A stretch of DNA of 64,000 nt from Hyphomicrobiales bacterium. GTDB taxonomy: Bacteria > Pseudomonadota > Alphaproteobacteria > Rhizobiales > Rhizobiaceae. Made by a program: the position numbers and the translations under genes. This document shows positions 1 through 64,000 of the stretch, in pieces. The number at the start of each line of letters is the position of its first letter. Positions within the stretch are counted from its first letter, which is position 1. The stretch covers positions 62,001 through 126,000 of the forward strand of contig UCNE01000008.1 in NCBI GenBank assembly GCA_900473685.1, in the 5' to 3' direction. The notes beneath the pieces are model-generated. The model made no database searches. It had not been told where the DNA came from and saw only the letters and a program-made list of their open reading frames with translations.

Positions 1-405
1 CCGCAGCAGGCTGGCTATATCCGGTTCGCGCGCGGCTTCGGTGACGACTTCTTTCAGCAGGCCACGTCGGAAAGCCGGGTTCCTGAAAAAACCCGGACCG
101 GTCATGTCCGCTTCATTTGGAAGCTGCCAGAAGGCAAGCGAAACGAAGTGCTGGACATGCTCAATCAGAGCCTGGCTGGCGCCTATCGCTTCGGTGTCCC
201 TTACTGGACCGACGATGAGTGGGATGCGGTCGAGGACCGGATCAGCAAAATCGAGGAACCAGTGCAAGCCGATCTCGAAGATCGCCTCGCCGCCCTCACA
301 GTCCGAACCGAGGCCCCAGTGGCAACGGCCCCGGAGACACAGCAATCGGCTCTCATAGCCGCCGCTCTCGCCCGTGCGCAGCGGAACACCCAACGCAATC
401 GTTAG
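1..405 (+). CDS. phage terminase large subunit (GpA-like), C-terminal fragment
   Basis: The reading frame is open from the first base and stops at 403-405, so this is the last 134 residues of a gene that begins left of the window. The stretch with GYIRFARGFGDDFFQQ, then a Trp-rich segment and KRNEVLDMLNQSLAGAY, matches the end of the nuclease domain of lambda gpA-type terminases, where the family has an RNEALD-like motif before a final helix. The enzyme cuts and translocates concatemeric phage DNA into the prohead. A gpW-like joiner and a portal gene follow directly, which fits the lambda order A-W-B. The ATPase half cannot be seen here. Confidence 0.82.
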   Translation, partial: PQQAGYIRFARGFGDDFFQQATSESRVPEKTRTGHVRFIWKLPEGKRNEVLDMLNQSLAGAYRFGVPYWTDDEWDAVEDRISKIEEPVQADLEDRLAALTVRTEAPVATAPETQQSALIAAALARAQRNTQRNR

Positions 406-414
406 GATCGTCTG

Positions 415-651
415 ATGGCCTTGACAGAACTGGAGCGCGCTGCGGTTCAACTGCAGCTCGATCAGGCGCGCGCAGCCTTGCACCGCATGGAGCTTGGGGA
501 GATGGAGGTCAGCCTCTCGTACAATGGTGAGAGCGTCACCTATAGCGCAGCGAACCCTGGCTCTCTTCGGTCGTATATCCGGGGCCTTGAAGTCCAACTC
601 GGACTGAGGGCGTTTGCCCGTGCGCGGTCCCGTGGCGTGGTGTTCGGATGA
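415..651 (+). CDS. gpW-like head-to-tail joining protein
   Basis: This 78-residue protein has the size and place of lambda gpW, between the terminase and the portal. The N-terminal helix ends in ALHRMELGEMEVSLSYNGES, followed by the beta-hairpin and the SLRSYIRGLEVQLG helix, matching the helix-hairpin-helix layout of the gpW family. In lambda, gpW attaches beneath the portal after DNA packaging and allows gpFII and the tail to dock. The stop overlaps the start of the portal gene by four bases, suggesting translational coupling. Confidence 0.85.
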   Translation: MALTELERAAVQLQLDQARAALHRMELGEMEVSLSYNGESVTYSAANPGSLRSYIRGLEVQLGLRAFARARSRGVVFG

Positions 652-2369
652 GCGGCATGCAGATCCTTGGACCGGACGCCCGACCGATCGCGCCGAACGT
701 TCGCGCGGCTGCTCGCCAGCAGATGGCAAAGAACCGAATGATGTCGTCGGCTGCCTATCAGGGCGCGTCGCACGATCATCCATCGTTCGCCAAGTGGAAC
801 CCGCGCACATGGTCTGGCCAATCGGCGCTGTCCTGGTCGCGGACCGAACTGGTCGACCGGCTGAACGACGTTGCCCGTAACGATGGTTGGGGTGCGGCCG
901 GCACGTCCCGGCTCGTCGACAATATTATCGGCGCCGGATGGACGCTGGCAGCGCGCCCCAACTTTGCCTCGCTGAACATCACATTCGAGCAGGCCGACGC
1001 GATCTCCGACCGTATCGAGGCGTTGTGGCGCGACTATACGCAGGACGTCGACAAATGGTGCGATGCCGAGCGGACGAAGACCATGGCCGGTATTCTCGGC
1101 CTCGCTGCTCGCCAGCGCTTCGGTCCGGAGGGCGAAGCCTTCGCCGTCATCATCTGGCATGAGAATTCACCGACGTTCCAGACCGGCGTTCATGTCATCG
1201 ATCCGGCGCGGTGTTCAAACCCGTTCGGTTGCATGGACGAGGAGTTCCTGCGCGACGGCGTCTCAATCGATGGTCACGGCGCACCGCAAGGTTATCACTT
1301 CCGGAAATCCCATCCGGGTGAAGTCCATGTTGGAAACCAGAACCTTTGGCAGTGGGACTACGTCGAGCGCTCGACAGAGTGGGGTCGGCCGGTCGTGGTC
1401 CACGCATTCGAGCAGAAACGCGCCGGCATGACGCGCGGCGTGTCGGACTGGGCGCCTGTGATGCGGTCGATCAAGCAATCGACCGACTATGAGGATTTTG
1501 AAAGCCAGGCGGCGATGTTGAACGCTGTGATGGCGGCCTTCATCGAAACACCGTTCGATCCGGAAGAGTTCCTTGATGCCATGGGTACCGACGTTTCCAG
1601 CGAGGGGGTCTCCAAGCTGTACGGCGACATGAGCGTCGCACAAAAGGCCTATTACAGCGCCGCGCCGATCGACATGCCCGGTGTGAAGATCAACATGCTG
1701 CAGCCGGGCGAAAAGGCCACACTGACCAAGCCGGAGCATCCGAACGCCAATTTCGAGGCGTTCGTGAACGCGGCTCTGCGCAAGGTCGCCAGCGCCATTG
1801 GCCTCACCTACGAGCAGCTGACGATGGACTGGTCCAATGTCAACTACTCGTCGGCCCGCGCGGCTCTGCTGGAAATCTGGCGCGGGTTTACCGCCAAGAA
1901 GGGTGGCTTTGCTTCCCAGTTCATGGCGCCGATCTACCGTGCATGGCTCGAGGAGATCTTTGACAAGGGACTACTCGACGACATTCTTCCGGACAACGTC
2001 GTGCCGTTTCCACGCAATCCGGCGGCCTGGTGCCATGCTGACTGGATTGGTCCGGGCCGCGGCTGGATTGATCCGCTTCGCGAAGCGCAGGCCGCGACCG
2101 AGCGGCTGAATTCGCATCTGACGACGATGCAGCAGGAATCGGCTGAACAGGGTCGGGACTGGAAGATGGACGCGCAGCAGCGGGCGCGAGAACAGAATTA
2201 CTATCGCGAACTTGGTCTTGATCCGAACCCGGCCAAGCCGATGCAGCAGATGCCGGCGCAGGACGATCAGTCGACCGACGACAAGATCGAGGAAGAGGTC
2301 AACGGCAAACCGGCCGCCCGCCGGCATGCTGCCGGCATTCCTTCGATCCCCAGAAAGGCAGCGGCATGA
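648..2369 (+). CDS. phage portal protein (lambda gpB family)
   Basis: The 573-residue product has the length and features of lambda-type portals: an N-terminal arm rich in Arg and Asn, a WSRTELVDRLNDVARNDGWG segment, the DNIIGAGWTLAARPN core motif, and a polar Gln-rich C-terminal tail. Portals form the dodecameric ring through which DNA enters and leaves the head. Start and stop overlap the neighbouring joiner and protease genes by four bases each, so the three genes are probably translationally coupled. No frame break is visible. Confidence 0.93.
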   Translation: MSGMQILGPDARPIAPNVRAAARQQMAKNRMMSSAAYQGASHDHPSFAKWNPRTWSGQSALSWSRTELVDRLNDVARNDGWGAAGTSRLVDNIIGAGWTLAARPNFASLNITFEQADAISDRIEALWRDYTQDVDKWCDAERTKTMAGILGLAARQRFGPEGEAFAVIIWHENSPTFQTGVHVIDPARCSNPFGCMDEEFLRDGVSIDGHGAPQGYHFRKSHPGEVHVGNQNLWQWDYVERSTEWGRPVVVHAFEQKRAGMTRGVSDWAPVMRSIKQSTDYEDFESQAAMLNAVMAAFIETPFDPEEFLDAMGTDVSSEGVSKLYGDMSVAQKAYYSAAPIDMPGVKINMLQPGEKATLTKPEHPNANFEAFVNAALRKVASAIGLTYEQLTMDWSNVNYSSARAALLEIWRGFTAKKGGFASQFMAPIYRAWLEEIFDKGLLDDILPDNVVPFPRNPAAWCHADWIGPGRGWIDPLREAQAATERLNSHLTTMQQESAEQGRDWKMDAQQRAREQNYYRELGLDPNPAKPMQQMPAQDDQSTDDKIEEEVNGKPAARRHAAGIPSIPRKAAA

Positions 2370-3271
2370 CGAACTTTCCCGAAATCGCTAGCCGCATGTT
2401 CAACACTCCGCTCATGCTGCATCCCGCCAAGGGCGATATCATCGCCCGTGCTTTTGGTCCCCGCATTCTTGGTATGCCAGATGGCGCTGCCAATGTGTTC
2501 GGCAGCGAGCAGATGGGTCTCATTGGCGAGAAGCTGCGTGACGCCACGGACTGGGAGGGCAACAAGGTTTATCGCGGTCCGGGTCGTGCCGTGGATGGGG
2601 TCGCTGTGATCGAGATCGAAGGATCCCTGGTCAATAAAGGAAAGTGGATCGGGAAAAACTCCGGCATGACCAGCTATGAGGCCATCTCGGTACAGGTCAC
2701 AGACTGTGCCGAAGACGACAGCATCAAGGGCGTTATTCTGGAGGTCGATAGTTTCGGCGGTGAGGTGACCGGCGCTTTTGATTGCGCCGAGCGCTTGTTC
2801 GAGCTTTCCCAGATCAAGCCGACGATTGCCGTGCTTACCGATCATGCGTGCTCGGCCGGGTATCTCCTGGCTTCCGCTGCGCGGCAGCTGATCATCCCTT
2901 CCACGGGCATTTGCGGTTCGATCGGCGTCATCTCCATGCACGTGGATATGAGCGGATGGCTCGCAAAGACCGGCCTCGCCGTGACCATTCTGAAGGCCGG
3001 CGCGCATAAAGCCGATCTCAATCCATACGAGGCCATTCCCAAGGAAGTTCTCGAACGTGAGCTCGCCGAGCTGGAAGAGCTTCGTATCGAATTTGCATCG
3101 ACGGTGGCGCGGTTTCGTGCCGGTTGCCTCGATCTGAAATCCGCGCTGGCGACAGAGGCGGGTGTCTACCGTGGACAGAAAGCGGTCGAGGCTGGCCTCG
3201 CCGATGCAGTGGCACGGCCTTCGCAGGTTCTAGAAGCCTTCGAAGCTGAACTGGGCCGGATGGCCGCCTAA
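2366..3271 (+). CDS. S49-family capsid maturation protease (gpC-like)
   Basis: The 301-residue product has the SppA/ClpP-like fold signature. IEIEGSLVNKG starts the domain, GVILEVDSFGGEVTG forms the oxyanion strand, ACSAGYLLASAA carries the likely nucleophilic Ser, GSIGVISMHVDM follows, and AGAHKADLNPYEAI carries the candidate Lys of the Ser-Lys dyad. In lambda, gpC cleaves the scaffold and portal during prohead maturation. It is shorter than gpC because the scaffold portion is not fused but is encoded by the next gene. It overlaps the portal gene by four bases. Confidence 0.9.
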   Translation: MTNFPEIASRMFNTPLMLHPAKGDIIARAFGPRILGMPDGAANVFGSEQMGLIGEKLRDATDWEGNKVYRGPGRAVDGVAVIEIEGSLVNKGKWIGKNSGMTSYEAISVQVTDCAEDDSIKGVILEVDSFGGEVTGAFDCAERLFELSQIKPTIAVLTDHACSAGYLLASAARQLIIPSTGICGSIGVISMHVDMSGWLAKTGLAVTILKAGAHKADLNPYEAIPKEVLERELAELEELRIEFASTVARFRAGCLDLKSALATEAGVYRGQKAVEAGLADAVARPSQVLEAFEAELGRMAA

Positions 3272-3298
3272 TCAATACAACCAAACTGGAGACACGCG

Positions 3299-3871
3299 AT
3301 GTCGACCTTGACACGTAAGACCACGCTCGCCGCGAGCGTGCTCGCCGCCGTGCGCGGCAAGATGAAAAGCAGCCGGATGGATGATGATCCGGAAGTCGTC
3401 GAAGACGAGATCGTCGATGACGACAAGGAAAAGGATCCGGACGCCGAAGGCGAAGAGAAGGATCCGAACGCAGAAGGCGACGACAAGGAGCCGGATGCGG
3501 AAGACGATCCGAGCGACCCTGGCGCGGAAGGCGACGATAAAACCGACGACGGCAAAACGACCGCATCGTCGGTTCGTAAGGCCGAGCAGGGCCGCATCAA
3601 GGGTATCCTGATGCATCCGATGGCCGATGCCAGCCCGGCGCTCGCCGCCGAACTGGCCTTCGGCGACCGCGCCTATTCTGTCAAGGACGCCGGCGCGCTG
3701 CTGACCTCCGCTGCAGCCGGCGGCACACGGCTTGCCGATCGCATGCAGGGGCGCAGCCCGAAGCTCGGTTCCGGCACGCTGGTCACACAGAAGACTGAAA
3801 AGCAGTCGGTGCTCGCCGGTGTCGGCGCCACCATCAAGGCCATGCACGGCCGCAACGGAAAGGGAGCCTGA
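3299..3871 (+). CDS. acidic scaffold-like phage protein with DP-x-AEG repeats
   Basis: The 190-residue protein starts with a basic segment (MSTLTRKTTLAASVLAAVRGK). It then has about 60 residues dominated by Asp, Glu, Pro and Gly, with imperfect copies of a D-P-x-A-E-G unit (DPDAEGEEK, DPNAEGDDK, DPGAEGDDK). The C-terminal half (RIKGILMHP..., LAAELAFGDRAYSVKDAGALL) resembles the tail of S49 phage proteases of other rhizobial phages. Position between protease and decoration protein suggests the scaffold role of lambda Nu3, here on a separate gene. The function is inferred from position and composition only. Confidence 0.6.
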   Translation: MSTLTRKTTLAASVLAAVRGKMKSSRMDDDPEVVEDEIVDDDKEKDPDAEGEEKDPNAEGDDKEPDAEDDPSDPGAEGDDKTDDGKTTASSVRKAEQGRIKGILMHPMADASPALAAELAFGDRAYSVKDAGALLTSAAAGGTRLADRMQGRSPKLGSGTLVTQKTEKQSVLAGVGATIKAMHGRNGKGA

Positions 3872-3873
3872 TC

Positions 3874-4230
3874 ATGGCCGACGCAACTTTCGCACCCAAT
3901 GACCTTCTCGTCTCCGACGTGCCGGTCATCACCCGCAACATCACCCTCGTCAGTGGCCAAAACCTGAAGCGCGGCGCCGTCATCGGCAACATCACCGCAT
4001 CCGACAAGTACACCTTGTCGCTGTCGGCCTCGAACGACGGCAGCCAGGCGCCCGGACTGGTGCTGGCGATCGATGCCGACGCCAGCGGCGGCGATCTTGT
4101 GACTGCCGCATACGCATCCGGCGCATTCGACTCCACCAAACTGATCCTTGGTGCGGGTCATACCGCCGCCAGCGCGGAGGCGGCGTTCCGCAAGGAAGGC
4201 GCGCCGCTCTACGTGCGCGTTCTGAAGTAA
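3874..4230 (+). CDS. head decoration protein (lambda gpD family)
   Basis: The 118-residue protein lies between the scaffold-like gene and the major capsid gene, the lambda gpD position. It contains the family features: VITRNITLVSGQNLKRGAVIG near the N-terminus, then GLVLAIDADASGG and a hydrophobic ILGAGHT segment near the C-terminus. Decoration proteins trimerise on the expanded capsid and stabilise it against the pressure of packaged DNA. The start follows the previous stop by only two bases. Confidence 0.88.
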   Translation: MADATFAPNDLLVSDVPVITRNITLVSGQNLKRGAVIGNITASDKYTLSLSASNDGSQAPGLVLAIDADASGGDLVTAAYASGAFDSTKLILGAGHTAASAEAAFRKEGAPLYVRVLK

Positions 4231-4258
4231 CCGCCATCAACCGATAAGGACCATTCTC

Positions 4259-5290
4259 ATGGCTGATATTCTTCTCAATACGGCGGAACTTCTGACCGTT
4301 CTGCCGCCACGCGACCGCCCGGAAGCATTCCTGCGCGATCGTTATTTCTCGACCACGGTGCTTTCCGACCAGGAAGAGATCGTCTTCGATCGCATCTTGC
4401 CCGACCGTGAGCTTGCGCCGTTCGTGCATCCCGACGTTCCGGGCAAGGATAGCGCCAATCGTGGCTTCAAGGTCACAAGCTTCACCCCTGCCTATGTCAA
4501 GCCGCAGAACACGCTGCGGCCCCGCGGTAACATGATCCGTCTGCCGGGCGAGCGCATCGGTGGCGAAAGCACGCCGGCCCAGCGTTACGCCTATAACCTG
4601 GCGACGATGATCGATGACCAGGACATGCGGATCACGCGCCGCGAGGAATTCATGTGCTCGCAGGTTCTGCGCACCGGGCAGGTGATCGTTGCAGGCGAGG
4701 ACTACCCGACCCAGACGATCAACTACGGCCGCGATGCCGCACTGACGATCGCACTGGCGGGTGCCGCCCGTTGGGGCGAGGCCGGTGTCGATCCATTCGA
4801 CAGTGTGGAAAACTGGCTGCAGCTTCTGACCGATACTGACGGCTTTACCGGCCGCGAAGTTCTGCTCGGTGGTTCGGCCGCTGGTTTGCTGAAGCGATCG
4901 GAGCGGTTTCTGAAGGCTCTGGATAATCGTCGCCAGGACGGCGGCGTCATGCAGCTCGGGCCGGTATCTACCGGGGCGGAAGACAAATACTACGCCGTGC
5001 TCGGCAGCATCGGCGAGGTGACATTCGTTCAGTATTCCCAGCCGTATACGGTCGCGGGTACGAAGAGCAACTTCTGGCCAGCCTACGGCGTCGGCATCTT
5101 CGACCCGTTCGGCTTCATGGGGCATTTTGCCTACGGCGCGATCCTCGATAATCAGGCTCTGCGCTCGATGGAGCGCTTCCCGGACATGTGGCACGAACGC
5201 AATCCGTCCCGCACGATCGTCCAGACGCAGGCCGCCCCTCTGCCGATCGCCCCGAACCCGAACGCCAGCCTGTTCGCGCTCGTTCGCTGA
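4259..5290 (+). CDS. major capsid protein (lambda gpE family)
   Basis: The 343-residue protein has the length of lambda gpE (341). Recognisable segments are FLRDRYFSTTVLSDQEEIVFD, PFVHPDVPGK, FTPAYVKPQNTLRPR, and GRDAALTIALAGAARWGE before the central domain. The C-terminus has MWHERNPSRTIVQTQAAPLP, typical of phage_cap_E members. It forms the HK97-fold capsid shell. A ribosome-binding site (AAGGA) lies before the ATG, as expected for the most abundant virion protein. Confidence 0.93.
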   Translation: MADILLNTAELLTVLPPRDRPEAFLRDRYFSTTVLSDQEEIVFDRILPDRELAPFVHPDVPGKDSANRGFKVTSFTPAYVKPQNTLRPRGNMIRLPGERIGGESTPAQRYAYNLATMIDDQDMRITRREEFMCSQVLRTGQVIVAGEDYPTQTINYGRDAALTIALAGAARWGEAGVDPFDSVENWLQLLTDTDGFTGREVLLGGSAAGLLKRSERFLKALDNRRQDGGVMQLGPVSTGAEDKYYAVLGSIGEVTFVQYSQPYTVAGTKSNFWPAYGVGIFDPFGFMGHFAYGAILDNQALRSMERFPDMWHERNPSRTIVQTQAAPLPIAPNPNASLFALVR

Positions 5291-5349
5291 TTGAGCGCGC
5301 CCGTCGAAAGGCGGGCCGCTTTCCCTCTCAAATTTTCAGGATAACGATC

Positions 5350-5733
5350 ATGAGCAAGACCGAACGTTTCAACGTCGTGGTGCACGCCGACAAGAAGACA
5401 TATCAGCCTGGTGTTCCGGTCCCGATCGGTACGAAGGATGGTATCAGTCGGGAAGATGCCGACAATATTCGTGCCAATTTCGGCGACTGGACCGGTGGTC
5501 CGGATGCAGCCCCCAGCGGCGCCCCGTCCACAGCCGATATCGATGATCTGCGTGTGCGGCTCGACAGTGTTACCAAAGAGCGCGATGCGCTGACGGCGGA
5601 CAAGGACCGCCTGACGGCGGAAAACGCCCGGTTGGAGGGTGAAGCGACACAGCTCGCTACCGACAATTCGACACTCGCGGAGCACGTGGCCACGCTTCAG
5701 TCGCAGGTCGAAAAGCTGACGGCGCCGAAGTAA
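5350..5733 (+). CDS. small coiled-coil protein in the gpFI position
   Basis: The ATG at 5350 gives 127 residues. The N-terminal half (KTERFNVVVHADKKTYQPG, VPIGTKDGISREDADNI) is a small globular domain. The C-terminal half is a heptad-patterned coiled coil with regularly spaced Leu (DALTADKDRLTAENARLEGE, then ATQLATDNSTLAEHVATLQS). Its place right after the major capsid gene is that of lambda FI, which links terminase to proheads, but no sequence identity to FI could be judged. The stop is directly followed by the next ATG. Confidence 0.6.
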   Translation: MSKTERFNVVVHADKKTYQPGVPVPIGTKDGISREDADNIRANFGDWTGGPDAAPSGAPSTADIDDLRVRLDSVTKERDALTADKDRLTAENARLEGEATQLATDNSTLAEHVATLQSQVEKLTAPK

Positions 5734-6057
5734 ATGAGGCCGACCCGGTTTCAGAAAATGGGCTCGGCGTTCAGCCGGGCTCTTAGCAATGCCGAAGCGA
5801 TCTTTACGATCGATGGTGTCCAAAGCCTTCCGGTGCGCATCATCCTCCGTAACGGCGTTTCGCTCGATGTCGGGGAAGAGCAGGGGCAGGATATCGAGGC
5901 AAAAACCTATTCTCTTGCGGTCGCCGCGGCTGATGTAGCCGGCCTCACCAGCCTTCGGGACAGCATGACGTTCGAGGGGAATATCTACAGGATCCGCAAC
6001 CACGATGACGACGGACACGCGATGATGCGGATCTTCGTCACGGGAGACATTCGATGA
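5734..6057 (+). CDS. head-tail connector (gpFII-like)
   Basis: This 107-residue, beta-rich protein has the size and position of lambda gpFII, which completes the head-tail joining surface. Features are an N-terminal FSRALSNAEAIFTIDG, a hydrophobic strand SLPVRIILRNG, and a C-terminal MTFEGNIYRIRNHDDDGHAM, which resembles the beta-hairpin found in FII-type and ATP-binding sugar-like phage head-tail proteins. It begins at the base after the previous stop and overlaps the next gene by four bases. Confidence 0.65.
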   Translation: MRPTRFQKMGSAFSRALSNAEAIFTIDGVQSLPVRIILRNGVSLDVGEEQGQDIEAKTYSLAVAAADVAGLTSLRDSMTFEGNIYRIRNHDDDGHAMMRIFVTGDIR

Positions 6058-6362
6058 AAATCGCCCCAGCTCAAGATGAACAGTCTGCAGTGCCCACACC
6101 CGCAGTGGCAGCCGACCCGCTGCAAACTCTTTGCGATACCCTTCTTTCGACATCTGCCGGAGAAGCCAAGGCCGGAGCCCGTCAGCTGATTTCCGCGATG
6201 GAGCGCCCTTGGGAGCAGCTTCCCTCACGTCTGAAATCGGCCGCACGTTCCGATGCGCATGCGCTTCTCTCTGCGTCCGGAGGCCTCTCCGAGCTGCGTT
6301 CGGCTGGTTATGGCGCGAGAACGGCCGAGCAGCTGATGCGCGATCTGGGGCGCCGGGGCTGA
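6054..6362 (+). CDS. uncharacterised phage protein in the head-tail region
   Basis: The 102-residue product has no motif I recognise. It is Ala-rich and largely helical, with ATG overlapping the previous stop by four bases and a stop two bases before the next ATG, so it is clearly part of the late operon. Position between the FII-like and U-like genes suggests a minor connector or tail-completion role (lambda has gpZ here), but the sequence does not show this. Confidence 0.6.
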   Translation: MKIAPAQDEQSAVPTPAVAADPLQTLCDTLLSTSAGEAKAGARQLISAMERPWEQLPSRLKSAARSDAHALLSASGGLSELRSAGYGARTAEQLMRDLGRRG

Positions 6363-6364
6363 TC

Positions 6365-6829
6365 ATGGCGCATCTTCGCAGCCAGATATTCGCGGCGGTG
6401 AAAACCACAATGGCGGCCATTTCGGAATTTTCCGATGCCGGAAAAGTGGAACGCGGACGATCGGGAGCGATCCCGGAACACCTATTGCCAGCCTTGACGC
6501 TGACATGGGCGGACCGCCCGGAGCCCGCCACGATCCGGCCGATGGCCACCACCAATGGTGCCGATGGTTACGACCGGACCTTGCCGCTCTCGATCATTGT
6601 CCACCTGAAGGACCTTGATCCGGAAGAAGAATTCGACCGCATCTGCGTTCTGATCGAGCCGGCGATGGCTGGCATTATTGAACTACCCGGCCTGACAATT
6701 GAGGCGCTGCTTCGGTCAACCGAATATTTCGTCAACCGGGAGACGGGGATCTCTCTGCTGGCGGGAAAGCTGGATTACTCGGTGGCCTATAAAACCGTTG
6801 CCGCTAACCCTGAACTGTCCGCCCAGTAG
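6365..6829 (+). CDS. tail terminator-like protein (gpU position)
   Basis: The ATG at 6365 gives 154 residues. The alternating strands and helices (LRSQIFAAVKTTMAAI..., LTLTWADRPEP, YDRTLPLSIIVHLKD, EFDRICVLIEPAMAG) match the layout of small tail-terminator proteins, in which a first helix precedes a central mixed sheet. In lambda, gpU caps the tail tube and fixes its length. It lies directly before the tail-tube gene, as U lies before V. The family call is by layout and order, not by a specific motif. Confidence 0.62.
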   Translation: MAHLRSQIFAAVKTTMAAISEFSDAGKVERGRSGAIPEHLLPALTLTWADRPEPATIRPMATTNGADGYDRTLPLSIIVHLKDLDPEEEFDRICVLIEPAMAGIIELPGLTIEALLRSTEYFVNRETGISLLAGKLDYSVAYKTVAANPELSAQ

Positions 6830-6894
6830 CGGGCGGCGCTCCTTGATTGGAGTGCTAGCCGAAATCATTATTTAAACCTCGAAAGGATATTCCC

Positions 6895-7305
6895 ATGGCA
6901 CTCGGCCGTACCCTTACGCTCGCCCGCAAAGGCGCGGGCGCCGGTTTTGATCTTGTCTGCATCACCGAGCAGCGATCCCTCGAAATCAACAACGAAGAGA
7001 TCGATATCACCAAGCCCAACTGCATGGATCCGGGTAGCAAGCTCACCCTTGCCCTGATGTATGGAACGCAGTCCATCCGCTTTACCGGGCAGGGGGCATT
7101 CGTTTCGAATGCCACGATGAAGCTGGTTTCGACCGATGCGATCAATCAGGTCATCCATGATTACCAGGTGACCGTGCCGGGTGTCGGAACATTCGAAGGT
7201 GACATGCTGATCAGCATGACCTTCTCCGGCGACAAGACGAACGAGCTTCAGGCGGACATCCGCTGCGCCATGACCGGCGACATCGTCTTCGTGGCGGCCG
7301 CTTGA
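6895..7305 (+). CDS. major tail tube protein (gpV-like, Phage_tail_2 type)
   Basis: The 136-residue protein has the signature of the TP901-1/gpV-like tail-tube family. It starts with a glycine-containing arm, followed by SLEINNEEIDITKPNCMDPG and LMYGTQSIRFTGQGAFVSNA. A central YQVTVPGVGTFEGDMLISMT strand pair follows, and it ends with ELQADIRCAMTGDIVFVAA. It polymerises into the tube through which DNA is ejected. A clear AAAGGA ribosome-binding site precedes the ATG. The stop overlaps the next start (TGATG), coupling it to the assembly chaperone. Confidence 0.85.
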   Translation: MALGRTLTLARKGAGAGFDLVCITEQRSLEINNEEIDITKPNCMDPGSKLTLALMYGTQSIRFTGQGAFVSNATMKLVSTDAINQVIHDYQVTVPGVGTFEGDMLISMTFSGDKTNELQADIRCAMTGDIVFVAAA

Positions 7306-7712
7306 TGAGCACGCTTCCTGCAAACCCTCTGCGCGGCGAAGCTGATGTCCGGATCGGCGCCGTTGATTTCCGGATCGCCGTTACCTTTGCCGGTCTTGCG
7401 CGCCTTTCCCAGGCGCTCGGGACGCAAACGCTCGACGAACTGTTCGTGCGGTTACTGGGCTTCGAACCGAAAGCGGTTCTTTGCGCAATCCGGTGCCTCA
7501 CGGTCGCTGACGATGACGATCAGGTCTCAGCTTTGTCCGCCAAGATATTGGGCGAGGATAACATCTCGATTGCAGATCAGGTCAGTTGGAGAAACGCCGT
7601 AAGCCTGGCGCTGCAAACCCACGTTGAGGCGGGCAATCGTTTAAGGGATCAACGATCCGGTTTTGAAATGGCAGAAGCTGCCGTCTTGGGAAACCCCGCA
7701 AGCCTCTCCTGA
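7305..7712 (+). CDS. tail assembly chaperone, upstream partner (GTA gp10-like, 'G' protein)
   Basis: The ATG at 7305 overlaps the tail-tube stop and gives 135 residues. GEADVRIGAVDFRIAVTFAG followed by LARLSQALGTQTLDELFVRL matches GTA-TIM/gp10-like tail proteins, which sit between tube and tape-measure genes and chaperone the tape measure during tail assembly. Near its end the gene carries the heptamer G GGA AAC at 7688-7694, in the correct zero-frame phase for -1 slippage into the frame of the next gene. This is the same arrangement as lambda G and GT. See the separate entry for the predicted fusion. Confidence 0.8.
   Translation: MSTLPANPLRGEADVRIGAVDFRIAVTFAGLARLSQALGTQTLDELFVRLLGFEPKAVLCAIRCLTVADDDDQVSALSAKILGEDNISIADQVSWRNAVSLALQTHVEAGNRLRDQRSGFEMAEAAVLGNPASLS
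7688..7694 (+). promoter_or_regulatory. predicted -1 ribosomal frameshift site, GGGAAAC
   Basis: The heptamer fits X-XXY-YYZ (G GGA AAC) in the phase of the upstream chaperone gene, whose zero-frame codons are TTG GGA AAC CCC. Slipping back one base gives GGG AAA and continues in the frame of the 7730-7972 gene, which is open across the whole overlap with no stop. Lambda uses GGGAAAG at the same genetic position. The fusion would hold about 130 residues of the upstream protein plus about 92 of the second frame (about 222 in all). Slippage itself has not been observed. Confidence 0.8.
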
Positions 7713-7729
7713 TCTCCATCCATCTCAAG

Positions 7730-7972
7730 ATGCTCTTTCGCATCGCTGTTTCACCAGAACGTCTGGCCTGGTCGCCTGAGACGTTCTGGAGTGCGACGGG
7801 CGCAGAGTTTGAGATGGCTATGGAGGGGCTTGCCGGAGACTACAAGGCCGCACCGTTCATATCTCGTGAGGAAATCCGCCGTCTGGCGGTTGCGCACGGC
7901 ACCAAGCCCTCGCTTCGAACCAACCCAAATGCCGTGTCGCTCAGTGCGCCACAAGAAAGGGCACCTGCATGA
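7730..7972 (+). CDS. tail assembly chaperone, downstream partner (Phage_TAC_6-like, 'T' domain)
   Basis: Read alone from the ATG at 7730 this gives 80 residues. LAWSPETFWSATGAEFEMAM matches the short Phage_TAC_6/GTA rcc01693-type chaperones, which contain a conserved Pro-x-x-x-Trp segment before a helix. The frame continues upstream without a stop past the slippery site at 7688, so the protein is probably made as the C-terminal part of a -1 frameshift fusion, like lambda T. There is no strong ribosome-binding site before the ATG at 7730, which supports this. The stop overlaps the tape-measure start by four bases. Confidence 0.75.
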   Translation: MLFRIAVSPERLAWSPETFWSATGAEFEMAMEGLAGDYKAAPFISREEIRRLAVAHGTKPSLRTNPNAVSLSAPQERAPA

Positions 7973-9780
7973 CCCGTCCCGATATTCCCGTCACCATTAG
8001 CGGCGATCCAAAGGGCTTCGAAAGTGCACTCGCGCGCATCCGCGCCAAGACGGGAACGACGGCAAACGATATCGTCAATTCGTTTCTGGCAATCAAATCG
8101 AAGATCGGTGGGATTGGTGGCTTTCTGGCCGCTGCGGGTGTGACAGCGGCGGTCAGCGCGGTGCACGAGGCCGCAGGGGCAATTGCCGAAGTTGGGGCGG
8201 CTGCTCGCCGCGCTGGCGTGGATGTGAAATCGTTTCAGGAACTGAAGTTCGTTGCCGAACAGAACAAAATCGGTGTGGACGCACTCACTGATGGCTTGAA
8301 AGAACTGTCGCTTAGGGCCGACGAGTTCATAGTAACTGGCGGTGGCGCGGCTGCGGAGTCCTTTCTGCGTCTTGGTCTGAATGCCCAAATGCTAAAAGAG
8401 AAATTGAAAGACCCGTCTGCCCTTTTTACCGAAATCATCGGCAAACTTGGTGACCTCGATAAGGCGGCCCAGATCCGAGTTCTTGACGAGATCTTTGGTG
8501 GTGCCGGCGGCGAGCAGTTCCTTCAGCTGATCAGGCTCGGCGAGAAGGGCATCCAGGACCTCATTCAAGCGGCCCACAAACTTGGTCTCGTCTTCGATGA
8601 GGATATGATCAAGAAGGCCGACGATATCGACAAGAAGTTTAACGTGATAACCAATGTGATCGGTACGAACCTAAAAGGCGCTATCGTTGGGGCTGCCTCG
8701 GCACTGATCGGTTTTCTAGATCATTTGAATGCCATTGAAGAGCGTATGGGCGCGATCGGCAACAGTGATTTTTTCAAATCCTTGTCGAATGGGTTAGGCG
8801 TTGACACAAGCAAAGTCTATCGCGTTGTCCCTGGGAAGGGGATCGTCGCAGAAGATCCGAGTGAGCCGGGCGCAAAACCTGTTTCGCCGGCCCAATCAAC
8901 GCCTACAACAGCTCGCGTTCCCAGTGCCATCGATATTCTTCGGGGCAAGCTCATTGATGGTAAGGTTGCGGCCGCGTTCGAGACCAATTCTCCGTCACCT
9001 TCATCGTCATCGTCGCGGGGTTCCGGAGCAAAATCCGCCAAGGAAGAAGAAGCTGCCTATATTGGCGTCATCAAGACGCTGAAGGAAGAGCTAGAGCTGA
9101 TCGGAAAGTCCGATGTCGAGCGCGAGAAGATGACGGCATTGCGGGAAGCCGGGGTAGCTGCCTCTTCGAAAGAAGGACAGGAAATCGAAAAGCTCATTGA
9201 GCTGAAGCATCGCCAGACGGCTGCGGAAGACGAGCTACAGGCGAAGCGTGAAGAGGCGCAACAGGTGGCCGAAGACTTCGGTGCCACGCTCGATGATCAG
9301 CTGGGCCGGATTGTCGATGGAACGTTCGAGGCGAGGGATGCGGTGGCGGCGCTGGTGAACGAACTCATCAATGCGAGCACCGGCGGTAAGGGGCTCTTCG
9401 GAAGCCTGTTTGGCGCGCTTACTTCCGGTGGCGGCCTGGGGAGCCCTAAAGTAGCTTCGGCCGCATCTCCCGGTAATGTTCTTGGCTATGGTGGCCCGCG
9501 TGCAGCCGGGGGGAATGTGTCGCCGGGCCGCATCTACCAGATCAACGAAAAGGAACAGGAACTGTTCATGCCCGGCGTGCAGGGCAGTATCATTGCTCCC
9601 AGCAAATTACGGGATGGTTCAGCCAACGCGTCGGGGCCGGAGCTCTCCGTTATCCAGATTTCACTTTCGCCAGAACTGAAGGCTGCGATCCTTCAGGAGG
9701 CGCAGAGCCAGTCCATCGAAGTCGTACAGAAAAACAACGCCGCGCAGGAAAACTTCCGGAAGAATGGCGGGACGATCTGA
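7969..9780 (+). CDS. tail tape measure protein
   Basis: The 603-residue protein follows the tail chaperones, the position of lambda H. It has a hydrophobic GGIGGFLAAAGVTAAVSAVHEA region near residues 45-70, long helical stretches with Lys/Glu heptads in the C-terminal half (AAEDELQAKREEAQQVAEDF), and a Gly-rich C-terminus (GKGLFGSLFGALTSGGGLG). It ends in the typical tape-measure segment ASPGNVLGYGG and GRIYQINEKEQELFMPG. It sets tail length and is ejected with the DNA. Its short length predicts a short tail. Confidence 0.9.
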   Translation: MTRPDIPVTISGDPKGFESALARIRAKTGTTANDIVNSFLAIKSKIGGIGGFLAAAGVTAAVSAVHEAAGAIAEVGAAARRAGVDVKSFQELKFVAEQNKIGVDALTDGLKELSLRADEFIVTGGGAAAESFLRLGLNAQMLKEKLKDPSALFTEIIGKLGDLDKAAQIRVLDEIFGGAGGEQFLQLIRLGEKGIQDLIQAAHKLGLVFDEDMIKKADDIDKKFNVITNVIGTNLKGAIVGAASALIGFLDHLNAIEERMGAIGNSDFFKSLSNGLGVDTSKVYRVVPGKGIVAEDPSEPGAKPVSPAQSTPTTARVPSAIDILRGKLIDGKVAAAFETNSPSPSSSSSRGSGAKSAKEEEAAYIGVIKTLKEELELIGKSDVEREKMTALREAGVAASSKEGQEIEKLIELKHRQTAAEDELQAKREEAQQVAEDFGATLDDQLGRIVDGTFEARDAVAALVNELINASTGGKGLFGSLFGALTSGGGLGSPKVASAASPGNVLGYGGPRAAGGNVSPGRIYQINEKEQELFMPGVQGSIIAPSKLRDGSANASGPELSVIQISLSPELKAAILQEAQSQSIEVVQKNNAAQENFRKNGGTI

Positions 9781-10430
9781 TGCCGACACTCATCTTGCTA
9801 CCCGACGTGATCTATAGCCAGGTGGATTTCGACCCTGTCCGCATCCGCAACAGCAACCAGATGGAGGGGCGGCGCACCGAAACGGAGATTTCGGGTACTC
9901 CGTATTGGACGGGCCGCTTCAGTGCTGAGAAGCTGACCACGCGCGAAGCCGCGCTATTTGACGCCTTTGCCATGGACGCCCTCGATGGGGACGTGATCGC
10001 TGGGTATGACGCCCATAGGCCTCGCCCCATAGCGTACCAGGGCAGCCAGCCATTGTCGGGCGTGAAGGCTGGCGGCGGCGCGTTCAACGGCGATGCGGTG
10101 CTGCAATCGATCGGCGATAGCAGGACGATTACGGTTTCGGGCCTTCCGGCAGGGTTCCAGCTTTCCCGTGGTGATTATGTCGAAATCCGCAAATCGGTGC
10201 TGAAACGATCCCTCCATCTGATCCGCGCCGATGCCGTCGCCAATGCGGGCGGCATCGTCACTTTGTCTATCCGCTTCGGCCTCGATCTGCAGAACTTCAC
10301 GCTTCCTTGCACCGCCCATTTCGAAAAAGCCGCCTGCATCATGGAAATCGATGCAGGGAGCTACAGCCTGCCGAAGTCCTGGCCGAACTATACCGCCAGC
10401 TTCAGCCTGACCGAGGTATTCCCCGCATGA
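9780..10430 (+). CDS. minor tail protein (gpM-like position)
   Basis: The 216-residue protein starts one base before the tape-measure stop ends. A segment QMEGRRTETEISGTPYWTGR with following REAALFDAFAMDALDGDVIA fits the beta-rich distal tail proteins found between tape measure and the L/K genes in rhizobial siphophages. The C-terminal half repeats strand patterns (TITVSGLPAGFQLSRGDYVE). The family cannot be named with certainty; the role at the tail tip is inferred from order. Confidence 0.65.
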   Translation: MPTLILLPDVIYSQVDFDPVRIRNSNQMEGRRTETEISGTPYWTGRFSAEKLTTREAALFDAFAMDALDGDVIAGYDAHRPRPIAYQGSQPLSGVKAGGGAFNGDAVLQSIGDSRTITVSGLPAGFQLSRGDYVEIRKSVLKRSLHLIRADAVANAGGIVTLSIRFGLDLQNFTLPCTAHFEKAACIMEIDAGSYSLPKSWPNYTASFSLTEVFPA

Positions 10431-11017
10431 GTGTTCTCGATCCTGCTGTTGACGATCTTGTCGAAGGCGGCCGAATTGCCCGGTTGGACCTGATCCGTCT
10501 TGACCTTCCGGCCAAAACGGCCGGCTACCATCGCGGTGGCAGGCCATACACCTATAACGGCCTCGTCTATTTACCGAACCGCTTTCTACAGATGGGGAAC
10601 ATGTCCAGCGCGCTGGGCACGGCCGTCACTACCCGAACGATCGTGTTCTCCAATATTCCGGTCGCCAATCCGGACGACGCGGTAGCCCAGATCGAAGCCT
10701 ACAATTACCAGAACGCGCCAGTGATCATCGCGCATCTCGCCGGTGATCCTGACACCGACCAGGTCGTCGGTATCCTGGCGTCTTCGGTCTACGAAATCGA
10801 CCAGGTGCGGTTCAACGAGGGCGCGGTCACCGGTTCGGAACGATCGCTCACCCTGTCGATCGATCTCCAGCCGCCCGGCCGATCGGCGCGCGGCTCGACG
10901 GGCGTTAAGCGGTCCATGAAGGAACAGCAGTTCGATAATCTCGCGACGGACACTGGACTAGAGTATGTCGCGACCAATGCCACGATCCCCGAAGAGTGGG
11001 GGCAGGCGAGCCGCTAA
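10427..11017 (+). CDS. minor tail protein (gpL-like position)
   Basis: The ATG at 10427 overlaps the previous stop by four bases and gives 196 residues. RIARLDLIRLDLPAKT, GRPYTYNGLVYLPNRFLQMG, and NYQNAPVIIAHL are typical of DUF2163/L-like tail-hub proteins, in which the first domain records what is measured from the array edge and the second ends near a variable tail. In lambda, gpL binds an iron-sulphur cluster and sits near the tip. The Cys residues that ligate iron in gpL are not evident here, so this may be only a positional equivalent. Confidence 0.65.
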   Translation: MSVLDPAVDDLVEGGRIARLDLIRLDLPAKTAGYHRGGRPYTYNGLVYLPNRFLQMGNMSSALGTAVTTRTIVFSNIPVANPDDAVAQIEAYNYQNAPVIIAHLAGDPDTDQVVGILASSVYEIDQVRFNEGAVTGSERSLTLSIDLQPPGRSARGSTGVKRSMKEQQFDNLATDTGLEYVATNATIPEEWGQASR

Positions 11018-11021
11018 TCAG

Positions 11022-11435
11022 ATGAACAGATTTAGAATTGTGCAAAGCACGCTCTCGGGCGAGCTGGCGAAGCCTTATGACTATGGCACCCCGGACCGGT
11101 CCGATTGCTTCATGATGGGCTGCGCTCTCGTCGATGCGATCGAAGGTTCACAGCTCGCCGCGAAATACGCCGGCGCCTACCGGACATTGGCAGGGGCTCA
11201 ACGGGCGCTTCGCAAGCGTGGCTTCAAAAGCCTTGTCGGTTTCTGGACCGCCGAACTTGGCCGCACCGCGGTTGGTGCTGCCGAGGCTCGTGTCGGCGAT
11301 CTCGTAATCCTGCGCCTTGCTGATGGCGCCGAACATGTCGGCGTCTGCCTCGGTATGCGTTTTGTCACCAAGACCGCCAGGGGCCGTGAAGATCACGGCC
11401 TTTCCGACGTCGTTGCCGCATTTCATATCGGATAA
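11022..11435 (+). CDS. NlpC/P60-like cysteine peptidase of the tail tip (gpK-like)
   Basis: The ATG at 11022 gives 137 residues. PYDYGTPDRSDCFMMGCALV places a candidate catalytic Cys in the usual D-C motif. AKYAGAYRTLAGAQRALRKRG resembles DUF6950 proteins of rhizobial phages, and GAEHVGVCLG carries the candidate His. Tail peptidases of this class (lambda gpK) cut peptidoglycan at entry. The gene lies between L-like and J-like genes, the lambda order. Catalytic competence depends on these residues being correctly assigned by eye. Confidence 0.72.
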   Translation: MNRFRIVQSTLSGELAKPYDYGTPDRSDCFMMGCALVDAIEGSQLAAKYAGAYRTLAGAQRALRKRGFKSLVGFWTAELGRTAVGAAEARVGDLVILRLADGAEHVGVCLGMRFVTKTARGREDHGLSDVVAAFHIG

Positions 11436-11440
11436 TCTAG

Positions 11441-14400
11441 ATGGCCATCTTTTCCGCAATCGCCACGGCGATAGCCGGCGCGCTATTTGCCGGCTCGACG
11501 CTGGCCGCGACCATCATCGGCAGTGGCTTGGCTTTCGCGACACAACTCGGATTCCAATATCTCAACCGTCCGAAGAAGCGGAAATATACGGCCGTCCAGG
11601 GCGAAACGCAGTTTGGCGGCGATGTGCCCGTCGGCGCCTTCTACGGGACGGGCAAGACCAAAGGGCAGCGAGCGTTCTATGCCAAGTGGGACAAGGGCAA
11701 CAAATACAATGCCGAGGTGTTCATTCTTGCCAACGGATGGTGCGACGGGCTTGAACCGTACATCTATCTCTTCGGTGAGAAGCGGAACCTTCTATCGCGT
11801 CCGGTGCTCGGCAACGAAGCGGCCCGCTATTACATCGAGGGGTTCACCGACAACAACGGCGACCCTGCCATCTCGATCCGCTTCTACGACGGCCGGCCCG
11901 GTCAAGGCGTCGATCAGCGGCTTGTCAATTTTACCGCGAACCTCGGCAGCACATGGAAGAACACGAGCATTAACGCCGGGCTCTGCTATGTTATCGTTGA
12001 GCGCTATTACAGCGACCGGTTCTTCGGCGGCAAAGGCAAGCCGGAGGTCGAATTCGTGTTGCGCGGCCTCAAGGAATACGACCCGCGCAAGGATGCTACC
12101 CTTGCGGGTGGCGCCGGTCCCCAACGCCTCGACGATCCTTCCACGTGGGTGCATACTCTAAATCCTGCCGTGCACCGGTTGAACTATCAGCTGGGCCTGA
12201 AGGCGATGATTTCCGGCCGGACGCTGATCGGTGAGGGTAAAACGCTCGGCCAGCTTGATCTTGGTTCCTACTTCGCCGCCATGAACGTCTGCGACGCACT
12301 CCGCACCGATGGGAAAAAGCGCTACCAATGCTCACTGTTTGTCACGGGTGAAGACGATCATACCGAGATTCTGAAGGAATTCGATGATGCCATGGCCGGG
12401 TACGGCCTCAATCGCCGAGGCCTGTCCGGCGTTATTCCGGGCGCGCCCCAAATCCCGGTTCTGGAGATCACGGCCGCCGATATCCCGGTCGACCGCGCCA
12501 AGGAAATCCAGTTCCGAAAGTCCGCCTTCGATCGTTACAATCATCTGTCTGGGCAGTTCCTCTCGATCGAGGCGAACTGGAACCCGGAAAGCCTGACGCC
12601 GGTCTACGTGAATGCCGATGTCGCTACGGACGGCCGCAATCGCCAGACCAGCAACGACTTCCTGCAGGTGACTGATCCGGATATCGCGCAATACCTGCTT
12701 AATATCCGCTACCGGCAGAACCGCAAGGGTGGCACTGCGACCCTGCCTGTCAGCCGTCGTGTCGGCCTCAGGGTTCAGGAAGGTGAGTGGGTCGTTTGGC
12801 GCGGTAAGGAGTGGATGATCTCGGAATGGGTGCTCGATGAGCAGTTCCGCATTACGCTGAAACTCTCGGAGGCCGGCGCCGACATTTACGACGACGAGGA
12901 TATCGAACCTGGTCCTGTGGTCATTCCGCCCACACCTAACATCAATCCTTCGATGTTATTCACGGTCCAGAATTTCAACGTCACGGCGGGGATGATCACA
13001 GGCGCCGGCGGCCATGATGTGCCGTGTCTGGTGTTCACCTGGACGCCACCGCAGGATCCGACAATCGTGGCCGTCCGGATCTTCTTCAGGCAGTCGGGAC
13101 AGCTGGCAGAACTCCTTGTCACCTGCACCGATCCGGAAAGTGGAAAGTACACGACGACAGATGGGATCGTCTCGGGAACGATCTACGACGCACATGCAAC
13201 CATCACCACCGTTCCCGATCGCTTGAAAACGTTCACACCATGGGCCACCACCGCGACAGAAACCGGTGAAGTTTACCTGCCGGGGATGGTTGCAGGGCTC
13301 CAGACCTTTGTTGACGGGGCAACGCTCTGGATCCGCGACGGTGTCCGTCAAACCATCCTCGATATTCAACGGCTTTCGCGTCTCTCGCTCGACCAGGATT
13401 TCACGGCCTTCAAGGATCGCCAAACGATCCGCCGGGAGATCGCCTCGACGACGGGCGCCAACAAGGCGTTTTTCCTTGAACAGATCGACGTAGCGACCGG
13501 GCCGAGTTCGTCTCTGGCCCGGCGCATGACAGTCGTTGAGGCCACGCTGCCCGGCATCAGCGCGAATGCGAAAGCTCTCGACCTTCTATCAGTCCGAGTC
13601 GCGACGACAGAAGGCAAGACGGACGTCCTGGCGCAAAGCATAACCGATCTTTCGGCGGTCGTTGCCGACAAGGTTGGATCGACGGCCTTTGCCGCGCTGA
13701 CGTCCCGCGTCACCACAGAGGAAGGTAAAAGCACGGCGCAGGCCGCCGACATCGTTGACCTTCAATCGCAAATTAACGGCAAGGCCTCGGCCTCGGCGGT
13801 GTCATTGTTGCAGACACAGGTCAACACGGTAGAGACGACGGCCGACAGCAAGGCCCTTGTGTATCGCCAGACCACGGCTCCCACGGGAACCGGTGTGAAA
13901 TTGCGCGATCTTTGGATCAAGTCCAATTCGGGCAACATCATCTATGTCTGCACGGCAACCGGTGCTGTTCCGACATGGACGCTTTCCGAGGATCAGCGCA
14001 TTCCGACGCTCGTGACGGATGTGCAAGCGACGGCCGATGCCATCACGTCGATCTCCGCCGGCCAGACAACCGGCGACCTCGCGACGGCAAATTTCCGTAT
14101 GGGCGTTTCGGCCGGGCCTGCCGGATATTCGTCTCGCATCGCTATGGAGGCCAGAACCGGCGGCGCGGGCGCGTGGCGCAGTGCAGGCTTGTTCATCGAC
14201 GTTCCGGCGTCGACAGGCACACCAACGCGCATCGTTCTGCAGGCTGATCAGATCGCCATGACGAACGGGGCGACGGTGAAAAACCCGTTCGTGTTCGAGA
14301 GTGGGGTGCTCTATCTCGACGAAATCAACGTCAAGCAGGCGAACATCACCAACTTGGTGGTGACGACTTCGAACATCGCGGCGGGTGCCGTCAGCGGCTT

Positions 14401-14746
14401 TTATATTGCCACATCAGCGCCGGAGATAGAAAGCGCGGCTGACCTTGAGATGACGTTGGTAGTTCCTCACGGGACAGGTTCTCCCCGCGTTCTCATTTTC
14501 GCCAACGGCAAGTTTCGTAAAAAATTCATCGACGACTTTGGTGCAGTCATAACGGTCACGCCCGGCAGGGCCGGGTCAGTGGTCTCTTTGCCGGCCGAAA
14601 CTCTTGCAGGCGTTAATTGCCCCTATACTTGCGCAGGGGCGTACACGCCAGCGTCAGCAACGGCATCCACAACCTTCACGTTCAACGTGTCTGGGCGTGG
14701 CTACAGTCGTGACCGTGAAATCTACGCACTCGTGATGAAGCGCTAA
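11441..14746 (+). CDS. tail tip / host specificity protein J-like
   Basis: At 1101 residues this is the largest phage gene here and follows the gpK-like peptidase, as J follows K/I. The N-terminal 25 residues are hydrophobic (AIAGALFAGSTLAATIIGSG), followed by a conserved hub region (FYGTGKTKGQRAFYAKWDKG). A fibronectin-like region follows around residues 490-600, and then a long helical part with repeated TEGKTDVLAQSITDLSAVV-type units. The C-terminal 150 residues are beta-rich. It forms the central fibre that contacts the receptor. It is intact. Confidence 0.82.
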   Translation: MAIFSAIATAIAGALFAGSTLAATIIGSGLAFATQLGFQYLNRPKKRKYTAVQGETQFGGDVPVGAFYGTGKTKGQRAFYAKWDKGNKYNAEVFILANGWCDGLEPYIYLFGEKRNLLSRPVLGNEAARYYIEGFTDNNGDPAISIRFYDGRPGQGVDQRLVNFTANLGSTWKNTSINAGLCYVIVERYYSDRFFGGKGKPEVEFVLRGLKEYDPRKDATLAGGAGPQRLDDPSTWVHTLNPAVHRLNYQLGLKAMISGRTLIGEGKTLGQLDLGSYFAAMNVCDALRTDGKKRYQCSLFVTGEDDHTEILKEFDDAMAGYGLNRRGLSGVIPGAPQIPVLEITAADIPVDRAKEIQFRKSAFDRYNHLSGQFLSIEANWNPESLTPVYVNADVATDGRNRQTSNDFLQVTDPDIAQYLLNIRYRQNRKGGTATLPVSRRVGLRVQEGEWVVWRGKEWMISEWVLDEQFRITLKLSEAGADIYDDEDIEPGPVVIPPTPNINPSMLFTVQNFNVTAGMITGAGGHDVPCLVFTWTPPQDPTIVAVRIFFRQSGQLAELLVTCTDPESGKYTTTDGIVSGTIYDAHATITTVPDRLKTFTPWATTATETGEVYLPGMVAGLQTFVDGATLWIRDGVRQTILDIQRLSRLSLDQDFTAFKDRQTIRREIASTTGANKAFFLEQIDVATGPSSSLARRMTVVEATLPGISANAKALDLLSVRVATTEGKTDVLAQSITDLSAVVADKVGSTAFAALTSRVTTEEGKSTAQAADIVDLQSQINGKASASAVSLLQTQVNTVETTADSKALVYRQTTAPTGTGVKLRDLWIKSNSGNIIYVCTATGAVPTWTLSEDQRIPTLVTDVQATADAITSISAGQTTGDLATANFRMGVSAGPAGYSSRIAMEARTGGAGAWRSAGLFIDVPASTGTPTRIVLQADQIAMTNGATVKNPFVFESGVLYLDEINVKQANITNLVVTTSNIAAGAVSGFYIATSAPEIESAADLEMTLVVPHGTGSPRVLIFANGKFRKKFIDDFGAVITVTPGRAGSVVSLPAETLAGVNCPYTCAGAYTPASATASTTFTFNVSGRGYSRDREIYALVMKR

Positions 14747-14818
14747 ACGAAAGCGCCCCCCGGTTGCTCCAGCTCTCGGGCGTCTAACTGCAAATATTTA
14801 AGTTTTGAGGAGATCGCA

Positions 14819-15169
14819 GTGACTGAAGAAAACACCATCCACATCAGCCCGGAAGTTCATGCGGCGAATAATGCCGCTCGAGCGGAGTTTTTCGAGGAGA
14901 GAACCTTGGTCGCTTCACAGCGCTACATGGACGCGATGGCCAATCTGAAACGCGTCAATAACGAGAACGAAGAGCTTCGCGCCTCGATCGTCCTCATGTC
15001 TCAGCCGCGGCCGCAGGACGAAGAGAACAATGCTCTCGCCGATCTGTTGCGCGCCTTCCTCGTTGGTGGCGTCTTCGACGGATCGGCGGTGGAAAATCTC
15101 GTCCGGGATGCAAAGAGCGTGATCCCGTCTGATGATGACGGCGGCGCTGACGAAGGCGAGGGCAGCTAA
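14819..15169 (+). CDS. hypothetical phage protein, GTG start
   Basis: The 116-residue product starts with GTG at 14819, chosen because GAGGAG lies eight bases upstream. The sequence is helical and acidic (SPEVHAANNAARAEFFEERT, NENEELRASI) with a probable short coiled coil and an Asp/Glu-rich C-terminus. Its stop overlaps the ATG of the knob protein gene. No function can be named; position between tip protein and receptor-binding protein suggests a fibre-associated part. Confidence 0.65.
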   Translation: MTEENTIHISPEVHAANNAARAEFFEERTLVASQRYMDAMANLKRVNNENEELRASIVLMSQPRPQDEENNALADLLRAFLVGGVFDGSAVENLVRDAKSVIPSDDDGGADEGEGS

Positions 15170-16290
15170 TGGCCGTCCTCCTTCCCTCTGTCTATAAAGA
15201 CGGTACAGCGACGGTTGCGGCGAACGGCGTGGCCGTTACGGGGCAAGGCACCATGTGGCTGAATACGGTCCTGCCCGGCGATTTCTTCGGAACGCACAAG
15301 GGCTCGCCTAATCGTATCCTGGCGGTCAACAGTAACACCTCGCTCACCTTGGCCTATCCGTGGCTTGGCGGCGCGCAGGCCACTGCTGCCTATGAAATCA
15401 TGTATCAGAGCGACACCGCCCGGATGCAGGAGACGGCGAGGCAGCTCCTCGAAAAGCTTTCGAGCGGCAATGTGGACGCTTTCGCCGAGCTTATCGGCGC
15501 GGCCGATCGCATTCCGACTTTCACCGGCCCCGGTGCAATGGACTTGCTTGTTACCGGGGCAAAGGGTCGGCAAATCCTGGCTTCGGCGGACTTAATCGCG
15601 ACCCTAGCTATGCTCGGTCCTGCCGGTGGATATGCGCCGCAGCCGCAAAGCGCGGGCGTCGGTATGGTCAACGGTGACTTTAACAACCTGATTTATCCCG
15701 GCGATTACACAATCGCCAGCGCCTACACGAACGGGGTGACCAGCGCCGCATCAACATCTTATTCGGGATTTTTGGAGGTTCGGGTACGCACGGGTGTGGG
15801 GATGTGGCAAACGTTCACGTCTGGTCAGGTTTCGTGGGAGCGGTACTCAGCAACGAGTGACGGGTCAAGCTGGACGGCTTGGCAGGTTGTCGACAGCTAT
15901 ACTGTTGGAACGGTTTCGAGGAACACTGCGGGCGAACCGACCGGCGCAATCATTGAACGCGGCTCAAATGCAAACGGCGAGTATGTGCGGTACGCCGATG
16001 GGACGCAAATTTGTTGGGCTCCGGCTGGTTCTGGATCATTGACATCAGGCGCAACGGATGGCCCCGCAGGACCGTTGTTCATCGGCCCGACAAAGACATG
16101 GACGCTCCCCATTGCGTTCTCCAACGCCTCTACTGCCATTGGTATGGTTACTAATCCCAGGTCATCGAACCGTTGGGGGACTTGTATTGGCATCTCTGCG
16201 TCTACTGCAAACTTTAGAATATTTTCGACCGTTACTAGCGCGTCCGATCTCGCTTTTGACGCATTTGCAATAGGGAGGTGGTTCGTATGA
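15169..16290 (+). CDS. tail fibre / receptor-binding protein with pyocin-knob-like domain
   Basis: The 373-residue product has an N-terminal region that resembles tail-attachment domains (ATVAANGVAVTGQGTMW, SNTSLTLAYPWLGG). A central segment, DFNNLIYPGDYTIASAYTNG followed by GFLEVRVRTGVGMWQTFTSG, then SWTAWQVV, matches pyocin knob domains, which bind surface polysaccharide. The C-terminal 100 residues (PIAFSNASTAIGMV) look like a phage tail-collar/receptor tip. This is a candidate host-range determinant. It overlaps the next start by four bases. Confidence 0.78.
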   Translation: MAVLLPSVYKDGTATVAANGVAVTGQGTMWLNTVLPGDFFGTHKGSPNRILAVNSNTSLTLAYPWLGGAQATAAYEIMYQSDTARMQETARQLLEKLSSGNVDAFAELIGAADRIPTFTGPGAMDLLVTGAKGRQILASADLIATLAMLGPAGGYAPQPQSAGVGMVNGDFNNLIYPGDYTIASAYTNGVTSAASTSYSGFLEVRVRTGVGMWQTFTSGQVSWERYSATSDGSSWTAWQVVDSYTVGTVSRNTAGEPTGAIIERGSNANGEYVRYADGTQICWAPAGSGSLTSGATDGPAGPLFIGPTKTWTLPIAFSNASTAIGMVTNPRSSNRWGTCIGISASTANFRIFSTVTSASDLAFDAFAIGRWFV

Positions 16291-16625
16291 TTATCAGGCT
16301 TTCCCCGCAAAGGCGGGACGATGCACTGACAGTTTCGCTGGCCGGGGACGTGGTGACGGTAAATGGCGAGGCGTTCGATTTCGCGCCTTTGCCGGAAGGC
16401 GCGACCCTGCCGCACGGTGCGATCGACAGCGAGTGGTTCGCCGGGCCTGTCTCTCGCGAAAACGGCAGCCTGACGCTGACGCTGTTGCTGCCGCATGGTT
16501 CCAATCCATCGCAGAACGTTGCCTTCCCTGCGCCGGTCGTGATGGTCCAAGACGGCCTGGTCGTGCTGCCTTTCGATTTCAATGCTGGGCCCGTGCGAGA
16601 GGATGCCGTTGATGCTGAAGATTGA
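16287..16625 (+). CDS. hypothetical phage protein, tail-fibre associated
   Basis: The ATG at 16287 overlaps the knob protein stop and has a strong GGGAGGTGG ribosome-binding site at 16273-16281 inside that gene; an in-frame GTG at 16278 lies within this site and is unlikely. The 112-residue protein is beta-rich (LTVSLAGDVVTVNGEAFDFA; PEGATLPHGAIDSEWFAGPV). Proteins of this size follow tail-fibre genes in many rhizobial prophages and precede DUF4376 proteins, but their function is not known. Confidence 0.65.
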   Translation: MIIRLSPQRRDDALTVSLAGDVVTVNGEAFDFAPLPEGATLPHGAIDSEWFAGPVSRENGSLTLTLLLPHGSNPSQNVAFPAPVVMVQDGLVVLPFDFNAGPVREDAVDAED

Positions 16626-17022
16626 TTTTTCGCAAGCGATCACAGCCGAACGTAAAGCAGAAGCCGTCAAAGAAGCCGCGATTACTGGTATCCTGGCGGA
16701 GCGGACGCGGCGGCTTGCTGGCGGGTTTGACCATGATTTCGGGGATGATCGCGGCATTCACCGTATCGGCACGACTGACGCCGACCAGCTCGGCTGGAGC
16801 GAGGTCACGACGCTTTCAAACGCGCTTATGGCCCTTGGCGATACCGTCACCACCATCACCGCTGTGACCGATACCGGCCCGGTGGAAATCTCGGCGCTTG
16901 AATGGCAGGCGATCCTCGTTGCCGCCGGCCAGTTCCGCCAGCCAATCTGGAAGGCAAGCTTTGCCCTTCAGGCCATGGACGTGATCCCGGCCGATTTCAC
17001 TGCTGACCAATACTGGCCGTGA
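16612..17022 (+). CDS. DUF4376-like protein, probable tail fibre assembly factor
   Basis: The ATG at 16612 is preferred over 16603 and 16582 because GAGAGG at about 16596-16602 sits at a good distance. The 136-residue product contains FDHDFGDDRGIHRIGTTDAD followed by an Ala-rich helix and ISALEWQAILVAAG, the DUF4376 pattern often found after phage tail-fibre genes. Some relatives work as fibre assembly chaperones; that role is inferred here. The gene overlaps the previous one by 14 bases. Confidence 0.7.
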   Translation: MLKIDFSQAITAERKAEAVKEAAITGILAERTRRLAGGFDHDFGDDRGIHRIGTTDADQLGWSEVTTLSNALMALGDTVTTITAVTDTGPVEISALEWQAILVAAGQFRQPIWKASFALQAMDVIPADFTADQYWP

Positions 17023-17033
17023 CGTCGAGCCTT

Positions 17034-17147
17034 TTACACTAGAAGTAGTAGCGGCAATGCGAGCGCGAACAGCGCCAAAGCAGCGCCGGTCGTGATGCGT
17101 GCGGCCCTAGCCAGTCGGTTCCGCCGACCATCCCAGTCATAAGTCAT
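17034..17147 (-). CDS. 37-residue single-pass membrane protein on the opposite strand
   Basis: On the minus strand an AGGAGG ribosome-binding site (17154-17159) lies six bases before an ATG (17145-17147). The frame runs 37 residues to TAA at 17034-17036. It reads as a charged start (MTYDWDGRRNRLARAARI) and then one hydrophobic helix (TTGAALALFALALPLLLLV), so it is a basic-N-terminus membrane peptide. It sits in the gap between the DUF4376-like gene and the endolysin, antiparallel to both. Short proteins beginning with a YDW-type motif are familiar to me from rhizobia, without known function. An antiholin-like role is possible but is only a guess. Confidence 0.68.
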   Translation of the reverse strand: MTYDWDGRRNRLARAARITTGAALALFALALPLLLLV

Positions 17148-17221
17148 TCCTGCCTCCTCAAGTCCGGCAAGACTTGGCGCAGCGCGGCAGAACGTCAACC
17201 CCATTTTCTAAGGACATCACC

Positions 17222-17983
17222 ATGAACCTGACAACGTTCTTCGCATATGCGAGGCGCGCGCCTTTCGGTGGCCGCCTGACGCAGGCCCAGATTGACGGTA
17301 TGACCGCTATTCTGACGGAATGGGACAAGCGCGGCCTCATGGACAAGCGTTGGCTGGCTTATATGCTAGCGACGACGTTCCATGAGACGGCAGCGAAGAT
17401 GCAGCCAGTTCGCGAATATGGCGGCGAAAAGTATCTGCGTTCGAAGAAGTATTACCCGTGGGTAGGCGAGGGGCTTGTTCAGGTTACGTGGGAAGCGAAC
17501 CATCGCAAGTTCGGCGCAACTAAGCCTGGTCAGCTTCTCACCATGCCAATCGCCATAAAGGCGCTCTTTGATGGCATGCTCAAGGGCATGTTCACCGGTC
17601 GCAAGCTGTCCGACTATTTCAACGGAACAGCCAACGACGCGGAAGGCGCCCGCAAGATTGTCAACGGCACGGATAAGAAGTCCCTGATCGCCGGCTACTA
17701 CAAGAATTTCATGGATGCGCTTGAGGCGGCTCAGGAGGTGCTTCCACCGCTCGACGTGACCAAGGCCGACGCGAAAGCCGATGATAAGCCGGCGGGCCAG
17801 AGCGGTACGGCCATCACGACCATACTTGTCCCTGCCGCCACTGGCGTGGCTGTGCCGATGGTCGCCGGCATCAATAACGTCTATGCGCTGATCTTCGCCG
17901 TCGCTCTGATGGCCGTCTCGTTCCTTGCTGGCTACATGTTTCTGTCGGGCCGCTGGTCGATCAACCGGGGCAAGGCGACATGA
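17222..17983 (+). CDS. GH19-like endolysin with two C-terminal membrane helices
   Basis: The ATG at 17222 gives 253 residues. FHETAAKMQPVREYGGEKYL places the candidate catalytic Glu at residue 55 and a second conserved Glu at 65. GEGLVQVTWEANHRKFG is the G-x-G-x-x-Q-T-type motif of phage chitinase/lysozyme-like enzymes. After a linker rich in Lys, Asp and Ala (residues 179-195) come two hydrophobic helices at about 196-215 and 219-241. The membrane part at the C-terminus, not the N-terminus, could anchor the enzyme or double as a holin. It overlaps the spanin gene by four bases. Confidence 0.82.
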   Translation: MNLTTFFAYARRAPFGGRLTQAQIDGMTAILTEWDKRGLMDKRWLAYMLATTFHETAAKMQPVREYGGEKYLRSKKYYPWVGEGLVQVTWEANHRKFGATKPGQLLTMPIAIKALFDGMLKGMFTGRKLSDYFNGTANDAEGARKIVNGTDKKSLIAGYYKNFMDALEAAQEVLPPLDVTKADAKADDKPAGQSGTAITTILVPAATGVAVPMVAGINNVYALIFAVALMAVSFLAGYMFLSGRWSINRGKAT

Positions 17984-18222
17984 TCCCCTGGCCGAAACTC
18001 GCCTTCGGCGCGCTCATCCTTGCCGCTCTGGCATGGGCCGTGATCGAGATCCGGCAGGACGGCGCTCAATCCTTCAAAAACTCCATCGAAAGGCAAAACA
18101 ATGAAGCGGCTGGTCAATCGGACACTGCTCGTAGCAGCTATGACCGTTGTCTCGATGGGGGCGGCTTGTGGAACTTCGGCGCCCAGCAATGTGACAGGGC
18201 TTCGTCGGGTAGTCGGGACTGA
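17980..18222 (+). CDS. i-spanin-like (Rz-type) protein
   Basis: The 80-residue product has one N-terminal membrane helix (FGALILAALAWAVIEI) followed by a periplasmic segment with a short coiled coil (FKNSIERQNNEAAGQSD). This is the topology of Rz inner-membrane spanins, which fuse inner and outer membranes in the last step of lysis. The C-terminus has a Cys-bounded motif CLDGGGLWNFGAQQC. The following gene starts inside this one in another frame, the arrangement seen for Rz/Rz1. It is shorter than lambda Rz (153 residues), so the call rests on topology and context. Confidence 0.6.
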   Translation: MIPWPKLAFGALILAALAWAVIEIRQDGAQSFKNSIERQNNEAAGQSDTARSSYDRCLDGGGLWNFGAQQCDRASSGSRD

Positions 18223-18346
18223 TCTGATCGGGGCGCGCGGGGCAACCGCGATCGATCAGCGGAAGATAGATCGGACTGTGGTTGGCCTATGTGCCGGCGG
18301 CGTTTGGACGGGTGCGGAATGCATGAAGCATGGGGAAGGGCGGTGA
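18101..18346 (+). CDS. o-spanin-like (Rz1-type) lipoprotein
   Basis: The 81-residue product starts inside the previous gene in another frame. Residues 1-23 form a signal peptide (MKRLVNRTLLVAAMTVVSMG, then AAC), with Cys 23 as the likely lipidated residue. The position -3 is Gly, not the usual Leu or Val, so the lipobox is imperfect. The C-terminus repeats a Cys-bounded motif (CAGGVWTGAEC) like that of the preceding protein. Rz1-type lipoproteins sit in the outer membrane and pair with Rz. The stop overlaps the next ATG (TGATG). Confidence 0.58.
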   Translation: MKRLVNRTLLVAAMTVVSMGAACGTSAPSNVTGLRRVVGTDLIGARGATAIDQRKIDRTVVGLCAGGVWTGAECMKHGEGR

Positions 18347-18720
18347 TGGCATCCACAGAGACTGAAGCGGCAGTTCATCGCCAGCTGGGCGAACTAGCGG
18401 CGGGAATGCGAGCCCTGCAGGACACCATGCGCCGGATAGAGGAGGGGGCTGGCCGAGCAGAGGACAAAGCGGCAGAGAGCCGTGCAGGGGTGCATCGCCG
18501 AATGGATGAGATCGTTGGCCGCGTCGGTCATCTCGAAACTTCCACAGCGACGATCGTCTCTGACGTCTCCGAAATGAAGCCGGTGACCGATGACGTGCGC
18601 CGCTGGAAATTGATGGGCATCGGCGCGCTTGGTATGATCGGCATCGGTGGCATCGCCCTTGGGGTATCGTTTGCCGACGTGCTGAAGCGGGTTGCAGCTT
18701 TGTTGGTTGGCCGCATCTGA
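18346..18720 (+). CDS. coiled-coil membrane protein, DUF1515-like, holin candidate
   Basis: The ATG at 18346 overlaps the lipoprotein stop and gives 124 residues. The first 85 residues form a helical coiled coil (AAVHRQLGELAAGMRALQDT; GVHRRMDEIVGRVGHLETS). A single hydrophobic helix follows (LMGIGALGMIGIGGIALGVS), and the C-terminus is VAALLVGRI. The layout resembles DUF1515 proteins of rhizobia and phage proteins of the haemolysin-XhlA type. As the last gene of the lysis module it could be the holin or a lysis regulator; this is an inference from context. Confidence 0.62.
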   Translation: MASTETEAAVHRQLGELAAGMRALQDTMRRIEEGAGRAEDKAAESRAGVHRRMDEIVGRVGHLETSTATIVSDVSEMKPVTDDVRRWKLMGIGALGMIGIGGIALGVSFADVLKRVAALLVGRI

Positions 18721-18861
18721 AGCGCGTTGTCGGTGTGCAGAAAATTTGATTTAGACCACAATTGATTTTTTCTTAAAGTAGTGGTTTCCTAATAATACCC
18801 CTTCGATCAGGGGGGTATTAAAGCGAAAATTTTCAGCACGTATTCGATAACGAGCATTCGA

Positions 18862-18896
18862 ACCGCCATCCTTGGGGCACAAGGGTGGCGGTTTTT
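18862..18896 (+). terminator. rho-independent terminator of the late operon
   Basis: A 12-bp stem (arms ACCGCCATCCTT and AAGGGTGGCGGT, one G-T pair) closes a 7-base loop and is followed directly by five T. It lies 140 bases after the last lysis gene and should end the late transcript. Confidence 0.85.
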
Positions 18897-19030
18897 GCAT
18901 TCGTTATACAAATTGATGATCGTGTTCCCCTGCAATTTATATGACATCGGCGGCTCTGTACATTACAGTACCAAGGCCACATATTCCCCTTGCGTGCAAG
19001 CCGGTTAACGGTTGACCACGTTCGAGCGAA

Positions 19031-19074
19031 ATCCAGTAGTTCTGGAGCCGTGCCCCCGCCCCGAACTACTGGAT
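19031..19074. repeat. 12-bp inverted repeat, 20-base spacer
   Basis: Perfect arms ATCCAGTAGTTC (19031-19042) and GAACTACTGGAT (19063-19074) enclose a GC-rich 20-base spacer. It sits 38 bases beyond the stop of the minus-strand 80-residue gene. It has no T-run on either strand, so it is not a standard intrinsic terminator. It may be an RNA hairpin at the operon end or a protein-binding site. Confidence 0.7.
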
Positions 19075-19112
19075 CATCGCGCCCCGAAGGCTCGGCCGAG
19101 GCATGTCGTTTT

Positions 19113-19355
19113 TCAATCGATAACCTCGGTCTCGCCATCAACTTTGGTCCACGTCAGCGACCACTCGTCCATGCTACCCTCGCTGTGCGTGTAGGTGCCG
19201 TGATCTGAGACTTCCGCGTCCAGAGTGATGAACTCCGGCGGCGCTACCCCGGGCAGATCCATGACGCGCAGATACTCACGCAACTCCGCCAAGTCCGTGA
19301 CGTGCTGAACGTCTTTGCGCCCTGGCTTCTTGATCGTCCAAGCATAGATGGTCAT
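19113..19355 (-). CDS. hypothetical prophage protein
   Basis: The 80-residue product (MTIYAWTIKKPGRKDVQHVT...) is the last gene of a leftward block. Its start overlaps the stop of the upstream gene by four bases, which supports it as a real coupled gene. It contains alternating short strands and an acidic C-terminus (SLTWTKVDGETEVID). No family is recognised. Confidence 0.55.
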   Translation of the reverse strand: MTIYAWTIKKPGRKDVQHVTDLAELREYLRVMDLPGVAPPEFITLDAEVSDHGTYTHSEGSMDEWSLTWTKVDGETEVID

Positions 19356-19627
19356 GGATTCGCTCCCGGCCAGTCGTTGGTTGGCTCCGGGTCGCCGGAG
19401 GGGCGGGGATCGATCTCATCCATCTCCTCTGCCGGGTCTGGGTCTTCGGCGTAGGCGATGCGGAGGTTCTTCAGCACCTCCTCCATAGCAGAGATGGTTT
19501 CCAGCGTGCCCCAGCCGTGCGTATTCGCGTCGGCGAGGATCCGCTGCAGTTCTGGCTCAAGGGCTTCTTGGCAGCCAAGCGCTCGATCCGGGTGGCTTAC
19601 GACATAGTCAGGTGCTTCAACGGTCAT
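19352..19627 (-). CDS. hypothetical prophage protein
   Basis: The ATG at 19627 is preferred because AGGG lies just upstream; ATG at 19639 or GTG at 19642 are alternatives. The 91-residue product is acidic and helical in the middle (ELQRILADANTHGWGTLETI, then SAMEEVLKNLRIAYAEDPDP), with a Pro/Asp-rich C-terminus. It belongs to the leftward block of small prophage genes. No function is recognised. Confidence 0.55.
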   Translation of the reverse strand: MTVEAPDYVVSHPDRALGCQEALEPELQRILADANTHGWGTLETISAMEEVLKNLRIAYAEDPDPAEEMDEIDPRPSGDPEPTNDWPGANP

Positions 19628-19681
19628 GGTTCCCTCCATCACCGCCAGAACATCACAGATGGCTAATTTGTTCCAGCGGCT

Positions 19682-19867
19682 TCAGTTCCGCGGCGTTTGG
19701 CGGCCGTCCCAATAGTCGCTCGCCAGGTGCTCACTGCAGCGCCATTCCGTTTGGCCACGGCTGCGCTCTTTCCCAAATGATCCCCAACGCTTACAGCCGT
19801 CATAATCGCACCAGTGCTCGAAATGAACTGGTGAATTCGGGTGCGCGTTCGCTTTGTCGTCGCTCAT
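19682..19867 (-). CDS. small Cys/His-rich phage protein, probable zinc-binding
   Basis: The 61-residue product contains HFEHWCDYDGCKRWGSFG followed by TEWRCSEHL. The C-x4-C and C-x2-H spacing suggests one zinc site. Short proteins of this kind, with W-G-S/W-C patterns, recur in rhizobial phages and prophages. The stop of the larger upstream gene lies only 10 bases away, so they share a transcript. The function is not known. Confidence 0.62.
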   Translation of the reverse strand: MSDDKANAHPNSPVHFEHWCDYDGCKRWGSFGKERSRGQTEWRCSEHLASDYWDGRQTPRN

Positions 19868-19877
19868 TTGTCGTCTT

Positions 19878-20603
19878 TCAAGTCTGATCTATATCATTGA
19901 GCCGTTTCAGGGCATCATAGTAATCCTCGGCGTCTCGCGCCGCCTGGCGGGTTATATCAGCTCCACCTGTCGGCAGGCTATTCAGCCGTCGATCCCTCTG
20001 AGCCGTGCACTCCCATTGCCAACTCTCCGCCGGCCCCTTTGAACAGTCACGCCAAACACGTGCGAAAGGAACGCCAAGATCATAGCCGGTGAAGTCTGGC
20101 ATGTGGATATTGATCGTTCGTTTCCACCGATACCGCGGGAAAAGAGCGCCAAGTCGCCTTTGATAATCTAAGGCTTCCTCTCCATACGGCTTGCTGGCCG
20201 GGTCATCCACGCGCAGCATTTCAGCCTGGTTATCGCGCTGGCGCATTGTGAATGCCGCCTTCGCACGGCTCGCCATAAGGCTGGCAATCATGCTGGCGGT
20301 GCTTCTCTTCTGGTCTTCCAATTTGCTCGCCATCAAGAACGCTTCTTCGTCCGGTATGGAGCGCAGAACGTCCGCCAGCATTTCGATCAGTTCTTCCTGG
20401 GCCACTGGCCGGTCGCCGTCCTTGAACTCAACCGGGTACATGTAGCGTGGCGCAATCCTCTTTGCGATTTCATCGCAGACCGACAGCTTGCGCCGGTTGC
20501 CGGGCTGGTGTCCGGCGAAGTCCCGCAATGCCGCCCTCCTCTCGCAAAATAGCAAAACATGGGTGATGCTTTCGATCGTCTTCTCGGGCAGTTCATGCAG
20601 CAT
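19878..20603 (-). CDS. hypothetical prophage protein, 241 residues
   Basis: The ATG at 20603 has a GGGGA ribosome-binding site and is preferred; a longer frame starts with TTG at 20651 (257 residues). The middle is helical (LMASKLEDQKRSTASMIASL). The C-terminal part has aromatic segments (YRWKRTINIHMPDFTGYDLG, ARVWRDCSKGPAESWQWEC) that I have seen in uncharacterised rhizobial phage proteins but cannot name. It leads the leftward gene block, and its upstream region holds a LexA box at 20683-20697 shared with the YedK-like gene. Confidence 0.6.
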   Translation of the reverse strand: MLHELPEKTIESITHVLLFCERRAALRDFAGHQPGNRRKLSVCDEIAKRIAPRYMYPVEFKDGDRPVAQEELIEMLADVLRSIPDEEAFLMASKLEDQKRSTASMIASLMASRAKAAFTMRQRDNQAEMLRVDDPASKPYGEEALDYQRRLGALFPRYRWKRTINIHMPDFTGYDLGVPFARVWRDCSKGPAESWQWECTAQRDRRLNSLPTGGADITRQAARDAEDYYDALKRLNDIDQT

Positions 20604-20682
20604 GATCTTCGTCCCCACGGCACGGTGTGCAATGGCTTTCAGGCTATTCAATTGTCATGGTAGCGGCCGCATCACCGTCGAT

Positions 20683-20697
20683 GTTCTAATTATGTTC
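20683..20697. promoter_or_regulatory. LexA (SOS) box, GTTC-N7-GTTC
   Basis: GTTC at 20683-20686 and at 20694-20697 are separated by exactly seven bases (TAATTAT). Direct repeat GTTC-N7-GTTC is the established LexA operator of Rhizobium and other alphaproteobacteria. It lies in the spacer between the leftward 241-residue gene and the rightward YedK-like gene, about 100 bases before the latter's start, so it could control either or both. Confidence 0.72.
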
Positions 20698-20797
20698 TGG
20701 TCTGGCGAGGAGTCAAGACCTCAAAGATTTCGCCGTTGAAACTCCTTGCTGGTTGCGCAAGGATACCTCTCGCCGTGTGGAGCGAGGGAGAGAAGGC

Positions 20798-21481
20798 ATG
20801 TGCGGACGTTTTACGGATCTCATGACCTGGGCAGAGCTTCATGCCCTCTACAGCATCCACGAGAAGACCGCGCCCGCTTCGAACATGCGGCCCGGCTATA
20901 ATATCGCTCCCACGTCAACCATTCCTTTCGCCCACAAAGATAAGGCAGGCGAACTGGTGCTTGATATGGGCCGCTGGTGGCTGGTGCCGTTCTTCGCGAA
21001 GGAACCGCTGAAGGCCGCCATGTTTAACGCGCGGATCGAGGGGCTCGAAGAGTCGCGTGCCTATCGCGACCCATTCAAATCAAAGCGCTGCCTGATCCCG
21101 GCCGATGGCTACTTCGAATGGACGACAAACAAGGAAGACGGGAAGAAAGATCCTTGGCTACTTCAACTGCCGGAAGGAAAGCCATTCTCCTTCGCCGGCC
21201 TATGGGCGCACAACGACACCCTCGGCATCACCAGCTGCACGATCATCACCGCGCCGGCAGTTGATCATATCTCCCACATCCATTCGCGAATGCCGGTCAT
21301 TCTCGATCCGAGCGCCTACGAGGAATGGCTTGACCTCAGTGTGCAGGGCAATGCCGCCAAGACTGTCCTGGTGGAAAACCAGATCGACAGCGATTTGGAA
21401 TTTTTCAGGGTAGGGCGCGAGGTGAACAACTCCCGTTATGACGGCACAGACACGAAAATGCCTATCGTCAATTCGCTCTGA
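20798..21481 (+). CDS. SOS response-associated peptidase / HMCES (YedK) family protein
   Basis: The ATG at 20798 is fixed by the invariant start MCGRF: Cys 2 becomes the catalytic residue after Met removal. Residues match the family in order: N77 in MFNARIEG, E107 in DGYFEW, H162 in HSRMP (C2, N75, E105, H160 in E. coli YedK). The 227-residue protein should form a thiazolidine DNA-protein crosslink with abasic sites in single-stranded DNA and shield them. A LexA box lies upstream, which fits damage induction. In a prophage it may protect phage DNA during induction. Confidence 0.9.
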   Translation: MCGRFTDLMTWAELHALYSIHEKTAPASNMRPGYNIAPTSTIPFAHKDKAGELVLDMGRWWLVPFFAKEPLKAAMFNARIEGLEESRAYRDPFKSKRCLIPADGYFEWTTNKEDGKKDPWLLQLPEGKPFSFAGLWAHNDTLGITSCTIITAPAVDHISHIHSRMPVILDPSAYEEWLDLSVQGNAAKTVLVENQIDSDLEFFRVGREVNNSRYDGTDTKMPIVNSL

Positions 21482-21896
21482 TGCCAGAAACTCGCCGTCG
21501 AGCGGTCTGGACACAAGCCCGAAAAGCGTAATGAAACGGTGGAATGGTTGAGTGTCCAGAAATTGCCGTTCATGTTGAAACGGCTCACTTTCCGCAGTCC
21601 GGCACGGGGCACCGTTTCTTAGATGGGACTTGTTTTGAGACAGGATAGAGGTGATATTTAACTCAGAATGCTGTTTTAACGATAATGGCCAAAGTGTGAA
21701 TTATGCCACATAATTGTTGGCACCCCCCACTAGCGGGATGCTCGCCGGCCTGTTAAGTTCATCTTAACGCGACGGAACCATATTGACTTACAAGAATTTT
21801 GGTGTAGTGCGCACTTAAAGTAGACGTATTTGTTGCCTATATACGTTTCAACGGCGGCTCAGCATGGTGTTGAGCCTTGTGACCAGGAGAATTGTG
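21482..21896. other. intergenic region with inverted repeats and a possible promoter
   Basis: No gene is seen. The region holds a 6-bp inverted repeat GTTAAG-TTCAT-CTTAAC (21752-21768) and a leader hairpin with arms GGCTCA and TGAGCC (21856-21876). It also holds a weak promoter-like pair TTAAAG (21815-21820), 17 bases, TATATA (21838-21843) ahead of the small gene at 21897. It is more AT-rich than the late genes. Confidence 0.6.
21815..21843 (+). promoter_or_regulatory. possible promoter of the two-gene cassette
   Basis: TTAAAG and TATATA are separated by 17 bases and lie about 50 bases upstream of the small gene. The -35 match is weak (TT and one further base). The hairpin at 21856-21876 would be in the leader RNA. 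Confidence 0.35.
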
Positions 21897-22118
21897 ATGA
21901 CAGAGAGCGAGAACAAGTTCCTATCGCTCCTCTTTGCGGAGGGCAGGGTTCTTGATAACCTAAAGTTCTTCCCAGGCCCTGACTGCGCCTCGGCCGATCA
22001 GCTTTTTGATGCCGGCTTTGCCGCGATCGAGGCTGCATTGGCTGACACGGGAGGTGATAATGTACCTTCCGATGGACGTCAGGTTGTGTCTATTGGGGAC
22101 TATGTACTAAACGCGTAA
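21897..22118 (+). CDS. small unknown protein, first gene of a two-gene cassette
   Basis: The ATG at 21897 is chosen because GGAG lies seven bases upstream (21886-21889); an upstream in-frame ATG at 21864 sits inside a hairpin. The 73-residue product is acidic with an amphipathic N-terminal helix (ENKFLSLLFAEGRVLDNLKF). No helix-turn-helix or membrane segment is visible, and I do not recognise a family. It is followed after 22 bases by a strong terminator and then by the ImmA-like gene. Confidence 0.55.
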   Translation: MTESENKFLSLLFAEGRVLDNLKFFPGPDCASADQLFDAGFAAIEAALADTGGDNVPSDGRQVVSIGDYVLNA

Positions 22119-22140
22119 GTAAAATCTTTCTTATTGTTGA

Positions 22141-22171
22141 AAATCCGGGCTATATGGCCCGGATTTTTTTT
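22141..22171 (+). terminator. strong intrinsic terminator between the two cassette genes
   Basis: A 10-bp perfect stem (AAATCCGGGC / GCCCGGATTT) closes a 6-base loop and runs into a T tract of eight. It starts 22 bases after the 73-residue gene and ends just 12 bases before the GTG of the next gene. If it works fully, the downstream gene would not be expressed from the upstream promoter, so it may act as an attenuator. Confidence 0.88.
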
Positions 22172-22182
22172 GTGAGGTTAAT

Positions 22183-22779
22183 GTGTCTGTATCGCAGCTG
22201 ATTCGTCATTTTGAAGCTTTGGGGCGCATTCCTGTCCCGATGCAAGAGGTCGTGGATGCTTTTCGGAAGTCTCTGCTGGACTCCGGCCTTCAGGTTAAGG
22301 GCGTCAATCTTCCCGCGAATGTCCTGCGAGGAACCCATTATCGCTACCACCACGAGCCCTCTTCTGGATCCGCTGTGATGCCGGGCAAAATGGCGATGGT
22401 GATTTACAGCGTGCAGCAGGATTTAGGTTGGCAACGGCTCGTGTGTTGCAAAGAACTGATTCACGTCCTTGATTCTTCAGTTGTGCGGACGGAAACTAAA
22501 GATGATGTAATTCAACTCGGGCACAAATTAACTGAAAAGGATCGGCGATATAAAGAGTCCGGTGATCTTCAGTGGTTTTTTGACGATATTGCGAAATATC
22601 AGGCAGTGGCTATGCTTTTTCCGTTCGGTTTACGAGAGGAAGTTATGGGGGCTTACACGGCAAAGCGGATTTCCGATGAAATGCTCGCCGAAGCGGTCCA
22701 AATCCCTGAGGAGTATGTCCGGACTGTAATGAGTGATCATTGGAAGTTGCTCCGAGAATCAATTCTACTTCCCGTGTGA
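22183..22779 (+). CDS. ImmA/IrrE-like protein with degenerate zinc motif
   Basis: The GTG at 22183 has GAGG at 22174-22177 and gives 198 residues. LVCCKELIHVLDSS at residues 87-100 matches the HExxH helix of the DUF955/ImmA-IrrE fold, but the first His is Lys (KELIH). The C-terminal part (AVAMLFPFGLREEVM..., ISDEMLAEAVQIPEEYVRTV) follows the usual domain end with LLxP and a short helical pair. The loss of one zinc ligand suggests a non-catalytic or altered enzyme. Such proteins often control repressors or act with toxins; its partner here is the small upstream gene. Confidence 0.62.
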   Translation: MSVSQLIRHFEALGRIPVPMQEVVDAFRKSLLDSGLQVKGVNLPANVLRGTHYRYHHEPSSGSAVMPGKMAMVIYSVQQDLGWQRLVCCKELIHVLDSSVVRTETKDDVIQLGHKLTEKDRRYKESGDLQWFFDDIAKYQAVAMLFPFGLREEVMGAYTAKRISDEMLAEAVQIPEEYVRTVMSDHWKLLRESILLPV

Positions 22780-22822
22780 CGCGTCGGGAGGTGGTCGCAT
22801 CCACATGCAAGCTTGCCGCCAG

Positions 22823-23731
22823 TCAGAGATCAGCGTCATACTTATAAGCGTTGAACCGGTCAGCAACTATACGGCCGGCGTTCTGCCTTGGGTGTACGTA
22901 TGTACCGAGGAACACCTCAACACTCCGCCAGTCGCCTGCCTGCATCGTCGATGTGATATCTATCCCGTTGTCCATCGCGTTGGTGGCAAACGAATGTCGG
23001 CCGCAGGCATGGCTCGACTTGTAGCTGATCTCCGCCCTGGCGCAGACGGCCTTGATCCTTTCATTCACGGAATGGCGGCAGGTGTAGCGAAAGACGTGAT
23101 CGTCGGCCGCTGCCTCGCCCCGTAGCTTGCGCAGCCGCGTGACCAGCTCGTCCGTCAGATATCGCCTGGAGTTGACGCTGGTCTTTGTCTTGAGGAGCAG
23201 GGCGGTCCGGCTTTCAAGGTCAACCTGCGCCCATAGCAGTCTGACGGCCTCGCTCACCCTGGCGCCAGTCTGCGACATGAACAGCACGATCGCCGCGACG
23301 TGGTGCAGCCGATCGCGCTCGCACTGGCGGATGAAGGCGTGAAGCCAGACCGGCGCCGCAGGGCTCTTTCGCTTCGGTGGATCTTGGCGAAGCCTGCGGA
23401 GCTTAATGTAGCCGCACCATCCCCGCTCGTAGCCATGGATCATCACCGCCCTTGCAGGCGTAAGGGCCTGCCTGTTGCGCGTGGCGTTGACAGCAAGCGG
23501 GTAGAGCGTTTCGGCCATCTGATAGATGTCGAAGGGATGGATGGTGGCCAAGGCGCGATCTTGAAAGTGGTCGATGATCCTCGGCAGATATCGATTGTCA
23601 CCGCCGTGTTCGATGTAACTGGCGGCGGCTTCGGGAAAAGAGCGATAGGTCTGGTGCAGCATGAAGGCCCTCTTCAATAGGGGGTGCTTCGCGCCTGCCA
23701 TCGGAGGCGCGTTCGCGGCCAAAACGGCCAT
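22823..23731 (-). CDS. tyrosine integrase of the prophage
   Basis: The 302-residue product has the catalytic set of the lambda-integrase family. R158 is in TGARVSEAVRL, K183 in LLKTKTSVNSR, His/Arg in HACGRHSFAT (about residues 241-245), Trp in GDWRS instead of the second His, and nucleophile Y278 in GTYVHPRQ. It reads leftwards from just inside the right attachment site, 98 bases from the tRNA fragment, the usual int-att arrangement. It should catalyse insertion at, and with an excisionase removal from, tRNA-Gly. The start is taken at the first ATG. Confidence 0.92.
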   Translation of the reverse strand: MAVLAANAPPMAGAKHPLLKRAFMLHQTYRSFPEAAASYIEHGGDNRYLPRIIDHFQDRALATIHPFDIYQMAETLYPLAVNATRNRQALTPARAVMIHGYERGWCGYIKLRRLRQDPPKRKSPAAPVWLHAFIRQCERDRLHHVAAIVLFMSQTGARVSEAVRLLWAQVDLESRTALLLKTKTSVNSRRYLTDELVTRLRKLRGEAAADDHVFRYTCRHSVNERIKAVCARAEISYKSSHACGRHSFATNAMDNGIDITSTMQAGDWRSVEVFLGTYVHPRQNAGRIVADRFNAYKYDADL

Positions 23732-23828
23732 TCCGGGTTTTACAATGGCAAGCTAAGTAATTGTTTTTGTTAAGGCCGATTTTGGCGGTTTTTACATTTA
23801 TGTATTTGAAAAATCCCGCAAAAGCCTA

Positions 23829-23874
23829 GCTTCCCAAGCTGATCGTGCGGGTTCGATTCCCGCTACCCGCTCCA
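23829..23874 (+). other. attR: 3' fragment of tRNA-Gly(CCC)
   Basis: The fragment holds the anticodon arm (GCTTCCCAAGC, anticodon CCC), a T arm with stem GCGGG/CCCGC and loop TTCGATT, the acceptor strand TACCCGC, discriminator T and the encoded CCA. Upstream bases do not form the 5' half of a tRNA, so it is a partial copy left by site-specific integration. The complete gene should lie at the left prophage end outside the window. The chromosome resumes at about 23875. Confidence 0.9.
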
Positions 23875-23966
23875 CTTTGTTTCTTGAGGCTTTGCGGCCA
23901 ATCCCACAGCACATTGGTTGAACGTTTTTCTGGCAGTTTTTCTGTCGTTGAAACGGTGATGTTCCA

Positions 23967-25901
23967 TCAACTCTCCCCTTGGTCACTGACCGGAACATGC
24001 GGCGTTTTGTTCCAGGAAAACGGGTTGGTCCGTAGCTCCAGCAAGGCTTTCCATGCTGCAAGCGAGATGGCCAGCCAGTAGATAGGCACGAAAATCCACC
24101 GCCAGCCAACGGCGTTTTTCTCGCGGGCGATCATTCGGCTGCGTCCAAGCGAGATGAAGACGGCGTAGCTGCCGGCGATGTTGACGATATCGCAGATGAA
24201 CAGCCAGAACGTCAGCCGGCCATCGGTGAGCGTGCTGTCATCCAGCATCAGCCATGTCAGATAGGCAAGAAACCCGACCACAAAGGGGTGGCTGAGTGCG
24301 GAAAGCAGCAGGCCGGCAATCAGGATCTGGAAAACGATAAAGGCCGGCCAGCCCATCTCGCCCGCCAGTTTTCCGGGCCGGCGCATCAATATCAGCCATG
24401 TCTGCAGCCAGCCCTTGAACCAGCGCGTGCGCTGGCCAAGCCAGACGGACCGTTCTACCGGTGCTTCCTCGAGCGTCGGCTTGACGATGACGCGAGCGCG
24501 ATAACCGAGGCGGTGCAGCCGCAGCCCCAGATCGGCATCCTCGGTCACGTTATAGGGATCCCAGCCGCCGATCCGTTTCAGCTCATCGGTGCGAAAATGA
24601 TTGGAGGTGCCGCCGAGCGGCAAGGGCAGGCCGGTCAGGGACAACATCGGCAGCAGCCCGCGAAACAATCCCGCATATTCCAGCGCAAACAGGGCGCTCC
24701 ACCAGGATTGCCGGGCATTGGTGATGATCAGCGGCGCCTGCAGGCAGATGACATGCGGCGGCGCTGCCGCAAACGCGGCATGAGCCTCGCGCAACTGGCC
24801 GGGATGCGGCCGGTCTTCGGCATCGTAAACCGTCACATAGCGGCCGCGAACGCCGGGCAGGGCATAGGTCAATGCTTTCGGCTTGGTGCGAGGCATATGA
24901 ACAGGCACCAGAACGATCTCGTATTCGCGCGCCAGCGGTAAGGCCTTGAGTGCGGCGATGGTTGCAGCATCATCCTCCTCGCAGATCAGCTTGATATCGA
25001 GCCGCGAACGCGGCCAGTCCAGCCGGTCGAGGGCATGAACGAGCTGCGCCACCACACTCTCTTCCCTGTAGAGCGCGACAAGCACCGAGTAGACCGGTAG
25101 CGGGCAGTCTGCGAGAGCTGGTTGCGCCATATTGTCCTGGCGTTCCCGAAGCAAGGCACAGCCGAGCGCGTAAAGTCGCACCATAAAATTGGCAAGGAAG
25201 AACAATGTCAGTACGATATGCAGGATCAGCATGCTGATCAGCGGCACGGCGGCGGCGGCCACAATCGCTGCGCCAAGCATGATGCCGGCATAAAACCCCT
25301 GCTTGCCCCAGAAGGTGATGCGTGCACTGTGCAGCGGCGCGGCCTCAAACAGCGCACGCGTTGCCGCCGAAACCCGCCGCTTTGCGCCGGCCCGCCAGGC
25401 CGCATCGCGCACGGCCGACGGTGTCGAAACGGCGAGCGATGGCCGCAGCAGCGGTGTCCGCTGTAAAAGGGTTGCAAGTCCGGCCAACCGGCCAAGGGTG
25501 GGAACGATCACGGTCACCGGCGGGCGGCTTGCATGATGGAGCCGCAGGATTTCCGGCCGCGCGATCTGGGTATCTAGCCCTTCGATGTCCTGAACCCGGC
25601 CGGGATCGATATCGGCCATGACGTCGAGCCCCAGCATTTCCGCCAACGCCTCGAAATAGATGGTTTCGTCGATCTCGCCGGATGCGAGCAGCTCGTCTTC
25701 GACGGTCGTGCCGTGCGCTTGCGCAAGCTGCATTGCTCGCGCAATCGAGGGCTTGCCGATGCCCATTTGCAGCAGCAGCCTCCCCTCTTGCTTTAGTGCA
25801 GGCGCGAATCCTCCTACTACGGCACCAGGCTGCGGTCGCCCGGCCGGTGGCTCATTCGCGGTAGCCATTCCGGAATTGTCCGGATATTCTTCCAGACGCA
25901 T
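23967..25901 (-). CDS. cellulose-synthase-like GT2 glycosyltransferase with N-terminal regulatory-type domain
   Basis: The 644-residue membrane protein has the GT2 motifs in order: VYSVLVALYREESVVAQ, CEEDD, VYDAED (metal-binding Asp), NVTEDADLG (TED catalytic base), and QRTRWFKGW (Q-x-x-RW). Two hydrophobic helices lie around residues 200-250, and several more follow the catalytic domain. The first 130 residues (LLLQMGIGKPSIARAMQLAQ; LASGEIDETIYFEALAEMLG) resemble the MshEN/GspE N-terminal domain. Substrate is not evident; a processive surface polysaccharide synthase is likely. The start has GAGG five bases upstream and diverges from the next gene. Confidence 0.83.
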   Translation of the reverse strand: MRLEEYPDNSGMATANEPPAGRPQPGAVVGGFAPALKQEGRLLLQMGIGKPSIARAMQLAQAHGTTVEDELLASGEIDETIYFEALAEMLGLDVMADIDPGRVQDIEGLDTQIARPEILRLHHASRPPVTVIVPTLGRLAGLATLLQRTPLLRPSLAVSTPSAVRDAAWRAGAKRRVSAATRALFEAAPLHSARITFWGKQGFYAGIMLGAAIVAAAAVPLISMLILHIVLTLFFLANFMVRLYALGCALLRERQDNMAQPALADCPLPVYSVLVALYREESVVAQLVHALDRLDWPRSRLDIKLICEEDDAATIAALKALPLAREYEIVLVPVHMPRTKPKALTYALPGVRGRYVTVYDAEDRPHPGQLREAHAAFAAAPPHVICLQAPLIITNARQSWWSALFALEYAGLFRGLLPMLSLTGLPLPLGGTSNHFRTDELKRIGGWDPYNVTEDADLGLRLHRLGYRARVIVKPTLEEAPVERSVWLGQRTRWFKGWLQTWLILMRRPGKLAGEMGWPAFIVFQILIAGLLLSALSHPFVVGFLAYLTWLMLDDSTLTDGRLTFWLFICDIVNIAGSYAVFISLGRSRMIAREKNAVGWRWIFVPIYWLAISLAAWKALLELRTNPFSWNKTPHVPVSDQGES

Positions 25902-25952
25902 GAAAACCTCATCGCCGCGTGGCGCGGCAATACCCCCTATCTCGTCCCGGGA

Positions 25953-26834
25953 ATGATCATAATGTTACGCGCTGTCCGTGCATCTCTAAAATTTTACGGG
26001 ATTTTCTCGCTTTGCGTGTTGCTGGTTGCACCTTTTCAGGCCGTGTCACGCGCTGCCGATGGCGTTCATGATCTGCCGCTATTGTTCGATGCGCGCGAGC
26101 GGATCGCGAAGCCGGACCTCAGCGGGTTGGCGCGCCTGCGGTTTCTCACGACGGTGGATTTTCCGCCGTTCAATTTCATCGACCAGTCCGGCAAGCTTGC
26201 CGGCTTCCATGTCGATCTGGTGCGCGAGATCTGCCATGAGCTGGAAATCGACGCCAAATGCCAGATCCAGGCCGTGACCTTCGCGGAGTTGCAGCCGGCG
26301 CTCGAGGGCGGGCAAGGAGAGGCCGTCATTGCCGGGATCGGCATCAGTTCGGAACTGCGGCAGCGGTTCGCCTTTTCGCGCGCATTCATGAAGCTCCCGG
26401 CCCGGTTTGCGGCCAACCGTCAGGCGATGGGAAACGCTCTTTCGGTGGCGTCGCTGGCAGGCAAGCGGGTCGGCACAATGTCCGGCACCACGCATGAGGC
26501 GATGCTCAAAGCGTTTTTTCCGCAGCTTGAGACGCAGTCTTTTCCAAGCCGCGAGGCGATGCTGGCGGCCCTGAAGCAAGGGAGCGTTGCTGCAGTGTTT
26601 TCCGACGGCATGCAATTGTCCTTCTGGACGGCTGGCAGTGACGCGGCCAATTGCTGCGCCCTGATCGAGGGCGCCCATTTTTCACAACGCTTTCTGGGTG
26701 AGGGTTTGGCAATCATGAACCGCAAGGGCGATTCGGCACTGACGCAGGCGATCGATCATGCGTTGCTGGAACTGTCCCGCAAAGGCCGGCTGAACGAAAT
26801 CTACCTGCGTTATTTCCCGGCGGGTATTTATTGA
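25953..26834 (+). CDS. periplasmic amino-acid-type solute-binding protein
   Basis: The 293-residue product has a signal peptide in its first 35 residues, followed by the SBP_bac_3 fold: LRFLTTVDFPPFNFIDQSGK, then LAGFHVDLVREICHEL, and later LAGKRVGTMSGTTHEAM. The motifs IAGIGISSELRQRFAFSRAF and the C-terminal LSRKGRLNEIYLRYFP fit extracellular solute-binding family 3. A second ATG at 25962 has better spacing from GGGA. No permease or ATPase gene is adjacent, so it may be an orphan or a sensor domain. It is transcribed divergently from the glycosyltransferase with a 51-base gap. Confidence 0.8.
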   Translation: MIIMLRAVRASLKFYGIFSLCVLLVAPFQAVSRAADGVHDLPLLFDARERIAKPDLSGLARLRFLTTVDFPPFNFIDQSGKLAGFHVDLVREICHELEIDAKCQIQAVTFAELQPALEGGQGEAVIAGIGISSELRQRFAFSRAFMKLPARFAANRQAMGNALSVASLAGKRVGTMSGTTHEAMLKAFFPQLETQSFPSREAMLAALKQGSVAAVFSDGMQLSFWTAGSDAANCCALIEGAHFSQRFLGEGLAIMNRKGDSALTQAIDHALLELSRKGRLNEIYLRYFPAGIY

Positions 26835-26841
26835 CCTGCGG

Positions 26842-27663
26842 TCAGTCCATCTTCCGAAACGGCAGAAACAGCGACCAGAAGAGCCGTGCAGGCGAGGGGT
26901 TGCGATACTGTGAAAGTCCGATCCGCATGGTTTCCGGCGGTTGTTTCGAGCGCTCGCGGTAGGTAGAGAATATCCGGTCCCAGAGGGAAAGATTGAAGCC
27001 GTAATTGCTATCGGTCTCGTCCGGCTCGGCGGAATGATGAATGGCGTGCATGTCGGGCGTGACGATCAGGCGGCGCAGCAGGCGGTCGGCGCGGGCGTGA
27101 AGTTTCAGATTGGCGTGATTGAACATCGCCGCCCCATTCAGCACGATCTCGAAGATCAAAACGCTGACCGCAGGCGCACCGATCGCCAGGATGAAGGCCG
27201 ATTTCCACAGGACCGACAGCAGGATTTCCAGCGGATGGAAGCGCAGCGCCGTCGTCAGGTCCAGCCCGGTATCGGCATGGTGCACCCGGTGAATGCGCCA
27301 GAACAGCGGAACCTTGTGAAAGATCACATGCTCCAGCCAGATGGCGAAATCGAGAATGACGAAGGCGAGGATACCGCTGACGAGCGGTGGCAGGCCGAGC
27401 ATCGGCAAAAGCCCGTATCCATGCGCGTTGGCAAACAGGGCGACGCCGGTGGCCGCCGCCGGAAAGATCATCCGCAACATCAGCGACGACAGGATAAGGA
27501 TAGACAGGTTGGTAAACCAGCGCTGCGCCTTGAGCGCCCGCATCAGTTCCGGACGCTCCAGCCGCGGGTGAGCCAGTTCAAGCACGGCGAGCGGCAGGAA
27601 GATTGCAGCAAAGACGGTCAGGCGCAATACGGGCTCGCCGATGCCGAATATCTCCAGTGTCAT
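26842..27663 (-). CDS. sterol desaturase / fatty acid hydroxylase family protein
   Basis: The 273-residue membrane protein has the His boxes of the di-iron hydroxylase superfamily: HVIFH (in LEHVIFHKVP), HRVHH (in FWRIHRVHHADTG) and HAIHH (in PDMHAIHHSAEP). Hydrophobic helices precede and separate them. Bacterial members hydroxylate membrane or hopanoid lipids; the substrate is not evident here. Its stop lies eight bases after the solute-binding gene, convergent with it. Confidence 0.85.
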   Translation of the reverse strand: MTLEIFGIGEPVLRLTVFAAIFLPLAVLELAHPRLERPELMRALKAQRWFTNLSILILSSLMLRMIFPAAATGVALFANAHGYGLLPMLGLPPLVSGILAFVILDFAIWLEHVIFHKVPLFWRIHRVHHADTGLDLTTALRFHPLEILLSVLWKSAFILAIGAPAVSVLIFEIVLNGAAMFNHANLKLHARADRLLRRLIVTPDMHAIHHSAEPDETDSNYGFNLSLWDRIFSTYRERSKQPPETMRIGLSQYRNPSPARLFWSLFLPFRKMD

Positions 27664-27766
27664 GCCCGCACCATCGCCACCTGCCGGTTCGTCCTGTGGA
27701 CGGCTATTCTAACGGGCGTGCGATCAAGGGGAACACACGTTGGCGTGAAGCGGAAGTCCGCTTCCC

Positions 27767-28177
27767 TTACCTGCGGAAACGGGCCATGGCGCCACGCTCG
27801 ATCGCGGCGCAGGTCAGCTTGTCCAGCCCCAGCCGGTCGCGCAGCAGTTGCAGCAACCGGATTTCCTCCTGGGCGATGGAACGATCGGCGGCGGCAAGCT
27901 CGACGGCCAGCGCGTAGGCGGTGTCGTAGAGGCGCGCGGGAAGCGCTTCACGCACGACTTCGAGTGCGATGTCCAACCCTTCCGGACCGTCGAGAAGGGC
28001 CGTGCATTCGCGCGCCGCATGCATCAGGTGGTCATGGTCGAAACCGTCAAACACCGGCAGGAAGCTGGTCAGCCTGCCGATGCGCTCCAGCTCGCCATCG
28101 GTCATGGCGGTATCGACGGCCGACATCATCACCATGACGTAGATGAGGGCTTCATGATGGCTCATGGTGTTGGGCAT
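27767..28177 (-). CDS. TerB-like tellurite-resistance domain protein
   Basis: The 136-residue, all-helical product resembles the TerB/DjlA N-terminal domain: SHHEALIYVMVMMSAVDTAM, then TDGELERIGRLTSFLPVF, with paired acidic residues after helix turns (DTAMTDGELERI; DRSIAQEEIRLL). A second start at 28165 (MSHHEAL) is possible. Stand-alone TerB-like proteins are common in Rhizobiaceae, and their function is not clear. Confidence 0.75.
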   Translation of the reverse strand: MPNTMSHHEALIYVMVMMSAVDTAMTDGELERIGRLTSFLPVFDGFDHDHLMHAARECTALLDGPEGLDIALEVVREALPARLYDTAYALAVELAAADRSIAQEEIRLLQLLRDRLGLDKLTCAAIERGAMARFRR

Positions 28178-28230
28178 GGGATATCCGTGTTGCTGTGCCG
28201 ATGTTGTCAGATATGGACCGCCGCCGCCGT

Positions 28231-29082
28231 CTACAAGCCCTGACCGGGCGTATCAGTGGCGGTATCCTCGGGCAGGGATATTTCGGCCGGAGGCGTCGCG
28301 GTCGTGTCGAACGTTCTGGGGTCATCTCCGAAAAAACCAAGGCGGGCCTTGCGGGCAGCGTCCACCTTGCCGGCCAGCGGCGATCCCGCCGGTACGTCCG
28401 CCCAGCCGCTTTCGGCAAGCCACGCGGCCGGATCGGTGTTGTTGACACTGCAGGCGGCGGTCAGCGTTCCCTGCCAGCCGTTCTTCGGCACGGTACAGGA
28501 AAGCGCACGCGCCCGCAGGAAATTGCGGAATGCGGTTTTGGCCACCGTACCGCATGGCCACACCTGTCCCGCCTCGCCACAGATCCGATCCGCCTTTTGC
28601 GGCAGTATCCCGTCCAGCTGCAGCAACCGGTCGTCGAATTGGATAAGACCGGCCGTGAGCGCGACCGGATGGCGCAGAATGGCGGGAACGGCCTCCGGCT
28701 TGGCAACCGGCTGCGATAACGGCAAACGTGGCTCGATGCGCTCCAATGGCTGCGCTGTAACCTCTTCCGGAAGGCCGAATTGTTCCGGGGCGATATCGCG
28801 CACGGTTTCGCCCTGTGTTTGCGGCAGGCCTTCGCCTACAGTCCCCATCGGCGCGGTCTCGCCGGAAGCCGGATCGGCAGGCACGGTCTCACCAGCATCT
28901 TCGGTATTCATCCCGTCGCCACCGAGATCTGGCACATCGGCCATGTCGGGTGTTTCGAGCGTAAAATCCTGGGTCTCGGCGCCCTGCCGCCCCTGAATGA
29001 CCGACGCGCCAGTCAGCAGTAGGGCGACAGTCAGGGCAATGCCGGCCAAACCGCCGCCGATGGTGAGCAGGTGCCGCTTCAT
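28231..29082 (-). CDS. membrane-anchored thermonuclease-like (SNase-like) protein
   Basis: The 283-residue product has an N-terminal membrane helix (IGGGLAGIALTVALLLTGAS), a Pro/Glu-rich linker, and a C-terminal SNase-like domain. That domain contains LQLDGILPQKADRICG, then VWPCGTVAKTAFRNFLRARAL, AWLAESGWADVP and ARKARLGFFGDDP. The Arg/Glu catalytic pair of staphylococcal nuclease is not clear, so it may be a non-catalytic relative. The first 130 residues after the helix lack family features. Confidence 0.7.
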   Translation of the reverse strand: MKRHLLTIGGGLAGIALTVALLLTGASVIQGRQGAETQDFTLETPDMADVPDLGGDGMNTEDAGETVPADPASGETAPMGTVGEGLPQTQGETVRDIAPEQFGLPEEVTAQPLERIEPRLPLSQPVAKPEAVPAILRHPVALTAGLIQFDDRLLQLDGILPQKADRICGEAGQVWPCGTVAKTAFRNFLRARALSCTVPKNGWQGTLTAACSVNNTDPAAWLAESGWADVPAGSPLAGKVDAARKARLGFFGDDPRTFDTTATPPAEISLPEDTATDTPGQGL

Positions 29083-29095
29083 CAGGAAAACTGTC

Positions 29096-29761
29096 CTATT
29101 GGCTGGCCCAGATGATGCGGGCGATCCATTCGACGTCGCTGAGTTCGAATGTGCGGTTTGGGTGGTCGGGGTTGAGCGACAGGAGTTCGATGTTGCGTGG
29201 GGTCTGGCGCACCAGCACCTTGGCCATCACTTCGCCCTCGGTGGTCTTGACCACCACACGGTCGCCGCGGCGGACCTGTGCGCCCGGCTCGACGATCAGC
29301 ACATCGCCGTCGCGATAGAGCGGCAGCATGCTGTCGCCCTGGATTTCCAGCGCATAGACGCCGGCCTTGGCGCCGGGAGCTGCCGGAAATTCGACGACAT
29401 CCCAGCCTTGGCCCGCCGGAAAACCGCCATCGTCGAAGAAGCCGCCGGCCCCGGCCTGAGCGAAGCCGAGCAGCGGAATGGAGCTTGCCTGGGGTGGAAA
29501 GGCACCGTCCGGCAGGGCGTTGGAAACCGGCCCCGGCCGCAGGAAGTCCATGAACTGGTTTATCGTCGAGCCGGTGGCGTCAAGCACCTTGGCGATCGAT
29601 TCCGTCGAGGGCCAGCGCTCGCGGCCATCGGCGGAATGGCGCTTGGACTTGTTGAAAGAGGTCGGATCTAACCCGGCCCGCCGGGCAAGGCCCGAAGGGG
29701 ATAGTTGATGCCGCTCGGCGAGCGCATCGATCGCACTCCAGATCCGGTCATGTGAAAACAT
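29096..29761 (-). CDS. S24-family HTH repressor (LexA/CI-like)
   Basis: The 221-residue product has an N-terminal helix-turn-helix (LSPSGLARRAGLDPTSFNKS) and a C-terminal S24 domain. The candidate Ser lies in QGDSMLPLY and the candidate Lys in GEVMAKVL. It resembles chromosomal S24 transcriptional regulators of rhizobia rather than LexA. The cleavage-site AG pair is uncertain (FAQAGAG). It faces chaA across a spacer with repeated half-sites, which may be its operators. It lies outside the prophage. Confidence 0.87.
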   Translation of the reverse strand: MFSHDRIWSAIDALAERHQLSPSGLARRAGLDPTSFNKSKRHSADGRERWPSTESIAKVLDATGSTINQFMDFLRPGPVSNALPDGAFPPQASSIPLLGFAQAGAGGFFDDGGFPAGQGWDVVEFPAAPGAKAGVYALEIQGDSMLPLYRDGDVLIVEPGAQVRRGDRVVVKTTEGEVMAKVLVRQTPRNIELLSLNPDHPNRTFELSDVEWIARIIWASQ

Positions 29762-29803
29762 CGTTGCGCATCCTGCAGGCGGTGAAGCGTGACGCTTTCT
29801 CGT

Positions 29804-29862
29804 GTTCTTGCTGTTTTTTAAGTTCTTGCCGTCTTGGCTATCTCGTGGCCAAGATTAGCCAA
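29804..29862. promoter_or_regulatory. repeated half-sites between the S24 regulator and chaA
   Basis: GTTCTTGC occurs at 29804-29811 and 29822-29829 (18-base period). Downstream, TTGGCTA (29834-29840) is inverted against TAGCCAA (29856-29862), and an extra GCCAA at 29848-29852 is exactly ten bases from the GCCAA at 29858-29862. This clustering suggests an operator for a dimeric regulator, possibly the S24 protein. Confidence 0.5.
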
Positions 29863-29998
29863 AATCCGGGGTGCAGTAAAGAGAAAAAGGAAAATAATCC
29901 TGTCGACCTCACTCGCAATCGCGCTGCCCCGATTGAAATGCGCCGTCTGCCGCCTATACTCCGGTGAGACCGTATCTTCTGGTTGCGAGGCGCCGCAT

Positions 29999-31084
29999 TT
30001 GTTCTCGATCGTGAAGTCCGAAATCCTGCTGGGTGCGGCGCTGGTTCTTGCCGCCGCCGGTTTCCTGTTCGAACACGCGCTGCTGGAAAGCGGGCAGGTG
30101 GCAGCCCTTGCCGGTGCTGCCGTGCTGGTCTTTGCCATCGTGCTTGCCTCGATGCGGGTTGCCCACCACGCCGAAGTACTGGCCGCCAAGGTCGGCGATC
30201 CCTATGGTACGATGATCCTGACCTTGTCGGCGGTGCTGGTCGAGGTGATCATTCTGGCGATCATGATGAGCGGCGAGGAGATCTCGCCAACGCTGGTGCG
30301 CGACACGATCTATTCGGCCGTCATGCTCGATATCAACGGCATTCTCGGGCTGGCGGCCCTGCTCGGCGGCCTCAAGCATGGCGAGCAATCCTACAACGAC
30401 GATTCCAGCCGCACCTATAGCGTCATGATCCTGACGGCGATGGGCATTTCGATGGTCGTGCCGGAATTCGTTCCTGAAGCCAAATGGCACCTCTATTCGG
30501 CCTTCACCATCGTGGCGATGGTGACACTCTATGCGGTCTTCCTGAAGATGCAGGTCGGGGTGCACAGCTACTTCTTCAGCTACAGCTATCCGAAGCGCGA
30601 AGGCGGCGAAAAGCACCCGTCTGAGGACGAGCCGGTGGCTGTGTCGATAACGATCCTGATCATCGGTGTCGTCATTATCGGCGCTCTGGCGGAAGTCATG
30701 TCAGGGCTGCTGACGGCTGGCCTGAAGGGAACCGGCGCACCGCCGGTCCTTGCGGCGATCGTCGTTGCGGCCATTTCCGCCTCGCCGGAAATCATGACGG
30801 CGATGCGGGCAGCGCTTGCCAACCGCATGCAGGCCGTCGTCAACATCGCACTTGGTGCGTCATTGTCGACCGTCATCCTGACGGTGCCGGTGATGGAGGC
30901 GATTGCGCTCTATACCGGCCAGCCCTTCATCATGGCGATGACGCCGGTGCAGACGGTGATGGTGACGATCACCCTGATCGTTGCCGCCATCAACCTCAAT
31001 GACGGCGAAACCAATGCCATCGAGGGCATGACCCATTTTGTCTTGTTCGCCACGTTCGTCATGCTGTCGGTGATTGGGCTTTGA
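29999..31084 (+). CDS. chaA: calcium/sodium:proton antiporter, ChaA family
   Basis: A TTG start at 29999 (LFSIVKSEILLGAA) is preferred because GAGG lies eight bases upstream (29987-29990). It gives 361 residues, matching ChaA (366), whereas an earlier TTG at 29834 would add a non-hydrophobic leader. Ten or more helices are visible. The two repeated motifs of the CaCA superfamily are present: MSGEEISPTLVRDTI in the first half and AISASPEIMTAMRAAL in the second. It should export Ca2+ or Na+/K+ for H+ at the inner membrane. Confidence 0.85.
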   Translation: MFSIVKSEILLGAALVLAAAGFLFEHALLESGQVAALAGAAVLVFAIVLASMRVAHHAEVLAAKVGDPYGTMILTLSAVLVEVIILAIMMSGEEISPTLVRDTIYSAVMLDINGILGLAALLGGLKHGEQSYNDDSSRTYSVMILTAMGISMVVPEFVPEAKWHLYSAFTIVAMVTLYAVFLKMQVGVHSYFFSYSYPKREGGEKHPSEDEPVAVSITILIIGVVIIGALAEVMSGLLTAGLKGTGAPPVLAAIVVAAISASPEIMTAMRAALANRMQAVVNIALGASLSTVILTVPVMEAIALYTGQPFIMAMTPVQTVMVTITLIVAAINLNDGETNAIEGMTHFVLFATFVMLSVIGL

Positions 31085-31260
31085 CTTGGGCGGCTGTGAG
31101 CTAAATCCCGGCAACCGGAAAGACTGATCGTTAGGCGGTATTTCTCGCCGCGCCCCCATTTTTCGCCACACATCGCGCCGTCATGCCTCTTCCGTGCGCG
31201 CTGGCCTCGCGATATCACAGATCGCGCGCGCGATTTGCGCAGCGCCTTCGGGAGCCCTCC

Positions 31261-32139
31261 GTGAATACCTCCGTGCTTTCAGGCATTCTGCTGACGATCT
31301 TTTCCTATTTCCTGTTCACGCTGCAGGACGCTTCGGTCAAATGGCTGGTGGTGGCGTTGCCCGTCTGGCAGATCCTGTTCGTGCGCAGCGTGACGATCTT
31401 TGCAATCTGTGCCGCTATCGGCCGCGGCCCGCTGCTTGTCCGCTCGCTGCGTTCGCCGGTGCTCAAGCCGATGATCCTGCGCAACCTGCTGTTGCTCGCC
31501 GCCTGGCTGTCCTACTATACCGCCGCCCGCGATCTCGGGCTGGCCGAGTTGACGACGCTCTACTATGCGGCACCGATCCTGATCACCATTCTTGCCGTAC
31601 CGATCCTCAAGGAAGACGTCCCGCCCCTGCGCTGGATCGCGGTTATCGTCGGTTTCATCGGCGTGCTGGTGGCGACCGATCCGTTCGGGACGGGCATGAA
31701 ACTCTCCCTGCCGGTCTGGCTGGCGTTGCAAGCCGCGGTGTTCTGGGCGTTTTCGACGGTGCTCTTGCGCAAGACCGCGATGCAGGAGGTAACGCTGGTG
31801 CAGATGACGCTGTCGAGCGGCTTCTTCATCCTGTTCACCGGCATTGCCGTCATTGTTACCTGGGTTCCGCCAAGCCTTCTCGATGTGGGCCTGATGGTGG
31901 GAACCGGGCTGATCGCCGGTATCGCGCAATATGCGCTGTTCGAGGGCATGCGGCGGGCGCCGGTCTCGGTGCTGGCGCCGTTTGAATATTCCTCGCTGAT
32001 CTGGGCTTTTGGGCTCGGCTTTCTGATCTGGGGCGATATCCCCGCAGCCCAGGTGTTCGTCGGCGCGGCGCTGATCTTTTCGGCCGGCATCATCATCATT
32101 CTTGGGGAACGTTTCGCGAGACGGCTGACGGCCGGTTAG
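31261..32139 (+). CDS. DMT-superfamily transporter (EamA type)
   Basis: The GTG at 31261 is preferred because GGGAG lies eight bases upstream; an in-frame ATG at 31183 would add a basic, non-hydrophobic leader. The 292-residue product shows ten hydrophobic helices in two halves (LLTIFSYFLFTLQDASVKWL in the first, AFSTVLLRKTAM at the second repeat), the EamA pattern. DMT members export metabolites or take up nucleosides; the substrate is not evident. The next gene, mntR, is convergent with a one-base gap. Confidence 0.83.
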   Translation: MNTSVLSGILLTIFSYFLFTLQDASVKWLVVALPVWQILFVRSVTIFAICAAIGRGPLLVRSLRSPVLKPMILRNLLLLAAWLSYYTAARDLGLAELTTLYYAAPILITILAVPILKEDVPPLRWIAVIVGFIGVLVATDPFGTGMKLSLPVWLALQAAVFWAFSTVLLRKTAMQEVTLVQMTLSSGFFILFTGIAVIVTWVPPSLLDVGLMVGTGLIAGIAQYALFEGMRRAPVSVLAPFEYSSLIWAFGLGFLIWGDIPAAQVFVGAALIFSAGIIIILGERFARRLTAG

Positions 32140-32140
32140 A

Positions 32141-32590
32141 TCAGGCTTTCCGTTCGATGAAGCGGCGGAAGGCTTCCAGCGTCTCGACGCTGACATGATG
32201 CTCGATGCCCTCGGCATCGATGCGGGCGGTTTCCGGGCTGACGCCGAGGCAGCGCAAAAAGGCTTCGACCGTCTGGTGGCGTGCCCGGCTTTCCAGCGCC
32301 ATCTTCTGGCCGGCCCCGGTCAGGAACACGCCGCGATAGGGTTTGCGCGATACCAGCCCTTCAGCAGCCAGCCTTGCCAGCATCTTGGCGACTGTCGGCT
32401 GCGCCACGCCCAGGCGGGCGGCGATATCCACCTGCCGGGCCTCGTTGCCATCCTCGATCAGGTCGGCGATTAGCTCGACATAATCCTCGATCAGCGCACC
32501 GCGCCGTGCCTCGCGGGTCTGCCTAAAACCCTCGGAGTGAATGTCCGCGTCTGGGAGCGGATCCGTGCGGGGTACAGGGCGGCGCGGCAA
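32141..32590 (-). CDS. mntR: manganese-responsive regulator MntR
   Basis: The 149-residue DtxR-family product has a winged helix-turn-helix ([20 protein letters not shown]) and a dimerisation domain with metal-ligand candidates in [14 protein letters not shown]. It lies head-to-head with the Nramp transporter gene, the common mntR-mntH layout in Rhizobiaceae. With Mn2+ bound it should repress mntH. Direct repeats TTTCATAAC in the spacer are candidate operator parts. Confidence 0.9.
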
Positions 32591-32633
32591 CGGGGCGATG
32601 TCCTCTCAAGTTTTTTCATCAATGCTTTTGAGG

Positions 32634-32664
32634 TTTCATAACACGCGCTCGGATTTTTCATAAC
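32634..32664. promoter_or_regulatory. direct repeats in the mntR-mntH spacer, candidate MntR operator
   Basis: TTTCATAAC occurs at 32634-32642 and again at 32656-32664, start-to-start distance 22 bases (about two helical turns). The nearby sequence also carries CCTATTGC (32741-32748) and GCATAGG (32765-32771) as an imperfect inverted pair closer to mntH. Regulator identity is inferred from the neighbouring genes. Confidence 0.5.
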
Positions 32665-32811
32665 GATTTATCCCGTCCTCCACATTGCCGCCCCACGTGT
32701 CTTCCCATTCTCTGAAAAAAGCCAAAACGATGAAATATAGCCTATTGCATAATGTTTTGCCCTGGCATAGGTTTTGGATAACAGAGCCCATTGCGCATCC
32801 GGAGACCGTGC

Positions 32812-34170
32812 ATGTCCAATTCCGAAGCCGTCCTTACACCGCAGAAGAGCTGGACCTTTTCCAGTCCGGATCAGGACGCGCGCCCGAGCCTTCCCGAGGT
32901 CAATGCCAGCATTCCGGTTCCCTCCGGCGGCACCTGGTTCCGTCGGCTGCTCGCCTTTATGGGGCCGGGCTATATGGTGTCGGTCGGCTACATGGATCCC
33001 GGCAACTGGGCGACCGATATCGCCGGCGGTTCGCAGTTCGGTTATACCCTGCTGACGGTCATTCTGCTTTCCAACCTGATGGCGATCCTCCTGCAGGCGC
33101 TCGCCGCCCGTCTCGGCATCGCCACTGGCCGGGATCTCGCCCAGGCTTGCCGAGACACCTATTCCAGGCCCGTCAACTTCATGCTCTGGCTTGCCTGCGA
33201 AGCGGCAATCATCGCCTGTGACCTCGCCGAAGTCATCGGCACGGCAATCGCGCTGCAGCTTTTATTCGGCATTCCGCTGATCGGCGGTGCGCTGATCACC
33301 GCGGCGGATGCTTTCCTGCTGCTGCTCCTGATGAACAAGGGTTTCCGCTATCTTGAGGCGTTCGTCATTGCCCTTCTGATCGTCATCGCCGGCTGCTTCC
33401 TCGTGCAAATCGCCGCTGCCGCGCCGCCGGTTGCTGCCGTTCTCTCTGGCTTCCTGCCGTCGAGCGAGGTCGTCACCAATCCGGCTATGCTCTACATCGC
33501 CATCGGCATCATCGGCGCCACCGTCATGCCGCATAACCTTTATCTCCACTCTTCGATCGTCCAGACCCGCAACTACAAGCGCACCGATGAGGGCAAGCGT
33601 GATGCGATCAAATGGGCGACGGCCGACAGCACGATTGCGCTGATGCTGGCTTTGTTCATCAATGCCGCCATCCTGATCATTGCCGCCTCGGTCTTCCACG
33701 CCAATGGCCGCACCGATGTCGCCGAGATCGGCCAGGCCTACGAACTCCTGTCGCCGCTGCTTGGCCTCGGCATTGCCTCGACGCTGTTTGCCGTGGCGCT
33801 GCTGGCCTCCGGCCTCAACTCGACGGTGACGGCGACGCTGGCCGGCCAGATCGTCATGGAAGGGTTTTTACGGCTGCGTATTCCGCAATGGGCCAGACGC
33901 CTGATCACCCGTGGTATCGCCATCATTCCGGTTGTCGTCGTCACCTGGATCTATGGTGAAAAGGGGACGGCCGAACTCCTGGTGTTCTCCCAGGTCATCC
34001 TGTCGATGCAGCTTCCGTTCGCGGTCATTCCGCTGGTCCGCTTCGTTTCCGACAAAAAGAAGATGGGCACTTTCGTCATCCCGAAATATGTCGCGGCCCT
34101 CGCCTGGATTGTCGCCTCGATCATCGTCGTGCTCAATCTCAAGCTGCTTTACGATACGTTTATCGGTTAA
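32812..34170 (+). CDS. mntH: Nramp manganese transporter MntH
   Basis: The ATG at 32812 is preferred (GGAG at 32801-32804) over the in-frame ATG at 32791; it gives 452 residues. Nramp motifs are present: [14 protein letters not shown] in helix 1, where Asp and Asn ligate the metal, and [17 protein letters not shown], where Met and His do so in helix 6. About eleven helices follow the family pattern. It takes up Mn2+ (and some Fe2+) with protons. A strong terminator follows. Confidence 0.95.
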
Positions 34171-34195
34171 AGGCGGCCAACAAAATCAAACAGGT

Positions 34196-34221
34196 AAAGG
34201 CGGCCGGAGTGCCGCCTTTTT
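34196..34221 (+). terminator. intrinsic terminator of mntH
   Basis: Arms AAGGCGGC and GCCGCCTT enclose a 6-base loop and are followed by a T tract. It lies 26 bases after the mntH stop. Confidence 0.88.
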
Positions 34222-34409
34222 CTTGGCATGATCGCCCTGTTTCAAGCCGCGGGGATGATCGTGCGGTTCTTTCTTCTCCGGTTTTTACCCGTGTCCAATG
34301 CCCGCTTTACGGTGAACTGCGGCCCAAAAGCCTTCAATTCGCCGGCCATTGCCCCCATATGTCTGTCAAGAGGCGCGCGCTTGCGGGCCAGGCAACAGGA
34401 TTGGGTTTC

Positions 34410-35465
34410 ATGTTTAGAGTTGGACGCGTTCTTGCGACCGTTGCGGTCGCTTCCATGGTGATGCTGACGGTGGTCGATCTGGCTGAGGCCCGGCGTGGCG
34501 GCAGCAGCTTCGGCAGCCGCGGCACTCGCACATTCTCCCAGCCGCCGGTCACCCGCACGGCGCCGGCGGACGCAACGCCGATCAACCGCACGATGACCCC
34601 ACAGAACCAGGCGACGACGCCCGGTGCTGCCGGCCAGCAGAACATGGGCCAGGCAGCCCGTCCCGGCGCCCAGCGTCCGGGCGGCTTCTTCGGCGGCTTT
34701 GCCGGCTCCATGCTCGGTGGTCTCGCCCTTGGCGGCCTGATCGGCATGATGATGGGCAACGGCTTTGGCGGCATGGCCGGCATGCTTGGCATGCTCTTGC
34801 AGATCGCCCTGATCGGTGGCGCTGTGATGCTCGCCCTCCGCTTCTTCCGCAATCGCCAGACGGCAGCACCGGCAGGCTACGCACCGCGTGGCGCCAGCGC
34901 CTCGCCGATGCAGGGTTTTGGCACGCAGGGCCAGGGCTCCGGTTTCGGCTCGGGCATGCCGTCCTTCAAGATCCCGTCGATCGGTGGTGGCGGTGCCGCT
35001 GCTACGGGCGCATCCCGTCCGGCTCAGCCGCGCATGGCCGATGACACGACCGACGAAATCGGAGTTGGCGAAGAGGATCTCGGCCAGTTCGAGGGAATGC
35101 TGAAGCAGGTTCAGGCTGCCTATGCGGCCGAAGATTACGCCACGCTGCGCAAGTTGACGACACCGGAAGCGATGTCGTGGCTGGCGGAAGAACTGAGCGA
35201 CAACGCCACCAAGGGCCTGAAAAACGAGGTCAGCGACGTGCATCTGGTGCAGGGCGATGTCGCCGAAGCCTGGAACGAGGACGGCGATGACTACGCGACC
35301 GTGGCGATGCGCTATGAAAGCATCGATGTGGTGCGCGACCGCGCCACCGGCCGCGTCGTCGAGGGTGATCCGGACAACCTGACGGAAACCGTCGAACTCT
35401 GGACGTTCCTGCGCAAGCGCGGCGGCGACTGGCAGGTCTCGGCCATCCAGGGCATGGCGGCCTAA
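34410..35465 (+). CDS. Tim44-like domain protein
   Basis: The ATG at 34410 gives 351 residues with a signal peptide or membrane helix (FRVGRVLATVAVASMVMLTV). A low-complexity Gly/Thr/Pro region follows (residues 28-90), then a hydrophobic Gly/Met-rich segment (residues 95-150) and a C-terminal Tim44-like domain (FEGMLKQVQAAYAAEDYATL; TETVELWTFLRKRGGDWQVS). Bacterial members lie at the membrane; function is not settled. It ends with an own terminator. Confidence 0.85.
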   Translation: MFRVGRVLATVAVASMVMLTVVDLAEARRGGSSFGSRGTRTFSQPPVTRTAPADATPINRTMTPQNQATTPGAAGQQNMGQAARPGAQRPGGFFGGFAGSMLGGLALGGLIGMMMGNGFGGMAGMLGMLLQIALIGGAVMLALRFFRNRQTAAPAGYAPRGASASPMQGFGTQGQGSGFGSGMPSFKIPSIGGGGAAATGASRPAQPRMADDTTDEIGVGEEDLGQFEGMLKQVQAAYAAEDYATLRKLTTPEAMSWLAEELSDNATKGLKNEVSDVHLVQGDVAEAWNEDGDDYATVAMRYESIDVVRDRATGRVVEGDPDNLTETVELWTFLRKRGGDWQVSAIQGMAA

Positions 35466-35495
35466 GCGCCGCGCCATCCTCCACTTCGAGCTTCG

Positions 35496-35520
35496 ACCGC
35501 CGGCATTGCCGGCGGTTTTT
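35496..35520 (+). terminator. intrinsic terminator of the Tim44-like gene
   Basis: Nine-bp arms ACCGCCGGC and GCCGGCGGT enclose a three-base loop and are followed by TTTT. It lies 31 bases after the stop. Confidence 0.88.
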
Positions 35521-35697
35521 ATATGTACTCCGTTTCATCCGGTGCGCCGGCCTCCACCTGCCCGCGACCGTCTCGCGAAACACTCCGGCGGCGGAGACGG
35601 GAAGACGTATGGCCGCATTTTTCAGGCCGGGGATGAACGGGGATGATTTTTTGGGAGAAATGCCGGGCGCAGCGGCCTTTGACGGCAAAGGCGGACT

Positions 35698-36261
35698 TTA
35701 TTTATCCCCGCTGAGCCGGGCGATGGCCTTCTCGAGACGGGCCAGCCGGATTTTCGGCGTGGTGGCTTTCAGGATCGGCAGGATCAGCGCGTATTGGCCG
35801 GTCTTGTCGAGTGCCGCAAATACGGCAGCGGCTTTCGCATTGCCGTTCAACGCTGCGACCAGGTCTTCCGGCAGCGCGGCATTTCGCTGTGGCTCATAGG
35901 CCACCGCCCAGCGGCCGTCTGCCTTGGCTGCCGCCACTTCCGCAAGACCCGCCGCCTGCATGCGACCAGCCTCGGTCAACGCCGCCACCCGGTCGACATT
36001 CAACCGTGACCACGGACTTTTGCCCAGCCGGGGCGAATAGCGCTGCAGATAGGATTCTGTGTCAAAGCCCTTCCGCTGGCTGTCGATCCAGCCGTAGCAG
36101 AGCGCAACATCCAGCGCCTCGCCGATGGTGATCAGCGGTCTTTTGGCGTTCTTCTTGGCGATCAGCAGCCAGATGCCGGGGGACTGGGCGTGGTGGGTGG
36201 CAAGCCAGGTGTCCCATTCGACTGGGGTGGCGAAGGCGTGGGGGGAGGTGAGGGCGTCCAT
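35698..36261 (-). CDS. YdeI/OmpD-associated family protein
   Basis: The 187-residue product carries the YdeI family pattern: HAQSPGIWLLIAKKNAKRPL, then EALDVALCYGWIDSQRKGFD, and YLQRYSPRLGKSPWSRLNVD. The C-terminal part has a helical LPEDLVAALNGNAKAAAVFA segment and ends with a Leu/Ile-rich helix. Its biochemical role is not established. The gene borders the AT-rich reverse-transcriptase insert on its right. Confidence 0.9.
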   Translation of the reverse strand: MDALTSPHAFATPVEWDTWLATHHAQSPGIWLLIAKKNAKRPLITIGEALDVALCYGWIDSQRKGFDTESYLQRYSPRLGKSPWSRLNVDRVAALTEAGRMQAAGLAEVAAAKADGRWAVAYEPQRNAALPEDLVAALNGNAKAAAVFAALDKTGQYALILPILKATTPKIRLARLEKAIARLSGDK

Positions 36262-36433
36262 GGGTGGTCCGGGTTGGGTGGTGGCGAGTGTATCGCGCGG
36301 CGTATGGCTGGCCGGGGCGAAGGTGCACGCTGTAGACGCTTCTTTCCATTGATCAATTTATGATTGAAATGATGCCAGCAAGATGTAGCATGCAATGCAT
36401 TTATTTACACGAAATAGGGAATTGAAAGTCTTT

Positions 36434-37999
36434 ATGTCTGATTCACCGAGAAAATTCATTCCTCGCCCAAAAATGATAAAGCCAACAGCAAAAACAGCTG
36501 ACAATTCTGCCTCAACATTATTAGTGAAATCAACGCTTGAATTCTACAGGACCGACCTTCCAAAAACTCTATTTCCCCTCAAAACAAATCTCTTTCTTAT
36601 TGAGAGAGGTGAGGCCGATATAATTGATTTTATATCTAGGTGTCGCGATGAGAAGGAAAAGTCTTATTCTTTTTTGCCGCAGAGAAGGGTGTATGCGGCA
36701 AAACCATCTCATCATTTAAGACGGACTGTTAAACTGGATGTTGTCAGCGAATACTTCTTGTATGATATCGTATACAAAAACAAATCTCGGTTCAGAAAGC
36801 CGTTTAGCAAGGATAGAGAACATTTTGGTTACCGGTTTGAGGAAGGTAATCCGATTAACGCGACAGTGGCTTATAAAGCCTTTAAGGGCGCAATTTCCGA
36901 TTACTCAAAAAAATACAAACACTTTATAAGTGTTGATGTAGCTTCCTACTTTAACAGCATATATCATCATGATGTAGTTAACTGGTTTAGAGAACTAGAT
37001 TGCTCAGAAGATGACGTAAATTCATTTGGACAGATGCTTAGGGAAATAAATTCAGGAAGATCCGTCGACTTTCTCCCGCAAGGACTATATCCATCAAAGA
37101 TGATTGGTAATGATTTTCTTAGATTTGTAGAAAATTACCATGGGTTGAGGTCAAGCAAAATAATTAGATTTATGGATGATATATATTTATTTTCAGATGA
37201 TGAAAAAATTATAACAAGTGACTTTATACTTCTTCAAATCATACTTGGAGAGAAGGGATTGTCGGTGAATCCGCAAAAGACCAGCAGAAATGCTGCTCAG
37301 CATGTAAAAATGGAGAATGAAATAGATGAAGCAAAAGAAGCGTTGTTGAAGCGCCGGCGTATCATCATTGCGCACGGATATGACGATCAATCGGAAATAA
37401 AGGGAGCGATGGTGAAATTCCCGCTTTCGGATTCGGAACTTATGTACTTAAACAAGATTCTTAACCAGCCAGATATTGAGGAGGAGGATGCAGAATTAAT
37501 TCTTACAATTATGCGAGATCACGCGGATAAAGTCGAAAAAAGGTTGCCTGATATTATAATAAGGTTTCCAAATTTGACGAAGAGCGTACATGGATTTTGT
37601 TCAGGCGTTAACGATAAGGAATTTTTAGCAGAAGTTATTGAATCAATTGTTGAGATTTCACCACGACTATTGGAGTTTCAGCTATTTTGGTTTGCTTCAA
37701 TTCTTGAGGATTATTTAATGAACACAAAACGTACATCTGCATTGATTGATCTTCTTTATAATCATAATTCAGCAACACCCGTCTCCAGGGCGAAAATTCT
37801 TGAGATTCAAGATTCTCGATATGGGCTTACGGAGTTGAGGACTAGCGTTCTATCGACGGGACAATCTGATTGGCTCGGCTGGTCTGCAGCGACTGGTAGC
37901 CGAGCTCTAAAAGCTGGAAGCCGCAATCATGCCATCAAATATTTTGGCAATTGTTCGCAGCTAAATCATTTGATTGCAAATATAGTTAGCAGAGAATAG
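36434..37999 (+). CDS. defence-type reverse transcriptase (DRT/Abi-like), single gene
   Basis: The ATG at 36434 gives 521 residues; an in-frame ATG at 36395 is possible and neither has a strong ribosome-binding site. Reverse-transcriptase motifs appear in order: catalytic Asp in FISVDVASYF (about 168), LPQGLYPSKMIGNDF (about 215), the YxDD-type box as RFMDDIYLF (FMDD, 246-249), and GLSVNPQKT (about 279). No maturase, msr or retron RNA pattern is seen, and no integrase or IEP X-domain. The C-terminal 230 residues are helical, as in AbiA/AbiK- and DRT-type phage-defence reverse transcriptases; the class cannot be fixed by eye. The gene is strikingly AT-rich, so probably acquired. Confidence 0.82.
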   Translation: MSDSPRKFIPRPKMIKPTAKTADNSASTLLVKSTLEFYRTDLPKTLFPLKTNLFLIERGEADIIDFISRCRDEKEKSYSFLPQRRVYAAKPSHHLRRTVKLDVVSEYFLYDIVYKNKSRFRKPFSKDREHFGYRFEEGNPINATVAYKAFKGAISDYSKKYKHFISVDVASYFNSIYHHDVVNWFRELDCSEDDVNSFGQMLREINSGRSVDFLPQGLYPSKMIGNDFLRFVENYHGLRSSKIIRFMDDIYLFSDDEKIITSDFILLQIILGEKGLSVNPQKTSRNAAQHVKMENEIDEAKEALLKRRRIIIAHGYDDQSEIKGAMVKFPLSDSELMYLNKILNQPDIEEEDAELILTIMRDHADKVEKRLPDIIIRFPNLTKSVHGFCSGVNDKEFLAEVIESIVEISPRLLEFQLFWFASILEDYLMNTKRTSALIDLLYNHNSATPVSRAKILEIQDSRYGLTELRTSVLSTGQSDWLGWSAATGSRALKAGSRNHAIKYFGNCSQLNHLIANIVSRE

Positions 38000-38014
38000 G
38001 GCCAATATAACGTG

Positions 38015-38475
38015 TCATAACACTTGCCGGTTGAGCGCAATGGTGACGATCCTCTCCCGCCGGCAACGTGCTCGCCTGCCTCACCCAATCGGCCAACTGT
38101 GCCTCATCCCCCTCATAAATATGAAGATACCGCGTCCCCGCATTCTTGGAATCGATTGGCGAGACCGGGTTAAGCGACGCGCCTCGAAAGAAGGCGAGTT
38201 TGAGGTATTGGGCGAAGCAGTCGACGCCAAGGAACCACGTCTGGCCGCCTATGCCGTAGAGCGGTGAGTTCCATTTGACGGCCTTGCGGACGCCGGGGCG
38301 GGGAGGGTGGTCAGCGCGTCGAGGCGGCCGGCGTCGCTTTTCCAGCCGGGCATTAGCGGCGATGTAGGCTTGACCGGGCGTCGCCGGCGCCCTTGGCGAT
38401 CTGGGGATTGCCGACCGACAGGACGGCGGGCTTTGCCGATGCCGTGCCGGTTTTGGTAGGCGCCGGTGTGGTCAG
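38015..38475 (-). pseudogene. decayed DUF1801-domain gene
   Basis: Read leftwards from 38475 the sequence gives KPAVLSVGNPQIAKGAGDA, then a shifted stretch with an early stop. The original frame resumes as AVKWNSPLYGIGGQTWFLGV, then LKLAFFRGASLNPVSP and YLHIYEGDEAQLADWVRQAS. The end LNRQVL before TGA (38015-38017) lies in a third frame. CTG stands where a start would be expected. At least two or three indels have destroyed the gene. Intact relatives are about 150-residue proteins of the YdhG/DUF1801 family. It abuts the reverse-transcriptase gene. Confidence 0.85.
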
Positions 38476-38535
38476 GCAGGCCCTGAAGGGCCTGTCTGTT
38501 GGTTCTGAATGTCGCCGAATATCCGGCGTCCCTTG

Positions 38536-40752
38536 TCAGGCAGCCTTGGCGGCTCCCGCATAGGGATCGAACCGCCCATAAAACGTCTCGCCCTTGGCGG
38601 CCATGTCCTTCAAGAGCGGCGTCGGCTGGAAGTGGTCGCCGTAGGTGGCGGCCAGCTTTTCGCAGAGCGCCACGAAGGTCTTCACGCCCATGCCGTCGAT
38701 ATAGCTCAGCGTACCGCCGGTATAGGGGGCAAAACCGAAGCCGAGGATGGAGCCGACATCGGCTTCGCGCGGGTCGGTGACGATGCCTTCTTCGATGGTG
38801 CGGGCGGCTTCCAAGGCGATGGTGACGAGGAAGCGCTGCTTGATCGTCTCGACGTCGAAACTTTCCGCCGGCTTCTGGACAAAGAGATCCTTGAGGCCCG
38901 GCCAGAGCGACTTCTTGGCGGGCTTGGCCGGGTAATCGTAAAAGCCCTTGCCGTTCTTGCGGCCGCGGCGGTCGAGGTCGTCGACGAGCTTGTTAATCAG
39001 CGTCATGTGGCGCGGATCGACGGAGCCTTCGCCGAGATCGGCGATCGAAGCCTTGAGGATCTTCTGGGAGAGATCGATCGCCACTTCGTCGTTCAGCGAC
39101 AGCGGACCAACCGGCATGCCGGCCATCTTGGCGGCATTTTCGATCATTGCCGCCGGAACACCTTCGATCAGCATGTCATAGGCTTCGTGGATATATCGGA
39201 AGACGCAGCGGTTGACGTAGAAGCCGCGCGTGTCGTTGACGACGATCGGCGTCTTCTTGATCGCGGCGACGAAATCGAGCGCGGTGGCAAGCGCCACGTC
39301 GCCGGTTTCCTTGCCGAGGATGACTTCCGTCAGCATCATCTTTTCGACCGGCGAGAAGAAATGGATGCCGATGAACTGGGCCGGGCGCTTCGAATTTTTG
39401 GCAAGGCCGGTGATCGGCAGCGTCGAGGTGTTGGAGGCGAAGATGGCGTCTTCGGAGAGCACGGCCTCCACCTTCTCGATCACGTCCTTCTTGACCTGGC
39501 GGTCTTCGAACACAGCTTCGACGACGAGCTTGACGCCCTTCAGGTCATTGTAATCGGCCGACGGGGTGATGCGGGCAAGCAGCGCTGCCGCGTCGTCCTG
39601 CGTCAGCCGTCCCTTACCGATCGCATCCTTGACCAAGCCTTCCGAATGGGCCTTGCCCTTCTCTGCGGCTTCGATGTCGCGGTCGATCAGGGTGACTTCG
39701 ATGCCTGCGGCAGCGGCGACATAGGCGATCGAGGCGCCCATGAAGCCGGCGCCGACGACGCCGATCTGCTTCAGGTCCGCTTTCGGGATGCCGGCCGGTC
39801 GGCGGGCGCCCTTGCCGAGCTCCTGCATCGAGACGAACAGCGAGCGGATCATCGAGAAGGCTTCGGTGGTCTGCAGGATTTCGGTGAAATACCGCTGCTC
39901 GATCTTCAAGCCCGTATCGAAGGGGACCTGCAGGCCTTCATAGACGCATTTGAGGATCGCAAGGCCGCCCGGATAATTGCCGGAGGTTTCGCGGCGCAGG
40001 ATGGCGGAGGCGGCAGGCCAGAGCTGGGCTGCGGCCGGCGTCCAGATGCCGCCGCCCGGAACCTTGTAGCCCTTTTCGTCCCAGGGCTGGACGGGCTTCA
40101 GGCCATTCTTGATCATCGCCTTGGCAGCATTGATCAGCTCGGCGGGTTCGGCGATCTCCTGGATCAGGCCCATCGCCTTGGCGCGCTGCGGGGTGAGCGA
40201 CGAACCGGTCGTCATCATCTGCAGGGCGTCCTGCGCGTTGGTGAGGCGCGGAACGCGCTGTGTGCCGCCCGCACCCGGGAAGATGCCGACCTTGACCTCG
40301 GGAAGGGCGAGCTTCACCGACTTGGAATTGGCAGCGACGCGGCCGTGGCAAGCGAGCGACAGCTCGAACGCGCCGCCCATGCAGGTGCCGTTGATGGCAG
40401 AGACCCACGGCTTGCCGGAGGTTTCGAGCTTGCGGAACAGGCCGGTCATCTGCCCGGTCAGCTCGAACAGTTTTTGCGCAGCGTTGTCCGGATCGATCTT
40501 CTTCTGCTCGGCCTGGAACGTGAACATGCCCTTGATCATCGACAGATCGGCGCCGCCGGAGAAGGTGGACTTGCCGGAGGTGAAGACGACGCCCTTGACG
40601 GCTTCGTCGGCAACGGTCTGATCGACGATGGCGTCGAGTTCCTTCATCACCTCGACGGTGAAGACGTTCATCGACTTGTCGGGCATGTTCCATGTGACCA
40701 GCGCAATGCCGTCGGCGTCGGTTTCGATGGTGAAATTGGTGTAGGTTGTCAT
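38536..40752 (-). CDS. fadB: bifunctional enoyl-CoA hydratase / 3-hydroxyacyl-CoA dehydrogenase (FadB/FadJ type)
   Basis: The ATG at 40752 (GAGAGG upstream) gives 738 residues; longer frames to 40983 would cross a palindromic repeat. The N-terminal crotonase domain has [24 protein letters not shown] and [11 protein letters not shown]. The central dehydrogenase has the NAD site [20 protein letters not shown] and catalytic HFFSPVEKM. It does steps two and three of beta-oxidation. It is the last gene of a leftward fadE-thiolase-fadB set. Confidence 0.94.
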
Positions 40753-40831
40753 GTGGGAATTCCTCTCCCTTGAAATCTTGGCTTCGCTCGATGCCGCCGC
40801 CTGAAATTGAGGGCGATCCGGCCGGGTAAGC

Positions 40832-40928
40832 CCCTCCCCCTTGTGGGGAGGGGTTGGGGAGGGGTTTCCTGCCACGTGGCGAAGACCCCTCCCGGCCCTT
40901 CGGGCCACCCTCCCCACAAGGGGGAGGG
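40832..40928. repeat. RIME-like palindromic element, between thiolase and fadB
   Basis: A perfect 21-bp arm, CCCTCCCCCTTGTGG followed by GGAGGG (40832-40852), has its exact reverse complement at 40908-40928. The spacer contains a second hairpin (GGCCCTTCGGGCC). This layout is that of the Rhizobium intergenic mosaic elements known from rhizobia. It could fold in the mRNA between the two genes. Confidence 0.85.
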
Positions 40929-40934
40929 AAGACC

Positions 40935-42143
<1,209 letters not shown>

Positions 42144-42186
42144 TGTTTCATCTCCCTGTCGGCCATTGGCCGTGAATTGATTGTTT

Positions 42187-42330
42187 CCTCTTCTCCCCAG
42201 CGGGGAGAAGTGCCGAGCAACGCGAGGCGATGAGGGGGGCTCCGGCAAGGCCGGAGCCAGAAAGAGTGGCGCCTTCGGCGCCCCCTCATCCGGCCCGTTG
42301 GGCCACCTTCTCCCCGCTGGGGAGAAGAGG
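42187..42330. repeat. RIME-like palindromic element, between acyl-CoA dehydrogenase and thiolase
   Basis: A perfect 24-bp arm at 42187-42210 (CCTCTTCTCCCCAGC then GGGGAGAAG) is matched by its reverse complement at 42307-42330. The spacer contains two further hairpins (CTCCGGCAAGGCCGGAG; GGCGCCTTCGGCGCC). It differs in sequence from the copy at 40832 but has the same architecture. Confidence 0.87.
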
Positions 42331-42339
42331 CAAGCTCAA

Positions 42340-44136
42340 TTAAAACGCCGCCGCATCCAGTGCCATCATTGTGTCGGCGCCGGTTTCGATGCGGGCTTTG
42401 CGCAGCGCGGTTTCCGGCATGATGCGTTCCATGAAGAATTTTGCCGTGATGAGCTTGTTCTTCAGATAGGCCTCGCGGTCGCCGGCACCTTCGGCCAGCT
42501 TTTCCTCGGCCGTCTTGGCGATCTTCGCCCACATGTAGCCGAGCACGACGAGCCCGAAGAGGTGCATGTAGTCGGTGGAACCGGCGCCCGCATTGTCGGG
42601 CTTGGCCATTGCATTGCCCATGAACCACATGGTGGCCGCCTGCAGGTCGTTCAAGCCCTTCTTCAAGCCCTTGGTGTAGACAGCAAGCTTCTCGTCGGAG
42701 CGATTTTCCTCGCAGAAATCACCGATTTCCTTGAACAAAGCGGTGATAGCCCGGCCGCCATTCAGCGCCAGCTTGCGGCCGACGAGATCGAGCGCCTGGA
42801 TACCGTTGGCGCCTTCGTAGATCATCGCGATGCGGGCATCGCGGACATACTGGCTCATGCCGTGCTCTTCAATATAGCCGTGGCCGCCAAAAATCTGCTG
42901 GGCCATGACGGCGTGATCGAAGCCCTTGTCGGTGAGCACTCCCTTGAGGATAGGGGTCATCAGGCCGAGGATGTCGTCGGCTGCCTGGCGGTCCGCGTCG
43001 TTGTCGCCGCGATGGGCGATGTCGGATTTCAGTGCCGTCCAGAGCGTGAAGGCGCGGCCGGCTTCGTTGAACGCCCTGATGGTCATCAGGGTGCGGCGCA
43101 CGTCAGGGTGAACGATGATCGGGTCAGCCTTCTTGTCCGGAGCCTTGGCGCCGGAGAGCGAGCGGCCCTGGATACGGTCACGGGCATAGTTCGCCGCGTT
43201 CTGATAGGCGACCTCGGCCACCGACAGGCCCTGCAGGCCAACGCCAAGGCGGGCTTCGTTCATCATCACGAACATGGCGTTCAAGCCCTTGTTCTCCGTA
43301 CCGATGAGATAGCCGACGGCGTCGTCATAGTTCATGACGCAGGTCGAATTGCCGTGGATGCCCATCTTGTGCTCGATCGCGCCGCAGGAAACGGTGTTGC
43401 GGGCGCCGACCGCGCCATCGGCCTCGACATGGAATTTAGGCACGATGAACAGCGAAATGCCCTTCACCCCTTCCGGTGCGCCTTCGATGCGGGCAAGCAC
43501 CAGATGGATGATATTGTCCGACATGTCGTGTTCGCCGGCGGAGATGAAAATCTTCTGGCCGGAAATCTTGTAGGAGCCGTCACCCTGCGGCACGGCCTTG
43601 GAACGGAGCAGGCCGAGATCGGTGCCACAATGCGGCTCCGTCAGGTTCATCGTGCCGGTCCACTCGCCCGAGACCATCTTCGGCAGATAGGTTGCCTTCT
43701 GCGCGTCGGTGCCGTGGACGAGAATGGCGGCGATGGCGCCCTGGGTCAGGCCCGGATACATGGTGAGCGCCATGTTGGCAGACGACATGTATTCGCCGAT
43801 TGCGGTGTGCAGCGTATAGGGCAGGCCCTGGCCGCCGAACTCTTCCGGCACCGACAGGCCGAGCCAGCCGCCCTCGCGGTACTGGTCGAAAGCCTGCTTG
43901 AAGCCCTTCGGTGTGGTCACCGTCGCGTCGTCGTTGCGCTTGCAGCCTTCCTGGTCACCGGACAGGTTGACCGGGAACATCACTTCCTCGGCAAGCTTGG
44001 CCGCTTCGCCGACGATCGCTTCGATCATGTCGGGTGTCGCATCGGCAAAGCCGGGCAGGTTGTTGTAGCGCTCGATGCCGAGAACGTCGTTGAGAATGAA
44101 AAGCGTGTCTTCGACCGGGGCCTTGTAGCTGGGCAT
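42340..44136 (-). CDS. acyl-CoA dehydrogenase with C-terminal domain
   Basis: The 598-residue product has the flavin-binding [18 protein letters not shown], an [14 protein letters not shown] segment, and the catalytic Glu in [14 protein letters not shown], near residue 430, the position used by long-chain and DmdC-like family members. A C-terminal extra domain is present. It does the first beta-oxidation step. A palindrome lies upstream at 44215-44246. Confidence 0.92.
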
Positions 44137-44542
44137 GTCTCGTGTTCCTCACCTGTAACCGTGTCACGGGGCGGCTTCTCCAGCAGCGCTCCATGTGATT
44201 TCCGTCATGCTACAAAACTTTGACGTGCGCGTAAACGTCAAAGTTTGCGGCGCATCAAAATTTGATCGATCGGGGGATCCGGAGGCCCGGATGTGCCGAA
44301 ACTGTCATGTGGAAGCCTCCCGACGGCAGCATGCGCCCAAATCGTTAAAAAATTTTCAGTCAGGTTAACGGGTTATTTACCACGTTTCGTGAAAGTGCGT
44401 GTTGAGATGGTCACAGTTGCAATAGTTTTGTCTTCGCGTCGTTGCAGCTCTGTCCGGATCGGTACCGGAACTCCCGGAAGGCGGGGATTTGCCTTTCAGA
44501 AGCCCGGATTCCGATCAAGGCCGATGAAAGAGGCGAAGAACG
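44137..44542. other. divergent regulatory region between acyl-CoA dehydrogenase and podJ
   Basis: No gene is seen. The strongest feature is the 12-bp palindrome at 44215-44246. The right part (44340-44400) is AT-rich (AAAAATTTTCAG) and probably includes the podJ promoter. Confidence 0.6.
44215..44246. promoter_or_regulatory. 12-bp perfect inverted repeat, candidate operator of the beta-oxidation genes
   Basis: Arms AAACTTTGACGT (44215-44226) and ACGTCAAAGTTT (44235-44246) enclose eight bases. It lies about 79 bases upstream of the acyl-CoA dehydrogenase start. Size and symmetry suit a dimeric TetR- or GntR-type regulator. Which regulator binds is unknown. Confidence 0.65.
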
Positions 44543-47500
44543 ATGAACGGATCGCGATCAAACACTCCACGTCCCGGCGCCCAGTCCTATGGCGACAGGT
44601 CGTCTCTCGACGCGCTGAACCGCACGATCGAGGGCCTGGAGGCGCGCATCGAAGGTTTGATGGGAACGGCTGGGCGTGATCAGCGGGGCCGTGTCCCGGC
44701 CGAGCGCGATGGACCGGTGGCTGTTTCCGATCCGATTACCGAAATCATGCAGCGGCAGCGCACACTGACGGCAACGCGGGAGCGTGAGCCCGTTCGTGAA
44801 CGTGAACCCGTGCGGGAGCGGGACGCGATCAGGGACCGTGGACAATCGCGCCCGGACGTACGCGCCTATGACGAGCGCAGCGTTCCTGCATATCAGGCGC
44901 CGGCATATCAGGCGCCGGCCTTCCCGGTCCGTCGCGAGCTGCCGGTTGCCCCGCCGCTCAGCGAGCAGCTGCGCAGCGAGACCTATCGCAGCGACCCCTT
45001 CCGCCGTGAACCGGTCAGCCAGGCCCCCCAGCGCCCGCAGAGCCTGCGTCAGGAAACCATCGCCCGGCAGCCCGCAGCGCGGCCGGAGCCTGTTCGCAGC
45101 GAGCCATTGCGCTCGGAACAGTATCGTAGCGAACCGCAGCGCCCGGATCCGGCCATGGCCGAGATTGCCCAGGCGCTGGTCGGCCTGCGCCAGGAATTGA
45201 AGAAGGATATCGCCGACGGACTGTCGCGCGAGATGACGACGCTGCGCGCCGAAATCCGCGGCATCACCGCCGATGCGGCCCAGGACCAGACAATGGCGGA
45301 GGATATCCGCGGTGATCTGCAGCGTCTGTCCGACAGCATCAATCAGCTTGGCCGCCAGGCCTCGCCGTCGCAGGCAGACGCGCTGAAGGTCGAGTTCGAC
45401 GAACTGCGCGTGATGATCGACGGTCTTGCCCGGGAAGACAGCGTACACCGCATGGAAGCGCGCTGGACCGGCGTCGAAGACCGGATGAATGCGTTTGATT
45501 CCAACCGTGACGACGAACTGGTGGCACTCGCCTACCGGCTCGACGAGATCAAGTCGCAGATCGGTTCGATGAACAGCAGTCCCGCCATTCACGCGCTGGA
45601 AGACAAGCTGGTTTCGGTGGCGCAGGCGATCGAGATGATCGGCCGCCACATGCAGCCGGACGATCGCCAGATGGCATCGCAATTTGCCGATCTTGACGCG
45701 CGTCTCGATGAGATCAGCCGCGCCATCGTTGCCAGCGGCCGCGCTAACGGCCCCGACAGCGCCGGTGTGACCCGCGTCGAAGGCCGCCTTGCCGACCTTT
45801 CCCGCCAGATCGACAGCCTGCAGCGCCCAAGCGACAACGGCGTCGGTTCGCGTATCGAGGCCCTGGCTGCCCGGGTCGAGGAGCTGGCCAACGAAGAAGC
45901 AGCCGTCCGTCTCGAAGAGCGCCTCGAACAGTTGTCGCAGATGCTGGAGCGCACGCAGAAGGCTGCCGCCCAGCCGGACCTGACGGGCTATCTCGCCGAT
46001 ATTTCCCGCAAGATCGATGCGCTCGACCAGGGTTCGGTCAACGATGCGCTGGCGGAGCGTCTCGACGATCTCGCCCGCCGGATCGATCAGTTGGACATGC
46101 CGGCGACGTCCTATATGGGCGACGCCCGTTTCGACCGGCTCGAGGGCCGGCTGACGGATATCGCCACGCGTCTTGAGGAAACCCAGGCGGCGCCGTTTGA
46201 CGACAGCGAAATCCTGCGCAGCCTGCAGGACCAGATCGCCAACCTGTCGAGCCTTGTCAGCCAGCCGCGCGACATGGCGCCGGCTGCTGTTCCTGCCGAG
46301 TTCGAAGGCCGGATGAGCGCGCTTGAGGATTATCTCGCGACCAGCGACGAATATATCATCGAGGCAGCTCGCCAGGCGGCCGAAGCGGTGATGGAAGCCT
46401 ATTCGAAGAACGGCGTTGGCCAGTCCGCCTCCGGTGGGTCGGATATGGCCGCGATCTCGGCGCTGGCCGACGATCTCAAGGTTCTGGAAGACATGAGCCG
46501 CTCGAGCGAGGAGCGCACGGCGCGCACGTTCGAAGCGCTGCACGAAACCCTCGTGCATATCGCCGAAAAGCTGGAACGGCTGGAAGAGCGCGGCCAGGAC
46601 CAGGACGCGCCGCGCGCCTTCGGGACGCGGGACGCTCAGCCGCATATGCCCAGAGCCGAGCAGCCGGTTTTCGAGACGCAGGACGATCCCTTCGCCGAAG
46701 CTGATTTCGGACGCCGTTACGAAGACCTGAAGCGCGACATGCACGGGTTTGCCGACGAGGCCGAGCCTGCCAACCCTTCGCGTGAAGAGGTGGCCGAAGC
46801 GGTTGCCGTCGCCACCGAGCAGGCGGCCGTGCACCAGAGCGATATCAAGACAGCGCCAGTGGTCACCGCCAAGCCCAGCCTGCTCGCCGGGCTGACCAAG
46901 CGGTTTACCGGCAAGCGTACGGAGCCTGTTCTTGCCGTCGAACGCCAGGTCATCGACCCGACGCCGTCGATCGATGCGGCTGACGCGATCGAGCCAGATG
47001 TGGCCAACCAGCTGCTGGAGCCGGGTTCCGGCGTTCCGGATGTGAAGAAAATCCTCGAGCGGGTTCGCGCCGGCCAGACCGGCCGCAATGCACCGCCGAG
47101 CGAAACGGACAAGGCGGATTTCATTGCGGCTGCGCGCCGCGCCGCCCAACAGGCCGCCGAAGAAGTCGACACCATCAACCGCGGCAAGGGCGGTGCCAGC
47201 GCCTCGCCGATCGGTGGCGCATTGTCGCGTCATCGCCGTCCGATCCTGATGGCGGTCGGCGCCGTGCTTTTGGCGATCATGTCCTATCCGCTGGTTAACA
47301 CGCTGATCCGTGGCGAACAGGCACCGGTCGAGACACCTGTGGCTGCCATCGAGCAGAAGGTTGAAACGCCGGTTGCCGCCGAAACACCGGTCGCTGCGAA
47401 CGTGGCGCCTGCGACGGAAGCCGCCGATAACGATGTCGAGCCGCTCAGCACGTTGCAGCCACAGCCCGAAGATCAGACGCTTGAGGAGACATCGGGCGAC

Positions 47501-48559
47501 GCCCAGCAAATGATGCCGCCGGAAACGTCCGCTTCCGAGACCGTGCAGCCGGACGCAAAATTGCCGGACGCTGCGCAGGCCATGCCGGAAGCCGGATCGG
47601 TCAATGCCCGGATGCTGTCGCCGGTCATCGAAGGCTCTGCACCGGAAACCGCAAAGGCCGAGGCCAGCACGGCGGCTACCCAGCCTGCCGCAGGCGAAGC
47701 CGCTCTGACCGTTCCCGCCGATATCAAGCCGGAGGCACTGGCCGAAGCTGCCCGCAAGGGCGATCCTCTGGCCCTGTTCGAAATTGGTGCCGTCTATACC
47801 GAAGGCCGTGGCATCAAAGCAGATCTCGCCCAGGCGGCGAAATGGTATCAGCGCGCTGCCGATGCCGGTGTCACGCCTGCGCAGTATCGTCTGGCGAGCC
47901 TCTATGAAAAGGGCACCGGCGTTGGCCGCGACCTGACGAAGGCGCGGGCGCTTTACCTTCAGGCCGCCGAAAAGGGCAATGCTAGCGCCATGCACAATCT
48001 GGCCGTCATGCTGGCAAGCGGCGGCGGTGCCGCGCCTGATTTCGCCGGTGCCGGCAAGTGGTTTTCGATGGCCGCCGATCGCGGTATCCGTGACAGCCAG
48101 TTCAACCTCGCCATTCTTTATGCCCGCGGCAACGGGGTAAACCAGGATCTCGAAGAATCCTACAAGTGGTTTTCGATCGCCGCCCGTGACGGCGATGCCG
48201 ATGCCGGCCAGAAGCGTGATGAAGTCGGCAAGGCTTTGAAGCCAGACCAGCTGAAAAGCGCCAAGGCGAAATTCGATGCCTGGAAACAGACACCGCTCGA
48301 GCCCAACGCCAATTCGGTCGATGTGCCGGATACCTGGGTCGGCAAGGGCACCAAGACCGCATCGGTCGACATGAAGAAGGCGCTGCGCAACATCCAGGCG
48401 ATCCTCAACAACAACGGCTTCGACGCCGGCAAGCCGGATGGCGAGATGGGCCAGAAAACCATTTCCGCGATCAAGGCCTTCCAGAAATCGATCAACCAGG
48501 AGCCGACCGGGCAGATCACCGATGCGCTGGTCAAGGAGCTGTTGAAGCGGAACGGCTAA
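44543..48559 (+). CDS. podJ: PodJ-type polar localisation protein with Sel1 repeats and peptidoglycan-binding domain
   Basis: The 1338-residue product has a low-complexity N-terminus with REREPV repeats, a long coiled coil (about residues 200-720), and one membrane helix (ILMAVGAVLLAIMSYPLVNT, about 902-922). Four Sel1 repeats follow (about 1070-1225; YRLASLYEKGTGVGRDLTKA is typical), then a C-terminal peptidoglycan-binding domain (AIKAFQKSINQEPTGQI). This is the layout of Agrobacterium PodJ, which organises the old/new pole and cell growth. The start follows GAAAGAGGC. A perfect 15-base tandem repeat lies at about 44889-44918. Confidence 0.86.
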   Translation: MNGSRSNTPRPGAQSYGDRSSLDALNRTIEGLEARIEGLMGTAGRDQRGRVPAERDGPVAVSDPITEIMQRQRTLTATREREPVREREPVRERDAIRDRGQSRPDVRAYDERSVPAYQAPAYQAPAFPVRRELPVAPPLSEQLRSETYRSDPFRREPVSQAPQRPQSLRQETIARQPAARPEPVRSEPLRSEQYRSEPQRPDPAMAEIAQALVGLRQELKKDIADGLSREMTTLRAEIRGITADAAQDQTMAEDIRGDLQRLSDSINQLGRQASPSQADALKVEFDELRVMIDGLAREDSVHRMEARWTGVEDRMNAFDSNRDDELVALAYRLDEIKSQIGSMNSSPAIHALEDKLVSVAQAIEMIGRHMQPDDRQMASQFADLDARLDEISRAIVASGRANGPDSAGVTRVEGRLADLSRQIDSLQRPSDNGVGSRIEALAARVEELANEEAAVRLEERLEQLSQMLERTQKAAAQPDLTGYLADISRKIDALDQGSVNDALAERLDDLARRIDQLDMPATSYMGDARFDRLEGRLTDIATRLEETQAAPFDDSEILRSLQDQIANLSSLVSQPRDMAPAAVPAEFEGRMSALEDYLATSDEYIIEAARQAAEAVMEAYSKNGVGQSASGGSDMAAISALADDLKVLEDMSRSSEERTARTFEALHETLVHIAEKLERLEERGQDQDAPRAFGTRDAQPHMPRAEQPVFETQDDPFAEADFGRRYEDLKRDMHGFADEAEPANPSREEVAEAVAVATEQAAVHQSDIKTAPVVTAKPSLLAGLTKRFTGKRTEPVLAVERQVIDPTPSIDAADAIEPDVANQLLEPGSGVPDVKKILERVRAGQTGRNAPPSETDKADFIAAARRAAQQAAEEVDTINRGKGGASASPIGGALSRHRRPILMAVGAVLLAIMSYPLVNTLIRGEQAPVETPVAAIEQKVETPVAAETPVAANVAPATEAADNDVEPLSTLQPQPEDQTLEETSGDAQQMMPPETSASETVQPDAKLPDAAQAMPEAGSVNARMLSPVIEGSAPETAKAEASTAATQPAAGEAALTVPADIKPEALAEAARKGDPLALFEIGAVYTEGRGIKADLAQAAKWYQRAADAGVTPAQYRLASLYEKGTGVGRDLTKARALYLQAAEKGNASAMHNLAVMLASGGGAAPDFAGAGKWFSMAADRGIRDSQFNLAILYARGNGVNQDLEESYKWFSIAARDGDADAGQKRDEVGKALKPDQLKSAKAKFDAWKQTPLEPNANSVDVPDTWVGKGTKTASVDMKKALRNIQAILNNNGFDAGKPDGEMGQKTISAIKAFQKSINQEPTGQITDALVKELLKRNG

Positions 48560-48861
48560 GACATCCTGTGCCTATTCGGGCACAGGTGCGCGATTTGGCC
48601 GGACGCGCCTGCAAACGGCGCCTGCGGCCGCAATAATGCCGCAGACCGGCGGGACACAGAAGCGTGCTTCGGGTTAGGGTTAAAACCTGCAAAAGGTTGA
48701 CAGGCCTGACCCCGGGGCGCATGACGGAACGACGTTGAATTCGCGATTTTAACAATTGGTTTTCAAGACTGTTTCATTCCTTATCTCCCGTGGTGAATCA
48801 CTTGCCACTTTGATGTTTTCCGCCCGCCTTGCGGGCTATTGGCATATTTAGAGGTCTGGCC
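48560..48861. other. intergenic region after podJ
   Basis: A hairpin at 48565-48586 (CCTGTGCC / GGCACAGG) without a T-run may end podJ transcription. A second hairpin (GCCCGC-CTT-GCGGGC, 48822-48836) lies 14 bases before the GAGG of the exporter gene and could affect its translation. No gene is seen. Confidence 0.5.
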
Positions 48862-49788
48862 GTGACGGTGTATCTGCCCATTGCAGAGTTGTCGGTGAAC
48901 ATTTTCATCATTCTCGGAATGGGCGCGGCCGTCGGCTTCCTGTCCGGCATGTTCGGTGTCGGCGGCGGCTTCCTGATCACGCCGCTTTTGATCTTCTACA
49001 ATATCCCGCCGGTCGTTGCCGTCGCCACCGGTGCAAACCAGGTCGTTGCCTCCTCGATTTCCGGCGCCATCACCCATTTCCGGCGCGGCACGATCGATAT
49101 CAAGCTCGGAACCGTGCTGCTCTGCGGCGGTCTGGCAGGCGCGACGGTCGGTATCTGGATCTTTGCTTTGCTGCGCCGCATCGGTCAGCTCGACCTGGTG
49201 ATTTCGCTCGCCTATGTGCTTTTGCTCGGAACCGTCGGCTCGCTGATGCTGTGGGAGAGCATCAACGCGCTGCGCCGCGCTGCCAAGAACGAAACCGTGA
49301 CGCTGAAGCGGCCGGGCCACCACAACTGGGTCCACCGCCTGCCGCTGAAGATGCGGTTCAAGAAATCCAAGATTTACCTCAGCGTCATCCCGATCGCCGT
49401 GCTCGGCTTCTGCATCGGCATCCTGACATCGGTGATGGGCGTCGGCGGCGGCTTCATCATGGTGCCGGCGATGATCTACCTCTTGCGCATCCCGACCAAT
49501 GTCGTCGTCGGCACCTCGCTGTTCCAGATCATCTTCGTGTCGGCCTATACCGTCATCGTCCAGGCGTCGGCCAACTATACCGTCGATATCGTGCTGGCCT
49601 TCGTCCTGATGATCGCCGGCGTCATCGGCGCGCAATATGGCGTACGGGTCGGGCAGAGGTTGCGCGGCGAGCAGTTGCGGGCGCTTCTGGCGCTTCTGGT
49701 GTTGGCCGTCGGTATCCGTCTTGCCATCGAACTGGTGATCCCGCCAAAGGAAGTCTATTCGATCGTCTCCGCGGGGCTCGGCTTCTGA
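48862..49788 (+). CDS. TauE/SafE-family anion exporter
   Basis: The GTG at 48862 (GAGG at 48851-48854) gives 308 residues; an upstream ATG at 48829 is weaker. Repeated motifs GFLSGMFGVGGGFLITPLLI and GILTSVMGVGGGFIMVPAMI, one per half, are the TauE/SafE signatures, with eight or so helices. Members move sulfite, sulfoacetate or organosulfur anions. The stop overlaps the ATG of the TIGR02186-type gene, a known pairing. Confidence 0.9.
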   Translation: MTVYLPIAELSVNIFIILGMGAAVGFLSGMFGVGGGFLITPLLIFYNIPPVVAVATGANQVVASSISGAITHFRRGTIDIKLGTVLLCGGLAGATVGIWIFALLRRIGQLDLVISLAYVLLLGTVGSLMLWESINALRRAAKNETVTLKRPGHHNWVHRLPLKMRFKKSKIYLSVIPIAVLGFCIGILTSVMGVGGGFIMVPAMIYLLRIPTNVVVGTSLFQIIFVSAYTVIVQASANYTVDIVLAFVLMIAGVIGAQYGVRVGQRLRGEQLRALLALLVLAVGIRLAIELVIPPKEVYSIVSAGLGF

Positions 49789-50576
49789 TGCGGACGTATC
49801 TGGCCCTTTTATTCTCCGGTCTGCTGTTTGCAGCACCGCTTGCCGCTCGGGCGGAGCCGATCGACTTTACCGAAAAGCTGGATATCGGCATCTCCACCGA
49901 CGAGATCGCCATCACTTCGGATTTTCGCGGTGCTGATCTGACGATCTTCGGCGCCATCGACGGTGCCGATCCGGGGCTTCTGGCGCAGGGCAAATACAAT
50001 ATTGTCGTGGCGCTGGAAGGACCGAAGGAAAACACCACGGTGCGCAAGAAGGAGCGCGTTTTCGGCATCTGGATCAACACCAATTCGATGACCTTCGAGA
50101 AGGTGCCTGAATCCTATTCCCTGTCGAGCACGCGCGACATCGAGACAATCGCGCCGCCCGGCGACATGAACAATATGGGCATCGGCGTCGATCACATGCC
50201 GCTGACGCCGATCGGTTTTATTGGCGATGGCAGCAACCTCACCGAATTCCGCGACGCGTTCCGGCGGCTGCGGGAAACCACCGGCATCTACCAGCGCGAT
50301 CCCGGCGGAGTGCAGTTCATCAGCTCGAGCCTGTTCAAGGCCTCGCTGCGGCTGCCGGCCGACGTGCCGAACGGATCGCATATCGTGCGCGCCTACCTGT
50401 TCCGTGACGGTCTTTTCGTTGCCGCCAAGGCGCTGGAACTGCGGGTCGTCAAGACCGGCCTGGAGCAGGCGATTACCACCGCAGCTCATCAGCAGCCGTT
50501 CCTCTACGGTCTGGTGGCCGTGCTTCTGGCTGTCGTCACCGGCTGGCTGGCCAGCATCGTCTTCCGCAGGGACTGA
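49788..50576 (+). CDS. TIGR02186-type membrane protein, TauE/SafE partner
   Basis: The 262-residue product starts one base inside the exporter stop. It has a signal peptide (TYLALLFSGLLFAAPLAARA), then a beta-rich body (FTEKLDIGISTDEIAITSDF; DLTIFGAIDGADPGLLAQGK) and a C-terminal membrane helix (LVAVLLAVVTGWLASIVFRR). The family almost always accompanies TauE/SafE exporters; its role in transport is not known. Confidence 0.85.
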   Translation: MRTYLALLFSGLLFAAPLAARAEPIDFTEKLDIGISTDEIAITSDFRGADLTIFGAIDGADPGLLAQGKYNIVVALEGPKENTTVRKKERVFGIWINTNSMTFEKVPESYSLSSTRDIETIAPPGDMNNMGIGVDHMPLTPIGFIGDGSNLTEFRDAFRRLRETTGIYQRDPGGVQFISSSLFKASLRLPADVPNGSHIVRAYLFRDGLFVAAKALELRVVKTGLEQAITTAAHQQPFLYGLVAVLLAVVTGWLASIVFRRD

Positions 50577-50642
50577 CCGGATCCCGCTTTGCCTTGCCGG
50601 CAAAACAGGCTATTTGCGACCGAAACATCAGGAGACTGAGCC

Positions 50643-50879
50643 ATGAAGCCGATTTTTGTCCAGCTGCAATGCGCCCCCGGCAAGACCTACGAGGTTGCCG
50701 ATGTGATCTACAAGAAGGAAATCGTCTCGGAGATGTATTCCACCAGCGGCGACTATGATCTGCTGATCAAGGTCTATGTCGATGAAGAGCAGGATATCGG
50801 CAAGTTCATCAACGACAACATCGCCACCGTGCCGGGCATCAACCGGTCGCTGACGACGCTGACGTTCAACGCGTTCTAG
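50643..50879 (+). CDS. stand-alone Lrp/AsnC ligand-binding (RAM) domain protein
   Basis: The 78-residue product matches the AsnC C-terminal domain alone (APGKTYEVADVIYKKEIVSE; TSGDYDLLIKVYVDEEQDIG; FINDNIATVPGINRSLTTLT). There is no helix-turn-helix, so it probably binds amino acids or partners rather than DNA. GGAG lies upstream of the ATG. Such short proteins are common in rhizobia. Confidence 0.88.
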   Translation: MKPIFVQLQCAPGKTYEVADVIYKKEIVSEMYSTSGDYDLLIKVYVDEEQDIGKFINDNIATVPGINRSLTTLTFNAF

Positions 50880-51165
50880 CCCGCCTGGCAGGGTTGCACC
50901 GGCAGATCTTTGCCGCGCGGCGGCGTCGCCACCCAGTAGATCAGCGCCGCCAGGCTTGACGGCACCGCCCAGGATGCAGACCTACGATCCGGTTGCCCAA
51001 ACCCCGGTTGAAACACTGAAACTGCGCTCCGCCGCTGGAAAGGTGGTCGGGTGGAGCGATACCCGCGTCGAGAAGCTGTAACGCCCGCTTTCTGGCATTG
51101 TCCTGAAAACCGATTGCGGTTTGCAATCTGTTTGATTAGTGTCAATCCGCTTGGAGGAGATTGAT

Positions 51166-51729
51166 ATGGGCAAGGTCATCGTCTGGAATCTCGTCACCCT
51201 CGACGGCTATTTCGAAGGGACGAAGAAATGGGATCTCGATTTTCACATGCAGGCCTGGGGGCCGGAACTCGAAGCGCTGAGCAAGGAGTTCGGCAAAAAG
51301 GCCGAAGCGCTGGTCTTTGGCCGGGTGACCTATGAGGGCATGAAGGCCTATTGGACGACCGCGGAAGATGACATCGAGGTCAAGGCCTACATGAACGCGC
51401 TTCCGAAGATCGTCGCTTCGCACACGCTGGAAACATCGGATTGGAGCAACACCCGCGTCGTCAAGGACATTGCCGGCGAACTCGCGCGACTGAAGCAGGC
51501 CACAGACAAGGATATCTACATTTTCGGCAGTGCCGACCTCATCGCCTCGCTTTTGCAAAGCGATGTGATCGACGAGATCATGCTCTGTGTCGTACCGGTC
51601 CTGCTCGGCAAGGGAACGCCGCTGTTCAAGGCTGCAGACCAGCGCAAGCCGCTCAAACTGCTGGAATCCCGGGCGCTGGCATCGGGCGGGGTTATTCTGC
51701 GATACGAGACTGAGAAAACGGCAGCCTAA
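51166..51729 (+). CDS. dihydrofolate-reductase-like (RibD C-terminal) family protein
   Basis: The ATG at 51166 has a near-perfect GGAGGAGA site at 51153-51160. The 187-residue product matches the RibD_C/YyaP group: KVIVWNLVTLDGYFEG, ALVFGRVTYEGMKAYW, KDIYIFGSADLIASLL and VPVLLGKGTPLF. It probably reduces an unknown substrate with NADPH. Its stop overlaps the pdeM stop on the other strand. Confidence 0.87.
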   Translation: MGKVIVWNLVTLDGYFEGTKKWDLDFHMQAWGPELEALSKEFGKKAEALVFGRVTYEGMKAYWTTAEDDIEVKAYMNALPKIVASHTLETSDWSNTRVVKDIAGELARLKQATDKDIYIFGSADLIASLLQSDVIDEIMLCVVPVLLGKGTPLFKAADQRKPLKLLESRALASGGVILRYETEKTAA

Positions 51730-52451
51730 CCCAGCAAATTGGCAAACCGCACCGAATAAATCCGGTCGCGCCCGAGCATATGGGCGACGAGGGTCTGGTG
51801 GTCGAAGAGGCCGCGCATGGCCTGGTGGCGGAGATCAAGGCCGCCGGTGGTGACGCCGAAGGCGGGCATGATCAGGCGGCGGCCATCGGTGGCAAAGCAG
51901 GCGCGGCGCATGTATTTTTCGCGGCGGCGGACCGTGGCCGACGGATGCAGGTGGCCGGCGATTTCGCCCGTGGACGCATTCAGCGCCGGTTCGTGGCGGA
52001 AGATCAGGCCGGAATGGGTGAGTTCGTCCATCGATGCGCCGGGCAGGGCGGTGGTGCCGTCAGGATCGTGGTTGCCGTTGATCCAGACCCATTCGCGGCC
52101 GCGCGCCATGGTTTCGATCATGCTGCGAAACAGCTCGGGCATCAGGGCCGAGCCGACCCGGTCGTGAAAATTATCGCCGAGGCTGATGACGGTCTTCGGA
52201 TTGTGCCGCGAAATCACCGCGTCGAGGATGCGCAGCGTTGCCAGCGTGTCATAGGGTGGCAGCATCATGCCGCGCCGCGCAAACGCGGAGCCCTTTTCCA
52301 GATGCAGGTCGGAAACGACGAGAATATCGAGATCGGGCAGATAGAGCCCGCCGAGCGGATCGCAGATGCCGATCACGCCATTGACGACGATGCGGGCCGA
52401 CAAGGCCGGATTGTCCGGAAGGGCAGAGATGGCATGGGCGATGCGGTGCAT
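51726..52451 (-). CDS. pdeM: ligase-associated DNA damage response endonuclease PdeM
   Basis: The 241-residue metallophosphoesterase has LVVSDLHLEKG, GDNFHD, and WINGNHDPDG as the metal-binding motifs, and a late GHLHPS motif. The order and length match PdeM. It acts with the Lhr-like helicase upstream, 43 bases away, in a module otherwise including a DNA ligase and exonuclease; those partners are not in this window. Confidence 0.9.
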   Translation of the reverse strand: MHRIAHAISALPDNPALSARIVVNGVIGICDPLGGLYLPDLDILVVSDLHLEKGSAFARRGMMLPPYDTLATLRILDAVISRHNPKTVISLGDNFHDRVGSALMPELFRSMIETMARGREWVWINGNHDPDGTTALPGASMDELTHSGLIFRHEPALNASTGEIAGHLHPSATVRRREKYMRRACFATDGRRLIMPAFGVTTGGLDLRHQAMRGLFDHQTLVAHMLGRDRIYSVRFANLLG

Positions 52452-52494
52452 TGGGTTTCCGGCGCGGCGTTGTCGGTCAGTCTTTGAGCAAGGT

Positions 52495-55029
52495 TTATGG
52501 CGATGCCGTGGCCATCACGTCCGCAAACAGTTCGTCGGCGGCTTCGGCGAGCAAAAAGTCCTGCGCATCGCCATTGACTGCTTCCTTGCCAATTTCGAGC
52601 ATGACCGGAACAGCCAGTGGCGAAATGCGGTCAAGCGGGCGATGGGTGATATGGCCCTTGATTCGTGACAGCATATCGCCAAGCCGTTCGATTTCCAAAA
52701 GCCCAGTCGATGCATCGTTGCGGGTAGCCTCCAGCAGGATATGATCCGGCTCATGGCTGCGCAGCACATCGTAGATAAGGTCGGCCGACACCGTCACCTG
52801 GCGGCCGCTCTTTTCCTTGCCGGGATGACGCTGGTCGATCAGACCGGCGATGACGGCACAGTTGCGGAAGGTGCGCTTGAGCAGAAAACTTTCGTTGAGC
52901 CAGGCTTCAAGATCATCACCCAGCATGTCCTCGTCGAACAGGTCGGCAAGCCGCGGTCGTCCGGAGGTGAAAGCTTCGCCGAGATCCTCCAGCGCCCAGA
53001 TAGCCAGCGAATAATCGGTGGCGACGAAGCCCAGAGGTTTCAACCCGGCGCGGTCGAGCCGCCGGGTCAGCAGCATGCCGAGGGTCTGGTGAGCGAGCCG
53101 CCCTTCGAACGCGTAGATCACCATGTAGTGGCGGCTGCCGCGCGGAAAGGTTTCGATCAGCAGTTCGTCTTCCTTCGGCAGCATTGACAGGTCTTTTTGC
53201 AGCGACAGCCAGTCACGCACCTGATCGGGCAGGGTGGCGTGGCGGCTCGGATCGGCAAGCATCTTGCGGACCTGTTGGGCAAGGTAGGTGGAGAGCGGAA
53301 ACTTGCCGCCGGCATAGGAGGGAACCTTGGGATCGAGCTTGTAACCTTGGCTGACCAGGCATTCGCTTTCACGGATGCCCTCGAAGCGCAGCACCTTGCC
53401 GGAAAACAGGAAGGTATCGCCGGGCGACAGCATCTCGATGAAATATTCCTCGACCTTGCCGAGCGCCATGCCGCCGCGTCCAAGCGCGCCGCGGGCATTG
53501 TGCTTGACCATGCGCACATTGAGCATCGGCGATTCGATGATGGTGCCGACATTGAGGCGGTATTGCTGGGCAACCATCGGATTGGAGACGCGCCAAAAAC
53601 CTTCGGGCGTCTTGCGGATCTTGGCGTAGCGTTCATAGGCGCGCAAGGCATAGCCGCCGGTCGCGACGAAATCGACGATGCGTTCGAAGGTTTCCCAGGT
53701 CAGATACGCATAGGGCGCAGCGCTGGTGATTTCGGTGTAAAGCGACAGCGGATCGAAGGGCGCGGCGCATGCCATGCCGAGCACGTGCTGCGCCAGCACA
53801 TCAAGCGCGCCCTTGCCGACGGGAGGGGTGTCCTGTGCGCCGATATAGTTGGCATCGAGTGCAGCCTGACACTCCATCACCTCGAAACGGTTGGCAGGCA
53901 CCAGGATGGCGCGGCTCGGCTCATCCATGCGGTGGTTGGCGCGGCCGATGCGCTGGGCAAGCCGCGACGCGCCTTTCGGCGCACCGACATGGATGACCAT
54001 GTCGACATCGCCCCAGTCGATGCCGAGATCAAGCGTCGAGGTGGCGACGACGGCGCGCAGCTTGTTCTCGGCCATCGCCGCCTCGACCTTACGCCGCTGG
54101 CCGACATCGAGCGAGCCGTGATGCAGTGCAATCGGCAGGTTGTCGTCGTTGATCGTCCAGAGTTCCTGAAAAACACGCTCGGCCTGGCTGCGGGTATTGA
54201 CGAACAGCAGCGTGGTCCTGGTTTCACCGATCGCCTTGTAGATATCGCCGATGGCGTAGGCTGCCGAATGACCGGCCCAGGGCACCCGTTCATCCGTCCG
54301 CATGATTGAAATTTCCGGCCGGGCGCCGCCGGTGACGGTGATCAGCCCGGCATGGTTGTTTTCGCCCGCTCTCTGGGGTGCCAGCCAGCGCTGCAGGTCC
54401 ATCGGGTCGGCGACGGTTGCCGACAGGCCGATGGCCTGCATGCCAGGTGCCAGCTGGCGCAGGCGGGCAAGGCCGAGCGAGAGCAGATGGCCGCGCTTGG
54501 AGGTGACCAGCGAGTGCAGCTCGTCGAGCACGACATATTTCAGGTCCTTGAAGAACCGCTCGGCCTCGCCATTGGCCAGGAGCAGCGCCACCTGTTCCGG
54601 CGTGGTCAGGAGAATATCCGGCGGATTGAGCTTCTGGCGCTGGCGTTTGGCGGCGGGCGTATCGCCGGTGCGGTTTTCGATGCGCACCGGCAGTCCCATG
54701 TCGCCGACCGGTTTCATCAGGTTACGCTCGATATCGACGGCAAGCGCTTTCAGCGGCGAGATGTAGAGGGTGTGGATACCGGTGAAGGCGGAACCCGGCG
54801 GGATCTTGCCGCGCTCCGTCAGCGACACAAGTGACGGCAGGAAGCCGGCCAGCGTCTTGCCGGCGCCGGTCGGCGCTATCAGGAGCATGCTTTCGCCGCC
54901 CTGGACGCGGGAGAGAAGCTCCAGCTGATGCGCACGCGGTTGCCAGCCCTTTTCCGCGAACCAGCGCAGGAAGGGTGGGGGCAGGAGAATTTGCGTCTTG
55001 GCGCGCGGGATGGAATCGATCTGGTTCAC
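52495..55029 (-). CDS. ligase-associated DEXH-box helicase (Lhr-like)
   Basis: The 844-residue superfamily 2 helicase has Walker A APTGAGKTLAGFLPSL, DEXH as LDELHSLVTSKRG, LSATVAD, FVNTRSQAERVFQEL, VVATSTLDLGIDWGDVD, and QRIGRANHR. The C-terminal third contains the Lhr-type winged-helix and DUF4942-like parts (KVLRFEGIRESECLVSQG). It should unwind or remodel damaged DNA with PdeM. Confidence 0.93.
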   Translation of the reverse strand: MNQIDSIPRAKTQILLPPPFLRWFAEKGWQPRAHQLELLSRVQGGESMLLIAPTGAGKTLAGFLPSLVSLTERGKIPPGSAFTGIHTLYISPLKALAVDIERNLMKPVGDMGLPVRIENRTGDTPAAKRQRQKLNPPDILLTTPEQVALLLANGEAERFFKDLKYVVLDELHSLVTSKRGHLLSLGLARLRQLAPGMQAIGLSATVADPMDLQRWLAPQRAGENNHAGLITVTGGARPEISIMRTDERVPWAGHSAAYAIGDIYKAIGETRTTLLFVNTRSQAERVFQELWTINDDNLPIALHHGSLDVGQRRKVEAAMAENKLRAVVATSTLDLGIDWGDVDMVIHVGAPKGASRLAQRIGRANHRMDEPSRAILVPANRFEVMECQAALDANYIGAQDTPPVGKGALDVLAQHVLGMACAAPFDPLSLYTEITSAAPYAYLTWETFERIVDFVATGGYALRAYERYAKIRKTPEGFWRVSNPMVAQQYRLNVGTIIESPMLNVRMVKHNARGALGRGGMALGKVEEYFIEMLSPGDTFLFSGKVLRFEGIRESECLVSQGYKLDPKVPSYAGGKFPLSTYLAQQVRKMLADPSRHATLPDQVRDWLSLQKDLSMLPKEDELLIETFPRGSRHYMVIYAFEGRLAHQTLGMLLTRRLDRAGLKPLGFVATDYSLAIWALEDLGEAFTSGRPRLADLFDEDMLGDDLEAWLNESFLLKRTFRNCAVIAGLIDQRHPGKEKSGRQVTVSADLIYDVLRSHEPDHILLEATRNDASTGLLEIERLGDMLSRIKGHITHRPLDRISPLAVPVMLEIGKEAVNGDAQDFLLAEAADELFADVMATASP

Positions 55030-55176
55030 GCGAACAAATGTAGATCAAACGCAGCAGATTTGAAGGGCATGCTTAACGATGGAAAAATTGCCTGGCTGAG
55101 AGGGAACCTTCTCCCGTAGCGAGCGTTCGAATAATTCTGCCAAAATCAAACAGGCGCAGTCAAAAGGGAGAGGGGC

Positions 55177-55377
55177 ATGCCGTCTTCAGCACCCGGTAAA
55201 GTGATCATTCCACCGCATGAACATATCCTGACCGTCCAGGAGGCACTCGAGCCGCTCTATCAGAAGCTCGAACAGGAAGTGGAAACCAGGTTGGTGGAGG
55301 CTGCCGTCGATGCCGGCTGGTCTCCCTATGATGCGTTGAATGCGATCGACCAGCTGAAGAAACATGACGGGCAGTGA
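55177..55377 (+). CDS. small conserved protein
   Basis: The 66-residue product has an N-terminal IIPPHEHILTVQEALEPLYQ and a helical end (AAVDAGWSPYDALNAIDQLK). GGGAGAGG precedes the ATG. Similar short proteins recur in rhizobia, of unknown function. It lies between two leftward genes. Confidence 0.65.
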   Translation: MPSSAPGKVIIPPHEHILTVQEALEPLYQKLEQEVETRLVEAAVDAGWSPYDALNAIDQLKKHDGQ

Positions 55378-55409
55378 TGCGTCCGGCTGCCAGCCCTCGT
55401 GATTGCCAT

Positions 55410-56510
55410 TCACGCCAGCGGCGTAAACACTGCGCAGGGCGTGGCGATGCCGCGCAGCGCATGTTCGCCGAGCGGGGTCAGTGGTTGCGCCGTTTCCGCC
55501 GCAAAGGCGCCGGAGACCAGCACCGTATGCCCGAGCGGGCGGCATAGGCCTTCCAGCCGGCTGACAAGATTGACAGCAGGGCCGATCGCGGTGAAATCCA
55601 GCCGGTCGGCCGTGCCGATATTGCCCCACAGCATATCGCCGAGATGCAGCGCGACCCCGAACGACAGCGGCGGCAGCCCTTGTGTGGTGCGGGCGGTGTG
55701 GAGATGATCCATGCCGGCGCGGGCGGCCGCAACCGCGCGCAAGGCCGCGTTGCAGGCCGCAGCAGCGTCGCGCTCGCCGATCGGGAAGATTGCCAGCACG
55801 CCGTCGCCGATGAATTTCAGCACCTCGCCGCCGAAGGCATGGACGGCACCGGCGACACGGTCGAACCACGCGTCGAGCGCGGCGATCACATCGTTCGCCT
55901 CGGTCGTTTCGGATAATTCGGTAAAGCCGCGCAGGTCGGCAAACAGCAGCGCGGCCCGGATGGTCTCGCCGGGTTCGCGCCGCAAACGTCCAGCCAGAAC
56001 CTGAGCGGCGCTGCGCCGGCCGAGATAGGTTGTCAGCAGGGCAGACAGCGTCGAACGGGCAGCAAGCAAGGCCAGCGGTGCTGCAGCAAAGCGCGCAACC
56101 TCGCGCAGCAGTTCGGATTCCGCTTCACTGAACGGCCGGTTTGCGGCCCAGGTCAGCATCGCGCCACCGGCTGGGGCGGCGGTGAAATCCTCCTGGATAC
56201 TATGACTGCCAAGGCCGGTCAGCCAATTGCTGGCAATGTGGTTGGGTTCAGGGTTGGCAGGCATCGGGCCGAGAGCTCCAGTCAAGCCCAGTGCCTCGAT
56301 CACCCGTCCGGTATCGGCGCGCCAGAGCCAGATGCGCTGTTCGATGACCGGGTGGGGTGCGGACTGGGTGAGGGCGCCTCCGATAAGCGGCACGCCGTCG
56401 GCAAGCAATGCTGAGGCGAGCGCGGTCAGGAACGCATCGCCATCCGGCATGTCGATCGCCTTGTCGATCAGAAAGGAAAGAGCGGAAGGCAGGCGCATGG
56501 ACGCCATCAT
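55410..56510 (-). CDS. class III adenylate/guanylate cyclase
   Basis: The ATG at 56510 gives 366 residues; two other ATG codons follow in frame at 56507 and 56498, and an upstream start to 56579 lacks support. The N-terminal half is GAF-like in its pattern. The catalytic domain has both metal Asp (LFADLRGFTELSE; KFIGDGVLAIFP) and NLVSRLEGLCRPLG. It should make cAMP or cGMP under control of the N-terminal domain. Confidence 0.88.
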   Translation of the reverse strand: MMASMRLPSALSFLIDKAIDMPDGDAFLTALASALLADGVPLIGGALTQSAPHPVIEQRIWLWRADTGRVIEALGLTGALGPMPANPEPNHIASNWLTGLGSHSIQEDFTAAPAGGAMLTWAANRPFSEAESELLREVARFAAAPLALLAARSTLSALLTTYLGRRSAAQVLAGRLRREPGETIRAALLFADLRGFTELSETTEANDVIAALDAWFDRVAGAVHAFGGEVLKFIGDGVLAIFPIGERDAAAACNAALRAVAAARAGMDHLHTARTTQGLPPLSFGVALHLGDMLWGNIGTADRLDFTAIGPAVNLVSRLEGLCRPLGHTVLVSGAFAAETAQPLTPLGEHALRGIATPCAVFTPLA

Positions 56511-56620
56511 GCCGTGGTCCCGGTCTGCTGTCACGAGATTTTGCTTCTTGCGCAGCATGCGCGTTGGCCTACAGTGCACCCCTTGGAATGCACGCTACCC
56601 GGAATTGGAAGGACATCCCG

Positions 56621-57055
56621 ATGACGGAAACACTTCGCAGCGAGATCCAGATTGCCGCGCCGCAGGCAACGGTGTTTGCGTTTCTGACCGATCCCGACAA
56701 AATCCTGCGCTGGATGGGGACGTCGGCAACGGTCGAGCCGCACGCCGGCGGCATCTACCTTCTCAGCATGAACGATAAGCAGACGGCGCGCGGCCAGTTT
56801 ACCGAAGTGATACCCGTGCACCGGTTCGCCTACAGTTTCGGCTGGGAGGGACATGACACGGTACCGCCCGGATCGGGGTTGATCGAGATCGACCTGATCG
56901 AGAAGGACGGCGGCACGCTGGTGCGTCTCACCCATAGCGGCCTGCCGGACGAGAAGGAGCGTGCGAACCACGAAAAGGGCTGGACCCACTACCTGCGCCG
57001 GATGTCCATCGCGGCAGCAGGCGGCGATCCGGGGCCGGGCAGCATGCGCGGATAG
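56621..57055 (+). CDS. SRPBCC/AHSA1-like protein
   Basis: The ATG at 56621 has GGAAGGAC upstream. The 144-residue product matches START/SRPBCC proteins: SEIQIAAPQATVFAFLTDPD, then WMGTSATVEPHAGGIYLL and THSGLPDEKERANHEKGWTHY. Ligand is not evident. It lies across from the VOC gene with tail-to-tail orientation. Confidence 0.85.
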   Translation: MTETLRSEIQIAAPQATVFAFLTDPDKILRWMGTSATVEPHAGGIYLLSMNDKQTARGQFTEVIPVHRFAYSFGWEGHDTVPPGSGLIEIDLIEKDGGTLVRLTHSGLPDEKERANHEKGWTHYLRRMSIAAAGGDPGPGSMRG

Positions 57056-57113
57056 CGGTCCGATCGCGGTCGCCGGTGGCGACAGGTTTCGCGTCTTCCC
57101 AAGGCGGCAATGT

Positions 57114-57563
57114 TCAGGCAGATGCCGCCGCGTTCCAGCGCTTCTGCATTTCCTCCGGCGTCACCTGCTCGATGGTTTGCGACAGCATCCAGCGGTGGCC
57201 GTAGGGATCGAGCACCTGCGCCACGCGCTCGCCAAAGCTCTGATCGGCGGCTGGGCGCAGCAGCGTCGCGCCGGCAGCAATCGCCTGCGCCACGGCGGCA
57301 TCGGTTGATCCGGTGTCGACGTGGAACGTCACCGGCGATCCGCCGATCGTGTCCGGCGACAGGGCGCCGAAATCGGGATATTCATCGGCAAGCATCATCA
57401 AGGTTTCGCCGAACTGCAATTCTGCATGGCCGATACGGCCATCGGTGGGGTCGGTCATGCGGAAGATTTCTTCGGCACCAAAAGCCTGTTTGTAGAACTC
57501 GATGGCCTGGGTTGCATTCTTGACGACGAAATAGACGCTGACTTTGCGGGTGGTAGTGGGCAT
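57114..57563 (-). CDS. VOC-family (PhnB/glyoxalase-like) protein
   Basis: The 149-residue product has KVSVYFVVKNATQAIEFYKQ, then AFGAEEIFRM, HAELQFGETLMMLADEYPDF and VLDPYGHRWMLSQTIE. This is the PhnB-type VOC fold with metal-ligand candidates His and Glu. It starts 52 bases from the divergent TetR gene, whose palindrome lies in the gap, so the regulator may control it. Confidence 0.88.
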   Translation of the reverse strand: MPTTTRKVSVYFVVKNATQAIEFYKQAFGAEEIFRMTDPTDGRIGHAELQFGETLMMLADEYPDFGALSPDTIGGSPVTFHVDTGSTDAAVAQAIAAGATLLRPAADQSFGERVAQVLDPYGHRWMLSQTIEQVTPEEMQKRWNAAASA

Positions 57564-57598
57564 CGGAGGCTCCTCCTTGACTGGATCGTATATTAACG

Positions 57599-57611
57599 TT
57601 ACGTATCGTAA
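57599..57611. promoter_or_regulatory. 13-bp palindrome before the TetR gene
   Basis: TTACG-TAT-CGTAA is a perfect palindrome (57599-57611) in the spacer between the divergent VOC and TetR genes. It ends five bases before the TetR ATG at 57616. Such symmetric sites often are TetR operators, so self-control is likely. TTGACT at 57577-57582 could be a -35 box; the -10 is unclear. Confidence 0.55.
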
Positions 57612-57615
57612 TTAT

Positions 57616-58218
57616 ATGAGTCAAGATGCAAACATGATACCGAAGAAACGCGGACGCCCGCCGAGTGAGGCCGCACAGAAGCGGGTGCTCGAGGCCGCCC
57701 ATGACATCTTGATGGCGGACGGGTTCGGCCGTTTGACCATCGAGGCGGTGGCGGCGCGATCGGGTGTCGGCAAGCCGACGATCTACCGCTCCTGGGCGAA
57801 TGCGCAGGAACTGGCGATGGCTGCGTTGCTGGTCAATCCGATGCCGCAGGCTGACACAAATGGGGCGACGGCGCAGGCCGCGCTTGGCGCGCAGATGCGC
57901 GGACTGGTCACCGCCTTTGCCAGCACGCGCGGGCGCCAGATCACAATGGCGTTGGCGGCGGCCGATCCGGAAAGCGAATTCACCAAGGCCTTCCGCAACC
58001 GGGTGATCCTGTCGAGCCGCAATGCCGGCCGCGTTATTCTCGAGCAGGCGTTGGATAAGGGCGAGATCTCACAGCCCGTTGATTTGGAAGCCCTGCTCGA
58101 CATGATCTACGGGCCGGTTTTCTTCCGGCTGCTGGTCGGGCATCGTCCGGTCTCGCCGGAGTTTGGCGATGCGGTGGTGGCAACCGCCTTGCGGGCCGTA
58201 GCGCCCTCGCGAACGTAA
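57616..58218 (+). CDS. TetR-family regulator
   Basis: The 200-residue product has a typical N-terminal helix-turn-helix (RLTIEAVAARSGVGKPTIYR) and a TetR_C-type C-terminal domain (GRVILEQALDKGEIS). A second start at 57634 (MIPKKRG) is possible. It faces the VOC gene; see the palindrome entry. Confidence 0.9.
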   Translation: MSQDANMIPKKRGRPPSEAAQKRVLEAAHDILMADGFGRLTIEAVAARSGVGKPTIYRSWANAQELAMAALLVNPMPQADTNGATAQAALGAQMRGLVTAFASTRGRQITMALAAADPESEFTKAFRNRVILSSRNAGRVILEQALDKGEISQPVDLEALLDMIYGPVFFRLLVGHRPVSPEFGDAVVATALRAVAPSRT

Positions 58219-58230
58219 CGGCCAGCCTTC

Positions 58231-58875
58231 TTACATCGCGATATAACGATCCTTGCGGTGGTTCATCGCCAGCGTGACGTTCATCACGACGGCGCCGGCA
58301 ATCGAGCAGGCGATAATGTAGGGGCTGGCGAGGAAGAACGAGCAGGCGACGATGGCGCCATCGAAGCCGAGCTGGATCAGCCCGGCCCGCCAGCCGAAAC
58401 GATCCTGCAGATAAAGCGCCAGAATGCCGATGCCGCCAAGGCTGGCGCGGTGGCGGAACAGGGCGAGAAGGCCGGCACCGACCACAAGGCCCGCAAACAG
58501 CGCGCCGATCAGCGGATCGATATGCGTGATCCCCAGTGCGCGCGGCAGGACCTCGGACATGGCCGATGTCAGCGCGACGGCGATGAAGGTTTTGACCGTG
58601 AAGGCCAGCCCCATGCGGCGGAAGGCCAGATAGTAGAAGGGCAGGTTTACGGCGAAAAAGCAGGCGCCGAAGCTGAAGCCCGTTGCGTAGTGGACAAGAA
58701 AGGCAATGCCGGGGGTGCCGCCCGTCAGAAGTCCGGCGCTGGAAAACAAAGTGATGCCGAGCACGGCGAGCATGCTGCCGGAGATCACGCCCTGCGCATC
58801 ATCGGCAATCGAATGGCGCTCGGCGCTCGAGTTCATCAATGCTGCAAAGGCAGATTTCGCAGGTGTTGCCATCAT
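58231..58875 (-). CDS. YitT-family membrane protein (copy 1)
   Basis: The 214-residue product has five to six hydrophobic helices and the pattern GSMLAVLGITLFSSAGLLTG, followed by FLVHYATGFSFGACFFAVNL and FRHRASLGGIGILALYLQDR. The C-terminus NHRKDRYIAM is like that of the second copy at 60212-60844. Function unknown. It diverges from the Rrf2 gene. Confidence 0.86.
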   Translation of the reverse strand: MMATPAKSAFAALMNSSAERHSIADDAQGVISGSMLAVLGITLFSSAGLLTGGTPGIAFLVHYATGFSFGACFFAVNLPFYYLAFRRMGLAFTVKTFIAVALTSAMSEVLPRALGITHIDPLIGALFAGLVVGAGLLALFRHRASLGGIGILALYLQDRFGWRAGLIQLGFDGAIVACSFFLASPYIIACSIAGAVVMNVTLAMNHRKDRYIAM

Positions 58876-58956
58876 CGTCGTCGTTTCCTGTCGTCCGTAT
58901 CCTGCCCTTCTATCCTGCGTTTTTGCGAGCGCAAGCCTTGTGACGAATTTCGCCCA

Positions 58957-58985
58957 TTGACGGCCGGAATAATCGTGGATATAAA
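58957..58985 (+). promoter_or_regulatory. sigma-70-type promoter of the rrf2-ahpD pair
   Basis: TTGACG (58957-58962), a 17-base spacer, and TATAAA (58980-58985) form a near-consensus promoter ahead of the Rrf2-family gene. Its -10 box lies inside the palindrome at 58972-58996. Confidence 0.75.
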
Positions 58986-58996
58986 TTATCCACGAT
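58972..58996. promoter_or_regulatory. 25-base palindromic operator over the -10 box
   Basis: Ten-bp perfect arms ATCGTGGATA (58972-58981) and TATCCACGAT (58987-58996) enclose five bases. It overlaps the promoter's -10 box, the ideal place for steric repression, and is followed 20 bases later by the Rrf2-family gene, whose product is the natural candidate to bind it. Confidence 0.8.
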
Positions 58997-59015
58997 AGAG
59001 GGCGGAGGCAAGAAA

Positions 59016-59516
59016 ATGAAGATGGGTGAGGGCGTCGAGCAAGCTATTCACAGCGTCGCCATGCTGTCCGGTCTTTCCGGACGCGGTGTGCTTTCCGCCG
59101 CTGCAATCGCCGAGTTTCATGGCGTGTCGACCAGCTATCTGCTCAAGCATCTGCAGTCACTGTCGGGTGCGGGCATTCTCGATACGGTGCCTGGCCCGAA
59201 GGGCGGATACCGGCTGGCAAGACCGGCGGAGAAGATCACGCTGCTCGACATCGTGCTTGCCGTCGAAGGTCCGGCGCCGGCCTTCCGCTGCGGCGAAATC
59301 CGCCAGCGGGGGCCAAATCCCGTCGCCAATCATTTCTTTTCCAAGCCCTGCAATATCTCCGCCACCATGCTGAGGGCGGAGCGCGTCTACAGGGCGGAAC
59401 TGGCCAAGACCACGATTGCCGATCTCGGCGTGCAACTGGCCGAAATCGACGATGGATCGATCGCAGCAAGAGGCTGCGCCTTCCTTGAAATTCATGAGCG
59501 CAAAACGGCTCGCTGA
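59016..59516 (+). CDS. Rrf2-family regulator
   Basis: The 166-residue product has the Rrf2 winged helix (AIAEFHGVSTSYLLKHLQSL; GILDTVPGPKGGYRLARP). Cys residues at about 92 (FRCGEI), 112 (KPCNIS) and 155 (RGCAF) could bind a cofactor or sense redox, but the three-Cys cluster spacing of IscR is not matched. It precedes the AhpD-like gene by 22 bases, so they form an operon, probably self-regulated. Confidence 0.88.
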   Translation: MKMGEGVEQAIHSVAMLSGLSGRGVLSAAAIAEFHGVSTSYLLKHLQSLSGAGILDTVPGPKGGYRLARPAEKITLLDIVLAVEGPAPAFRCGEIRQRGPNPVANHFFSKPCNISATMLRAERVYRAELAKTTIADLGVQLAEIDDGSIAARGCAFLEIHERKTAR

Positions 59517-59538
59517 GCCGATAACCCAGGAGAAGACC

Positions 59539-60000
59539 ATGCAACCTCGTTTCAACTTCGCCAAAGCTTCCCCCGCAGCCTACAAGGCCGTTGCTGCTCT
59601 GGAGCAGTATGTTCAGGAGAGCAATCTTGAACGCCGCTTCATCCACCTCATCAAGCTGCGCGCATCGCAGATCAACGGCTGCGCCTATTGCGTCGACATG
59701 CATGTGAAGGAATCGCGTCATGACGGCCTGAGCGAGCAGTGGATCAACCTGTTGTGCGTCTGGCGTGAATCGCCGGTGTACGATGCCCGCGAACGCGCGC
59801 TGCTCGGCTGGGTCGATGCCGTCACCAACATCGCCCAGACCGGCGCGCCGGACGACGTTTTCAATACGCTGAAAGAACATTTCACCGAAGCCGAAATCAC
59901 CGACATCACGGTTGCGATCGGTGCGATTAACGTCTGGAACCGGCTGGCTGTCGGCTTCCGTTCGCAGCATCCGCTCGACAAGGTGGTAAAGGCCGCCTGA
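59539..60000 (+). CDS. AhpD-like carboxymuconolactone decarboxylase family protein
   Basis: The ATG at 59539 (AGGAG at 59528-59532) gives 153 residues. GCAYCVDMHVKESRHDG holds the CxxC-x3-H redox motif of AhpD-like peroxidases. The downstream SPVYDARERALLGWVDAVTN is family-typical. It probably reduces peroxides, and its Rrf2 partner suggests redox control. Confidence 0.9.
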   Translation: MQPRFNFAKASPAAYKAVAALEQYVQESNLERRFIHLIKLRASQINGCAYCVDMHVKESRHDGLSEQWINLLCVWRESPVYDARERALLGWVDAVTNIAQTGAPDDVFNTLKEHFTEAEITDITVAIGAINVWNRLAVGFRSQHPLDKVVKAA

Positions 60001-60006
60001 GCACAC

Positions 60007-60044
60007 AAAAAAATGGCGCCGCACCCGGAAGGGGTGCGGCGCCA
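60007..60044 (-). terminator. intrinsic terminator of the second yitT gene (leftward)
   Basis: On the minus strand, arms TGGCGCCGCACCC and GGGTGCGGCGCCA enclose five bases and are followed by seven T. It lies about 170 bases past the stop of the leftward YitT gene and only six bases from the stop of the rightward AhpD-like gene. The plus strand has no T-run here. Confidence 0.9.
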
Positions 60045-60211
60045 GAGTGCGGGATCGACACCCGCGCTCACCACCTGCAGACCATGAAAAGGTCAAGCGA
60101 GGGGCAGCCAGTGCTGCCCATGCTGTGGCCGGCAGGTCCGATGAAAAACCTGCATGCCCCTCGCTACCTTGCCTTGCTGGACCGGTCTCCCCGCCTGAGA
60201 GACCGGTGTCG

Positions 60212-60844
60212 TCACAAAGCGATATAACGGTCTGCGCGGTGGTTGATGGTCAAAAACAGGTTGAGCACGACGGCGCCAAGCACCGAATAGAACACGACCG
60301 GCGGCGTGGTGACGAAGAAGGCTGCTGCGAGCACGCAGAGATCGATGGCAAGCTGCACGAGACCAGCGCGGATGCCGAAACGCTCCTGCATGTAGATGCC
60401 AAGGATGCCGACGCCGCCAAGGCTGGCACGGTGGCGATAGAGCGCCAGCACACCATAACCCAGAAGCAGGCCGCCGAGCAGCGCCGCCCAGGCCGGATGG
60501 ATGCTGGCGATCTGGAACACCTGGCTCTGCACATTGGTCAAAAGCGAGGTGATGGCGATGGCGATGAAGGTCTTCACCGTGAAGGCCATGCCGAGACGCT
60601 TCCATGACAGATAGAAGAACGGCAGGTTGAGCACGAAGAAGGCGAGGCCGAAATTGATGCCGAGCGCATAATGCAAGAGGAAGGCGACACCGGCGGTGCT
60701 GCCGGTCAAAAGGCCGGCGCTGGCAAGCACATAGAGGCCGAGCGCTGCGACCAGGCTGCCCGAAAAGATGCCCTGCACATCCTCGACCGGCGTATGGCGC
60801 GTTGCACTGGTGTTCCAGAAGCCAAGGGCACTGATGATGCTCAT
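60212..60844 (-). CDS. YitT-family membrane protein (copy 2)
   Basis: The ATG at 60844 (GGAG eight bases upstream) gives 210 residues; a longer frame reaches 60955. FSGSLVAALGLYVLASAGLL, then AFLLHYALGINFGLAFFVLN and YRHRASLGGVGILGIYMQER, matches copy 1 at 58231-58875 closely, with the same ending NHRADRYIAL. The paralogues flank the rrf2-ahpD operon. Confidence 0.86.
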   Translation of the reverse strand: MSIISALGFWNTSATRHTPVEDVQGIFSGSLVAALGLYVLASAGLLTGSTAGVAFLLHYALGINFGLAFFVLNLPFFYLSWKRLGMAFTVKTFIAIAITSLLTNVQSQVFQIASIHPAWAALLGGLLLGYGVLALYRHRASLGGVGILGIYMQERFGIRAGLVQLAIDLCVLAAAFFVTTPPVVFYSVLGAVVLNLFLTINHRADRYIAL

Positions 60845-61035
60845 ATCGCGATCTCCGAAGACGTCCGGGCGGCGCCCGGGTGAGACCCGAACGACCGTGA
60901 AAAAGCGTGCGCGCTGCCAGTCCTTCGACCGCGGCGCCTGTGTGCAGTGCAGCAATTATCGGGATTCTGCCCGTTTCAATCAAGAAAAATATGTAAGCAA
61001 TGCTGACCTATTTCAACTTCGCAAGAAAACTGCGC

Positions 61036-61974
61036 TCAAGCCGATTGGCGCGTAAGGAACAGAATGCCGAACACGGGTTTGCCGCCATCATTGCGAATGG
61101 TGGTCTTGCTGATCGCAAGGATTTCAAGCCCAAAGCGCTTGCAGAGGTCCTGGATATAGGTTTGCGAATGGGCGTAGCGCAGCGACGGCCGCAGAATGAA
61201 ATCGCCTTGCGCATCGGCATCCTCGACCGAAAAGGCGAACAGGCCCTTGCCGTTCAGGAGCTGTGAAGCGATGACGAAGACGCTGTCGAGGTTTCCGAGA
61301 TACATCAGGACGTCGGCGGCGCTGACGAGATCGGCGCGGTGGTCCGGCATTGCAGAAAACAACCCGGACGCTTGCGGAGACATCGAAAGATCAGCTTGGG
61401 CAAGGTGGTCGTAACCGCCCTTGACTTCCGCCTTCGCCAGCATGTTGGCCGACAGATCAAAACCTTCCAGCCGGTCCGCCTTGTGCCGGATGCGCTCACC
61501 GAACAGGCCGGTGCCGCAGCCGAGATCAATGACATTGGCAAACCGCGCTTCGCCGGTGTGGCCGGTAATCAGCGCCGCCAGCTTTTCCGGCACGGTATAA
61601 TCGAGCTTTTCGACCAGCGCCTTATCGAAGCGGTCGGCGTAATCGTCGAACAGTTGCGCCACGTAAAGGCTGGACGGCTGGTCGGGCGTTTCCGAACCGC
61701 CGAGAAGTGCCAGTTTCAGGCCCGCGCCGAAAATATCGTCGGGATTGAGATCGAGAACTTTGCGCAAGGCCGCGACTGCTGCCTCTTTGCGGCCGGATTT
61801 TTCCTCATAGTCGGCGAGGCGGAACCAGCCGGCCGCCCAATCGGGCACCAGTTCCAGCGCTTGGGTCATCAGGTCGGCTGCATCCGCATGATCGCCACTA
61901 TCGGCAAGCATATGCGCATATTCGGCGCGGCGGTCGGCAATGAGATCGCCGGAGGAAAGCTGGTTGAGCGTCAT
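61036..61974 (-). CDS. TPR-fused class I SAM methyltransferase
   Basis: The 312-residue product starts with two TPR-like units (AEYAHMLADSGDHADAADLM; GWFRLADYEEKSGRKEAAVA), followed by a methyltransferase domain with motif I VIDLGCGTGLFGERI, and later DLSANMLAKAEVKGGYDHL. The substrate is unknown. The N-terminal TPR with C-terminal methyltransferase layout is typical of rhizobia. Confidence 0.87.
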   Translation of the reverse strand: MTLNQLSSGDLIADRRAEYAHMLADSGDHADAADLMTQALELVPDWAAGWFRLADYEEKSGRKEAAVAALRKVLDLNPDDIFGAGLKLALLGGSETPDQPSSLYVAQLFDDYADRFDKALVEKLDYTVPEKLAALITGHTGEARFANVIDLGCGTGLFGERIRHKADRLEGFDLSANMLAKAEVKGGYDHLAQADLSMSPQASGLFSAMPDHRADLVSAADVLMYLGNLDSVFVIASQLLNGKGLFAFSVEDADAQGDFILRPSLRYAHSQTYIQDLCKRFGLEILAISKTTIRNDGGKPVFGILFLTRQSA

Positions 61975-62147
61975 GGTTCCGGGTCTCGATTGTGCGCCAT
62001 CTGCCGATGGCTGGGCCTTATGCGCTTGTCGCGTGCAAGTGTAGAAATGGCAAGCGGCGATTTGACGGCAGGGCCGTGAGCTGTGTTGATGGCTTGCAGC
62101 AGGGGCTGCGGGGGCCTATGTGAGGAAAAACAGGAGAATCATGGGCC

Positions 62148-62414
62148 ATGGCCGATGGAGTGAATAGATTTCTAGGCGATTCGCCCCTTCGGGTTCTCGT
62201 CAAGCTGCTGGTGGTCTCGATCATCGTCGGTTTCGTCATGGCCGTGTTCGGCTGGACGCCCTATGGCATCCTCTACACTGTCCGCGATTTCGTCCTCGAT
62301 CTCTGGCATTCCGGCTTCGCAGCCCTTGGCCGCGTCGGTGATTACCTGTTGCTTGGTGCGGCCGTGGTGATCCCGGTGTTCATCATCCTGCGTATCCTGA
62401 GCTACCGGCGGTAA
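62148..62414 (+). CDS. small membrane protein (DUF6460-like)
   Basis: The 88-residue product has two membrane helices (VLVKLLVVSIIVGFVMAVFG; LLLGAAVVIPVFIILRILSY) joined by YGILYTVRDFVLDLWHSGF. Such short proteins are widespread in Rhizobiales. The CAP-domain gene follows after one base and is likely co-transcribed. Confidence 0.8.
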   Translation: MADGVNRFLGDSPLRVLVKLLVVSIIVGFVMAVFGWTPYGILYTVRDFVLDLWHSGFAALGRVGDYLLLGAAVVIPVFIILRILSYRR

Positions 62415-62415
62415 C

Positions 62416-62919
62416 ATGCACGATCAGAACTTTCTTGCCTCCCGCCGTACGTTCCTGCGGGCGGGCGCAATTTTCTCGCTGGGTCTGCTTGCCAGCTGCG
62501 GTACGCCCAAGATTACCCCGGGCGGCAATGGCAGCGACCAGACCGACGCGACGCTCGGCTACATCAACGACCTCAGAAAACAAAAGGGCCTGAAGCCGCT
62601 GGCACGCGACCCGGCGGCAGCGCAGGCGGCCCTGTCGCAGGCGGCCCGCATGGCCAAGGCCGGAAAGATGTCGCATCTGATCGGCATCGGCGACAGTTTC
62701 CTGGCGCGGATGAAGGGCGACGGCGTGCCGCTGCCGGCGGCGGAAAACATCGCTGTGGGTCAGGACAGCGCCGAAAGGGCCTATGCCGCCTGGTTCAATT
62801 CGCCCAAGCATCTGGAAAACATGCTGGGGCCGAACTATAGCGGCCTCGGTGTGGCCGTGATGCGCAATCCGGCGTCCGGAAACCGGCCCTATTGGGCCAT
62901 GGTTCTGTCGACTGGTTGA
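62416..62919 (+). CDS. CAP-domain lipoprotein with Tat-type signal
   Basis: The 167-residue product starts with a twin-Arg motif (SRRTFLR), a hydrophobic stretch and a lipobox (LLASC), suggesting Tat export and lipidation. The CAP/SCP domain follows: GYINDLRKQKGLKPLARDPA, AENIAVGQDSAERAYAAWFN and NMLGPNYSGLGVAVMRN. CAP proteins act at the cell surface, with no fixed enzyme role. Confidence 0.86.
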   Translation: MHDQNFLASRRTFLRAGAIFSLGLLASCGTPKITPGGNGSDQTDATLGYINDLRKQKGLKPLARDPAAAQAALSQAARMAKAGKMSHLIGIGDSFLARMKGDGVPLPAAENIAVGQDSAERAYAAWFNSPKHLENMLGPNYSGLGVAVMRNPASGNRPYWAMVLSTG

Positions 62920-62951
62920 TCTGATGGCCGCCGGGACGGGCAGCGTCCGGA

Positions 62952-64000
62952 TCAGACGTTTCTATCGGCCCAGTAATCCGTCCGGCTGCCACGGATATCG
63001 CTGATCGAATTCAGCTTCTCGCGGTCGCACAGCGCCGACAGGCCGCGCACGATCTTGCCCGGCAGCGACGGGCCTTCATAGACCATGCAGGAATAGAGCT
63101 GGACGAGATTGGCGCCGGCGCGGATCTTTTCCGCCGCCGTTTCGGCGGACGAGACGCCGCCGACGCCGATGATCGGTAGATCGGGGCCGACGCGCTTGCG
63201 CATTTTGGCGAGCACTATGGTCGATTTTTCAAACAGCGGCTTGCCGGAAAGGCCGCCGCTCTCCTTTGCCTGCCGCTGATCACGCAGACCGTCGCGCGAC
63301 AATGTCGTGTTGGAAACGATCAGGCCATCAAGGCTGTGCTCCAGCGCCACGGCGGCGATGTCGTCCATGCCCTCTTCGGTCAGATCCGGCGCGATCTTCA
63401 GGAAGACCGGAACGCGGATGCCGGCCTTTTTTGCTTCCTCGTCGCGGGCGGCAAGGACGGCGGAAAGAAGGGCGGAAAGGCTTTCGCGCGCCTGCAGGTC
63501 GCGCAGGCCCGGTGTGTTCGGTGAGGAAATGTTGGCGGTGAAATAGCGGGCGACACCGTAGAAAGTGTGGATACCGGTGACGTAATCGGCAATGCGATCG
63601 GCGCTATCCTTGTTGGCACCGATATTGACGCCGATCATCGCGGAGCGGGCGCAGGTTTTCAGGCGCTGCAACGCTGCCTGATGACCCTCGTTATTGAAAC
63701 CCAGGCGATTGATCACCGCCTCGTCCTCGACCAGCCGGAAGATGCGCGGCTTGTCGTTGCCGGCCTGCGGCTTGGGCGTCACGGTGCCGATCTCGGTAAA
63801 GCCGAAGCCAAGGCGGAGCAGTGCTTCCGGCACCTCGGCATTCTTGTCGTACCCGGCGGCAAGACCGATCGGATTGGCAAAGGAGAGACCAGCAACCGTT
63901 TGTACCAGGCGCGAATCTGCTGGCGCTGCGCAGGCGGGAACCAGACCGGTCTTCAGTCCCTTGATCGATACACCATGAGCCGCCTCCGGATCGAGCAGGA
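62952..64000 (-). CDS. pyrD: dihydroorotate dehydrogenase (quinone), 5' end cut by window
   Basis: The frame is open to the right edge: the visible 348 residues run from LDPEAAHGVSIKGLKTG to the stop at 62952, and the first residues lie beyond 64000. ANPIGLAAGYDKNAEVPEAL, NRLGFNNEGHQAALQRL, and FTANISSPNTPGLRDLQ (catalytic Ser) identify class 2 PyrD, with FMN contacts in GLIVSNTTLSRDGL and GVGGVSSAETAAEKIRAGA. It makes orotate in pyrimidine synthesis at the membrane. Confidence 0.95.
   Translation of the reverse strand, partial: LLDPEAAHGVSIKGLKTGLVPACAAPADSRLVQTVAGLSFANPIGLAAGYDKNAEVPEALLRLGFGFTEIGTVTPKPQAGNDKPRIFRLVEDEAVINRLGFNNEGHQAALQRLKTCARSAMIGVNIGANKDSADRIADYVTGIHTFYGVARYFTANISSPNTPGLRDLQARESLSALLSAVLAARDEEAKKAGIRVPVFLKIAPDLTEEGMDDIAAVALEHSLDGLIVSNTTLSRDGLRDQRQAKESGGLSGKPLFEKSTIVLAKMRKRVGPDLPIIGVGGVSSAETAAEKIRAGANLVQLYSCMVYEGPSLPGKIVRGLSALCDREKLNSISDIRGSRTDYWADRNV

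Follow-up and report, generated by a model that had tools for sequence, protein, structure and literature searches.

A predicted −1 frameshift in the tail assembly chaperone genes of a rhizobial prophage, and its likely counterpart in gene transfer agents

The stretch of DNA analysed here, the window, is 64 kb of a 5.5 Mb genome, and its positions 1 to about 14,700 carry phage head and tail genes. These include genes for a portal protein (PF05136), a major capsid protein (PF03864), a tail-tip protein (PF09327), a distal tail protein (PHROG match) and a DUF6950/NlpC-P60-like protein, assigned from Pfam with a P60 score slightly below its cut-off. On the forward strand at 6895–7305, in the place of lambda gpV, lies the gene for the major tail tube protein (PF06199 Phage_tail_2, 30.5 bits against a cut-off of 23.8; phrog_1407, major tail protein). 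It is followed on the same strand by a gpG-like first tail assembly chaperone of 135 amino acids at 7305–7712, a member of a conserved family (phrog_13724, 190.5 bits, residues 5–136), by a gpT-like second chaperone domain at 7694–7972, and by the tape measure protein gene at 7969–9780 (phrog_10574, tail length tape measure protein, 606.5 bits). By these PHROG and Pfam matches the chaperone pair sits between the tail-tube and tape-measure genes, which is the place of G and T in lambda.

The ATG of the first chaperone at 7305 overlaps the tail-tube stop as TGATG; the ORF listing begins this gene at TTG 7302, and ATG 7305 is the likelier real start. At the other end, the tape measure start at 7969 overlaps the stop of the second chaperone frame as ATGA and has a Shine–Dalgarno-like match. 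The first chaperone had no Pfam match up to an E value of 0.1. The second domain, 92 residues and a stop, is recognised by PF09550 Phage_TAC_6 at 24.7 bits, barely above the cut-off of 23.4, as well as by phrog_21156 and by alignment with relatives; the second domains of three relatives tested score 31.2–36.4 bits with Phage_TAC_6. Both phrog_13724 and phrog_21156 are PHROGs annotated as function unknown.

The two reading frames overlap at the heptamer GGGAAAC (forward strand, 7688–7694). A preliminary description of this DNA had placed the heptamer in the exact zero-frame phase for −1 slippage, with the −1 frame open through the gene listed at 7730–7972, and both statements hold. The zero-frame codons are TTG GGA AAC (7686–7694), giving the X_XXY_YYZ phase (G_GGA_AAC), while the −1 frame reads GGG AAA CCC CGC and onwards to TGA 7970–7972 with no stop between. 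From the first G of the heptamer to the zero-frame stop TGA (forward strand, 7710–7712), where the short product ends, is 22 nt. On the 5′ side of the heptamer the open −1 frame covers only 21 nt, and these contain no start codon. The start of the second gene in the ORF listing is the ATG at 7730–7732 on the forward strand, which is only partly conserved in relatives. The predicted products are a short form of 135 amino acids and a fusion of 130 + 92 = 222 amino acids.

On the evidence of its sequence, the locus is almost certainly a tail assembly chaperone frameshift of a siphophage-type prophage, of the gpG/gpGT class. Most ribosomes would read 7305–7712 to give the short chaperone. In a minority, tRNA-Gly on GGA and tRNA-Asn on AAC would slip one base back onto GGG AAA, and these ribosomes would pass TGA 7710 in the −1 frame and go on to 7972, producing the fusion. 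If the pair works as gpG and gpGT do in lambda, the short form would coat the tape measure protein, with the second domain of the fusion recruiting tail-tube subunits, so that the ratio of short form to fusion would matter. The heptamer, its phase, the open frames, the gene order, the conservation, the codon bias and the missing separate start in some relatives are observed; from them we infer slippage itself, its rate and the roles of the chaperones.

The likeness to phage lambda extends, in the available descriptions of that phage, to the gene order, the −1 direction, slippage shortly before the first gene ends and the second domain being made as a fusion. The parallel drawn in the preliminary description thus agrees in gene order, phase and heptamer class. 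The two differ in the heptamer itself, which is GGGAAAG in lambda and GGGAAAC in the window, and in the Pfam family of the window's second domain, PF09550.

An AlphaFold model of the first chaperone has a mean pLDDT of 80.2; its last helix ends at residue 128, with low confidence beyond. The slip codons are residues 129–130, past this last helix, and the model thus suggests that the fusion would be joined via a loose tail. No match with E below 0.2 was found for the first-chaperone model in the PDB. Against a viral library it gave only weak matches, some of them named tail assembly chaperone, the best of those having an E value of 0.057. The model of the second domain has a pTM of 0.44.

Conservation was examined at the level of the family by a protein search of 394 genomes, of which 30 matched in 36 places; with phage phi2LM21 this gives 37 loci, the window included. 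In 34 of the 37 there is an in-phase heptamer whose second triplet is of A or T, and the −1 frame passes the zero-frame stop. The three loci lacking this arrangement are L014, in which GGGAAAC is present but the ORF is apparently disrupted upstream, L030, a GTA-type (gene transfer agent) pair by PF11836, and L032, which is similar to L030 in sequence. In the distant loci L015–L028 and L036–L038, GGGAAAC lies 25–49 nt before the stop in 14 of 17; L015 and L036 have GGGAAAA at 70 nt and L019 has AAAAAAA at 10 nt before the stop. L029 has AAAAAAA only, 103 nt before the stop. A −1 frame stop lies immediately 5′ of the heptamer in L022, L037 and L038, so a −1 shift must there occur at this point or later. 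At the level of the order, an alignment search of 397 genomes had matches in 11; with the two already known set aside, nine new loci remained. In four of these the −1 frame continues from a canonical in-phase heptamer (L041 and L042, GGGAAAC; L043, AAAAAAG; L046, CCCTTTC), and in five it does not (L044, L045 and L047–L049).

Closer relatives were collected by scanning viral contigs and genomes. Scans with the single first protein found no relatives in either, whereas scans by alignment did, giving the best 80 of 101 loci in viral contigs and 19 in genomes, 99 loci in all. Because the scan patterns derive from the interior of the first protein, on the 5′ side of the heptamer, the loci were not selected by the heptamer. 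The genomes named among the matches are Rhizobium, Sinorhizobium/Ensifer, Neorhizobium, Martelella, Pseudochrobactrum, Brucella gallinifaecis and one titled Bacillus subtilis. The chaperones of this last record (L175, JAHREI010000002.1, titled Bacillus subtilis SK6B4) align with the Pseudochrobactrum loci, and the record is probably mislabelled. Part of the 99 repeat family-level loci, and 85 of the 99 are distinct; these and all counts drawn from them below are limited, for the viral set, to the best 80 of 101.

A canonical in-phase heptamer with an open −1 frame is kept in 79 of the 85 distinct loci (viral set, best 80 of 101), and the distance from heptamer to stop is 22 nt in 78 of the 79 and 25 nt in L178. 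The heptamers comprise GGGAAAG (59), AAAAAAG (9), GGGAAAC (7), AAAAAAA (3) and GGGAAAT (1), the site switching between GGGAAA and AAAAAA types with the slippery pattern retained. Six of the 85 (viral set, best 80 of 101) have no canonical call. L130 (IMGVR_UViG_640753051_000002) has GTGAAAG, which creates a zero-frame stop at the slip site, and is possibly a dead or differently expressed copy. In the place of the heptamer L135 has GGGGAAG, and L140 and L147 have GGGGGAG; here the run of G may still let the P-site tRNA-Gly slip, and A-site pairing departs from the classic pattern. The sequence of L146 diverges, and in L157 the heptamer is present with the frame disrupted upstream. Conservation across relatives had been proposed as a check in the preliminary description, and loss of the heptamer and overlap in close relatives as what would speak against a frameshift. 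Such loss was looked for, and the outcome did not refute the programmed −1 frameshift proposed to join the chaperones, a reading backed by phase, gene order and conservation alike.

Whether chance or plain coding constraint accounts for the heptamer was assessed on 84 loci, namely the 85 distinct ones (viral set, best 80 of 101) minus L130, L146 and L157, plus L002 and the window; they fall into 21 clusters, with identity below 85% between clusters. At the slip glycine 69 of 72 loci use GGA, a codon that accounts for 65 of the 715 glycine codons elsewhere in the same genes, and the other 12 of the 84 loci have lysine in place of this glycine. Because the loci are related to one another, such counts are not independent events. 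By clusters, an in-phase heptamer occurs in the last 75 nt in 19 of 21, where synonymous recoding gives an expectation of 1.7 (viral set, best 80 of 101). Heptamers in the three phases number 1, 2 and 19 in the last 75 nt of the 21 clusters, and 2, 1 and 3 in the rest of the gene (counted over the 21 and 16 distant loci). Among all 23 distant family-level loci, which form 19 clusters, a heptamer lies in the last 75 nt in 15 clusters against 1.8 expected; the four clusters without one are L014, L029, L030 and L032. Across 17 clusters, variation by codon position has the three-base periodicity of the zero frame as far as the heptamer, with 1.64 bits at the third position, and beyond the stop it has that of the −1 frame, with 1.25 bits at the third position.

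The heptamer and its 22 nt spacing are kept far above chance even in clusters having an ATG, which argues against the second chaperone being a separate protein made from ATG 7730 by re-initiation after TGA 7710, with the heptamer incidental. Such a reading is very improbable. It draws on the position of this ATG, which starts 18 nt past the zero-frame stop, and on a scan of the −1 frame that began 60 nt upstream of the heptamer and ended 12 codons short of the FW motif. An ATG or TTG lies near the second-gene start in 12 of 21 clusters, the window's cluster included; by loci, a start codon lies between heptamer and domain in 16 of 84 (viral set, best 80 of 101), and the −1 frame ATG that the window retains at 7730 is also found in several relatives. 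The same scan leaves 9 of 21 clusters with no ATG, GTG or TTG in this place, and 68 of 84 relatives (viral set, best 80 of 101; rarer start codons uncounted), a count by loci dominated by one large Sinorhizobium-like group. The preliminary description had added that the second gene lacks a good ribosome-binding site. ATG 7730 indeed shows no Shine–Dalgarno-type match, but as evidence this is weak, ATG 7305 having none either.

A change of frame by slippage of RNA polymerase, rather than of ribosomes, is less probable still, to the point of being nearly negligible. The AAAAAAG or AAAAAAA runs of some relatives could in principle slip during transcription, yet the window and most relatives have runs of just three G and three A, which are short for transcriptional slippage, and the features conserved are the codon phase and the X_XXY_YYZ pattern.

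In the window, no well-folding structure was found in the 70 nt 3′ of the heptamer (z −0.33). A stable hairpin begins at about 7754, some 60 nt downstream of the heptamer, and this distance is too far for a usual frameshift stimulator. Relatives with AAAAAAG or AAAAAAA sites have a possible hairpin a few nt past the heptamer (L155:2364–2434, z −3.45). In 12 sequences of that hairpin, one pair was changed on both sides against a shuffled mean of 0.9, and RNAalifold gave 9 pairs with no double change. As a conserved downstream stimulator, then, nothing lies close in the window, and the hairpin of the A-rich sites remains a candidate that covariation does not support.

The kind of system described here, even GGGAAAC in an alphaproteobacterial siphophage, is already published, and the window site is an ordinary, well-conserved case of the known class of tail-chaperone frameshifts. 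In the accessible parts of the literature, the lambda gpG:gpGT frameshift is given as 30:1, G_GGA_AAG as highly shift-prone in E. coli, and G_GGA_AAC as the site of haloarchaeal HCTV-1 (PMC5009743). Mutants of TP901-1 that lose either chaperone part form no tails, and permanent fusion yields non-infectious particles, according to the portions available of PMC4493119. Prior work also includes PRFect (PMC10885494) and, to the extent that their texts are accessible, reports on Rhodobacter capsulatus phages (PMC8601537) and phage Adele (PMC12846349). Among Caulobacter phages, the available text of PMC3556154 gives AAAAAAC for phiCbK and GGGAAAC for Colossus. Both are siphophages of Alphaproteobacteria in whose sequence a chaperone frameshift was recognised, and Colossus shares the heptamer of the window; their likeness to the window is one of frameshift arrangement.

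Among described systems close to this one, Sinorhizobium prophage phi2LM21 is the single annotated phage relative found. Its p42 and p43 (MF614627) share 63.8% and 58.4% protein identity with the window over the two parts, and GGGAAAG lies 22 nt before the stop. In contrast to the arrangement predicted here, the deposited record gives them as two separate CDS, with the second beginning at CTG and no fusion named; the suspicion in the preliminary description that published annotation would miss the fusion is true of this phage. In the parts of its paper that are available, p43 alone is named a chaperone, the word ‘frameshift’ is absent from the main text, and induction with mitomycin C is reported to have failed. 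No description of a chaperone frameshift in a rhizobial prophage was found in the open-access literature searched.

The second domain of the window also links it to gene transfer agents (GTAs), since the chaperones of RcGTA-type GTAs likewise have a PF09550 second domain. They differ from the window in their first protein, which is PF11836 Phage_TAC_11 in the two tested whereas that of the window has no PF11836 match, and in their heptamer, which is CCCTTTN, GGGAAAG or absent. Searches with PF09550 covered 289 genomes of the class, with matches in 37, and 96 genomes of another order, with matches in 34; the best 30 of 38 and best 30 of 34 places, two of them shared, gave 58 loci. An in-phase heptamer whose zero frame carries an RG[E/A/I] motif is present in 35 of these 58 (best 30 of 38 and 30 of 34), as CCCTTTN in 32 and GGGAAAG in 3. 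In the CCCTTTN loci (L052, L053, L055, L056, L063, L067, L074, L179–L191, L193, L194 and L196–L205), most of which come from a single order, the one searched in 96 genomes, the heptamer lies at the start of the TAC_6 domain, and ATG, GTG and TTG are absent nearby in 30 of the 32 (best 30 of 38 and 30 of 34). A start codon lies within 90 nt of the domain in 5 of the 35 loci with a heptamer against 18 of the 23 without, and five loci have neither (best 30 of 38 and 30 of 34); for this alternation Fisher's test gives p 1.4e-6 with kinship ignored.

CCCTTTN encodes Pro-Phe at the domain start, and coding could therefore mimic conservation of a heptamer. A P-F-x-W motif is found at the domain start in 39 of 88 loci. 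The first two codons of this motif are CCC TTT in all 29 loci that retain the overlap with the first gene; where no overlap was detected, 2 of 10 loci have these codons, one of the two (L204) being counted as heptamer-bearing; elsewhere, phenylalanine is TTT in 38 of 135 codons. The order-level locus L046 has CCCTTTC at 22 nt from the stop, in a place that precedes the domain start and is separate from it. Two regions were confirmed as RcGTA-type clusters: L208, around L063, with GTA_megatron, TIGR02217, TIGR02218 and an RcGTA_tape match below cut-off, and L209, around L183, with GTA_megatron and TIGR02217. The ORFs chosen in a third region, L207, were not GTA genes, and some of the remaining PF09550 loci may be prophages. 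The window's own genome carries a second chaperone pair of GTA type (L066, G000:C33:391711-394881; PF11836 and PF09550), with no canonical heptamer and two TTG codons upstream.

These patterns make it probable that domesticated RcGTA-type GTAs, too, form their chaperone fusion through a −1 frameshift, which in many Alphaproteobacteria would take place at C_CCT_TTN, a heptamer unlike that of the phages; that lineages without the heptamer use a separate start codon for the second chaperone instead; and that two ways of setting the ratio thus alternate within a single gene family. No GTA chaperone frameshift was found in the available portions of the open-access papers PMC8601537, PMC10299305, PMC10721106, PMC9022992, PMC8718954, PMC3556154, PMC3610622 and PMC12846349, and the word ‘frameshift’ is absent from the main texts of PMC7296036 and PMC6821227. 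In the accessible text of PMC10299305, gpGT and gpG of Wolbachia phage WO are named and discussed beside a possible GTA, and a +1 frameshift is proposed in a hydrolase; this case is not that of an RcGTA-type chaperone. What might surprise a specialist here is the GTA observation.

For the window, the finding corrects the annotation, since what is listed as two genes is very probably a single gene with two products. Within Rhizobium-family prophages, phrog_13724 and phrog_21156 can be given names as the two parts of a gpG/gpGT-type pair. If the reading of the GTA loci is true, a DNA-transfer machine kept by its host still uses ribosomal frameshifting to build its tail, and the alternation between versions with a slip site and versions with a start of their own would be a natural experiment.
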